Source: an uncultured Pseudomonadota bacterium (lineage in GTDB: Bacteria > Bdellovibrionota_B > Oligoflexia > Oligoflexales > CAIMVM01). From it: a stretch of DNA of 41,098 bases. Each line of letters opens with the position of its first letter. Position 1 is the stretch's first letter. The stretch is from the NCBI GenBank assembly GCA_903844895.1, contig CAIMVM010000255.1:1-41098 (forward strand), written 5' to 3'. Below, in pieces: positions 1 through 41,098 of the stretch. Both the position numbers and the translations under genes were made by a program. The notes beneath the pieces were generated by a model. The model did not search any database and was not told where the DNA came from. It worked only from the letters and a program-made list of their open reading frames with translations.

Positions 1-49
1 CGCTTTCACGCTTTCGCGCTTTCACTCTTTCACTCTTTCACTCTTTCAC
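1..49. repeat. Short tandem repeat, CTTTCAC-based
   Basis: Copies of CGCTTTCAC and then three perfect copies of the octamer TCTTTCAC (26-49) run from the window edge. The array may extend to the left. It is a low-complexity array of 7-9 bp units with no spacers, so it is not CRISPR. Its function is unknown. Confidence 0.8.
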
Positions 50-291
50 GCTCGCTATTGGGTTTAGCTTTGAGTTGTTAGACGGGGAGATTCCGGTACA
101 CCAGAAAAGAGCTTTCAGGGGCGCACTTTTGGCCCTAATTGACTCGAGAATAGGATTAGGGGGCGGAGTGCAGAGCAAGTTGTTTTTTCGATCTAAACCT
201 TTGCGGCAGGGCAGGTAAGTATTTTTAGCCTCTCGGCTAGTCAAATTATGTGTGATATGATCGAAGCCATAGTCTCAGCGTTGGGGTGAGT
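50..291. other. Intergenic, no gene recognised
   Basis: I see no convincing coding region, RNA or terminator here. It probably holds the promoter of the subtilase-like gene at 292, but no clear -35/-10 pair stands out. Confidence 0.5.
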
Positions 292-1725
292 ATGGGAAAT
301 CTTTGGCTCATATTGGTTTTATTGACTTCCTCTTTAGGTTTCGGCGGGTCTTTTCTTGCTGAAATAGGTCCAAATGGAGTTTGGCAAGCAAAAAGATTTG
401 CGTCATTTAAGGCCCAAGGGGCCCGCTATTCGGAATCCTCTCGGCTACTGAGCTTTCAGTTAAAAAGTGTCGAAGATACAGCCCTGGCTGAATTTTACCT
501 GCGAAGCTATATTGATTCTAGCCACCTGAATTATGTAATTAGTAACGGAAAGGTGCAAAAAGCACCTATATTTGCGGAGCCAGGCGCAGGCGGACAATGG
601 TTTCATGAACGTATAGGAACACTCAAGGCGTGGGAAACTACACGCGGAGACTCTAGAATTACCGTGGCGGTTCTCGATACGGGATTGGATTATAACCACC
701 CGAATCTCAAAGAGGCTGTAGCAATCAATCAGGGGGAAATCCCTAGAAATGGCATAGATGATGATCACAATGGCATCATTGATGATTACCTAGGATACGA
801 TTTTGTAAATGAAGACCCTGATCCCATGGATGAAACCTCATTTTATAATCCAGGTCAGGGCACTCATCTTTCTGGCATCATAGCGGCACAGCCTACTGCT
901 GAAGTTGGTGTTTTTGGAATCGCCCCACTCACAAAGGTTCTGCCCATTCGCATTCTCGATCGAAATGGTGAGGGTACTTTAGGCGCTGTAGTCAGAGGGA
1001 TCGACTACGCAGTTTCTCGCGGAGCAAAAATAATAGTTGCAGGTTGGAGTGCAAACCTTTCTAAAAAGGGAGCAGCGCCATTAGAAGCTGCAATTTCAAG
1101 AGCACATTTAGCTGGGGTTCTGATTGTGGCAGCAGCAGGCAATCAAGGGCGCTCTATCGATAATGTGGATATCTATCCTGCAAACATTCGCCTTCCCAAT
1201 GTGGTATCAGTGACATCCACAAACCAAGTGAATTCAAAATCGAGCTGGGCCAACTTTGGACTAAATTCTGTTTCCATTCTGGCGCCAGGAGATAATATTT
1301 TAAGTACTCTTCCTAAGGCGGGGCATGGACGAGTGAGTGGAACTGCATATTCAGCGGCGGTAGTTGCAGGTGTAGCCGCCCTGACCCTGTCTCGAGTGGT
1401 TCTCACACCAGCAGAACTCATATCTCGTTTGCAGCAAACAGGAGTTCAGATCACAGCCGAAGCTCTTTGCAAATGTCTTGTGAATGCCGAAGAATCGGTA
1501 GTTTCCTCCATGCCAATTATATATCCGAGTTATTCAGTGGCTAAGGTAGGACAAAAGTTAAGATATCAAGTTTCAGGAGACGCGGGGCCGATAGAGGTAA
1601 GTGACAGTAATCTTGCAGAAATTGATGAACAGGGTAATTTAGTCGCAAAGAAGGCAGGTGTAGTTCAGCTGAAAATTCCTACCCATCCAGATGCAAAGCC
1701 AGCAGAACTTCGCATCAATCGCTAG
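292..1725 (+). CDS. Subtilase-fold (S8) secreted protein, probable pseudoprotease
   Basis: This 477-residue exported protein has an S8 peptidase domain and a C-terminal Ig-like domain. Residues 1-22 form a hydrophobic signal. The Asp motif is intact (VAVLDTGLDYNHPNL, Asp129), as is the oxyanion Asn (AAAGN, Asn284). The catalytic His of the H-G-T-H motif is Gln189 (GQGTHLSG). The catalytic Ser of GTSMAAP aligns with Ala352 (SGTAYSAAVVAGVAAL), so two triad residues are missing. Ser354, two residues downstream, does not align with the nucleophile. Residues 407-477 resemble a group 2 bacterial Ig (Big2) domain (SNLAEIDEQGNLVAKKAG). The fold is certain. Loss of protease activity is inferred, and a binding or chaperone role is possible. 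The ATG at 292 is preferred over the in-frame GTG at 286 because GGGG lies 5 nt upstream of it. Confidence 0.88.
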   Translation: MGNLWLILVLLTSSLGFGGSFLAEIGPNGVWQAKRFASFKAQGARYSESSRLLSFQLKSVEDTALAEFYLRSYIDSSHLNYVISNGKVQKAPIFAEPGAGGQWFHERIGTLKAWETTRGDSRITVAVLDTGLDYNHPNLKEAVAINQGEIPRNGIDDDHNGIIDDYLGYDFVNEDPDPMDETSFYNPGQGTHLSGIIAAQPTAEVGVFGIAPLTKVLPIRILDRNGEGTLGAVVRGIDYAVSRGAKIIVAGWSANLSKKGAAPLEAAISRAHLAGVLIVAAAGNQGRSIDNVDIYPANIRLPNVVSVTSTNQVNSKSSWANFGLNSVSILAPGDNILSTLPKAGHGRVSGTAYSAAVVAGVAALTLSRVVLTPAELISRLQQTGVQITAEALCKCLVNAEESVVSSMPIIYPSYSVAKVGQKLRYQVSGDAGPIEVSDSNLAEIDEQGNLVAKKAGVVQLKIPTHPDAKPAELRINR

Positions 1726-1971
1726 GCGCTACATGACACTTATGTAAACTTGGCCCGCAGACCTTTTAGCCCGACGTGCTATTTTCTTGGACAGGGCAGC
1801 AAGAAAGCAGTGGGAGCCATTTTTTCGTCCATCAAATAAAAGCAAATGAAGACCACCACGGCACAATGCTGGCCCAGCTATGTTAAAAAAAACTGCTGTT
1901 TTGGCAAACTACAAATGGTCTTCCAGGAATGATTAGAGTGTCTTTCTCATCTAAACACGAAAATCAAAGGT
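1726..1971. other. Intergenic, convergent genes
   Basis: This 246-bp gap separates two convergent genes. No strong hairpin plus T-tract terminator, RNA or small ORF with an SD was recognised. Confidence 0.4.
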
Positions 1972-2514
1972 TTAAAATTTAAGATACCATTTATTTTCTT
2001 CTTTATCTTCGAAACTAAAATAGGCCCTAGTCAGAATTCCTATCGGAGTCGTAAAGCCAATAGTAGAAGCAGTAATCGTACCTTGGGGATTTACAAAATA
2101 AAACACAGGCAGTTCTTTTACCTTAAAAGCTTCCAATGCTTTTTGATAGCCAAAGAAAGCTTCGACATCCAAAGTGTTTTTCTGAAATTCCAGAACTTCA
2201 TCAGTCGACTTATAATTTTCGGCAATAGAAAAAACTTTAAATTTCTTAGGAAGAATGGATTTAACCATATTCAGACTTCTAGCCGTCCATCGACTCTCTT
2301 TTATTGATGGTGAGTATACAAACAAAATTTGAAAAACTTTGTCTTTGGGGAGAGCCTGACTAGTGACGCCGTCCATGCTTCTAAATCTCATGGAGGGAAG
2401 TTTCGATCCTTTGGGTACCAGGAATTGCTGTCTATAACTGTCGTAGCCCAGCCAAATAATCAAAGCCATTATTATAAGTAACACGGCATTGTTTTTAGAG
2501 AGTCTCTTTAGCAA
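1972..2514 (-). CDS. Membrane-anchored thioredoxin-fold protein lacking CxxC
   Basis: This 180-residue protein has one N-terminal membrane segment (about residues 9-25), which suggests periplasmic display of the rest. The body resembles the TlpA/AhpC-TSA thioredoxin fold. A strand (FQILFVYSPS) leads into the place where the CxxC redox motif should be, but SPSIKES stands there and no cysteine is present. The cis-proline strand is conserved (KELPVFYFVNPQGTI), followed by a typical turn. Thiol-disulfide exchange is therefore unlikely, and a structural or binding role is more likely. The TTG start at 2514 is supported by a GAGG SD on the minus strand at 2522-2525. The assignment rests on fold-level motifs and is moderately sure. 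Confidence 0.65.
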   Translation of the reverse strand: MLKRLSKNNAVLLIIMALIIWLGYDSYRQQFLVPKGSKLPSMRFRSMDGVTSQALPKDKVFQILFVYSPSIKESRWTARSLNMVKSILPKKFKVFSIAENYKSTDEVLEFQKNTLDVEAFFGYQKALEAFKVKELPVFYFVNPQGTITASTIGFTTPIGILTRAYFSFEDKEENKWYLKF

Positions 2515-2583
2515 TGATAAACCTCATAGATTTGAATTCTATTTTAGACTAGTCTTGCAAATTGACAAAGAAATGGATTTGTG

Positions 2584-5055
2584 ATGATCAAACTTCCGAT
2601 TGAAGATGCAAAAGTCGAAATTGAGGAGAACATTCTTGCTTCCAATCAGCTCATTATTAGAGCAGAGCCTGGTTCCGGGAAAACGACTCGAGTGCCTCTA
2701 TTCGCATTTGGAGTCTTGGGGGGATCCGTTGTGGTCCTTGAGCCCAGGCGAATTGCGGCAAGGCTATCAGCAGAGCATGTAGCTCAATCGATCGGTGAGC
2801 CCGTAGGCAAGACTGTCGGGTATAGGGTGCGCTATGAGGCGCAAGTCACCAGCGAGACTAAAATTCTTTTTATTACAGAAGGATTATTTTTACGACTGCT
2901 CGTTGAAGATGCATGCCTTTCAGAGATCAAAGCTGTAATAATTGATGAGTTTCATGAACGAAGTCTTCATACAGATCTAGCTCTCGCTCTCGTCAGGAAA
3001 TTGCAAGAGACCACTCGCAAGGATCTTCGTCTGATTGTCATGTCTGCGACGATTGATCTCGAAGCGCTAAAGAATTGGATGCCTCAAGCTTCCACTGTAG
3101 ATGTTAAGGGGCGCGTATATAGCGTGGAGCAGCGCTATCAAGAGCCCCAGGCTTCTGAATTTATAGATAAACAAATCTCCCGGGCAATAAAAAGCTACTA
3201 CAAAACTGGGAATGTTTTAGTCTTTCTGTCTTCAACATCAGAGATTTTAGGTACTTTGTCGCGACTTGAAGGCGAATGGGGCCGGTTTGACATTTTGCCT
3301 CTTACGTCTGATTTAGCCAGGACAACTCTTCCCAAAATATACAGCGGAACTAAGCCTAAGATAATACTAGCAACTAACGTTGCAGAAACTTCTATTACGC
3401 TTCCCAGCGTTAGCTTGGTCATTGATAGTGGATGGCACCTCAGCGGAAGGTACTCACCGTGGTCAGGGCTTCCCATTGTAGAGAAAAAGAAAATTGCTAA
3501 GGATTCGGCAGTCCAGCGTATGGGGCGAGCTGGTAGAGTTGAAGCTGGAGTTTGCGTTCGGTTGTATTCACAGAGAGAATTTGACTATCGAAATGAATTT
3601 ACTGCCCCTGAAATTAGTCGTGTTGATATGACGCAAACACTTTTAGAGTTATATAGTCTTGAATTGCTTTCAATTCAAGACGGCGGTGATGTCCACTTTA
3701 CGTTCGAATGGTTTCAGTTACCAGAGCTTGAACATGTCAAGTCAGCCTTGAATACCTTAAGGAGCCTAGGAGCCATCAATGAAGCCGGAGTTTCCAGTCT
3801 GGGAGCCCAGATGGCAAGGAAGCCCATGCATCCACGTTTGAGCGCAATTCTTTTACATGGCGAAAGTCTAGGCTATCGAAATTTCGCAGCTTGGATTTGC
3901 GCCCACCTCTCTGAGGGCGGCGCGGATACCCCAGACATAGTTTCCGACACCATGGATCGGCTGCGAGGAAAAAAACTAGGTCCCGAATCAGACAGAATAG
4001 AAAAGTTTTATAGGAGTCTCATCGCTTCAAGAGGGAAACAAGACTTTGACATGTTGGCCGAAAAATCTGTGCCTGATACACAATTGGCCACTCAGATCAT
4101 ACTAGCTGGTTTTAGCGATAGGCTAGGAAAGTTACTTCCCAAAGGCGCAGAACAGTTGTCGAATGGAAAGTTTCGCGCAGAATATGCATTTTCCCTTGGA
4201 CGTAGCGGCACTCTGGAGCAGATGGCTCCGCCAAGGGAGCTTTTAATCGTTTTAGGTGCTACAGAAGTCAATACAGGACAAACTCGAAAAACCCTTATAA
4301 ATATCGCTGCCCCTATAGAAAAGAATGTCTTAGTGAGTCAACCGAGAGTTAAAGTTGAAACTATAGTCGAAAATTCATTAAGTGATGGACTCGTTTATGA
4401 AGTAGAAAGAACGTTTTATGACGCACTTCTTCTTGAGGAAAAAAGAGTTAGAAAGTCTCCGGTTGTTAAAGGTTTAGAGTCCGAAATCAAGGCTGGTTGG
4501 CCGAGGATTTTTAAGGACTATCGGATTCTTGAAACTTATCACCATGTCATTGATTTGCTCGATCGACGAGGTCTAAAGCATGACTTCACTAAATTGGAGG
4601 GAGAGTTTTTAGATCTAGTGATTTCCTTCATTGCCGATGAGTTTCGAAATGTAGCTGAAGTGAGACGAGCGTCTATTATAACAGCGCTTACTGCCCACCT
4701 TGGTTATGAAATGTGGAGTCTTTACGTGAAAGAGTTTCCATCAAAAATAAAGATTCCAAGTGGCAGGGAAGTGGATATTCATTATGAAGAAGACAAAGAC
4801 CCTTGGATACAGGCAAAACTACAAGAGTTTTTTTCTGTAAAGAAAAATTTCACCCTCAGTCAGTTTCAAATTCCTATATCGATTCATTTGCTTTCACCAG
4901 GTGGAAAACCGCTTCAGGTCACCGCCGACCTTGTCCGATTTTGGACTGGATCCTACCGGGATATACAAAAAGAAATGAAAAGTCGGTACCCTAAACATCC
5001 ATGGCCTGACGATCCTTCCCAGTTTCCGCCGGTCCTTATCGGCAGGCATCGCTGA
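2584..5055 (+). CDS. hrpB: ATP-dependent helicase HrpB
   Basis: This 823-residue DEAH-type RNA helicase has near full family length. Counting from the GTG at 2581, the motifs are Walker A GSGKTT (31-36), DEFH (122-125), SAT (155-157), TNVAETSIT (265-273) and QRMGRAGR (312-319). Helicase-associated regions follow, and the tail KSRYPKHPWPDDP is typical of HrpB C-termini. HrpB is an NTP-dependent RNA helicase, and its physiological role is poorly defined in most bacteria. The ATG at 2584 is chosen because GGA lies 6 nt upstream of it, although an in-frame GTG directly precedes it. The gene is divergent from the thioredoxin-like gene and appears monocistronic. Nothing looks broken. Confidence 0.95.
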   Translation: MIKLPIEDAKVEIEENILASNQLIIRAEPGSGKTTRVPLFAFGVLGGSVVVLEPRRIAARLSAEHVAQSIGEPVGKTVGYRVRYEAQVTSETKILFITEGLFLRLLVEDACLSEIKAVIIDEFHERSLHTDLALALVRKLQETTRKDLRLIVMSATIDLEALKNWMPQASTVDVKGRVYSVEQRYQEPQASEFIDKQISRAIKSYYKTGNVLVFLSSTSEILGTLSRLEGEWGRFDILPLTSDLARTTLPKIYSGTKPKIILATNVAETSITLPSVSLVIDSGWHLSGRYSPWSGLPIVEKKKIAKDSAVQRMGRAGRVEAGVCVRLYSQREFDYRNEFTAPEISRVDMTQTLLELYSLELLSIQDGGDVHFTFEWFQLPELEHVKSALNTLRSLGAINEAGVSSLGAQMARKPMHPRLSAILLHGESLGYRNFAAWICAHLSEGGADTPDIVSDTMDRLRGKKLGPESDRIEKFYRSLIASRGKQDFDMLAEKSVPDTQLATQIILAGFSDRLGKLLPKGAEQLSNGKFRAEYAFSLGRSGTLEQMAPPRELLIVLGATEVNTGQTRKTLINIAAPIEKNVLVSQPRVKVETIVENSLSDGLVYEVERTFYDALLLEEKRVRKSPVVKGLESEIKAGWPRIFKDYRILETYHHVIDLLDRRGLKHDFTKLEGEFLDLVISFIADEFRNVAEVRRASIITALTAHLGYEMWSLYVKEFPSKIKIPSGREVDIHYEEDKDPWIQAKLQEFFSVKKNFTLSQFQIPISIHLLSPGGKPLQVTADLVRFWTGSYRDIQKEMKSRYPKHPWPDDPSQFPPVLIGRHR

Positions 5056-5091
5056 GCATTTTTTTCCCTCTCAGTCCGGTCTTGGTTTGAA

Positions 5092-5106
5092 TTACGATTA
5101 TCGTAA
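5092..5106. promoter_or_regulatory. Inverted repeat upstream of the barrel-like gene
   Basis: TTACGATTATCGTAA is a perfect 6-bp inverted repeat with a 3-bp spacer. It lies just before the SD (CAGGAG, 5111-5116) of the next gene. It could be an operator or a 5' leader hairpin. The function is inferred from position only. Confidence 0.35.
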
Positions 5107-5121
5107 CTCTCAGGAGACTCT

Positions 5122-5772
5122 ATGAAAAATGTCAGAAGTTTAGGACTGGTTCTATTTGTAGTCGTGTCCCAGGCTTGCGCAACCTCTAATGCGCAGAAAG
5201 TTCGCGAAAACAGAAATCTAACTGCTACCGTATTTACAGCCCCCGGCGCGATCTATCGGCCGAATGGAAAAGTCGGTATGGGTGCGGTGTTTCAGTCTTA
5301 TCGGAAGAAAAATGATAGGATCCTTCATTCTGCTGAAAATTCGAAAGAGTTTGGATCTGACCAATTTACTACCAACGAGACGAAGTCTAGGGGGGTAGAT
5401 ACTTTCCTTCACTATTATCCTTGGAGCACATCAGCATTCTTCTTTGGATTAGGATTAAAGTCGACAACCTCTCAGTACAGCTTAGCGGTGGATACTCAAG
5501 GTACCACGTTGAATGAAGCAGATACAAATTTGGAATATTCCAGCAAGACTACAAAAGTAAAAGTACCCGTAGGCTGGAGTTGGATTTATGAAAATGGCTT
5601 TTCTCTACTATTTGATATGGGCCTAAAAGTAGCAGCAAATGAAGTGAGCTCAACCTCATCAAAAGGCGAGGCCATAGATAGCAAACGCCAAAAGATGCTT
5701 GTTGAAGATCTGTCTAGAGATTCTAAAGGGACTCTCTTCGAGCCGATCGTGACTCTAGGATACTCTTTTTAG
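5122..5772 (+). CDS. Probable outer-membrane beta-barrel protein
   Basis: This 216-residue protein has an N-terminal signal peptide ending near SQACATS. A lipobox is doubtful because Ser occupies the -3 position. The mature part alternates short amphipathic strands with polar, Ser/Thr-rich turns, for example around FFFGLGLKSTTSQYSLAV and VGWSWIYENGFSLLFDMGL. The protein ends in Tyr-Ser-Phe. A terminal aromatic residue and this strand pattern are typical of small outer-membrane barrels. I do not recognise a named family. The start has SD CAGGAG with a 5-nt spacer, and a strong terminator follows. Location is inferred and function is unknown. Confidence 0.65.
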   Translation: MKNVRSLGLVLFVVVSQACATSNAQKVRENRNLTATVFTAPGAIYRPNGKVGMGAVFQSYRKKNDRILHSAENSKEFGSDQFTTNETKSRGVDTFLHYYPWSTSAFFFGLGLKSTTSQYSLAVDTQGTTLNEADTNLEYSSKTTKVKVPVGWSWIYENGFSLLFDMGLKVAANEVSSTSSKGEAIDSKRQKMLVEDLSRDSKGTLFEPIVTLGYSF

Positions 5773-5784
5773 TAACTCATAACT

Positions 5785-5820
5785 CTAAGTCATAGCGCTA
5801 AGTCATAACGCTAAGTCATA
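5785..5820. repeat. Tandem repeat, 13-bp unit
   Basis: CTAAGTCATAGCG, CTAAGTCATAACG and a third, shortened CTAAGTCATA follow each other between the stop codon and the terminator. The repeat is intergenic and short. No function is assigned. Confidence 0.8.
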
Positions 5821-5824
5821 TTTG

Positions 5825-5853
5825 GTCCTAGACAAATGGTCTAGGACTTTTTT
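5825..5853 (+). terminator. Rho-independent terminator of the barrel gene
   Basis: A perfect 9-bp stem, GTCCTAGAC / GTCTAGGAC (5825-5833 and 5839-5847), with a 5-nt loop is followed by six T residues. It is placed to end transcription of the gene at 5122-5772. Confidence 0.9.
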
Positions 5854-6253
5854 CTATCTAAATTTCTTCTTTTCCTGCCGAGGGTGTGATTGTGCCGTAT
5901 CTTTGCTTCCTGTACAGATAGAGAGAAGGCCTATGGTCTCATTGCCACAAGCCAAGGGATAGGTTTTGAGGCCCAGTTTTCTGCGATGTAATAGAGGTTG
6001 TTTTCTCAAGCGTTAGAGGAATGGAGTCGTTTTTTGCCTGTCCTTGCGATTTCCGTAGGTTAGGTGGAGTCGCTTTAAGGCGTTCTAAAAGTGGAGGATG
6101 GGTAGTCAAAAAAACCTTTTCTAGGGAGGTGCTATCTGTCCGATTTGCATGGGTTTTTCGCCCTTAAATATAATTTAAAAATGGCAGTTGAAAGTTCGAA
6201 CCCGACTGATTTATTACTGTCATGTGCATAACGCACAAGGGATTTGAGAAAGT
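5854..6253. other. 400-bp intergenic region
   Basis: No coding region or RNA gene was recognised. A small inverted repeat, TGTGC-ATAAC-GCACA (6223-6237), lies just upstream of the metallopeptidase start and could be regulatory. GAGAAAG before the ATG at 6254 serves as SD. Confidence 0.4.
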
Positions 6254-8104
6254 ATGTTTAGAAAATTACAAGTTGGGTTGTTCGGTGTGTGGGTGGCGTC
6301 TTGTAGTGGTTCTGTGAGTACTACAAAACATGACAATGGCAAGCCCGTTAGAAGTGCATTGAAGTCCAATTGGATAGAACTTTCAAAGGAGCAATTTCTC
6401 ACTAAAGTCCTTAAAACGAGTTCTCAAAGTTCGTTGGACAGTACTCATCCAATGAGTCAAAAACTTCAAGTTTGGACTGATACTTTCGACACTTACTTGC
6501 GATCTTTAGACCCTGAAGGAATGAAGAATATTCCAAAGCCAAATGTTGTTGTTCTTAATTCCAAAGAAGCCAATGCCTTCGTTTCTTCAGCGCCAGTTTG
6601 CTATGACATTGCGACTTCTGTCGGAGGAGGAGGTAGCAGCGTAGCAGCCATTCTTTTTAACAAAGGAAAAGAGACACCTATTGCTCTTTCAGAAGGGAAG
6701 AATAGTCTTTTAAGCCGGTGCCTTCCCGGTGATCTCTCGGACTTAGCAGATATTATAAAGGAATATGAAGCCAGTGCACCTGGATGTCGGGTGACACTTA
6801 GCGCTTCTAAAATACAGTTTGGAACAGGGTGCAAAGGATTTCGAGAAAACGGGAGCCCCGTGGCCAGCATGAGTTCATCCAAGTTGGTTCTTTTTAAGAT
6901 TCCTAACTGGTTTGTCGTGCTTGCCCCAATATTAGAAACGATGAAAGAGGAATCCTCCATGGTCGGTGTTCTGGCGCACGAATTAGGCCATTACTATCGC
7001 TCTCATGCGTTGGCTCTTCCCGGGCAATACAATTTCTATTACAAAATCAATCCTAATGGAAATGCGGCTTCAAAACCAAAAGCAGATTCCAGTCTTGAAA
7101 AAGCGGGTGAGATTGCTTATTTTGCGAGTCAGTTGTTTCAATCAACATCGAAGATTCCAAAGGGAGATGGCTATGACGTTTCACCCTTTCACTACTTGGC
7201 TCTAGGAGATATTGCGCTACAAGCCCAAGCAAAGGGACTTGATTCTAGTGCTTGCCGGGAATTAGCTTCTTATAATACCAATGTTGAGAAGGCATCAAAA
7301 CTAAAATCTTTGCCTTTTTCTACTGTGAATAATATTGAAGACTATAAAGTTGTAGTTCAGCTGGGTCGAGACTGCCTGCAGGATGTAGAGACCGCCAAGG
7401 TGTCTGTCGATCTTGAAAAAGCCTATTCTAATCCAAGTTTCATGCCCTTTAAAATCGTTCCTGAAATAGCGAAATCTAGCTCAACCATTCCATTTCTATT
7501 GAAAGGTGTTTTAGCCATCGGCTTTGTAGCTAAAAGTGCAAAAGTCGTATCTAAAAGCCTTACCGAAAAAGTTTTTGGAGATATGGAAGCTGCAAATGTA
7601 TCGGTAGACCAGGAGATACGTCAGGTATTATCTGAGGCCTATAAGAATGGTTTAGGTCAATATACCACTGAGCAAGAAGCAGATGATTTTTCCGTGGAAC
7701 TTCTCCAAGGGAACCGTGTGGGAGGTGCTGCAGCGGTGAATGCTTATCTCAATTTGATGTCTGAAACCCCTAGATTTGGCGGGTTGGATCTTTCACGCGA
7801 GCGTTGCCAAGAGATTTTTGCCAATAACTGGGTAGACCCCAAAGGAGAGTTCCAAGTTAATCTGATGCCAATAGGGAACTATTCCGAAAATCATCACGGC
7901 GCTTGCTATAGAGTCTATAATGCTGATCGCGAGATAAGGGCGCATGGATATTCCGCGAAGGGAAGCGTTTCCTTTTCCGTCTCCGAGTGGTCGAATTTAA
8001 AACAAAGAGTTACAAGTGATATTACCCGTCTAGCTATTTTTGATATGGGTATGGCCCTGCAATTAGTCCAAGATTCGTGCCCGTTTGAGAAGATTAGGGA
8101 CTAA
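6254..8104 (+). CDS. M48-like zinc metallopeptidase lipoprotein
   Basis: This 616-residue protein is a predicted lipoprotein with lipobox VASC (Cys17). It carries the zinc motif HELGH (242-246) in the context VLAHELGHYYRSHAL. A probable third ligand lies in EQEADDFSVELL (Glu473-x-x-Ala-Asp477), the M48-type ExxAD motif. M48 peptidases cut peptide bonds using this zinc site, and lipoprotein members act in envelope quality control. The two motifs are about 230 residues apart, which is far longer than usual. The insert includes a hydrophobic stretch (PFLLKGVLAIGFVAKSAK, about 413-430) and several cysteines. The start is supported by GAGAAAG upstream. No partner gene is adjacent. Active peptidase is likely, and the substrate is unknown. 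Confidence 0.82.
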   Translation: MFRKLQVGLFGVWVASCSGSVSTTKHDNGKPVRSALKSNWIELSKEQFLTKVLKTSSQSSLDSTHPMSQKLQVWTDTFDTYLRSLDPEGMKNIPKPNVVVLNSKEANAFVSSAPVCYDIATSVGGGGSSVAAILFNKGKETPIALSEGKNSLLSRCLPGDLSDLADIIKEYEASAPGCRVTLSASKIQFGTGCKGFRENGSPVASMSSSKLVLFKIPNWFVVLAPILETMKEESSMVGVLAHELGHYYRSHALALPGQYNFYYKINPNGNAASKPKADSSLEKAGEIAYFASQLFQSTSKIPKGDGYDVSPFHYLALGDIALQAQAKGLDSSACRELASYNTNVEKASKLKSLPFSTVNNIEDYKVVVQLGRDCLQDVETAKVSVDLEKAYSNPSFMPFKIVPEIAKSSSTIPFLLKGVLAIGFVAKSAKVVSKSLTEKVFGDMEAANVSVDQEIRQVLSEAYKNGLGQYTTEQEADDFSVELLQGNRVGGAAAVNAYLNLMSETPRFGGLDLSRERCQEIFANNWVDPKGEFQVNLMPIGNYSENHHGACYRVYNADREIRAHGYSAKGSVSFSVSEWSNLKQRVTSDITRLAIFDMGMALQLVQDSCPFEKIRD

Positions 8105-8206
8105 CCTTTGACTCTGCGAGCCTGCCCTAAAAATAAAAGCCTTTGGTATTGAGAGGCTACCCTAAACTGCGCTATATTGGTCATCCTTCTGATGTGGAGA
8201 AACGGA

Positions 8207-9376
8207 ATGCGGTTTGATAGCTCTGAAATAGCTTTTTCTCATTTAGATAATAGTGCATTAAAAAGGGCTAATCTTCTTTTTTTACTGATGTCTCTACGTT
8301 TTTTATCAGTTGTGGGCCCTAAGATGATAGGCCTGATGCTTTTTTTCCGTCTGCCCGTCCTGGGATTGATACGAATGACACTTTTTTCTCATTTTTGTGG
8401 TGGTGAATCCATCGAAGATGCTCAGAAGACTGTCGTTTCTTTAGCTAGGCGAGGAATTGGGGCCATTTTGGATTACAGTGTGGAAGGTATTTCTGACAAA
8501 AGTGCACTTGATTTGGTTCTAAAGGAGCTAAAGGCTTCTATTGATCAAGCAAAAGGAGCTAAAGCGGTACCCTTTGCTGTATTTAAGGTGTCTGGATTAG
8601 CTAGGCCTGAATTGCTTGAAAAGATCCAAAATGTAGAAATTATTTCAAATGAAGAGACACAAGAATTTGCAGAAGCAAAAAATCGCATTGAGGCATTGTG
8701 CCAGCACGCTGCCCAGTCGAAGGTTAAGATTTTTATTGATGCCGAGGAGTCTTGGATTCAAGAGGTGATTGATGGCATTGCCGAAGAGATGATGAAACGT
8801 TTTAACCAAAAAGAAACTTATATTTTCACTACACTTCAGATGTACCGTACCGACAGAATGGAGTACCTACTAGGGCTTCACAATAAAGCTTTAGAAGGCG
8901 GCTATAAAGTAGGGGTGAAAGTCGTGAGAGGCGCCTATATGGAAAAAGAAAGAGCACGGGCTCTCCGCTTCCATCAGCCTTCCCCCATTCATCCGGATCA
9001 GTTTTCCACCGATAGGGATTACAATTTGGCGTTGGAGTATTGTGTACAGAACCGCGATATATTCAGTATTTGTGCAGGAACCCATAATGAGTTTTCAAGT
9101 TTAAAATTAGTCAATTTGATGGAAGCCCATCATATTGAAAAAAACGACCCTCGCTTCTTTTTTGCGCAGCTTTTGGGTATGAGTGATCACATTTCCAATG
9201 TTTTGGCGCAAAGTGGATATAATGTTGCTAAGTACGTCCCCTATGGCCCTTTGAAGGAGGTTTTGCCCTATTTGTTTCGCAGAGCCCAAGAGAACACTTC
9301 CATTGCTGGTCAGGCAGGCCGAGAGCTTACTCTTCTCAAGAAGGAAGTTGTGAGAAGGCGACTCAAGGGGTTTTAG
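8207..9376 (+). CDS. Proline dehydrogenase, monofunctional
   Basis: This 389-residue FAD enzyme would oxidise L-proline to 1-pyrroline-5-carboxylate. Family motifs are clear: the barrel strand with TTLQMYRTDRMEYL, KVVRGAYMEKER, FAQLLGMSDHIS, and the substrate-binding RRAQEN helix near the C-terminus (YVPYGPLKEVLPYLFRRAQEN region). There is no fused pyrroline-5-carboxylate dehydrogenase domain, and no gene for one is nearby. The N-terminal 60 or so residues are strongly hydrophobic (FLLMSLRFLSVVGPKMIGLM), which suggests membrane association so that electrons could pass to quinone. The ATG at 8207 is chosen because GGAG (8196-8199) lies 7 nt upstream. The frame is open further upstream to 8177 without a comparable SD. 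Confidence 0.93.
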   Translation: MRFDSSEIAFSHLDNSALKRANLLFLLMSLRFLSVVGPKMIGLMLFFRLPVLGLIRMTLFSHFCGGESIEDAQKTVVSLARRGIGAILDYSVEGISDKSALDLVLKELKASIDQAKGAKAVPFAVFKVSGLARPELLEKIQNVEIISNEETQEFAEAKNRIEALCQHAAQSKVKIFIDAEESWIQEVIDGIAEEMMKRFNQKETYIFTTLQMYRTDRMEYLLGLHNKALEGGYKVGVKVVRGAYMEKERARALRFHQPSPIHPDQFSTDRDYNLALEYCVQNRDIFSICAGTHNEFSSLKLVNLMEAHHIEKNDPRFFFAQLLGMSDHISNVLAQSGYNVAKYVPYGPLKEVLPYLFRRAQENTSIAGQAGRELTLLKKEVVRRRLKGF

Positions 9377-9597
9377 TTGAAGATCTAGGCATCAGAAATT
9401 AGAGAATAATCTAAGTGCCAAAGGGTGATCTATTTTTTCTCAAAGTCTCGTTGGCGGTCTTATCGTCGAGGTCTGAAGCAGGATGGTTATTTTCCAGCCT
9501 CAGTTACCTAATTTTAGGAATTTTTGTATAATGGATGGGATGTCATTAGACGTCCCAGATATGGAACCAATTGATTAAACTAAGACGAGAGGTTTTT
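9377..9597. other. Intergenic, no gene recognised
   Basis: This 221-bp spacer holds no recognisable RNA or coding region. Only the SD GAGAGG (9587-9592) of the following lipoprotein gene stands out. Confidence 0.4.
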
Positions 9598-10506
9598 ATG
9601 AGACATTTGCTTGTTGGTTTTGCCTGCGCCGTAGGGAGCGTCACCGCTTGTTTCCCTGGTTTTAGGCCCTCTCAAGATCCAGAAGGCTCAGACAGCGGAT
9701 TGTCCTCGATAGTATTGCCTTCTATAGATGAGGTCAATAAAGTTGAATTTTCAGGTAAGCGCGCCGAAAGCGCGAGGCTATTCATTTTTAAATCTGGGGT
9801 TAGCCGTTCCTATAGCAAAAAAAGAGATTGCCGAACGTCTGGTGATATATTGTCATTTGGAGCGGAAGGATTTTGTAGTTTAAGGATTGCCAAGACAGGC
9901 GGTGAAGGAAGTTTAGCGTCAAAAATAAAGCTTAAAAAAGGCGACGGCTATGTTTTTGCTTTGCAAGTCTATTCGGATGCAAGTTCCAATGTGGAGCTTG
10001 CCAAGACGGAACTCACAAAAGTGAAGTCAGCGGACTTTCCTTGTGGTTATTATGAAATTGCTAAGGCGGAAAATGACGAGTATCAGGTTGGTGTGCCGGT
10101 TTGTCGAGACGGGGCTAAAGTCGTAGTAGGTGGTGCCTCCTCCGTAAAAGTCACTATCGAGACCCCTGATTCAAAGGGACAAGTTGTGCCGGCCGCTCCG
10201 GCTAAGCCAACACCGCCAGCGGCGGAACCTACCCCGACAAAAACTGTTACTTGCAAGTGCACCAAGACCCTTGAAAGCGAGTGTAAATTTTCTTTAACAG
10301 CTCTCTTTTCCTCAACCGCGGAGTGGTGCTCGGCACTGCCTGGTAAAGTCTTTACGGTCTCTCAAGCAACTTCAAATGCCATTTATACCACAGGCAAAAT
10401 TGATAATTTCAATGACATGATTCGAGCCTGCAATAGCATCGAGTCTAGAAGCAAAGCTCAAAATGGTACTATTTTTCTTTCTCCTAGCTTTTTTGAATGT
10501 AAGTAG
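9598..10506 (+). CDS. Lipoprotein with Pro-rich linker and Cys-rich C-terminal domain
   Basis: This 302-residue protein has signal peptide MRHLLVGFACAVGSVTAC and lipobox VTAC. The N-terminal part (to about residue 190) ends with VPVCRDGAKVV...VKVTIETP. A Pro/Ala-rich linker (PAAPAKPTPPAAEPTPT) then leads to an approximately 85-residue domain containing six cysteines (CKC, ESEC, EWC, RAC, FEC), which could form three disulfides. The first domain matches the next gene in layout and ending (VPVCRDG versus MPVCKSA, then K-IETP), so the two are likely paralogues. The ATG at 9598 is chosen for SD GAGAGG 5 nt upstream, although the frame opens at 9571. No known family was recognised. The location is probably the periplasmic face of the envelope. 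Confidence 0.72.
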   Translation: MRHLLVGFACAVGSVTACFPGFRPSQDPEGSDSGLSSIVLPSIDEVNKVEFSGKRAESARLFIFKSGVSRSYSKKRDCRTSGDILSFGAEGFCSLRIAKTGGEGSLASKIKLKKGDGYVFALQVYSDASSNVELAKTELTKVKSADFPCGYYEIAKAENDEYQVGVPVCRDGAKVVVGGASSVKVTIETPDSKGQVVPAAPAKPTPPAAEPTPTKTVTCKCTKTLESECKFSLTALFSSTAEWCSALPGKVFTVSQATSNAIYTTGKIDNFNDMIRACNSIESRSKAQNGTIFLSPSFFECK

Positions 10507-10521
10507 TAATAGGAGTTCTTT

Positions 10522-11025
10522 ATGCGGTTAACCACTAGTGCGGTCGGGATATGCACAATTGCATTATTTCAGTTGTTAGGTTGCACTAGAAAAAATCTTC
10601 GTCCAGATAGACCGATCGATATGGATACAGGTACACCGAGACTTACTGGTCAACCCGTGGATGTATTTATAGACGGATATGAAGGTGGCGAAGATTTGCC
10701 CGTAGCTTCGGTGGAAATCATAAAATTTGACTCTAAACCAAATGCGTTTGATGATTTTGGCGAAACATTTAAAGTGGGCAGAGCTGGGAAGAAGACACTT
10801 TCTGAGCTTAAAGCTGGAGCAACGTATTACATTGCAACAAAGTTATATGATTCCGCCGGGCGTGTTATAGGCCGGACCCAGTTTGGTGATCTTAGGTGCG
10901 ATGTCTTACAGTTTGTTGCGGCTCATCGAATTTCTGTGAAAATGCCCGTGTGTAAATCTGCAGTTGGCATTGTACCTGATAGTGGTACGACGAACATAAA
11001 TATCAAGATAGAGACCCCCAAGTAG
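10522..11025 (+). CDS. Small lipoprotein, paralogue of the preceding gene
   Basis: This 167-residue protein has lipobox LLGC (signal MRLTTSAVGICTIALFQLLGC) and an approximately 145-residue mature part. It shares a pattern with the first domain of the upstream lipoprotein: a beta-rich body, then MPVCKSAVGIV and NIKIETPK at the end. It lacks the Pro-rich linker and Cys-rich domain. It starts 15 nt after the previous stop with SD AGGAG, so both genes are probably one transcript. The function is unknown. Tandem duplication followed by domain gain or loss is the simplest reading. Confidence 0.7.
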   Translation: MRLTTSAVGICTIALFQLLGCTRKNLRPDRPIDMDTGTPRLTGQPVDVFIDGYEGGEDLPVASVEIIKFDSKPNAFDDFGETFKVGRAGKKTLSELKAGATYYIATKLYDSAGRVIGRTQFGDLRCDVLQFVAAHRISVKMPVCKSAVGIVPDSGTTNINIKIETPK

Positions 11026-11101
11026 CAGCCTGGCTCTGCTGGCGGCCCCGCAAGAACACGCTGCCTGAAGGTTGATAACGGGGATATTTCAGTGGCTTAA
11101 A

Positions 11102-11821
11102 TTAAATTTTTCCCTCTGGCGCGTCAGAACGGGGAAGCTTTGGAGCTTGTATATTCACCTTGCCCTCCAGAACTGTTCCCGCAACTGAGGCTCCTCTCCA
11201 GTCTGCTTGTTCATACTCTGCATCGCGGAGATCAGCGCCATCCAGTTGCGCTCGGCGCAATTTAGCGTTTCTTAAAATGGCGCCTTGTAGATTGGCTCCT
11301 TGAAGCTTAGCTGAAACCAAATTGGCCCCTTCAAGATTGGCGCCCATTAAGTTAGCATCCCGCAAATCAGCGCAACTTAGATTTTGGTAGCGAATATCAA
11401 ATCCTTGGAGATTAGCGCCTCGTAAGTTCGCCCGTCCTGTTCCTACCTCACGTTTTGGGTCCAATACAGAGTTCATCCAGGATTCATGGAGGCGAAGAAT
11501 TTCCTTAAATTCCTCTTGGCTTTGTACTTCTTTAGGTTCCGCTGGTTCTATTCTCGAGAGTACTTCATTCCAGGATTCGGTATCTTTATGAGCGGCAACA
11601 TTTTTTGCATGTACCGCATTCGCTTCGTTGAGTTTTCCTTCAAGCCATATGAGGTCATGAATTCGATCGTCGGCAACAGCCTCAAAACAGATGTCGCGCA
11701 ACACCTCGTCAGACAGGTTCTTAGAAGACTCGTGCTCTTTTAGGGCGGAGATCATAACATCGAGGACTTGTTCATGGACTCCATAATTATCGGATTCAGC
11801 ACCTTTTATTGGCTCGCTCAT
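11102..11821 (-). CDS. Pentapeptide-repeat protein
   Basis: This 239-residue protein has an approximately 125-residue acidic, helical N-terminal part. It is followed by about 18 consecutive A(D/N)LxX pentapeptides (residues 131-220; for example ANLRGANLQG, ADLRDANLMG, AKLQGANLQG). These repeats fold into a right-handed quadrilateral beta-helix, about 4.5 coils here. No signal peptide or membrane segment is seen, so it is probably cytoplasmic. Some family members mimic DNA and protect gyrase, but this one is short and nothing in the sequence shows that role. The start has AGGTG about 5 nt upstream on the minus strand. It is convergent with the lipoprotein pair. Confidence 0.88.
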   Translation of the reverse strand: MSEPIKGAESDNYGVHEQVLDVMISALKEHESSKNLSDEVLRDICFEAVADDRIHDLIWLEGKLNEANAVHAKNVAAHKDTESWNEVLSRIEPAEPKEVQSQEEFKEILRLHESWMNSVLDPKREVGTGRANLRGANLQGFDIRYQNLSCADLRDANLMGANLEGANLVSAKLQGANLQGAILRNAKLRRAQLDGADLRDAEYEQADWRGASVAGTVLEGKVNIQAPKLPRSDAPEGKI

Positions 11822-12178
11822 GAGGCACCTCAGCGTTTTTAAATAGAATTATGGAAAACTGCCGGCCGGTCAAGAACTTTACTAAAACGGCGATTTTTAA
11901 TCTTTATAGTCTTCCAGGTAACGATAGGTCTCTGGCCTAAAAATATCTAAGGTCATTGCAAGTTATAGGCTGGGAGCAGGACCTCGGCAAAGTCATTACT
12001 CATTTTAAAGACACCTAAGGGACTTAAAAAAGCTACACAGTCGCTTCATTCCAAGCTAGTAACTCGCGGATTGGCTTTTTAGCCTTACACCTGCCAAAGA
12101 AAAGGTTTGAGTAGGCGGGTAAATTTCACACAAAAAATAGCCTTTACCGGCTGAGTTTGGCTAGGCGGCCGTTCAGCG
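11822..12178. other. 357-bp intergenic region
   Basis: No gene was recognised. It contains the candidate minus-strand terminator of the histidine kinase (12132-12165) and presumably the promoter of the pentapeptide-repeat gene. Confidence 0.4.
12132..12165 (-). terminator. Candidate terminator of the histidine kinase gene
   Basis: Read on the minus strand, TAGCC...GGCTA (or the tighter AGCC-GGTAAA-GGCT) is followed by a run of six T. The stem is short, so this is a moderate call. Confidence 0.4.
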
Positions 12179-13312
12179 CTATTTTGAGGCATCAGAGAGG
12201 TTTTGAGGGAGAGTGATCTGAAATTCAGTTCCTAGTCCCAATTCTGATTGGACAACTATGGATCCCCCCTGGTCTTCGACAATGCTGCGAGCAATGGAAA
12301 GCCCCAGTCCTGTGCCCTTTCCCTTAGGCTTCGTTGTATAAAAAGAATCAAAAATGTGTTCTAAATTCTCTTTAGAAATGCCCATGCCGGTGTCAGAAAT
12401 AGAAAGAACAAGATTGTTTGAATCGAGTTCGGCATTAAGAATCAATTTTCTAACGGGGCAAGCCTCCATGGCATCGCAAGCATTAGAAATAAGGTTTACG
12501 ATCACTTGTTCCATTCGATTCGGGCTAAGTACTATTTTGAGCTCTTTTCCTTTTATCCTGTTTTCTAGTGTAACATGAGCGCCTTGGATCTTTGATTCTA
12601 CCATCAAGATGCAGTCGTCTAAAAATAGCGACAAATCGATCTCAGTTGCTTCTTCCTTTTCGTTTCGAGAGTAGGAATGCAAGTGATCAGAGAGCTTTTC
12701 GATTCTAGCAGCAGCTCTTTCGATGGAAGATTGACATTTCCTTTGAAGGGTGACGTCACCTTTTTCGATAGCGCTTTTAAGAATGCTATTATTGTAGTTA
12801 GAGATTACGGTAAGTGGATTTCTTATGTCATGCATAATGCCGGCTGCCATTTGTCCCACGGCAGCAAGCTTGCTGCTTTGAATCAATTGTCCTTTGAGGG
12901 CATTGAACTCACGCATATCTCGAATAATCGAAAAGGTTCGAGAGAATTTTCCTTCCTCATCGTAGAGAGAAAAACTTCGTATTTCGACGTCGATAATTTC
13001 CCCCGACTTGGTCAGAAGCTTTGATTCAATGTGAGAATTAAAACCGTCGTTTTTAAGCTTTTGAAATCCGGCTTTTACATTTTTTGAAAGATTTTCGGGA
13101 TAAATTTCAAAGATGGATTTACCCACCAGTTCTTTCTTAGAATAACCCAGCAAGTTCTCTGCTGCTTTGTTCGTTGAAATAATGAATCCTTGGTTGTCCA
13201 CTGAGTGAATGATATCAGGAAAATTTTCGACAATCTGTTCAAAAATCGAATCTCCTGGGTTTTCTCCTAATAAACTATGCAGCTTTAAATTTTCCAATTT
13301 CTTAGGAGCCAT
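12179..13312 (-). CDS. PAS-domain sensor histidine kinase
   Basis: This 377-residue protein has one N-terminal PAS domain (about 22-135; DIIHSVDNQGFIISTNKAA, LLGYSKKELVGKSIFEIYP) with a short PAC-like end (FSRTFSIIRDMRE). An HWE/NtrB-like dimerisation helix follows, with phospho-acceptor His161 in HDIRNPL. The HATPase domain has an N box (NLISNACDAME), G1 (DTGMG, 307-311) and G2 (GKGTGLGLS, 331-339). No transmembrane segment or signal peptide is present, so it is a cytoplasmic, NtrB-type kinase that would autophosphorylate and pass the phosphate to an unlinked response regulator. No regulator gene is adjacent. All catalytic motifs are intact. The SD is weak (AGGA about 12 nt upstream). Confidence 0.93.
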   Translation of the reverse strand: MAPKKLENLKLHSLLGENPGDSIFEQIVENFPDIIHSVDNQGFIISTNKAAENLLGYSKKELVGKSIFEIYPENLSKNVKAGFQKLKNDGFNSHIESKLLTKSGEIIDVEIRSFSLYDEEGKFSRTFSIIRDMREFNALKGQLIQSSKLAAVGQMAAGIMHDIRNPLTVISNYNNSILKSAIEKGDVTLQRKCQSSIERAAARIEKLSDHLHSYSRNEKEEATEIDLSLFLDDCILMVESKIQGAHVTLENRIKGKELKIVLSPNRMEQVIVNLISNACDAMEACPVRKLILNAELDSNNLVLSISDTGMGISKENLEHIFDSFYTTKPKGKGTGLGLSIARSIVEDQGGSIVVQSELGLGTEFQITLPQNLSDASK

Positions 13313-13507
13313 GACTATCTTGTTTCCTCGCTTTGTGAGTTCATATATTTTCGGATGCTCCCCCTATTTTATTGAGATCGAATGTTGTTAATTTTGAATT
13401 CAGCAATAATAACGGGTTATTGCGCTGGCGACCAGGCGCGTGGCTCTATCTCTCGGCTTGTGACTGAAAGTATGCTAAGTTCCCTTTTCTGTCTGGAGGG
13501 TATTTGA

Positions 13508-14689
13508 GTGGATATATTTTGGGGTGACATCTCATTGGAACAATTCTTAAGTGAGTATTGGCAAAAAAAACCACTGCTTATGCGCGGAGCATTGCCGTCA
13601 TTTAAATCTCCTATCAGTCCAGATGAGTTAGCCGGGCTCTCCACGGAGGAAGGGACCACCTCCAGGCTAGTAGTCAGAAATAGTCAGACTAACTGGGAGG
13701 TGCGCTATGGACCATTTGCAAATGAGGAGTTTTCAAAACTTCCCAGCGAGAATTTTACACTCTTGGTGCAAGAAGTGGAGTGCTATAGCCAGGACGTTCT
13801 ACAATTAAAAAGAAAATTTAGATTTCTTCCGGACTGGCGCATGGACGATGTAATGGTAAGCTATGCCGCCAATGGTGGTGGTGTAGGGCCTCACGTGGAC
13901 TACTATGATGTCTTTTTAGTACAGGCGATGGGACGCAGGCACTGGAAAATTGGAACTCTTTTAGATCAAGAGCCAGAGTATAGGGAAGATCTAGATTTGA
14001 GAATCATGAAGGAGTTTCACCCTGTCGAAGATTGGATTTTAGAACCTGGTGATATATTGTATTTACCTCCCATGGTTCCCCATGATGGTGTTGCTATTGG
14101 CGAGGCCATGACATTTAGCATGGGTTTTAGATCTCCTGCTTATGATGAAATGCTTGCCGCTTGGTCTCGCTCTATTGGCATTGAAATGCTTGAAACTCAG
14201 AGATTTCAGGGACGTCAGCACAAGCCGATTCCCAAGCCAGGCGAAATCAGTATTGAAGCGGTAAAGGAAGTGATTCAAATTCTTAATTCCTTTCCCAAAG
14301 ATCCCGCAGATGTTGCGAAATGGTTTGGTCGCTTAGTCACGTATCCGAAAAGAGGCGAACCCTCTTCAGAGCTCACCGGATTGCTGAAAGATGGAATTCC
14401 ACCTGAAGAAATTCGCCTATTTGCAGAATCATTTCGTCATGATGTGTTTTATGAATGGAATGAACAAATCAGGCTAGCTTATTATCATTTGGAAGCGGCG
14501 ATACTTTGCTTTGTTGATGGAGAACTTTTCGAACTTCATCCTACCTTTACTCCGATGATTGAGCTTCTTTCAGGGGAGCGAGAATTTGGAGTTAAAGAAT
14601 TTCAATCATGGGCACATATTGAGGGAGCTTGTGAGTTGCTTACTGCATTTGCAAGCTGCGGTGTGATTCACCTGAAATTACCTGAGTAA
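13508..14689 (+). CDS. roxA: JmjC/cupin ribosomal oxygenase, YcfD/RoxA-like
   Basis: This 393-residue protein would be a 2-oxoglutarate/Fe(II) oxygenase. In E. coli the homologue hydroxylates an arginine of ribosomal protein uL16. Iron ligands are visible as the HxD pair H129-V-D131 in GVGPHVDYYDVFLVQ, with the distal His192 in LPPMVPHDGVA. This spacing is close to that of E. coli YcfD. The N-terminal FWGDISLEQFLSEYWQKKPL is a family hallmark. The rest forms the dimerisation and winged-helix parts. The start is GTG at 13508 with a strong SD, GGAGGG (13495-13500). Single gene, divergent from the histidine kinase. The substrate is inferred from the family. Confidence 0.9.
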   Translation: MDIFWGDISLEQFLSEYWQKKPLLMRGALPSFKSPISPDELAGLSTEEGTTSRLVVRNSQTNWEVRYGPFANEEFSKLPSENFTLLVQEVECYSQDVLQLKRKFRFLPDWRMDDVMVSYAANGGGVGPHVDYYDVFLVQAMGRRHWKIGTLLDQEPEYREDLDLRIMKEFHPVEDWILEPGDILYLPPMVPHDGVAIGEAMTFSMGFRSPAYDEMLAAWSRSIGIEMLETQRFQGRQHKPIPKPGEISIEAVKEVIQILNSFPKDPADVAKWFGRLVTYPKRGEPSSELTGLLKDGIPPEEIRLFAESFRHDVFYEWNEQIRLAYYHLEAAILCFVDGELFELHPTFTPMIELLSGEREFGVKEFQSWAHIEGACELLTAFASCGVIHLKLPE

Positions 14690-14857
14690 AAAGAACCTAT
14701 CGGTACACAAATGTAACCGTACTTCCTACTTTTGATATTCTTTCACGTCAAAAGGGTGGAAATCGAGTCAATAGGGCCTTGATATTCATTGGCACAACCG
14801 TTGCAGTCTCCTTGTCTGAGAGACTTAATGGGACGCTAAAGTCCAAAGGAGGCACAA

Positions 14858-15478
14858 ATGATGAAGAGATTGGCAGTAGGTGCATGGTTACTTAGTTCGT
14901 TAAGTGCAATGGCACAGGATGGCCCAGATCCTAGGCAAGTGTACATCAGAAACGTCATGGCAAATGGTTCTGGGTGTCCCATTGGAAGCGTCGGATCAGA
15001 TATCTCCCCTGATGCGAAAGCATTTACCCTAACTTTTAGCGAGTACGCCGCAGAAGTGGGTCCAGGAATTCCTCTGTCTGAAAGCCGCAAGAATTGCCAA
15101 GTCACAGTCGCCATGAATATTCCAGGTGGTTGGTCATACACAGTTTTAAAAGTAGATTATAGAGGCTTCGCAGCACTTGATGCAGGTGTTGTTGGGCAAC
15201 AGCGTTCGACGTACTACTTCCAAGGGGCAAGTGGTCGCACCAATTCGGGATCTCTATTTACAAACATCTATGGCCCAACAAGCCGAGACTTCACCATTTC
15301 TGATAATGTTAAAATCAGTGATTATGTTTGGTCGCCTTGCGGTGTGACTCGCTCGCTTAACATCAATACGGAAGTGCGTGTTCAGGGTCGCCCTGGAAGC
15401 CGCGGCTACATCACACAGGACTCCATTGATGGCGAGTTGACCCAGACATACGGTATAGTCTGGCGCAGATGCAGCTAA
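14858..15478 (+). CDS. Secreted DUF4360-family protein
   Basis: This 206-residue protein has a cleavable signal peptide (MMKRLAVGAWLLSSLSAMA/QDG). The mature part follows the DUF4360 pattern: GSGCPIGSVGSDISPD near the N-terminus, a pair of conserved cysteines (SRKNCQV, WSPCGV), YYFQGASG, and a final WRRCS. The four cysteines suggest two disulfides in the periplasm or outside the cell. The family has no established biochemical function and occurs in predatory and soil bacteria and in fungi. It has an excellent SD (AAAGGAGG, 14845-14852) with a 5-nt spacer, suggesting high expression, and is followed by a strong hairpin. Confidence 0.88.
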   Translation: MMKRLAVGAWLLSSLSAMAQDGPDPRQVYIRNVMANGSGCPIGSVGSDISPDAKAFTLTFSEYAAEVGPGIPLSESRKNCQVTVAMNIPGGWSYTVLKVDYRGFAALDAGVVGQQRSTYYFQGASGRTNSGSLFTNIYGPTSRDFTISDNVKISDYVWSPCGVTRSLNINTEVRVQGRPGSRGYITQDSIDGELTQTYGIVWRRCS

Positions 15479-15509
15479 CCTAGATTCTCAAATTGAATTT
15501 ACCGAGAGG

Positions 15510-15540
15510 CCTTCCAGAGATTGCAAAATACTCTGGAAGG
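15510..15540. terminator. Hairpin between convergent genes
   Basis: A perfect 10-bp stem, CCTTCCAGAG / CTCTGGAAGG, with an 11-nt loop lies exactly between the DUF4360 gene and thiL. Neither strand has a strong T tract, so it may slow or end transcription from both sides without being a canonical terminator. Confidence 0.6.
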
Positions 15541-16407
15541 TCATTGGTGTTCATAGCCTTTCCATGAACACACTTCTTTTTCCCCTTTGTCACTTATAAG
15601 TTCGAAGAGGTGGGGAGTGTTTGTAATGATTCCAATTTCAATTGCCCCTAATGTCTCCATGGCTTTTGAACCCTCAGGTACTTGCGCCGTAAATAGAAGT
15701 TCAAAGTCTTCGCCGTCAGTAAGTGCTTGCTCCACATCATGGACGCCTTCATGGAGTGGAATCTTGCTCGTAAAAATCTCGGCACCACAATGGCTTTGCA
15801 CGAGGATGTGACGCAGATCCGTTGCAAGCCCATCCGAAATGTCGATCATCGATGTTAGGAAGCCCGTATCTGCAAGCTGATGGGCAAGCTTAGAGCGGTC
15901 AGGAGGACTTAAATGACGACCTGAAGCTAAGCTGCCCCCAAGTTTTCCTGTCACAAAAATTCGATTTCCTGCCCTTGCGCCATCTCTTCTAATAGAGCCA
16001 CCTGGATGCGGGGATGCCAGGATAGTGACCGATAGTGTCGTAGCCGAATCCGTAAAATTGGTATCTCCCCCTAAGAGTACGATGCCTTTTTGATCACAGA
16101 TCTTTAGGAACTCTTTTAGAAACCTTGGGGCAAAGTCCGGCAGTTGACGTTGAATGGCCATGGAAAGGAGCACGGCCTTTGGGGTTCCTGCCATAGCGGA
16201 GACGTCGGATAGATTAACCCCCATCGCCTTATGGGCAATTTGTTCTGGGGAATGGGAAGCGGACTTAAAGTGTTCCCCATCTACGATCATATCGGTGCTT
16301 GCCAAAAGCGAAGAAGCCGGCCAAAGAAGTTCTCCGCAGTCGTCCCCGATGGGGATGAGGGCCTCTTTTCTATCTATTGGGAGTAGAGAAATGATCTTGG
16401 ATTCCAT
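15541..16407 (-). CDS. thiL: Thiamine-monophosphate kinase
   Basis: This 288-residue enzyme phosphorylates thiamine monophosphate to thiamine pyrophosphate with ATP in the cytoplasm. Motifs are the early GDDCGEL loop, LLASTDMIVDGEHF, MGVNLSDVSAMAGTP, LGGDTN, the SGxLGGSLASGRH-like loop (VTGKLGGSLASGRH), MIDISDGLATDLRHI and LTDGEDFELLFT. These form the AIR-synthase-like fold with its Asp-rich Mg-ATP site. The frame stays open upstream to a TTG at 16425. I prefer the ATG at 16407 because it places the first helix at the usual distance, though neither start has a clear SD. No TPP riboswitch or other thi gene is visible nearby. Confidence 0.93.
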   Translation of the reverse strand: MESKIISLLPIDRKEALIPIGDDCGELLWPASSLLASTDMIVDGEHFKSASHSPEQIAHKAMGVNLSDVSAMAGTPKAVLLSMAIQRQLPDFAPRFLKEFLKICDQKGIVLLGGDTNFTDSATTLSVTILASPHPGGSIRRDGARAGNRIFVTGKLGGSLASGRHLSPPDRSKLAHQLADTGFLTSMIDISDGLATDLRHILVQSHCGAEIFTSKIPLHEGVHDVEQALTDGEDFELLFTAQVPEGSKAMETLGAIEIGIITNTPHLFELISDKGEKEVCSWKGYEHQ

Positions 16408-16545
16408 AGAAGGTAGTGCTCGCAAGTAAATAAGTTATGAATTACCGATAGATACCAATTATCCTGAGGTGCCTTGACGCAGGGTGTGAGGCGCGATAGG
16501 ATCCCCCTCATTTTATGGAAATCCTATCTAAAAGGAAGGCAAAAC

Positions 16546-16878
16546 ATGGCCGACACTCCAAAAGTAGAACTTTGTCCAGAATGGGCTCAAGTCATGATTG
16601 ATCAACTACTTCAAGTTGAGATCTATTTGGGAAATGTTTCTAAAGGATTGGAATGGAGCTCCGAGAGACTCGAATCTGTTCTCAGAAAGGTTTATTCGGA
16701 AGAAAAAGGTGCCATCACGGAAGATGTCGCAGAGCTGCTCTTTTCTAGAATTGTTAGAGGACTAAGAACGGAAGGTGTGAGCGATGAAAAGATCGCTGAG
16801 TTAATGAACGCACGTATTGGTTACAAAGGAGGTCCTAAATATTGTGATGCCTCCGATGTCAAAGCAGTACTGAGTTAG
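16546..16878 (+). CDS. Small hypothetical protein
   Basis: This 110-residue soluble protein begins MADTPKVELCPEWAQ. It is mostly helical and charged, with two cysteines (residue 9 and near the end in KYCDAS). The middle (residues 45-90) has a regular Glu/Lys/Leu pattern, and SDEKIAELMNARIGYK resembles a short helical bundle or HTH-like end. No signal, membrane segment or known domain was recognised. The ATG at 16546 is chosen for the strong SD AAGGAAGG (16532-16539). The frame opens at 16474 with no SD. It is divergent from thiL and convergent with gluQ, so no operon partner is evident. Confidence 0.7.
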   Translation: MADTPKVELCPEWAQVMIDQLLQVEIYLGNVSKGLEWSSERLESVLRKVYSEEKGAITEDVAELLFSRIVRGLRTEGVSDEKIAELMNARIGYKGGPKYCDASDVKAVLS

Positions 16879-16896
16879 GACCACTACTTTTCAATT

Positions 16897-17799
16897 TCAA
16901 AGACTTTTGTATTCATGGAGTAGATCTTCAAAAGAGAGAGGTTCTTCTCGAAGCCAAAGTCCACTTAGATATGCGGCTTTTCCCACAATTTGTTCCGAGG
17001 TTAGGCCTTTTCTAGCCCAATCTTGGATCGACTCAGACAGATCTCGTTTCGAAAGTTTTGCGCCACTTTCTGCATAGACGAGCGGGTGATGAAAGACTTT
17101 TGGGTAAGCCGCATTGCCCATCATCTCGTGAAGCCTCAGTTGTCTTCCGGTTGACTCCAAAAGGTCTGCGCCCCGTATAATAAAATCGATATTTTCCATG
17201 AAGTCGTCAACGACTACGGAAAATTGATAGGTATAGTTTTGGTTTTTCTCGCGAAGAAGGAGATCTCCGCATTGCTGCTTGGGATTGTGCGTAAACTCGC
17301 CTAACCGATAGTCCCAAAACTTTATGGGTTCAGGATCCCAAAAAAGGCGCAGCGCTCCCGACGTTAAACCCCTATGGCGACAAAAACCATCGTAAGCAAT
17401 TTCTGTAGCTTTTGATGGAGAACCTATTCGGCCCTCTATCGTTTTTCGTGAGCATTCGCAGAAGTAGGTTTGAAGGGGGAAAAGAGCGTCATGGTATCTT
17501 TCTGGATGACGAGACTGGATATAAGAAGACTTAGCTAGATTATTACCGTGATCCGGCAAGAGATTAAGAAAGTTTAAATCTTCAATAATCTGTGCGGTAA
17601 AATGGGGGCGAACCCTACTCTGATCGTGGTCCTCAATTCTAAGGACTATTTCTGCATCTTTAACTTTAGCAATAAGCCAGACAAAAAGAGCGCTCGTGAC
17701 ATGCCCTAAATGAAGAAACCCAGTAGGGGATGGTGCAAAGCGAGTTCTAGAAAAACTAGGTAAGCGGTGTATGAGAGCCTTTAAGTCTTGGTTGATCAA
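16897..17799 (-). CDS. gluQ: Glutamyl-Q tRNA(Asp) synthetase
   Basis: This 300-residue class I synthetase paralogue would attach glutamate to the queuosine base in the anticodon of tRNA(Asp). It has the catalytic half of GluRS and lacks the anticodon-binding half, which explains its short length. Visible motifs are HLGH (30-33, HIGH type) after FAPSPTG, KLSKRD (KMSKS type), and the zinc site CEC...YDGFC (Cys-x-Cys, then Tyr-x3-Cys). The start is TTG at 17799 with AAGGG about 6 nt upstream. It is divergent from murI with a 66-nt gap. The distinction from full GltX is secure by length. Confidence 0.93.
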   Translation of the reverse strand: MINQDLKALIHRLPSFSRTRFAPSPTGFLHLGHVTSALFVWLIAKVKDAEIVLRIEDHDQSRVRPHFTAQIIEDLNFLNLLPDHGNNLAKSSYIQSRHPERYHDALFPLQTYFCECSRKTIEGRIGSPSKATEIAYDGFCRHRGLTSGALRLFWDPEPIKFWDYRLGEFTHNPKQQCGDLLLREKNQNYTYQFSVVVDDFMENIDFIIRGADLLESTGRQLRLHEMMGNAAYPKVFHHPLVYAESGAKLSKRDLSESIQDWARKGLTSEQIVGKAAYLSGLWLREEPLSFEDLLHEYKSL

Positions 17800-17865
17800 A
17801 AATCGCCCTTACATTAGACCATAAGTCATTATAAAATGTTATCATCCAGGTTTCCAGGAGATTTT

Positions 17866-18675
17866 TTGAAGGATTCAAGACCAAAACTCGCTTTTTTTGA
17901 CTCTGGTGTCGGTGGTATTTCAATTCTAGATGAGGTTATGGGGAAAGTGTCTCCATGTGATGTGGTATATGTCGCCGACTCGGCAAAGTACCCCTATGGC
18001 TCCTTGCCTGAATCAGAAATCATTTTCAGAGTTACCCGCATTGCTGCAGACCTTCACAAAATTTTTCCCTTTGATTGCTTTGTCGTAGCGTGCAACACAG
18101 CGAGCACAGTGGTACTTCCTAGTCTTCGTTCCCTTTTCCCCCATTCCATTGTTGGGGTTGTTCCTGCAATCAAACCTGCGGCAGAACTCACCAAGACCGG
18201 TGTTATGGGTCTTTTGGCGACTCCAGGTACTGTAGTTCGGCCTTATACAGATGAATTAGTGGCAACCTTCGCTTCCCAAAAAAAGGTCCTACGCCTCGGC
18301 TCGACTAAGTTGGTGGATATAGCTGAGAAGAAAATGCGAACGGGCATGGTGGATCTTTCTGAGATGGAAGTGGAACTCAAACCATTTTTGGAGCAGCCAG
18401 AGCTTGATGTCGTGGTTTTGGCCTGCACTCATTTTCCATTGTTAGAAGCAGAAATTCGAACAGTATTAGGAACAAAAGTCACCCTTATTAGCTCAGGCCA
18501 AGCTGTAGCCCAGCGGGTTCTTACACTTCTTGGAGCAAAAAATCTTCACACCGACGCAAGACTATCCACAATCACATATATTTCCACATCGGATTCAGGC
18601 TCCCATGAAAACGTAAGGACCTATCTGTCGAAATGGGGGACTGTAAATTCTAAGATAGATAGCTTTGGCTTGTAA
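17866..18675 (+). CDS. murI: Glutamate racemase
   Basis: This 269-residue enzyme makes D-glutamate for peptidoglycan in the cytoplasm. Motifs are FFDSGVGG (Asp acid/base side), YVADSAKYPYG, the first catalytic cysteine in VVACNTAST, and the second in VLACTHFPLLE. All key residues are present. The TTG at 17866 is preferred over the ATG at 17836 because AGGAG (17856-17860) sits 5 nt upstream and the product then starts MKDSRPKLAFFDSG, as in relatives. It lies close to, and convergent with, the PBP activator-like gene, so several cell-wall genes are clustered here. Confidence 0.95.
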   Translation: MKDSRPKLAFFDSGVGGISILDEVMGKVSPCDVVYVADSAKYPYGSLPESEIIFRVTRIAADLHKIFPFDCFVVACNTASTVVLPSLRSLFPHSIVGVVPAIKPAAELTKTGVMGLLATPGTVVRPYTDELVATFASQKKVLRLGSTKLVDIAEKKMRTGMVDLSEMEVELKPFLEQPELDVVVLACTHFPLLEAEIRTVLGTKVTLISSGQAVAQRVLTLLGAKNLHTDARLSTITYISTSDSGSHENVRTYLSKWGTVNSKIDSFGL

Positions 18676-18724
18676 CCTAGTAGCGGGTTTCCCAATTGCG
18701 AAAAGAAAAATTCTACGTACCACC

Positions 18725-20224
18725 TTAGTGAGCAGAGAACTTTTTCCCCGGGCCTTCATACCAAGAGGGGGCCAGGGTTATACCTGTGGGGGTAGGTGTA
18801 AAGAGATAGATTGGCCAACGTGCAGTTCTTCCCTCCTTAAATGCAATTTGACTTGGAAATCCTATTTGATTGATGGGGCGTTCTAGAAGCTGCTTAGGCC
18901 AAACTCGATGTCTTGAGTCTGGAAACTCCAATACCTTCAAGGCAATGCCACCAGCTCGGTAACCGAGCAGCTTAGAATCAACTTGCGACGCCAACAGTCC
19001 ATTTAAAAAAAGTGGATTCTTTGGTTCAACATCAACCTTAAAGGGCAAATTCAAATAGGAGCCAATAAAGTCAACAAAGAAGCTTTGACTCAGAAATTGA
19101 TCCCAGGGCGAAGTGAGATTGGGGCTTCGCCATAGATGATTGCCTGCAAGTTTTACTTGGGTCACGCCATGAAAACGCAAGATCTTCAGAATATGCCTAA
19201 CCATTTTAAAATCATCTGGAACAAAGAGATAATCAAAATCTTGAATAGGAGGCAGCCTGATCGATTCTAGATTTAGAGGAACCTGTTCTAGGCTAGCCTC
19301 AGTTTGCTTTTTTTCTACTAGATCTCGATACTCCTGTTCACGACCATTAGTACTAATTTTCAACAGTTGCTGAACAGCCAAGTCCAAGGCTTGAAAATTA
19401 CGAGGCTTATAGGTAACAAGTGCGGAGACCGATATATCTTTAAGAGTAGCCTTTGATTGAATATCATTTATGGTTTCGGTTGCGGTCTCAGGTGCCAAAA
19501 CTGCAATGCGTTTTGCTTTAACTCGAGAAAGGCCTTCAAGTACCCCATCCACCAATATGTCCGGTCCAGGGGCAATTCTAAAGAGCCAAGGATTGTTGCC
19601 GGGAGAGGCGTCTCCTATACTTAGTAGAAGAACCATGAGCCCCTTGGTGTACTTCTCAATGGTCTCCATTTCAAATTGAGAACTTCCGCCAATCAACATG
19701 CCCACCCGGTCCATGAATATAAGTTCTGACAATTGCTCTAGAATCTGTTCTTTCGTCTTTCCGTAGCGCTTAACTATGAATTTTTTGTTGAAGTCTAAGG
19801 GGCCAGTTGAGATCTTGATCCCCTCGACAACCTGTTCCAAGGACGCAGTTGTTTCGCTGGTAGGCCCCAAAACACCAATTCTTGGTGCCTGGGTTTCCAA
19901 AAGCTCCAGTCCTACCTTGATGATTGCTGATTGACCAGGGCCTCCACAGGAAAGGCCTAAACTCTGTGATATTTTTCGGGCGAGGGGAGATTCAGAAGCC
20001 TTTCGCGAGTATGAATAGAGTTCTTTGGCTAATGGGAACGTATATTGAACAATTTTGTCACAAGCTTCTCGTTCTCGGCTGGCAAGGGGGATTGCGGGTT
20101 TGTTTTCCTCTCCAGGATTTGGCATTTCGAGTGCGCATAAAGAGGTTCCAAACGATGAAAGCGTGAGAATGGAAAGTATCGGATACAATATCAACCTTCG
20201 AAGATTGGCAATGAGGTTTGTCAT
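18725..20224 (-). CDS. LpoA/LppC-like penicillin-binding protein activator (putative)
   Basis: This 499-residue exported protein has an N-terminal signal segment (RRLILYPILSILTLSSFGTS). No proper lipobox is present, so it is probably periplasmic and soluble. From about residue 110 it has a type I periplasmic-binding-protein fold: RIGVLGPTSETTASLEQVVEGI, MLIGGSSQ, WLFRIAPGPDILVDGVLEGL, AKRIAVLAPE. This is the fold of the LppC/LpoA family, which activates class A PBPs in gammaproteobacteria. Its start codon overlaps the stop of the class A PBP gene by 4 nt (ATGA), so the two are translationally coupled. The role as activator of that PBP is inferred from fold plus context. A ligand-binding receptor is the alternative. 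Confidence 0.7.
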   Translation of the reverse strand: MTNLIANLRRLILYPILSILTLSSFGTSLCALEMPNPGEENKPAIPLASREREACDKIVQYTFPLAKELYSYSRKASESPLARKISQSLGLSCGGPGQSAIIKVGLELLETQAPRIGVLGPTSETTASLEQVVEGIKISTGPLDFNKKFIVKRYGKTKEQILEQLSELIFMDRVGMLIGGSSQFEMETIEKYTKGLMVLLLSIGDASPGNNPWLFRIAPGPDILVDGVLEGLSRVKAKRIAVLAPETATETINDIQSKATLKDISVSALVTYKPRNFQALDLAVQQLLKISTNGREQEYRDLVEKKQTEASLEQVPLNLESIRLPPIQDFDYLFVPDDFKMVRHILKILRFHGVTQVKLAGNHLWRSPNLTSPWDQFLSQSFFVDFIGSYLNLPFKVDVEPKNPLFLNGLLASQVDSKLLGYRAGGIALKVLEFPDSRHRVWPKQLLERPINQIGFPSQIAFKEGRTARWPIYLFTPTPTGITLAPSWYEGPGKKFSAH

Positions 20225-22386
20225 TTGTAGCCAACTCCTCTTGCAAAGCCATCGCCTCTGCTAAGAGACTCCAGGTCTTCTCGATTGACATCAGGCTTGT
20301 CATTTTCTCGAAACCACATTTCAATCCCATTTTTTGAAATATTCCCAAATTCGGGATGGACAAAAAGGGAATACATTCTTGGAGGTGGTTCCTTAAGAAG
20401 GGGAGTATTTAACTCTGGGGTTATCTCCATAAAGCTCATCCAAATCGGTAAAGCAAGAGTGGCTCCTTGGGCGTCGCCAGGAATTGCTGTGGGCTCATCC
20501 GCCCCGACCCAAGAAATAGCGACACTTGACCCCGTGAGACCAGCGAACCAATTGTCTTTGGAGTCGTTGGTGGTGCCAGTCTTTCCTCCTGCAAAATCAG
20601 AAAATTTTGAAGCTCGACTTGCGGTGCCGACTTGCAAAACCTTTTTAAATGCTTGGGTGATCTGAAACGAGTTTTCTAAAGAAATAGCTTTGTTTGAACG
20701 TAGTTCGAGAGTCGGAGCTTCGTAAAGCGTCGCTCCATTGCGATCGCTAATTTTTGTGATTGCAATCGGTTCGATGTTCGTTCCTCCATTTGCGAAGGTG
20801 GAATACACGCGGCCTAACTCAAGCATATTGACTTCGGATTGCCCCAATGCGGAGCCAAACTCGCGCTTTATTGGTGAGGATATACCTAATGCATTGGCGT
20901 GAGCGATGATTCTTTCCATGCCGAGCTTTTCAGCGATTTCGATAGTGGGCGCATTCATCGAACGATAGAAGGAACGAAGCATAGTAGTTTCTGAAAGATA
21001 GTCAGAACTACTATTGCGAGGACGATAGTCTCCTGAAACACTAATGGGCGATACATAGAAGACATCACTCCATTTGAACCCAGATTCCAGCGCCAAAGAG
21101 TAAATAATTGGTTTAAATAGGCTGCCAGGGGACCGCATGGACTGTGTCGTTCGATTGAAGTCAGATTCTTCATTTCGACTGCCAATCATCGCTTGAATTT
21201 CGCCATTTTCTGGATTGATTACGAGAAAGGCTGCTTCTAGCTGTTTGTTGGGATGGGAATCACCAAATGCTGATCGCGAAGCGATTTTGAGGGCTGCATC
21301 TTGATCTTGGACGGCCTGTAATGCTTTTTCCTGCAGATGTGGATCAAGAGTTGTTTTAATGACATAACCTTGATTTTTTAAATGTGAAGTCTTAAGGAGT
21401 CTTTTCGCTTCATTAACTACGAAATTAGAAAACCAGCGATTAGCTCCCACTTTTAAGCCATTCCAAGGAACAATTTGAATTTCCATTTCCTCAATCGATT
21501 GTTTCTCTTCTAAGTCTATTTTTCCACTATCAACTAACGCAGTCAAAACCTGCTTTTGTCTAACTAATGCGCCGCGCAAGTTTTTTTCAGGGTTGAAGGC
21601 TGAGGGTGATTGAAATAAGCCAGCTATTAAGGCCAGCTCGGCTTTACTGAGCTGACCAAGTTCTTTGTCGAAATACCTTTTAGCCGCAGAACCTACACCG
21701 TAGCTTCCATTGCCTAGAAAAAGGTGATTTAAATAGATTTCAAGTATTTTCTCTTTAGAAATTTTCTTCTCTAGCTGATATGCCAGATAGACCTCTTTTA
21801 CTTTTCTCGAAATGGTCTTTTCTTTACTTAGTGTAAACTGTCGAACTACCTGCTGGGTAATGGTGCTAGCGCCCTGGTTTAGTTTTGAGTTCTTTAAAAC
21901 ATAGGAGGAAGCAGCCCGCAATATCCCTTTCGGGTCATAGCCACTATGACTAAAAAATCGCCGATCCTCAATGGCAATTAGAGATTCAATTAGAAACTTT
22001 GGAATTTCTTCATAGGGGATGTATTTGTGAAAGGTATAGAACTCTTCAGATATTATGTTTCCGTTTCTATCCAAAATCAAGGTGTTGTCCGACGGTGACC
22101 AACTAACGATCTGATCTAGTCCTGTCTCAGAAGCTTTCAGATTTAGAGAGGAAATAAATTCAGTTCCAATGAAGAGACCAACTGCTGTTGCAACACCCGC
22201 AAGCGCCAGCGCGACGCGCCAGATGCGAAATTTGGCTTCCTTTAATGGTTTCTTGTTCCTACTGGATCCATCACGAGGGTTGGGCATTCTCGAATCTGTC
22301 GGCTTTTCCATATAATCGTTTTTAAGTCGTCCCAGAATGGCTGAGATGACTGATGGCGATGAAGGTGTTCTTTTATCTCTATTCAT
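20221..22386 (-). CDS. Class A penicillin-binding protein (GT51 transglycosylase/transpeptidase)
   Basis: This 721-residue bifunctional enzyme polymerises lipid II and crosslinks peptidoglycan. It has a cytoplasmic N-terminus of about 55 residues, then one membrane anchor (about 56-75). The GT51 domain has catalytic Glu140 in IEDRRFF, GASTITQQ (172-179), KVKEVYLAYQLE and LEIYLN. The transpeptidase domain has SLFK (Ser422), SMN (476-478) and KTGT (602-605) in GGKTGTTND. All active-site motifs are intact. It resembles PBP1a/PBP2a types. It is first in an operon with the putative activator, whose start overlaps its stop. The SD at 22386 is weak. Confidence 0.95.
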   Translation of the reverse strand: MNRDKRTPSSPSVISAILGRLKNDYMEKPTDSRMPNPRDGSSRNKKPLKEAKFRIWRVALALAGVATAVGLFIGTEFISSLNLKASETGLDQIVSWSPSDNTLILDRNGNIISEEFYTFHKYIPYEEIPKFLIESLIAIEDRRFFSHSGYDPKGILRAASSYVLKNSKLNQGASTITQQVVRQFTLSKEKTISRKVKEVYLAYQLEKKISKEKILEIYLNHLFLGNGSYGVGSAAKRYFDKELGQLSKAELALIAGLFQSPSAFNPEKNLRGALVRQKQVLTALVDSGKIDLEEKQSIEEMEIQIVPWNGLKVGANRWFSNFVVNEAKRLLKTSHLKNQGYVIKTTLDPHLQEKALQAVQDQDAALKIASRSAFGDSHPNKQLEAAFLVINPENGEIQAMIGSRNEESDFNRTTQSMRSPGSLFKPIIYSLALESGFKWSDVFYVSPISVSGDYRPRNSSSDYLSETTMLRSFYRSMNAPTIEIAEKLGMERIIAHANALGISSPIKREFGSALGQSEVNMLELGRVYSTFANGGTNIEPIAITKISDRNGATLYEAPTLELRSNKAISLENSFQITQAFKKVLQVGTASRASKFSDFAGGKTGTTNDSKDNWFAGLTGSSVAISWVGADEPTAIPGDAQGATLALPIWMSFMEITPELNTPLLKEPPPRMYSLFVHPEFGNISKNGIEMWFRENDKPDVNREDLESLSRGDGFARGVGYK

Positions 22387-22651
22387 AAGTAGAGACTATT
22401 TTAGCGAAAATCTATCGAGGCCGTTTGGGCAAGAAGTTCCCTGTCAGTTAGGCGCATTGCAAAATGGATAAAGGCCAATGGGAAGCAGGTAATGCCTGGA
22501 AATGAAACATGATTTCCCCCTAGAATTCCGCTCTTAAATTTTGTCGCAAGAATGCCGAAGAATCTTATGGATTTTTACGGAATCTTTCGCACCCGGGCCG
22601 GAGTTTGTTATAGCCGAGGGTTTTGACTCTTGGATGAGAGAGGAGATCAAA

Positions 22652-23437
22652 ATGTTTCATTCGACCTTGGGTTTGTTGATTATGCTAGTTTCATGCAACC
22701 CGAATGGCGTTTTTAATGGCGGCCCTTCTTCGGAGAGATCGTCTTTTGCTACTGAAAAACCCAAGGATCCTCCCCCTAAAGCGCCCGTAGCGGTAACTCC
22801 TGAGGAAAATAAAGCCAGTGCAGGAGATGCAACGGCGATCGGTGCAGCGGATTTTGCCAAACTTTGTGCTAGTGGAGTTAAGAAAAGCAGGTTGGTTGTG
22901 CTAGACATTCCTGCCAATACCGGGTCGAAATGTCCCTATGGGCAAGGGGACAACTTAGGGATGATGGAGGGGAAAATTACAGCCAGAATTGAAAAAGATT
23001 TTCCTTTAGATATTCCGAAATCACATAAGATTTGCTCGATGAAAGCAGAGGCAACCAAGCAGCTCATGCGATACGATGATCATCTAGTTTTGACTTTAAA
23101 CAAGAATGTGGTATTGGCTTCTACAACTGAGGTGAGTCTTTTTGCCGATGGGGCAAATGGCTTTAAGCAGTATGATTGGAGCAAAATTAGAGGTGCAGGC
23201 AGCTTGGTTTCTATGAGCTATTGTGGGCCTGGTATACTTTGCGCCCTTCCTCGAACCGAAGTTGAGGGAGATTTTGTCTTTTCGATTTCCGACGCTGCGA
23301 GTCCTAAGATATTTGCGCCCTTAGTTGACTCAGATCTTAAATTTGGCCTTATACTCACTGGAGATAACAACCCAGACACTGATTGCCAATTGAATACGTC
23401 TCTTAAATTTTCTGTAGTTTACGAATACGTCGAGTAA
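22652..23437 (+). CDS. Lipoprotein of unknown function
   Basis: This 261-residue predicted lipoprotein has signal MFHSTLGLLIMLVSC, lipobox LVSC (Cys15). A low-complexity Pro/Lys/Ala linker follows (EKPKDPPPKAPVAVTPEE), then a globular part of about 190 residues with several cysteines (KLCASG, SKCPYG, HKICSM, SYCGPGILCALP, DTDCQL) that could pair as disulfides. I recognise no family. The frame opens at 22541, but the ATG at 22652 has SD AGGAGAT and begins the signal peptide directly. It is divergent from the PBP gene and convergent with pyk. Confidence 0.72.
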   Translation: MFHSTLGLLIMLVSCNPNGVFNGGPSSERSSFATEKPKDPPPKAPVAVTPEENKASAGDATAIGAADFAKLCASGVKKSRLVVLDIPANTGSKCPYGQGDNLGMMEGKITARIEKDFPLDIPKSHKICSMKAEATKQLMRYDDHLVLTLNKNVVLASTTEVSLFADGANGFKQYDWSKIRGAGSLVSMSYCGPGILCALPRTEVEGDFVFSISDAASPKIFAPLVDSDLKFGLILTGDNNPDTDCQLNTSLKFSVVYEYVE

Positions 23438-23545
23438 ATTCATAGACTTAAATCATTTCAGCAAGGTTCGCGGGATAAATGTGCTTGACCTGTTGTTGGA
23501 TTCCTAACTGCTTACTACCACAAGAAAACCTTGTTCAGCCCCCTC

Positions 23546-23582
23546 AAAAAAGCCCAATCCACATAAATACGAAGATTGGGCT
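23546..23582 (-). terminator. Rho-independent terminator of pyk
   Basis: On the minus strand the stem AGCCCAATC / GATTGGGCT (9 bp, 14-nt loop) is followed by six T. It lies 25 bp past the pyk stop and is a textbook intrinsic terminator. Confidence 0.9.
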
Positions 23583-23607
23583 CTAGGAGTTCGCTGACCA
23601 TAAATGA

Positions 23608-25110
23608 CTAAGGGATACGATTAATTTTAACCATATTGGTGGGTTTCATTTGATTGATAGGAATGCCTGCTGTAATCACGATCATGTCTCCCGATTTAAC
23701 AATTCCAAGCGACTTGAAGAGATTGGGTAGATCCTGAAGTAAAACATCAGTATTGTAAAATAATGGATTTTGCATTCCATAAACACCACGAACAATGCCG
23801 AGTCTTTGTACTGCATCTTTTCTTGGGCTAACCGCAATAATAGGCGTGTGTGGACGCCATTTTGCAATCGACCTAGCAATTGAGCCTGTCAGAGTGAGGC
23901 AAACAATAGCCTTGGCATTTAAGGAGTCTGCTGCTTCACAAGCGGCAATGGCAATGGCTTCGTTATCTTCCCAGCTCACATCAGCAGACCATGGAACATC
24001 ACTTTTGTATTTTGGTGGCTGTGTCTTTGTCCAAGCTTCGACGTTTCTGATAATCGCATCCATGGTAACAACGCTTTCCACAGGATATTTACCTGCTGCA
24101 ACTTCTCCGGACAGCATCAGGCAATCTGCTCCCTCTAGTACGCCGTTGGCTACGTCAGCCATTTCCGCGAAAGAGGCGCGAGGATTTCCAATCATGCTTT
24201 CAAGCATCTGGGTGGCTACGATGACCGGCTTTGCATGTCTATGAGCAGCCTCAACAATTTTATGCTGATAGGTAGGAACTCTTTCGACTCTTCCTTCTAC
24301 TCCAAGGTCTCCGCGAGCGACCATAAGTCCATCAGCAATTTGAGCAATTTCATCAATTTGCTTTACTGCAGATACTTTCTCGATTTTTGCAATCACAGGA
24401 ATATCGGAACCTAGAGCTTGAATAATCTTTTTACACTGAGCTACATCGGCTGCCGTTTGAACAAAAGAAAGAGCAATAACATCTACGCCATTTGCAATTC
24501 CAAACAAAAGATCTTTGGAATCCTTTTCTGTAAGTGCCGGTAGTGAAAGGATAGAGTCAGGAAAATTCACACCTTTTCGATTTTTAAGAATTCCACCTTC
24601 AACGACCTTTACCATGACCGCATCTTTTTTGATTTCGACGACTTCAAGAATTAACAAGCCGTCATCCATCATGACTTGTTCGCCCACTTTTACGTCGCGG
24701 ACCAAGTCTTTATAGTCTATAGGGATGACCTTGGGGTCGGTTTGTTCAATCCCAAAAATTAAAGAGTATATGTCGCCATTCTTTAGTTCTATGGCACCGC
24801 CTATGAGTTTTCCTGCACGAATTTTTGGACCTTGTAAGTCTTGCAGGATCGTAATGGTTTGACCGGTGTCTTTAGAGATTTTTCTAAGCATTTCTATGTT
24901 TTTGAGATGAGAATCATGTTCTCCGTGACTAAAGTTAAGGCGAGCAATATTAAGGCCACTTTTTACAAGTTCCCGCATGGTCTCTTCATTGGATGAAGAT
25001 GGGCCAAGAGTTCCGATAATTTTGCATTGTCTAATCGTATGATTCGACATTTGAAATGGAGCCAGACCTTGAACAATGGTACCCTGGCTGTCGTTACTCG
25101 TTTGATTCAT
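23608..25110 (-). CDS. pyk: Pyruvate kinase
   Basis: This approximately 500-residue glycolytic enzyme converts phosphoenolpyruvate and ADP to pyruvate and ATP. Motifs are CKIIGTLGPSS, GLNIARLNFSHG, LQDLQGPKIR, the catalytic VIAKIEK lysine, LMVARGDLGVEG (metal-binding Glu/Asp region), VATQMLESM, and ADCLMLSGEVAAGKYPVE. Length and domain order (A, B, A, C) are normal. SGEVAAGKYP has Val and Ala where SGETAKGKYP is more usual. An N-terminal extension of about 25 residues precedes the first strand. The ATG at 25110 is preferred over the in-frame GTG at 25116 because GGGG lies 5 nt upstream. It is divergent from the giant kinase gene. Confidence 0.97.
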   Translation of the reverse strand: MNQTSNDSQGTIVQGLAPFQMSNHTIRQCKIIGTLGPSSSNEETMRELVKSGLNIARLNFSHGEHDSHLKNIEMLRKISKDTGQTITILQDLQGPKIRAGKLIGGAIELKNGDIYSLIFGIEQTDPKVIPIDYKDLVRDVKVGEQVMMDDGLLILEVVEIKKDAVMVKVVEGGILKNRKGVNFPDSILSLPALTEKDSKDLLFGIANGVDVIALSFVQTAADVAQCKKIIQALGSDIPVIAKIEKVSAVKQIDEIAQIADGLMVARGDLGVEGRVERVPTYQHKIVEAAHRHAKPVIVATQMLESMIGNPRASFAEMADVANGVLEGADCLMLSGEVAAGKYPVESVVTMDAIIRNVEAWTKTQPPKYKSDVPWSADVSWEDNEAIAIAACEAADSLNAKAIVCLTLTGSIARSIAKWRPHTPIIAVSPRKDAVQRLGIVRGVYGMQNPLFYNTDVLLQDLPNLFKSLGIVKSGDMIVITAGIPINQMKPTNMVKINRIP

Positions 25111-25304
25111 ATTCACCCCTATGGAATTGTCAAAGTTGCAGCAAAGGCCCTATACCCCTGTTTGTCGTTTTGGCAACCTTGATCGTCTAATATAGTTAAT
25201 TCATGGGGTTGGTGGCAAGCGATGCTCACCGAATGTTAACTATTTGACCAAGCCGTGCCGAATAACTAAGCAGAATCTTTGATTTGTGGTTAGGAAGGTG
25301 GGTT

Positions 25305-28300
25305 TTGGCAGATATAAAATCAACATCCATGCCGGCACTAGCTGGTTATCATACACTTAGGATCCTTGGTCGCGGCGCCATGGGGGCTGTCTATGAAGCA
25401 GTGCCCTTTTCAGATCCGACAAGCAGGGTGGCCATTAAGGTTATTGATCAGTCGGGAGAAATCCCACATGAAGTGTATTTACGTTTTCAAAAAGAGGCTG
25501 CGGTTATGGGGCAGCTTTATCATCCCAATATTATAACTTTTTTGGATTTGGGAGCAGTCAAGTCACTTGCAGAAGACGATTCGAATCTTGGATACTTTAT
25601 CGTCATGGAGTTGGTGCGTGGGCAAAATTTGAAGGAGATCATCACCGAAGGGATAAAGCGCGGCGATGAGTTAAAGCTTCTCTTTAGAATCGGTCGTCAA
25701 CTTGCCTCAGCACTTGATTACACTCATAGCAAAAACATAGTACATCGTGACCTTAAACCTCAAAACATTATTGTTTCCTTCCCAAATCAGAAGATAGGTG
25801 ATGCTGAAGCGAAGCTTTTAGATTTTGGGGTAGCAGGCTTATCGCAAGCGAGGCAGTATGTCGGCGATGGAAGGTCCAGCGGTATCGATGATTTTGCTGG
25901 TACACCGCTATATATGGCGCCTGAACAGTCTGGTCTGACTCACTGGGAATCAGATCATCGAGTGGACATTTACTCGATGGGTTGCGTCCTGTTTGAGATC
26001 CTAATGGGTAAGCCGCCGTTTTCTGGCAAGACTAAAGATGATCTAAAACTAAAACATCTTTCGGAAAAGCCCCCAAGCCTTTTGGATCTCAGGCCTGATT
26101 TGCCAAAAGCACTCTGCCAACTCATCGAAAAATGTCTTCAAAAGGATCCTGATCATAGGTATCAATCTGCGTTTAGTCTCTATTGCGACCTTTATTCCAT
26201 TGAGCTAAATGGCATGCAGGCAGGCTTCGAAATGAATTTAGGCGGATTCGACAATTTTAATGCGATCAATGCAAAATTTCCTTTGATTGGTCGAAAAGAT
26301 GAATTTGAGAAACTCATAAATTTCTATATTTCGCTTGAGCATGAAACTAGGTCTCGAATCTCTGTGGTTTCAGGTGAAAGTGGATCTGGAAAGTCTCGCA
26401 TTATACAGGAAGTTCGCAATTTTTTGATACAGAGGAAGGTGAGATTCGTTGGTGGATCATTTTCGCGACATGATTCTAAAATATCGTTTAACGCCCTAGC
26501 TTCGTCTTTTGATGAATATCTTTTGAAAGTAAAGCGAACCCAGCCAGGTGAAGCTCAAAGGCTTAAAGAAACGTTCCAAGAGGTTTTAGGTGCAAGCTTA
26601 AATGATCTTGCAGTAGTCATCCCCATTTTAAAGGACTTTAGGGATGAAACAGTAGAAAGAACGGAAGTTAGCCAAGCTGGGCAAATTGACACCTTCACAA
26701 AAACATTCTTAGACTTCACATCATGTCTCATGTCTGATGATCAGCCTATGGTCTATATTTTTGACGATATTCATAATTCGGACGACGATTCCTTGAGATT
26801 GATTGATGATTTTTTTACTCATTCTAACACTCAGAAGATATATTTGATTGTAACATACAAAGAGGAGTACCTTCATCGGAGACCGCTTCTAAAAGACTTT
26901 GTAGATAAAATACAAAAACTAAAAAGACGCTTCCAGCATGTCAGTCTAGAGAACTTTAAATCGACTGAAATTTCCTTACTACTTTATAACCTTTTCAATG
27001 GCAACAAAGTTTCGGATTTCTATTTGAAATGGATCGAGAGTCAAACGAAAGGAAACCCCTTACAAATTCTTGAACTAACAAAAAGTTTGATTAAAAACAA
27101 CAAACTTAGGGCGAATCCAGAGGGATGGGGGGAAGGTCTTACCGATTTAGATACCTTGGGGGCGGCTCTCCAAAGTAGCGACTTGGCAATTTCTAGGATT
27201 CAAAACTACTCTTCTGAGCATTTATTGATTCTGCAGTATGCTGCCGTCGCAGGGATGTCCTTTAAAGCGGAGAGTGTAGCTATTGTTTCCGATTTCTCTC
27301 GTGACCTTGTGAGGGCTACATTAGCAAAGGCCAAAGATGATGCACTTATTTTAGAATTGCCGAATCAAAGCTACGTGTTTAGTCACTATGAAATTCGAGA
27401 AGCGCTGGTCGATGGAATAGCTAAGTCGAAGCTGCTTCAAATCCACCTGGACTTTGCCGTTCAGTTGAACAAAGAAGAGCCTGCTAATTCCGACCAAGAT
27501 GTGTTTAGCATCTCTCACCACTACAATTTAGCGACTGGGGGTAGATCAAGAGTCCCTGTTGATGTCTTGTCGCAAGCACTACTGTCTAACATAAGGTCAG
27601 CAAGGCTTGCTGAAAAGAGAAAGACTTATCATTTTGCCTTGGAATACTACAATAAGAGTCTTCAGCTTTTCGATACTAATCCCGTTTTGAGGGAGTCAGA
27701 TCAAGACTATGCGGGAGTTCTAGCAGGTGCGGCATATGTTTTAATAAAGCAGAAAGACTTTGATCGCGCCAAGGGAAATATTCGCAAAATCTTGGATTTA
27801 AATGTTTCGAAGGACAGCAAAAGGTCGGCGCTGTTTGACTGGATCCAGATGAACGCAATTCAAGGTCGCATCTCCGAAACTTTAGCAAATGCTCGCCATT
27901 TACTAGGTCGATCTCTTCTTTTGGTGCCAAGTAAGATTTTTTTGCGTGGCTGCGTAGTATTACTCGGTGACCTTATAAGTCGGTTTCAAAAGCTTCCTGG
28001 ATATTCCTCTCTTGCGATATTTCAAAATAACCAGCCAAATAATGGCGAAACGAGAGATCAAAAAATATTGAGTATAGCCTTTAGGACAGCATTTAGAGGG
28101 AGAATACGAGAGGCTTTTCAGTTGCAAGTTGTCGCGGGAGGCTTAGCTTCTTCGGGTAGGCTAAATGAGGCTGATGCGTTGGATTATATACTGGATAGAG
28201 TCGTTCTCTTGCATGGATTGGGTCTTAAAGGAATCGCGCGAACGATGCTATTTGAGGCTTCAAAAATGCCAGGACTGAGTTCACACTCCAGAGCGAAGAT

Positions 28301-30638
28301 ATTTCTGGTCAAAAATATCTTCTTTGACTTCAATAAATTAGAGGTCAAGAAAAGCATCGACTATTTCATATACAGGAAAGGATATGAAGTCTTGCAATGG
28401 CCGGAAGACGCACAATATGAAGCCGTTCATAGAGGGATGTCTGCTTGGGCGCTTTTGCAGCAGGGGGAAATCATTCGATCTATGGACCAAGCTAATCGTG
28501 CCTATAGAATGCTTCCTATTCGAAATCAAGTAGGGACATTTGGAGCGGTAACTCTTTTGCTTAGTCTCTCTTTAAAGGGTGAGCGTGATCAATTATTAAA
28601 GGTTGGGAAGAAGTGGCTTAGACGTAGAAAAGAATCTGGCCATAGATCAAATAACATTTTTGCGATGGTTGCTGCAAGTTTGATCTATATAACATCTGGC
28701 GATAAGGCATCTTGTCAAGAAATATTTGGCCGGATATGCAAAGAGTTTGAAGGTGTGTTTGTCAAGAAACATAATTTCCCTCATGAGCTTGACCTGATAA
28801 GTTTCTATTTTATATTCTATCCTTTTCATTTTGAGTATGAGTTTGGCTCACCTATTAATGGCAATGAGAATCTTAGCAATATGTATAGCAGCTTTTCCAA
28901 GGGCGTTTTTAATTTCAAAGTCTCTCCGCTCTATCGTCAAATTTTTCAGCTACTGTCATTCGATTTTGTAGCCCAGGGACAGAATGCTTATACTGCCTGG
29001 CGTGAATTAGAGCCAACACTGGCTGCCCCGAACCACCATCTGTTAAGATCTCTTATTAGCACAAAAGTAGGACTTAGTCTTTGGAAGGATTTCGGAAAGT
29101 TACCGAGGATAAGCAATGCTATATTGCAGGGTCATTCAACGTCTAGAAGCTTATCGATAACGCTTTTAACCAAAGCAATAGAGTCTAAATTGACAGCCGC
29201 TGGCATCAGCTTTTTAAAAGATGATGTCTCTGAAGGAATTGCTAATTTTGCAGCTAGAGTCGCATATTATCCCTCGACGATTACCGAAGAGTTGTTGGAC
29301 TACATGTCTCGTTCTGACCGCAGTCGTGGCGGGCGGGATGATATAGATAAAGCGGCAGCTTTGCTTGATTCTCATTATGGTTCTACGGCGATCTATATGT
29401 TACAGGGCGCACGCCTTGGAAACTCTTTAATAAAAGGAGAGCCAGGCTCTGAGGAATTGGCAGAAAATATCAGAGAATTCGCCTCGGGAGCGACAACTTC
29501 CTTTATTCCTACTGCAAGTTCCCGAGGAAATCGAGTCGAAAAAGACCAAGATTCATCGCCTGAGAACACTAGTAGTGAATTTTCCGCTGGTAAAAACATA
29601 GGTCGTAAAGGTCTTTTTGAAGAGACAAACATCTATTTAGAGTTAGAGTTTGAGTCCGAGGAAGTGACCAGGAAGAACGAGCCCAGCTTGGATTTAGCTT
29701 CCGGGCAGCATAAATTAACCCATGCTCCACATTCTCCCAATAGTATGGGCTGTCTCATACCCATTAAGCACTGGGGAGATATTTTAGGTTATTTGTTTGT
29801 GGATAATATAGGTGAACTATATAAACGTGACATTGCAGCTAGTCGCTCTGAGCTCGACTACTTTGGGTCTATTTTGGGCACTGCAGTGTCGCTACAAAAT
29901 TCGTGGGTGGTTGCGCATGATCACGTGGTCAGGGATCCTGACGGATCCACAGTTTTGGAACCTTGCAGCTGGTTAAATGTTTGGTTTCACGGTCATTTAC
30001 GTCGAGACCGTGAATCGACCTGGTACCTTAGTGCCAACCTCGGTGCTGAATTGTATGTAATTATTTATGGACATTTAGACGGAAAAGAAAAGTTCAGAAA
30101 GCGCTTGAGCAGCTATATCTGGGTATCTGTGAATGCTACTATCTCTGAATTAAAGACTAAGAGTGATGAGATTTCGATCCACCATATATACGAACGGATA
30201 GCCCTTCAAATTCAACAAAATGCAACCGACATTTTAGAATTAACCCAATTAAATTTTGCGGTTAGCCTCATCCGCAAAGGGGACTTGTCTGTGGAGAGCG
30301 CCTATTTTGGTTCCAGCAAGCCATGGGTTTTAGGTGGTAAAAACAACCAAAGTGCCTTCAATGATGCCGTTGCTACAATAGATGGCTATTCCAAGCTCTT
30401 AAGGTACTTTCATATAGATTCGAATCTAAGTGACTTTCATCCCCTCCTATTGTCTAAAGATCCGTCAAAGATTGACCGAAGGGTAGATGCTAAGATGCAA
30501 GTTTCCCTGGCTGAGGCCTACCGTTGTTTTATAGGGCAAGAACCTGACGGGGACCAATTACATCTAGCTCTAGAGGCAGTGTTAGGGCTTGATTCTATAC
30601 CGCGATATTATCTTGGCGTAGGAGTCAAAGGTGCTTAA
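25305..30638 (+). CDS. Giant Ser/Thr kinase-AAA ATPase-GAF-phosphatase-like signalling protein
   Basis: This 1777-residue cytoplasmic protein starts with a Hanks-type kinase (about 14-300): GRGAMG loop (23-28), VAIKVID Lys, HRDLKPQN, DFG and MAPEQ are all intact. A STAND/AAA ATPase (about 325-650) follows, with Walker A GESGSGKS (357-364) and Walker B MVYIFDDIHNS (482-492). Residues about 740-1440 are helical, TPR-like repeats. A GAF-like domain (about 1475-1535) contains GCLIPIKHWGDILGYLFVDN. The C-terminus (about 1557-1680) recalls a PP2C/SpoIIE fold (YVIIYGHLDG, LTQLNFAVSLIRKGDLSV), but the metal-binding aspartates are not evident. The TTG at 25305 is chosen for SD AGGAAGG. It resembles PknK-type sensors. 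The input signal and targets are unknown. Confidence 0.88.
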   Translation: MADIKSTSMPALAGYHTLRILGRGAMGAVYEAVPFSDPTSRVAIKVIDQSGEIPHEVYLRFQKEAAVMGQLYHPNIITFLDLGAVKSLAEDDSNLGYFIVMELVRGQNLKEIITEGIKRGDELKLLFRIGRQLASALDYTHSKNIVHRDLKPQNIIVSFPNQKIGDAEAKLLDFGVAGLSQARQYVGDGRSSGIDDFAGTPLYMAPEQSGLTHWESDHRVDIYSMGCVLFEILMGKPPFSGKTKDDLKLKHLSEKPPSLLDLRPDLPKALCQLIEKCLQKDPDHRYQSAFSLYCDLYSIELNGMQAGFEMNLGGFDNFNAINAKFPLIGRKDEFEKLINFYISLEHETRSRISVVSGESGSGKSRIIQEVRNFLIQRKVRFVGGSFSRHDSKISFNALASSFDEYLLKVKRTQPGEAQRLKETFQEVLGASLNDLAVVIPILKDFRDETVERTEVSQAGQIDTFTKTFLDFTSCLMSDDQPMVYIFDDIHNSDDDSLRLIDDFFTHSNTQKIYLIVTYKEEYLHRRPLLKDFVDKIQKLKRRFQHVSLENFKSTEISLLLYNLFNGNKVSDFYLKWIESQTKGNPLQILELTKSLIKNNKLRANPEGWGEGLTDLDTLGAALQSSDLAISRIQNYSSEHLLILQYAAVAGMSFKAESVAIVSDFSRDLVRATLAKAKDDALILELPNQSYVFSHYEIREALVDGIAKSKLLQIHLDFAVQLNKEEPANSDQDVFSISHHYNLATGGRSRVPVDVLSQALLSNIRSARLAEKRKTYHFALEYYNKSLQLFDTNPVLRESDQDYAGVLAGAAYVLIKQKDFDRAKGNIRKILDLNVSKDSKRSALFDWIQMNAIQGRISETLANARHLLGRSLLLVPSKIFLRGCVVLLGDLISRFQKLPGYSSLAIFQNNQPNNGETRDQKILSIAFRTAFRGRIREAFQLQVVAGGLASSGRLNEADALDYILDRVVLLHGLGLKGIARTMLFEASKMPGLSSHSRAKIFLVKNIFFDFNKLEVKKSIDYFIYRKGYEVLQWPEDAQYEAVHRGMSAWALLQQGEIIRSMDQANRAYRMLPIRNQVGTFGAVTLLLSLSLKGERDQLLKVGKKWLRRRKESGHRSNNIFAMVAASLIYITSGDKASCQEIFGRICKEFEGVFVKKHNFPHELDLISFYFIFYPFHFEYEFGSPINGNENLSNMYSSFSKGVFNFKVSPLYRQIFQLLSFDFVAQGQNAYTAWRELEPTLAAPNHHLLRSLISTKVGLSLWKDFGKLPRISNAILQGHSTSRSLSITLLTKAIESKLTAAGISFLKDDVSEGIANFAARVAYYPSTITEELLDYMSRSDRSRGGRDDIDKAAALLDSHYGSTAIYMLQGARLGNSLIKGEPGSEELAENIREFASGATTSFIPTASSRGNRVEKDQDSSPENTSSEFSAGKNIGRKGLFEETNIYLELEFESEEVTRKNEPSLDLASGQHKLTHAPHSPNSMGCLIPIKHWGDILGYLFVDNIGELYKRDIAASRSELDYFGSILGTAVSLQNSWVVAHDHVVRDPDGSTVLEPCSWLNVWFHGHLRRDRESTWYLSANLGAELYVIIYGHLDGKEKFRKRLSSYIWVSVNATISELKTKSDEISIHHIYERIALQIQQNATDILELTQLNFAVSLIRKGDLSVESAYFGSSKPWVLGGKNNQSAFNDAVATIDGYSKLLRYFHIDSNLSDFHPLLLSKDPSKIDRRVDAKMQVSLAEAYRCFIGQEPDGDQLHLALEAVLGLDSIPRYYLGVGVKGA

Positions 30639-30734
30639 GTTTTAGGGACGAGTATCTCTTTCTAGAATGCTTAAGTTGTGATATTAACTAAGGTGTTCTA
30701 GACCGTAAGATGAGGCATATTTTTGGAGGCATGC

Positions 30735-30920
30735 ATGGCTGGATTAGGCGTAACAGAACTTCTTGTGATTCTTGCAATAGTGGTACTGTTGTTTGGGGGT
30801 TCTAAACTTCCAAAGCTTGGGCAATCTCTAGGTGAAAGTATTGCCAACTTCAAAAGAGGGGCCAAAGAGGCCGAGAAGCCCTCTGGTGATTCCAAAAAAA
30901 TTGAAAAGGATAATGGCTAA
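30735..30920 (+). CDS. tatA: Twin-arginine translocase subunit TatA/E
   Basis: This 61-residue inner-membrane protein is the pore-forming or adaptor subunit of Tat export of folded proteins. It has a short N-terminal membrane helix ([19 protein letters not shown]), the hinge [10 protein letters not shown], an amphipathic helix ([18 protein letters not shown]) and a charged tail. The Phe-Gly hinge and length are typical of TatA/TatE. The start at 30735 has SD GGAGG (30725-30729). No tatB or tatC is adjacent. Instead, two ArsA/Get3-like ATPase genes follow closely in the same direction, 9 nt downstream. Confidence 0.95.
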
Positions 30921-30929
30921 TCGCCGCTA

Positions 30930-31790
30930 ATGTGGTCAGATAGTCTCATCCATCGAAAGTTGGTTTTTGTTACAGGAAAAGGGGGTGTAGGTAAGACCTC
31001 TTGTTCGGTAGCGCTTGCTCAAAGTTTAAGTGACTCAGGGAAAAGAGTGCTGCTAGTGGAATCTAGCAAACTTCCCCAACTGCCTGAGTATAGCAGAGGG
31101 TTAGGAATTGATACCCTCAATTTAGAGATATCAGATTGTTTCAGGGACTATATTGTTGATAATCTAGGACAAGCCAGGCTTTATGAGGCAGTTTTTTCAA
31201 GAGACGTGGTTAAAACGTTTCTTGAAACTATTCCAGGGTTGGGAGAAGTCATGTTGCTTGGCAGGATCTTCTGGGCTTTGAATCCTAGATCCGGCAACCA
31301 GTATGATGTGATAATTTTTGATGCTCCCAGTTCGGGTCATTTTCTCTCTTTACTTACGACCCCTAAGGCTATGATTGAAACCGGCATTGGTGGTCCCTTG
31401 ATGGGTGAAGTGCAAAAAGTCTATGACTTTTTAAAAAGTGGTGCGGCATCGATGATTTACCTAGTGACTCCAGAGGAGCTCGTGGTGAGCGAGGCCATCG
31501 ATTTCCTTCCTCAGATCCAAGCAAAAGTTGAAGTCCCAATGGAATTTATCTTGCTCAATCGGTTTCCTCCACATATCGACTCTTCACGACTAAAGCCGTT
31601 TCTTCGAGCATGGGTCGATCAAGAATTGAGGCGGTCTCGTAACGCTGCCAAAATGCTATTTGATGGTGTGCCTGAAGCGTTGCGCTCCAAGTTATATACA
31701 CTCGATTTGCAAAACTCATTTGAGTTTCCTATGAATGCTATAATATGCCGCAAGCTCCTCTCGACCCTCAGAATTGCAGGTGATCTATGA
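30930..31790 (+). CDS. ArsA/Get3-like ATPase, first of pair
   Basis: This 286-residue P-loop ATPase belongs to the SIMIBI/ArsA-Get3 family. It has the deviant Walker A GKGGVGKTS (16-24), an altered switch I (VLLVESSKLP, where DPAHS is usual), and switch II in IIFDAPSSGHFLSLL (about 129-143). Relatives work in arsenite efflux, tail-anchored protein targeting (Get3) or as paired ATPases in mycobacteria. No arsenic transporter or regulator is nearby, so an arsenic role is unlikely. It lacks an obvious SD and starts 9 nt after tatA, which suggests coupling. It ends overlapping the next gene by 4 nt. Because switch I is degenerate, it may be the less active partner of a heterodimer. Confidence 0.85.
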   Translation: MWSDSLIHRKLVFVTGKGGVGKTSCSVALAQSLSDSGKRVLLVESSKLPQLPEYSRGLGIDTLNLEISDCFRDYIVDNLGQARLYEAVFSRDVVKTFLETIPGLGEVMLLGRIFWALNPRSGNQYDVIIFDAPSSGHFLSLLTTPKAMIETGIGGPLMGEVQKVYDFLKSGAASMIYLVTPEELVVSEAIDFLPQIQAKVEVPMEFILLNRFPPHIDSSRLKPFLRAWVDQELRRSRNAAKMLFDGVPEALRSKLYTLDLQNSFEFPMNAIICRKLLSTLRIAGDL

Positions 31791-32845
31791 AGTCCTTGCT
31801 GGATTCAAAGGCTGTTGTCTTTATCGGCCCAGGTGGAGTGGGAAAGACAACTTCAGCCGTAGTTTTTTCACTTCTTGCTGCATGGCAAGGTAAAAAGGTG
31901 GGCCTTCTATCCATTGATCCCTCTAAACGACTTGCAAGTGCCTTAGGCATGGACCTAAAGGGGAAACCTAAGCTTCTAGATATGGGTCCGGAGGTCAAAG
32001 GCACGATTCATGCTGGGGTTGTGGATCTCAAGCAAATTTTTGATGACAAGGTAAGGGAATTTTCTAAATCTCAAGCAAAAATCGACAAGATTCTTGCTCA
32101 TCCCCTATATAAGGCCGCAAGTACCAACCTGTCAGGCCCCGTGGAGTATATGTCTTTGGCCAGATTTCAAGAGATGGTGGATGGGGGAGAGTTTGATATT
32201 GTTGTTTTAGATACTCCCCCTGATCATCATGCTTTAGATTTTCTAACGCGGCCCAATGTGCTAGCAGGCTTTATGGATAAGAAAATCATCCAATGGATGG
32301 TTAAGCCTTTTGCTTTAGCTGGGCGATTGGGATTGGGTAAAATATTTTCTATGGGCGAGAAGCTCATGGGAGGATTAGCCCAGATCACAGGGATTTCTAC
32401 ACTCCATAAATTTGCGGAATTTGTCATTGATTTACAAGAAGTCATTGAAGGGTTTCATAGGTTAGGAACGAGAACATTAGCGATTTTTGCCGACAAGTCG
32501 ACCAGATTTGTCTTGGTTTCTTCAGTGAATCATGATCGCGTATACTCCATAAAGTCCTTAGGAGCGAAGCTTATCGAATTGGGATTTACAAATCCAGACC
32601 TGATCATCAATCGCTGTTTACCTCAACAAGTGACGGACGAACTTGGCGAGATCCCAGTGGGGACGAGTCCTATTTTAGATGAAATGGGGCAACGTATTCA
32701 AAGAGAAAAAGATCTTACAAAATGGTTTTCTGGCATCAGTTCAGGGCGTATCATTCGAGCAGAGGACATCGGAACGGAAGTCGATTCCCTCGAGTCTCTT
32801 ACTAAATTTGCATTAGCTCAATCGCAGCTTAACTCGCAGGTTTGA
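31787..32845 (+). CDS. ArsA/Get3-like ATPase, second of pair
   Basis: This 352-residue ArsA/Get3-family ATPase has Walker A GPGGVGKTT (14-22), switch I SIDPSKRLASALG (about 42-54) and switch II VVLDTPPDHHALDFL. The middle is hydrophobic and Met/Gly-rich (KIIQWMVKPFALAGRLGLGKIFSMGEKLMGGLAQITG), in the place where Get3 forms its client-binding groove. This is suggestive of membrane-protein or hydrophobic substrate handling. Its ATG overlaps the previous stop (ATGA), so the two are translationally coupled and likely form a complex. A terminator-like hairpin follows. The family is certain. The client and any link to TatA are inferred. Confidence 0.87.
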   Translation: MKSLLDSKAVVFIGPGGVGKTTSAVVFSLLAAWQGKKVGLLSIDPSKRLASALGMDLKGKPKLLDMGPEVKGTIHAGVVDLKQIFDDKVREFSKSQAKIDKILAHPLYKAASTNLSGPVEYMSLARFQEMVDGGEFDIVVLDTPPDHHALDFLTRPNVLAGFMDKKIIQWMVKPFALAGRLGLGKIFSMGEKLMGGLAQITGISTLHKFAEFVIDLQEVIEGFHRLGTRTLAIFADKSTRFVLVSSVNHDRVYSIKSLGAKLIELGFTNPDLIINRCLPQQVTDELGEIPVGTSPILDEMGQRIQREKDLTKWFSGISSGRIIRAEDIGTEVDSLESLTKFALAQSQLNSQV

Positions 32846-32862
32846 GCGATGTTTTAGGCCCA

Positions 32863-32889
32863 TCCCGCATCTGCGGGAGCGTACTTTTT
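32863..32889 (+). terminator. Candidate terminator after the ATPase pair
   Basis: The stem TCCCGC / GCGGGA (32863-32868, 32873-32878) with a tight ATCT loop is followed, after 6 nt, by five T. An alternative longer pairing CCATCCC / GGGATGG is also possible. Plausible end of the tatA-ATPase operon. Confidence 0.45.
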
Positions 32890-33108
32890 CAACGTGGGAT
32901 GGACAAAATATCTTTCGGCTATTTTTTCTCAAAATGGCGCATTCAACTTTCGAATCAAGGCGTCTTTGACCATTCTTTCGTTGGTCGAGATAAATATAAA
33001 TTCAGCACCGAAACCAATTATAGTTCTCTTTCTAATTGCGGGCAGTAAACATCTCACTGGTGAAACAATGGAGGTACGTTGCCGTTTCTGTTTCCTGCAC
33101 AAATTCAG

Positions 33109-33609
33109 CTAGGGCAAAGTCACAGTTGCCGAAACGATCTTCTGAACTAAGTTGCTGTCGATACTGATTTCAGCTGAGCAGGCAGTCCCATGGCTAGGCG
33201 TTACAGTAAATTTATAGATTCCTGTACTAGTCATCGAAAGCATTTTTCCTTCTATAGCGTTTAGACCTGGAGGTGTTATAGATGCAGTAAAATCAACCGC
33301 TGGAACCAGGACGATAGTAAGGGAGCCCGTACTTTCTGGAGGGGTTAATGCCTGGAAAGTCAGGTTAACAAAACACTGCTTCATGGGTCGGTCCTCTGAC
33401 GTTGAGGAAGCGCTTTCTTGGGTTTGCTTCACGCCGCTTTTAGGGAGGCTGCCATTGTGTGTTTCTAGGGCATCATCTGGGGAGTTTTTAGGTGGTTCGT
33501 CATTGTCAGTTGGGTTTCCCACTTGTGTGCCGCAAGATGCGCCAAAAATGAAGCAAGAGACTAAAAGAAGTTTTTTTAAAAAATAGCAAAAATGCGATCT
33601 ATGACTCAT
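33109..33609 (-). CDS. Lipoprotein with CGTQVGNP N-terminus
   Basis: This 166-residue protein has a signal peptide and likely lipid-modified Cys in GASC-GTQVGNPT. A Cys-Gly-Thr-x-x-Gly-Asn-Pro start to the mature protein is a recurring signature of lipoproteins in Bdellovibrio-like and related bacteria. A Ser/Pro-rich low-complexity linker follows, then a beta-rich domain (CFVNLTFQALTPPESTGSLTIVLVPAVDF, given here as two parts: CFVNLTFQALTPP and GSLTIVLVPAVDF) with two cysteines. The start overlaps the stop of the upstream TIGR02147 gene by 4 nt (ATGA), so they are made together. I do not recognise a function. Envelope location is inferred. Confidence 0.75.
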   Translation of the reverse strand: MSHRSHFCYFLKKLLLVSCFIFGASCGTQVGNPTDNDEPPKNSPDDALETHNGSLPKSGVKQTQESASSTSEDRPMKQCFVNLTFQALTPPESTGSLTIVLVPAVDFTASITPPGLNAIEGKMLSMTSTGIYKFTVTPSHGTACSAEISIDSNLVQKIVSATVTLP

Positions 33610-34484
33610 TTTTTGGCCTCGCTGCTTGATGTTAGTTGCGAAGAGACTGGAAAAAGCTGAATGTTGAGCTGGTATATCCGGTCGACTTCAGAGCATTGCT
33701 CTGATTTTTCAAGCATGGCTTGCCAAAACACAGTGATGTCTGCCTTTATTTCGTGCATAAGCTTTTCGGAAACAGGCAGTGTTATGGCTTGGAAGTCGCG
33801 GGCTTGAGATTTAACGGTTGTGAGCGCTGTTCGTGCTAGCTCGATCATGACTTGATGGTATCTGGTGACAGACATGGAGCGGACCAGGGATCCAGTCGTT
33901 ATATGTAAGTCTTTTGGAGTTATCTTATTAGAGTTTTCAGAACGCACTAAAAATCCTATTCGAATAAGAAGTTCTAGTGCTTCACTAGCTTGCTTTATTG
34001 AGATAGATGGACTCACTTTTGCAGAAATCCATTCAGGGTCAGCTTTAAATTCTTCAAAGTTCGCCAATTCTCGGACAACCGGATAGTACCATTCGCTCAA
34101 GTATTCCATCATGTCTCGTTCGAGGTCAGGTGGTAGAGTTTTGTGTTTCATCTCGATCAGTTCTGAAAAAAGCTCCTCTTTCTTGTTGGGCGATGTAGTG
34201 CACTCGTGAGAAACCAAAAGCTCAAAGTATCGCTTCTCATCTCCCCGCAATTGCAAAGTTGAAGATAAATCTTTAGCCGCTTTAAGGGTTAGTTTTCTTT
34301 GGCCAGTGCAGATTAGATGCATATAATTAGATGGCCCATAGCCAAGTTCATCAGCAAACTTTCTGTAGCTATAGCGAGAGGAATATTTCTTAATATAGAG
34401 ATAAACAGCTCGCAGATAATCTGCTGGCTTCAAAAATTCGAAGACCTTTTGTGATGCTGCAGCGTCTTTTAACGTTATGGTCAT
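33606..34484 (-). CDS. TIGR02147/DUF4423-family protein, putative regulator
   Basis: This 292-residue protein belongs to the TIGR02147 family, expanded in Fibrobacter and Bdellovibrio-type genomes. The N-terminal part (about 35-65, YSYRKFADELGYGPSNYMH, then GQRKLT) looks like a Cro/lambda-type helix-turn-helix. The rest is the DUF4423 region, with family-typical EWYYPVVRELA, SISIKQASEALELLIRIG, and the end YQLNIQLFPVS. No signal or membrane segment is present. It is likely a DNA-binding regulator. It is translationally coupled to the CGTQVGNP lipoprotein and divergent from a beta-propeller lipoprotein, so it may control one or both. That target is inferred. Confidence 0.82.
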   Translation of the reverse strand: MTITLKDAAASQKVFEFLKPADYLRAVYLYIKKYSSRYSYRKFADELGYGPSNYMHLICTGQRKLTLKAAKDLSSTLQLRGDEKRYFELLVSHECTTSPNKKEELFSELIEMKHKTLPPDLERDMMEYLSEWYYPVVRELANFEEFKADPEWISAKVSPSISIKQASEALELLIRIGFLVRSENSNKITPKDLHITTGSLVRSMSVTRYHQVMIELARTALTTVKSQARDFQAITLPVSEKLMHEIKADITVFWQAMLEKSEQCSEVDRIYQLNIQLFPVSSQLTSSSEAKK

Positions 34485-34940
34485 GGGATTGTTGGCCTCA
34501 TCTTGAATTCTCTTTCCGGCAAGACGTATATCTGTTTATCGAACATCCCTTATAAAAACTTGAGGATAAGTATTTCTTTTTTTAAATCGACAATCGAATT
34601 TGTATACTCTATGCAACCGTCTGAAAGAATAAAGCTTTCACCTACTTCAGGCTCTTTCTAGAAGTTCTCTTCTAATTCCATTAGAGATTTCCGTAAGTTG
34701 TGGCCAGAGCTTGCGGTCCTCTTTGTCTTAGGCAGATTTTTACATTAAGAGTTGCCTAAAAACTTGCGAGGCAAAACAGCCCGATGCGAAAAGTATACAA
34801 AATAATTTAATTAAAAAAATAAAATTGACAACAAAATGATGCAAAAACAGCTATTTTGACTCAAGAAAAATATACATCTTCCGATATCTCTCCTGTGTCT
34901 ATTGAGTGGTTCCTTTTTACCCAAAACAATGGAGATGGAA
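34485..34940. other. 456-bp divergent intergenic region, AT-rich
   Basis: No gene was recognised. The half next to the beta-propeller gene (about 34795-34865) is very AT-rich and contains TTGACA (34825-34830), but the -10 element at proper spacing is unconvincing. It should hold promoters for both divergent genes and is the natural place to look for TIGR02147 binding sites. Confidence 0.4.
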
Positions 34941-36947
34941 ATGCGGAAAAGTCGATGGTTATCCCTAGTTTTATTAAGTTCCACTTATCTAGTTGGATGT
35001 GGCAAGTTTCGAATGGAAGGCAGTAAAAAGTCGATCGATAAGACTTGTGCGATGTCACATAGCGAAGGTGTGCGGATGGCGCTCGCTAGGACTGCCGACC
35101 AGAGTTACAATCATATAGAACCAAATTCCTTGCCTTTTACTAAGTGCATAGACCTCTATGCCTATATTGATAAACAAAGAAATAAATATCAAAGCTGCAA
35201 TGATCAAGGCGAGCCTAAGGTTGTAACACCCTATGCAGACAACAATGTGGTCTATGCTGAGAGCAGTCAGGCGCCTGCTGTGATGACTAGCCAGAAGGGT
35301 GCAGAGAGTCCCGATATTATAACTAATTTGCGCGAGCGAGGAGTCGATGAAGCGGATCTAGCCAAGGTATCTAAGAGCCACATATTTGTTGCAAGCTCCA
35401 GCCAAATCGCGGTTTTAGATCGAAAGTCAAAACAGTGGATAGGGCACTTGAAAGTAGATGATTCCCATTTCAACTCATCCATTGAGCCTCTGGCAATGAC
35501 AATAGGCCCGAAGCCAGGGCCGCAAATATTGACTAAAGATGAAAAGCTCTTAGTGGTAACAGCATCCAAGATCCAGGTCTATTCTTTAAAGCCTATGAGC
35601 ATGCCCGTTTTGAAGGATGAAGTAGCTTTATCACAGCCAGCATCAGAAGTTAGGCTCATGGGAAGTCGATTGATCGTGTTGTCCCATAACTATTCTTATG
35701 GCATCTCAAATGGCCGACCTATCGAAGATGATCTGATGATTCGCTCTCTACCATGCGACGCTACCTACGCTGAAATGTTTCCAAATCGTTACAGTAATCA
35801 GCTTAGTGCCACAGTTGTCAAATCTATAGATATCGACAATCTAAAGAATGAAAAGAGCTTTGCGTTTTTGCAGAAATTAGATTCCTACATTACAACCAAC
35901 AATATTTATCTCTACTCGCAGGATTATAGCCGTGACACGACTTACATAAGAAAAGTCAGCATCACTGAAAAAGGCGACCTTTTAGAAGTGGCTACTGGCT
36001 CCGTGCCAGGCTTTATTAAAGACAGCTGGGCCCTCTCGGAAAGTGGTAAGCAAGCTGAGTTTCTTTCGGTTGTTAGCACATCGCAAACTAAGAGGTCGAG
36101 CCAGCTGTCAATTTTAACTTCCAAAGAATCAAAACTTACAATGGTCGGATCTGTCGGAGATTTTGGGATTGGCGAAGACGTCAAATCAGTCCGAAAGATA
36201 GAAAATATTGTGTTTGTTGTTACTTTTAGAGAAGTTGATCCCTTGTTTGCAATTGATATTTCTGACGTTAAATCTCCCACAATTCTGAGCTCCTTAAAGA
36301 TTCCTGGATTCTCAACTTACATGCACCCATTTGGATCTAATCGACTGATAGGACTTGGATACAGCGGTGCTAATAGGGGCTTTGATAGGTCTGTGCAATT
36401 GTCTCTTTTCGACACGACAGAAATGACGGATGTTAAAAGAATAGATGCGATATCAATTGGTGGCTCTCGTAGCAACTCTATAGCTACATATGACTATCAT
36501 GCTTTTTTTATGGATCAAGAAAACTCAATAGTGGGATTTCCAATCGAGTATAGTTCGGAAGTTAGCAAGTCCGCTTCCGGAAGAGCTGAAGGCGCGTCAG
36601 ATTCCTTATCTGATCAGGCGGGTCCGGATAAACCTCAGTCATCGAATGATCTAACCTCAGGTGCGGCGCTTTATAAAATCGGGCTTACTAGCATCAAGGC
36701 TTTCAAATTCATCCAACATGATGACATCGCAATTGCTTCAAGTCCAAGGGGGCGCTCCGTTGCAACTTATTGTCATCCGTTTTATAGTCCGTCACGGATA
36801 TTGCGGATTTTAAAAATTGACAATCAGTTGGTTTCTATTTCTGAAAATGCACTTAAGGCCTTCGATATAACAGAAGATATGCCACTTGTGGCCAGTGTTA
36901 GTTGGGAGAATGAACAGACTTTTTGTTCCCCAATTAAGTATGACTAA
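34941..36947 (+). CDS. Beta-propeller-domain lipoprotein
   Basis: This 668-residue lipoprotein has signal MRKSRWLSLVLLSSTYLVGC and lipobox LVGC. It matches the secreted beta-propeller family (Beta_propel type): the entry motif RGVDEADLAKVSKSHIFVAS (about 133-152) corresponds to the usual GVDEADIVKTDG, followed by repeated blades such as KLLVVTASKIQVYSL and VFVVTFREVDPLFAIDISD. Family members are exported proteins thought to bind partners, and no enzyme activity is established. A Ser/Gly-rich segment (SGRAEGASDSLSDQAG) interrupts the last part. The ATG at 34941 is chosen for SD GGAG (34931-34934) and the lipobox. It is divergent from the TIGR02147 gene. Confidence 0.83.
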   Translation: MRKSRWLSLVLLSSTYLVGCGKFRMEGSKKSIDKTCAMSHSEGVRMALARTADQSYNHIEPNSLPFTKCIDLYAYIDKQRNKYQSCNDQGEPKVVTPYADNNVVYAESSQAPAVMTSQKGAESPDIITNLRERGVDEADLAKVSKSHIFVASSSQIAVLDRKSKQWIGHLKVDDSHFNSSIEPLAMTIGPKPGPQILTKDEKLLVVTASKIQVYSLKPMSMPVLKDEVALSQPASEVRLMGSRLIVLSHNYSYGISNGRPIEDDLMIRSLPCDATYAEMFPNRYSNQLSATVVKSIDIDNLKNEKSFAFLQKLDSYITTNNIYLYSQDYSRDTTYIRKVSITEKGDLLEVATGSVPGFIKDSWALSESGKQAEFLSVVSTSQTKRSSQLSILTSKESKLTMVGSVGDFGIGEDVKSVRKIENIVFVVTFREVDPLFAIDISDVKSPTILSSLKIPGFSTYMHPFGSNRLIGLGYSGANRGFDRSVQLSLFDTTEMTDVKRIDAISIGGSRSNSIATYDYHAFFMDQENSIVGFPIEYSSEVSKSASGRAEGASDSLSDQAGPDKPQSSNDLTSGAALYKIGLTSIKAFKFIQHDDIAIASSPRGRSVATYCHPFYSPSRILRILKIDNQLVSISENALKAFDITEDMPLVASVSWENEQTFCSPIKYD

Positions 36948-37762
36948 TAAATCAGTGTGATGAAGTGCATATAAAAAAGGGGAAGTTGCCGCGCATCAAT
37001 CGGCTCGTTAAATCTAAAAGTACTGAGTGGAGAACTAGCAGATCAAGGAAGATTCTTGCTGGTTCTTCTAACTTGTAAATCCTACTAAAATCGCTTGTTG
37101 ATTTTTCACGACTTACTTTAACTGACTGAGAAGTCCAAGGTTTCTATTTCTCAACTAAACAATGCCATAGCCTGAAACTCAGATAATGCCAGCCCGCAAT
37201 CTAAATTAAAAAATTCCCTCAGAAGCGACATGTTCCAATGTAAGGGAGAGATGTCTATTGTAGCAGCCATCATCAAACGCAGTGAGGTAGCCCGTTTCCT
37301 GAAGCATCTCGGCATTGAGCATGACCCACCAGTCAGGGTTCCTCTAAAAACCAACAGGATTTTTTTGAGTTTGGCTCCCTTGAAGATCTCTACGAATGCA
37401 TGTCCAGCATAGATGACTGATATCTATGGGGAAGGCGGAGCTTTACTTAATAACACTGCTCATGTGGTATAGCTTAGGAATCCGCCCCTCACGGGAACAG
37501 CTGATGCTACAAAACAAACGGAGCCATTCATTCTCGACCTAGAACCGCTGCAAAAGCTTACAATTAAGAAAATTCGCTGCTGATCTATACATCCTGTGGC
37601 TACAGAAGTATACTTGTAAAGGTTGCTTGATTTTCTAACGACTCTCATGAATGCCCAAAAAGCCTTTAAGCACTTTTGACAGTATTTAGGTTGGTCGGTA
37701 CTATTTTTTGTAATGTCTGCGTTTCAATCATCTTACAATTCTTGTTTCAAGGGAAGTCTATT
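36948..37762. other. 815-bp gene-poor accessory region
   Basis: No intact gene with an SD was found. The segment 37230-37370 looks like the tail of a decayed transposase. The remainder shows short open frames on both strands without start signals. The region leads directly into the IS-disrupted lipoprotein gene. Confidence 0.5.
37230..37370 (+). pseudogene. Probable remnant of a transposase C-terminus (IS91-like)
   Basis: The translation contains QCKGEMSIVAAI and then EVARFLKHLGIEHDPPVRVP. These recall the C-terminal pattern of IS91-type transposases, in which CxGxMxIIAAI is followed by a helix with ILxHLGLPxxPP. No start, catalytic region or terminal repeats are visible, so at most a degraded tail remains. 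The assignment is by remembered pattern only. Confidence 0.4.
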
Positions 37763-37865
37763 ATGAACCGTTTTCACCTCGGCATTTTGTTGGTTATCGC
37801 AGCACTGTCTGCGTGTATGAATCGCAAATTTCATTCTGAGACCGAGTCTAATGACCTAGCTTTCC
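37763..37865 (+). pseudogene. 5' part of a lipoprotein gene cut by an IS element
   Basis: This segment encodes signal peptide MNRFHLGILLVIAALSAC (lipobox LSAC) and about 16 further residues ending SNDLAF. It has a good SD (GGGAAG, 37751-37756). The frame then hits a TAA inside the left end of the IS element. The 3' part resumes at 39526. Removing the element and one TTTCC copy gives SNDLAF-RGNSGNELQ in one frame, so the ancestral product was a lipoprotein of about 214 residues. Today only a truncated peptide of about 35 residues could be made. Confidence 0.8.
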
Positions 37866-37873
37866 TCTAAATT

Positions 37874-37884
37874 TGTACACTACA
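37874..37884 (+). repeat. Left inverted repeat of the IS
   Basis: TGTACACTACA, the exact inverse of 39514-39524. A second direct copy occurs at 37958-37968, and a partial inverted copy (TAGTGTA) at 37943-37949. Confidence 0.85.
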
Positions 37885-37899
37885 GAACCCACCTGAATT

Positions 37900-37939
37900 A
37901 ACCTGCTGATATTTTTGATTTGTTTTTTAAGCGCAGGTT
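37900..37939. repeat. Hairpin within the IS left end
   Basis: AACCTGC (37900-37906) and GCAGGTT (37933-37939) form a 7-bp inverted repeat between the two direct copies of the terminal motif. It may be structural or a binding site. Confidence 0.6.
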
Positions 37940-37957
37940 TAGTAGTGTATTTTTATG

Positions 37958-37968
37958 TGTACACTACA
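37958..37968 (+). promoter_or_regulatory. Internal copy of the IS terminal motif upstream of the transposase
   Basis: A perfect TGTACACTACA lies 84 bp inside the left repeat and 46 bp before the transposase ATG. With the inverted partial copy just before it, it could be a transposase-binding site for autoregulation. This is inferred from position. Confidence 0.55.
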
Positions 37969-38003
37969 GGTCTGGGCTATTTTGACAAAAATAGGGCAAA
38001 AAT

Positions 38004-39518
38004 ATGTCTTTTATACGTAAAATAAAGAGGAATGGGCGAGTTTACTTAGCAGAAGTTGAAAATTATCGAGATGCCGGCAAAGTCAAGCAACGCCATATCA
38101 AATATTTGGGGCTCTCCCCTGAAACAAACGAAGACAGTTTTCAGTTATATTCTAGGGATGTTACTGTAGATTCCGTTAAGGTTCATGGGCCTGTAATTGT
38201 GCTTGAAAGCTTGGCGAGGGAACTTGGACTGTTTGAAATTCTTGGTGATATTGCTCATCCCATTTTAACTCTTACGTTTGCTCATTGCATGAATTATAGA
38301 AGTGTCTCAGAGACAGAAAAATGGTTCAAAAATACTGATTTAGCCTCGGTTTTTGGTTGTGATGAAATCACAGAAGCCCAATTGTACAATTCGATATCTA
38401 GGCTTTCAAAGTATGATTTTTCCTACCTCGAAAAGTCAATATTTGAAAAACTTACTGGCATTTTTGGTGAGGATCACTCGGGCGTTATCTATGACGGAAC
38501 TAACACATACCTCACTGGAAGTCGCTCAGAGCTTGCAAAAATGGGCAAATGCAAAGAGGGCGTGAAGAGCAGAAAGTTGATACAAATTGGACTTGGCATT
38601 ACTAAAACGTTAGGTCTGCCCATTTTTCACCAGGTCCACGCCGGAAATATTCATGACACAAAAATGTTCAATGAGGCAATTTTGAGATTTTCAGACCTCG
38701 GGACAAAAAATGGATTAGCAGTGTTTGACAGGGGAATTGCCTCAGAAAACTGCATTTCTAAGCTTGAAGCAATGGGCTGGAAGTGTCTTGCCGGACTCCC
38801 CATGCACAAAGGAGTTAAGACAGCAATTTCAAATCTTGACTTTGACAATCTAAAAAACTTCAGAAATCTAGTGATACAAGGGGATACTAAGTTCTTTGTT
38901 ACAAACATTCCATTCAAGATTGGCAAAACAACTGGAAAGCTTATGATTCTTCAAAACTTCCTTAAAAAGCAGATGCAAACTGTGGAACGCATGGCTCTTA
39001 TAGAGGAGGCAAAACAGTATCTAGGAACAAAGCAAGACTTGGTTTCTGATGAAATTAAGAAGTGCTTTACGACATCTGGAAAAGTCAACCGGCACGCGGT
39101 TCAGAGAATTGAAAAGTTAGATGGACTCTCTTTCATTTTTACAAATGCAAAACTTTCTCAAAAGGAAGCAGTACAGCATTATTTTGCAAAAGACCTGATT
39201 GAACGCTGTTTTAAGCTCTCAAAAAGCACTCTAAGTCTAAATCCTATTCGAATGCAGCTCGATGAGAATATAAAATCCCACATCATGATCTGCTATCTTG
39301 GACTAACGCTGTTAACGACAGTTCGACTTCGCCTAGAGAAAAAAGGCATTTTTAGAGATCCTGGTGAAGTTTTGCGCAGTTTGGACTCGATTTTTAAAGT
39401 TTATATGACAGGAGAGGATTCTAAAACCAAGTCAAAAGTACCGTTTTGTAAGGTAAATACGCTGTCGAATCACCAAAGCAGTATAATTAAGATTATTTCA
39501 CCAAAAATCGAAATGTAG
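38004..39518 (+). CDS. IS1634-type DDE transposase
   Basis: This 504-residue transposase is of the IS4/IS1634 superfamily. Catalytic residues are Asp164 in VIYDGTNTYL, Asp242 in LAVFDRGIAS and Glu400 in YFAKDLIERCFKLSK. The last motif fits the IS4-type Y-x2-R-x3-E-x6-K signature with Lys396 in place of Arg (Y393, K396, E400, K407). The N-terminal SFIRKIKRNGRVYLAEVENYRD and HIKYLG are typical of IS1634 proteins. Length is full and no frameshift is seen, so it is probably functional. Its stop codon lies inside the right inverted repeat. The SD is weak. Codon use looks more AT-rich than the flanking lipoprotein genes. Confidence 0.93.
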   Translation: MSFIRKIKRNGRVYLAEVENYRDAGKVKQRHIKYLGLSPETNEDSFQLYSRDVTVDSVKVHGPVIVLESLARELGLFEILGDIAHPILTLTFAHCMNYRSVSETEKWFKNTDLASVFGCDEITEAQLYNSISRLSKYDFSYLEKSIFEKLTGIFGEDHSGVIYDGTNTYLTGSRSELAKMGKCKEGVKSRKLIQIGLGITKTLGLPIFHQVHAGNIHDTKMFNEAILRFSDLGTKNGLAVFDRGIASENCISKLEAMGWKCLAGLPMHKGVKTAISNLDFDNLKNFRNLVIQGDTKFFVTNIPFKIGKTTGKLMILQNFLKKQMQTVERMALIEEAKQYLGTKQDLVSDEIKKCFTTSGKVNRHAVQRIEKLDGLSFIFTNAKLSQKEAVQHYFAKDLIERCFKLSKSTLSLNPIRMQLDENIKSHIMICYLGLTLLTTVRLRLEKKGIFRDPGEVLRSLDSIFKVYMTGEDSKTKSKVPFCKVNTLSNHQSSIIKIISPKIEM

Positions 39519-39524
39519 TGTACA
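39514..39524 (-). repeat. Right inverted repeat of the IS
   Basis: TGTAGTGTACA, the reverse complement of the left repeat. It overlaps the last codons of the transposase and is followed by T and the TTTCC duplication. Confidence 0.85.
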
Positions 39525-39525
39525 T

Positions 39526-40071
39526 TTTCCGGGGGAACTCAGGTAATGAACTCCAAAACTCCCCGAGAGATATCATTCCTGCCGAGATCAGTTGTATCGA
39601 AGATCCTAATAGAGACAGATGGAACTACACAGTGCGCGTCACCAGTGCTGGTTCATGCGAAATGGTAGCAGCTAAGGGGCAATTGGAACCACTTGAAGCA
39701 GAAGTTTGTTCTGCGAAAACCTTTGTGGAAGAAGGGGGCGTTCGCTATGAAATTGCACTTGATGGCAACGCTGGCTCTCCCAAGAGGTTTATGAATGTTT
39801 GGTTTATCAATGGAAGAGGAGAGGGTCCTGCGCTGTTTAGGAACAATATTCCCGTATTACTGAAATGCGGTTTCTTATCGGGTGCTGGCTTAGCCAGCTC
39901 ACCGAATAGCAACGCGGAAAACACCCCCCCCCCAGAAACCCAGCTGGCAATCCAGAGGATTCAGGCGCTCGCTACAAGTGCCTAGGTTTTGAGAGCGCAG
40001 TAACATACAGCAGCAAAGAAGAGTGTTCAAAAGCTGCATGCTCCAACAGCATCTGCGTCAAAGCAAGCTAA
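39526..40071 (+). pseudogene. 3' part of the IS-disrupted lipoprotein gene, also frameshifted at a C10 tract
   Basis: The frame continues from the 5' part as FRGNSGNELQNSPRDII and then a globular segment with cysteines (ISCIED, GSCEM, EVCSAK, LKCGF). At a run of ten C (39924-39933) the current frame goes on only to a stop at 39985 (QALATSA). One extra C, or two fewer, shifts to a frame reading RNPAGNPEDSGARYKCLG and then a four-cysteine tail ending SICVKAS at 40071. The rebuilt gene with C11 is 645 nt, exactly 215 codons. This is either a decaying gene, a phase-variable tract or a sequencing error. Confidence 0.75.
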
Positions 40072-40156
40072 TGAAGAACTGGGTCCCATTTGAAATTGTA
40101 ATTCCACCAAATATTATAGAAAGTGGCTATTCTCCACTGCTAAAAGGGAGACCATC

Positions 40157-40786
40157 GTGAGAGGGAAACTTACCACATTGCAGCTGTTTTTCGCTGCTAT
40201 TTTGTCTGCTGTTTTGTTCGTTTTCGTTGGCTGCAAGACAGGTCCCGACGACGGAGGAGAGACATCCTTGGTTCAACAGCGGAATTTCGAGCCAGGGTTA
40301 AAGGACTTTGTTTTGGTGGTGAAACCCGATGCTATCAAGGGAAAGATTCGAACAAAAAGTGCTATTGCCACACCAACTAATCGATGGATCACAGTCTTTG
40401 AGCGCTGCTCAATGAGTCTGAGCAAGGACTATTACGTTGATGGTTTTGATCACGCTCTTGTGGCGCCCCTTGCAATGGACGTAAAGGGCGCTACAACCGA
40501 CCCGGATACTGCTGGTTACCTTCAGTCGGCAGAGTTCTTGGCCCCCGTTTTGCGTAGCCCCCTTCCCCTGAAAGAGGGGGCAAGTGATATGGCGGCCGCG
40601 AAAGAGTACAAGATGAAATATATTGGTGGAGTGTTGTTTGTTGAATACAACAAACCCTTGGAAAAAAGCTTTGTTGAAATCACGACAGATCCTTCACTTG
40701 TCAAAATATCCAAAATCAAGCTGACGCGAAAAATGGGCGTACCCCCTCTGAATCCTATTTCAGTGGAAGTGGTCTGCGGATTCTAA
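40157..40786 (+). CDS. Predicted lipoprotein of unknown function
   Basis: This 209-residue protein has a long hydrophobic signal (LQLFFAAILSAVLFVFVGC). The lipobox FVGC has a less usual Phe at -3. The mature region is beta-rich with two further cysteines (ERCSMSL, VVCGF). I recognise no domain. The start is GTG at 40157 with SD GGGAG (40146-40150), 6 nt away. It follows the disrupted lipoprotein gene by 85 bp in the same direction, so the two may have formed an operon of accessory envelope proteins. It ends in VVCGF. Confidence 0.68.
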   Translation: MRGKLTTLQLFFAAILSAVLFVFVGCKTGPDDGGETSLVQQRNFEPGLKDFVLVVKPDAIKGKIRTKSAIATPTNRWITVFERCSMSLSKDYYVDGFDHALVAPLAMDVKGATTDPDTAGYLQSAEFLAPVLRSPLPLKEGASDMAAAKEYKMKYIGGVLFVEYNKPLEKSFVEITTDPSLVKISKIKLTRKMGVPPLNPISVEVVCGF

Positions 40787-40976
40787 CGGCAGGCTTTCGC
40801 TTTTCTGTGTGGCGGTGTCGACAAGTCTGAGTATTCCTGCACCCGACGGGACGTACACAGCGTTTACAGGCAATCGTTCTGCTTCTAATCAGTGTCTATA
40901 TGCACCATCCACGGCACCCGCGGACACATATGCTGTATCTGTGTGGGCACGCTCGATCCCAAACTTCCTGACCTAA
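40787..40976 (+). other. Open stretch without start, possible gene fragment
   Basis: One frame is open from 40752 to a TAA at 40974-40976 and includes GTYTAFTGNRSASNQCLYAP and DTYAVSVWARSIPNF. It has no convincing start codon or SD, and it ends at the junction with the putative IS end that follows. It could be a remnant of another lipoprotein gene cut by that element, or chance. Confidence 0.3.
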
Positions 40977-41098
40977 ATACGTAACGAGCCGAATAAATCT
41001 TTTATTTTTGGATCGTTACTTTTTTTGTTGCAGAATATTGTTACGTATTGTATGCTTTTAATACGTAACACTGTACTGAGGTTGAAAATGGCGCATCC
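40977..41098 (+). mobile_element. Probable left end of a second IS element (partial)
   Basis: ATACGTAAC occurs at 40977-40985 and 41061-41069, with an inverted copy GTTACGTAT at 41040-41048 and a hairpin GTAACGA/TCGTTAC (40981-40987, 41013-41019). The same layout, with the same 84-bp spacing between the direct copies, is seen at the left end of the IS at 37866. CTAAAT precedes the first motif in both. An ATG with SD follows. The right end is outside the window. Confidence 0.55.
41088..41098 (+). CDS. Start of a gene running off the window, putative transposase
   Basis: The ATG at 41088 has SD GAGG (41078-41081) 6 nt upstream and begins Met-Ala-His before the window ends. By position within the IS-like left end it is probably a transposase gene. 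No protein evidence is available. Confidence 0.4.

Follow-up and report, generated by a model that had tools for sequence, protein, structure and literature searches.

Some IS elements (insertion sequences) of the IS1634 type appear to carry, at their left ends, a plan that suggests that they switch themselves off with their own transposase. Two such elements, here called A and B, lie in the window, which is an entire contig (C255; 41,098 nt) of a draft genome that totals 4.23 Mb on 372 contigs. In both, the terminal inverted repeat contains an inner box, further copies of which recur at the left end around the predicted transposase promoter. The boxes, their positions, their element-specific matching and the tips of A are read directly from the sequence (Table 1). 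To judge from these features and from relatives in other genomes, the transposase probably binds the inner box of the terminal repeat, and the extra left-end copies would form a putative operator for self-repression.

Table 1. Features of elements A and B in the window.
Feature	Position	Strand	Details
Target-site duplication of A, left copy	37849..37854	.	TAATGA
Element A, complete IS1634-family insertion sequence	37855..39543	+	1689 bp; terminal repeat alignment, second right end (L007), 6-bp target repeat, host frame restored
A left terminal inverted repeat	37855..37884	+	Outer tip CCTAGCTTTCC plus inner box; tip matches C-----YT (PMC2266710, available text)
A inner box, terminal repeat copy	37874..37884	+	TGTACACTACA, 19 bp inside tip
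A inner box, inverted partial copy	37942..37949	-	GTAGTGTA
A -10-like hexamer, best-scoring	37948..37953	+	TATTTT
A inner box, direct copy	37958..37968	+	TGTACACTACA
A transposase gene	38004..39518	+	504 aa; D164, D242, E400; Tn5-like predicted fold
A right terminal inverted repeat	39514..39543	-	Inner box at 39514-39524
Target-site duplication of A, right copy	39544..39549	.	TAATGA
Element B, left end only	40959..41098	+	Start approximate; contig ends within B
B left terminal inverted repeat	40959..40985	+	Tip CCAAACTTCC plus inner box
B inner box, terminal repeat copy	40977..40985	+	ATACGTAAC, 18 bp inside tip
B fourth, degenerate inverted copy	41011..41019	-	GATCGTTAC
B -35-like hexamer	41028..41033	+	TTGCAG
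B inner box, inverted copy	41040..41048	-	GTTACGTAT
B -10-like hexamer	41051..41056	+	TATGCT, 17 bp after -35, between inverted and direct boxes
B inner box, direct copy	41061..41069	+	ATACGTAAC
B transposase gene, first 11 bases	41088..41098	+	Paralogues L002-L004, protein fragments

Two IS1634-type elements in one genome

The motifs at 37874 and 40977 had originally been taken for the tips of two IS elements. Comparisons with further B copies (L002-L005), with an intact relative of B (L014) and with a second right end of A (L007) place them instead 18-19 bp in from the tip, where they make up the inner half of a terminal repeat built of two parts. With TGTACACTACA as the tip of A, the flanks gave no direct repeats of 10 bp or more, and a longer terminal repeat was therefore sought. 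The bounds of A follow from the alignment of its terminal repeats and from L007, which has sequence in common with A outside TGTACACTACA. Excising A in silico, with one TAATGA kept, yields a single open frame of 175 aa, a predicted lipoprotein from the look of its signal peptide. Within the interrupted frame lies a tract of 10 C (39924-39933), the sole run of C or G in the window to reach a length of 8, past which a different frame continues with a cysteine-rich tail; the gene may thus change frame there through slippage, decay or assembly error. Elsewhere in the window, a frame of 1784 aa at 25284-30638 contains both a protein kinase and an AAA domain.

The transposase of A scores 222 bits against NF033559 (cut-off 100). 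Its residues D164, D242 and E400 are invariant across an 18-sequence alignment and are taken as the DDE triad. An AlphaFold2 model (mean pLDDT 86.3) has as its five best matches in the PDB Tn5 transposase-DNA complexes throughout, the best at E 6.8e-10. The IS1634 family, once called the IS1549 group, was separated from the IS4 family of DDE insertion sequences. In the available part of its description, it is given the tip C-----YT, an AT-rich target duplication of 5-6 bp, a length of 1500-2000 bp and poorly conserved ends (PMC2266710); a 6-bp duplication is recorded for the member ISPfe2 in the part of a second source at hand (PMC3281130). A belongs with the family by its NF033559 score above the cut-off and agrees with this description in its 6-bp AT-rich TAATGA and its 1689 bp, and the tips of A (CCTAGCTT; right end CCTGAGTT) and B (CCAAACTT) follow the consensus (PMC2266710).

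The start of B, about 40959, is approximate. Its copies L002-L005 in the same genome have roughly 19 bp in common outward of 40977, and L014 carries the outer tip sequence of B at both ends; a target duplication at L014 was sought by eye, and none was clear. The gene at 41088, preceded by an SD-like GAGG and beginning with ATG as predicted, is indeed the start of an IS1634-like transposase gene, as its paralogues L002-L004 indicate. A mid-protein fragment of B type (L012) matches NF033559 at 1.2e-11 with 44 bits, below the cut-off of 100, and L014 reaches 132 bits, above it, with neighbouring matches joined. By proxy of its paralogues and of L014, B is of IS1634 type. A right end to match the left end of B is present in the relatives L014 and L066 but was not found in this draft genome, where it was looked for and where B occurs as fragments only. 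Contigs C254, C255, C287 and C300 (with L002, the window, L012 and L003, respectively) terminate within B copies, which is usual where an element present in many copies interrupts the assembly of short reads. The copy in C300 (L003, 1630-1640) has ACG in place of the transposase ATG of the window, L002 and L004, and L005 (1500-1570) is a 67-bp B-type left-end remnant beside an IS1380-like transposase frame on the opposite strand (1690-3036).

Boxes and predicted promoters at the left ends of A and B

TGTACACTACA occurs in the window at 37874 (+), 37958 (+) and 39514 (-) only, and ATACGTAAC at 40977 (+), 41040 (-) and 41061 (+) only. A has three box copies at its left end and one at its right. 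In both elements, none of 1000 dinucleotide shuffles scored as well as the best two copies at the left end (p = 0.001). The -35-like TTTTAA of A at 37925 is weak, as is its predicted promoter.

Several details of the original prediction fare differently from one another. The direct copy does stand exactly 84 bp from the first motif in A and B, but in the other elements scored this spacing is 79-109 bp, and in L106 it is 130 bp. The inverted copy is full in B (at 41040) but reduced in A to 8 bp. Stems of 7 bp are present in both elements (AACCTGC/GCAGGTT at 37900/37933 in A; GTAACGA/TCGTTAC at 40981/41013 in B), but a hairpin as a shared feature is unsupported; the stem of B is the box itself with the fourth, degenerate copy. 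CTAAAT precedes both motifs as described and lies within both left repeats; it recurs in two of the four further B copies (L002 and L004, not L003 and L005) and is absent from the right end of A. A palindromic core (TGTACA, TACGTA) is contradicted as a shared rule by boxes with GATAACC or TGTAACGAGG. As for the shared layout as a whole, the plan of tip box, inverted copy and direct copy recurs in other members with different box sequences, but it is not universal in IS1634. Where it occurs, the box pairs mostly overlie the predicted promoter.

Survey of IS1634 members

An IS1634 match at E <= 1e-15 was found in 69 of 383 sampled genomes, and members were gathered from these 383 genomes, from further genome searches and from plasmid records. 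From 105 loci plus A of the window, 19 loci (left ends, fragments and re-fetched copies) were skipped by name, leaving 87, which are loci rather than distinct elements; some fragments are among them, as are four copies of equal score from a single genome (L039, L049-L051). A terminal repeat was detected at p <= 0.02 against shuffles in 48 of the 87 loci; removing L020, L024 and L028 by hand for odd repeat placement left 45, and setting aside L066, L088 and L099, whose left region was too short, left 42 for testing.

On this unchosen set, the outermost 45 bp at the right were compared with the left subterminal region, an element's own right end being set against those of other elements. Twelve of the 42 gave p <= 0.05, where about 2 are expected, and 8 of the 12 beat all other right ends outside close relatives. 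The class defined below accounts for 8 of the 12 (A, L014, L062, L059, L068, L104, L105 and L079), and 4 lie outside it (L094, L041, L065 and L097). The other 30 stayed above p 0.05, among them the class members L054 (0.071) and L069 (0.57), the latter because its start codon was set too early, so that the pair fell outside the tested region.

Searches with single elements returned few relatives. A plasmid search with the A transposase gave no match at 1e-15, and a phylum search for A at E <= 1e-20 returned only its own genome, among 58. Among 96 relatives, the L004 fragment matched 3, one of which is the genome that it comes from, and it had no confirmed match in the genome contig collection, where the sole match of L014 was a record identical to itself. 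Viral contigs that were scanned held no relative, a phage collection searched with L062 gave no match, and searches around other genomes mostly brought back the same sample or small phyla.

A class of elements with the same plan

By their left ends, 11 relatives of A and B appear to have the same plan with boxes of their own, two of them weakly or in part, which gives a class of 13 (A, L069, B, L014, L066, L059, L079, L062, L068, L104, L105, L054 and L015). L104 is an element on a Carnobacterium maltaromaticum plasmid. The left copies are mostly inverted and direct half-sites upstream of the transposase gene. Boxes were taken from the right end, and for B from the left tip. Because the class was assembled after the left ends had been viewed, the counts that it yields are partly circular: two left box copies reach p <= 0.009 against 1000 shuffles in 11 of the 13 elements, the own box comes first in a box swap in 10 of 12, and of the 11 non-redundant elements, 9 have their best sigma70-like -10 within the pair, where 3.08 are expected (P = 2.1e-4).

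The two misses in the shuffle test are L062 (p = 0.25), in which the half-sites overlap into one palindrome that the non-overlap rule cuts, and L015 (p = 0.13), which has one copy only, an inverted one. In the swap, the own box of L066 came second, outranked by that of its near relative L014, and that of L015 fourth. That the boxes are chance resemblances or degenerate relics of nested insertions, which the fragmentary state of B in this draft genome might encourage one to think, is hardly credible in view of the shuffle and swap tests and of the recurrence of the plan across genomes.

The -10 test used an E. coli-like promoter matrix and covered the 11 non-redundant elements in which both copies were scored; for L079 and L015 the scoring gave no direct copy. 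L014 and L066 (the direct copy of L066 being 6 bp) have their best predicted -10 outside the pair, and so has L004, a copy of B that does not belong to the 11. L062 has TTGACT-17-TATAAT with the -10 within TTGTTATAATTATAACAA, L059 has TTGACA-17-TATCAT inside its palindrome, and L069 has TAGAAT between the half-sites with the ATG directly following. The box pair adjoins the start codon in L069 and L079. In IS10 and IS50, a hairpin in read-in transcripts masks the translation start, and an inverted pair might similarly act in RNA, with read-through transcripts folding the half-sites into a hairpin that hides the start. A -10 between the arms, which leaves both arms only to read-through transcripts, would suit such a device, as would the pairs next to the start codons of L069 and L079; folding, however, leaves the match of the half-sites to the element's own right-end box unexplained, as well as the direct-repeat box layouts of other members, and we regard it as quite unlikely.

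Box sequence differs by lineage, A and B being unlike within one genome. A quick transposase tree places the class in an 11-row clade that includes the B fragment L004 (support 100) and in the pair A/L069 (support 100), which makes two changes in all for the plan. L106, found by protein similarity alone, has at its left end a tip box that is repeated exactly as a direct copy, next to which lies an inverted copy with two mismatches; its right end was looked for and not found. L107 was viewed, and as its ends were not resolved it stands outside the counts. At positions where the two terminal boxes differ, the operators agree with the right end in 9 elements and with the left in 1, with 2 ties; with windows picked by the left box, the figures are 7, 2 and 3. 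With the operators thus mostly on the side of the right end, it is the left-tip copy that looks diverged.

Members outside the class

The tip box and operator plan is not family-wide in IS1634. Outside the class stand 34 members, 25 of them long enough for an internal left-right match and 27 for a second-copy scan. An internal left-right match of the element's own at p <= 0.05 in at least one orientation was found in 11 of the 25, whose two ends thus have a deeper internal box in common; in 9 of these 11 it lies 77-107 bp inside the left tip and 68-86 bp inside the right tip. The boxes of these nine mostly have the same genomic orientation, e.g. in L037 (ATGTAGTACAGACCT) and L025 (CCTGTAGGCACACG).

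In a scan made without a shuffle control, a second left copy precedes the start codon in seven members (L008, L022, L025, L053, L057, L089 and L094), ending no more than 1 bp from it in six of them, and L085 has an inverted pair at its left end. Eight members, hand-picked for two left box copies with weaker ones (e.g. L034, L084 and L095) left out, were examined for promoters, and in 7 of these 8 hand-picked members the best predicted promoter lies between the copies, where 2.1 are expected. In six of the eight (L008, L022, L025, L053, L085 and L094), 6-7 bp separate the end of the -10 from the start codon, which suggests that the transposase message is leaderless in some IS1634 members.

TnsB and MuA have multiple end sites that are used in building the transpososome, and the extra boxes could likewise be left-end accessory sites for transpososome assembly, their place on the promoter being incidental or secondary. 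The asymmetry of the ends (three copies at the left of A, one at its right), the pairs that miss the best -10 in L014 and L066 and the internal boxes at both ends in other members are all consistent with this. We nevertheless consider it improbable, if worth keeping in mind, because the best -10 falls inside the pair more often than expected, in six other members the end of the second copy is no more than 1 bp from the start codon, and a distance of 79 to 130 bp between the tip box and its direct copy would be odd for a fixed architecture.

A TGTAGTG/CACTACA core was seen by eye in several members of different hosts, e.g. L036 (ATGTAGTGCC; own p 0.12), and occurs also within the A box. Such recurrence across hosts is what one might look for if a host regulator, rather than the transposase, bound the boxes; yet the boxes of A and B differ in one genome, and boxes track the transposase lineage on inspection, which makes host binding very improbable.

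Comparison with known systems

For Tn7 TnsB and the Drosophila P-element transposase, binding sites overlap the transposase promoter and transcription is lowered, in families different from IS1634. With autorepressed IS elements, A and B share, on the level of sequence, copies of a terminal-repeat box on the predicted transposase promoter. In the text available for IS1, the protein responsible for autorepression is also a binder of the inverted repeats, and the promoter partly overlaps the left repeat (PMC12428005). The autorepression by an end-binding protein proposed here is similar to that of InsA/InsAB' on P_IS1 in IRL; in IS1, however, it is the repeat itself that the promoter overlaps, and the repressor, InsA, is a short protein of its own, whereas elements of the A and B type have extra box copies inside the element and one protein is seen. 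Repeated elements at the ends are also described for IS21 (L1/L2 and R1/R2), which differs, in the available text, in its transposase IstA/IstB and in having repeats at both ends, and for which that text mentions no promoter (PMC11208146). For IS1634 itself, the inner box, the operator and the subterminal repeat go unmentioned in the accessible part of the family description (PMC2266710). In the searchable text of the PMC literature, nothing was found that describes an inner box or an operator for IS1634, or its end recognition or self-limitation; most subscription papers and ISfinder lay outside this search.

Proposed mechanism and implications

The terminal inverted repeat would have two parts: an outer tip, CCTRRCTT-like, as the presumed cleavage site, and the inner box, some 15-20 bp in, as the presumed recognition site of the transposase. 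The left end repeats the inner box, usually in the form of two half-sites, one inverted and one direct, which lie on the transposase promoter and have the predicted -10 in or between them. Once made, the transposase would bind this operator and turn its own transcription off, and the same binding may also load the left end for transposition. Binding, repression and the start sites of transcription are what we infer here: the transposase is proposed as the binder because the right-end box matches the operator in a lineage-specific way, and repression because of the position of the box pair. With box and operator changing together between lineages, control in each lineage would be exerted by the transposase of that lineage.

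A further and rather doubtful extension is that box and operator act like phage immunity specificity, the transposase of the first copy silencing copies of the same lineage in trans. Only differently boxed elements could then establish themselves beside a resident lineage. If true, this would drive box change between lineages and would explain the presence of A and B, with unrelated boxes, in one genome. On this reading the operator would be occupied ahead of the left tip, given that the right-end box has kept its likeness to the operator copies and the left-tip box has drifted.

IS1634 elements are widespread, as their presence in 69 of the 383 sampled genomes indicates. The inner box helps to place true IS ends, as both motifs taken for tips were internal. 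For each lineage it also provides a candidate recognition site and operator that can be tested directly, and it may explain how related elements coexist.
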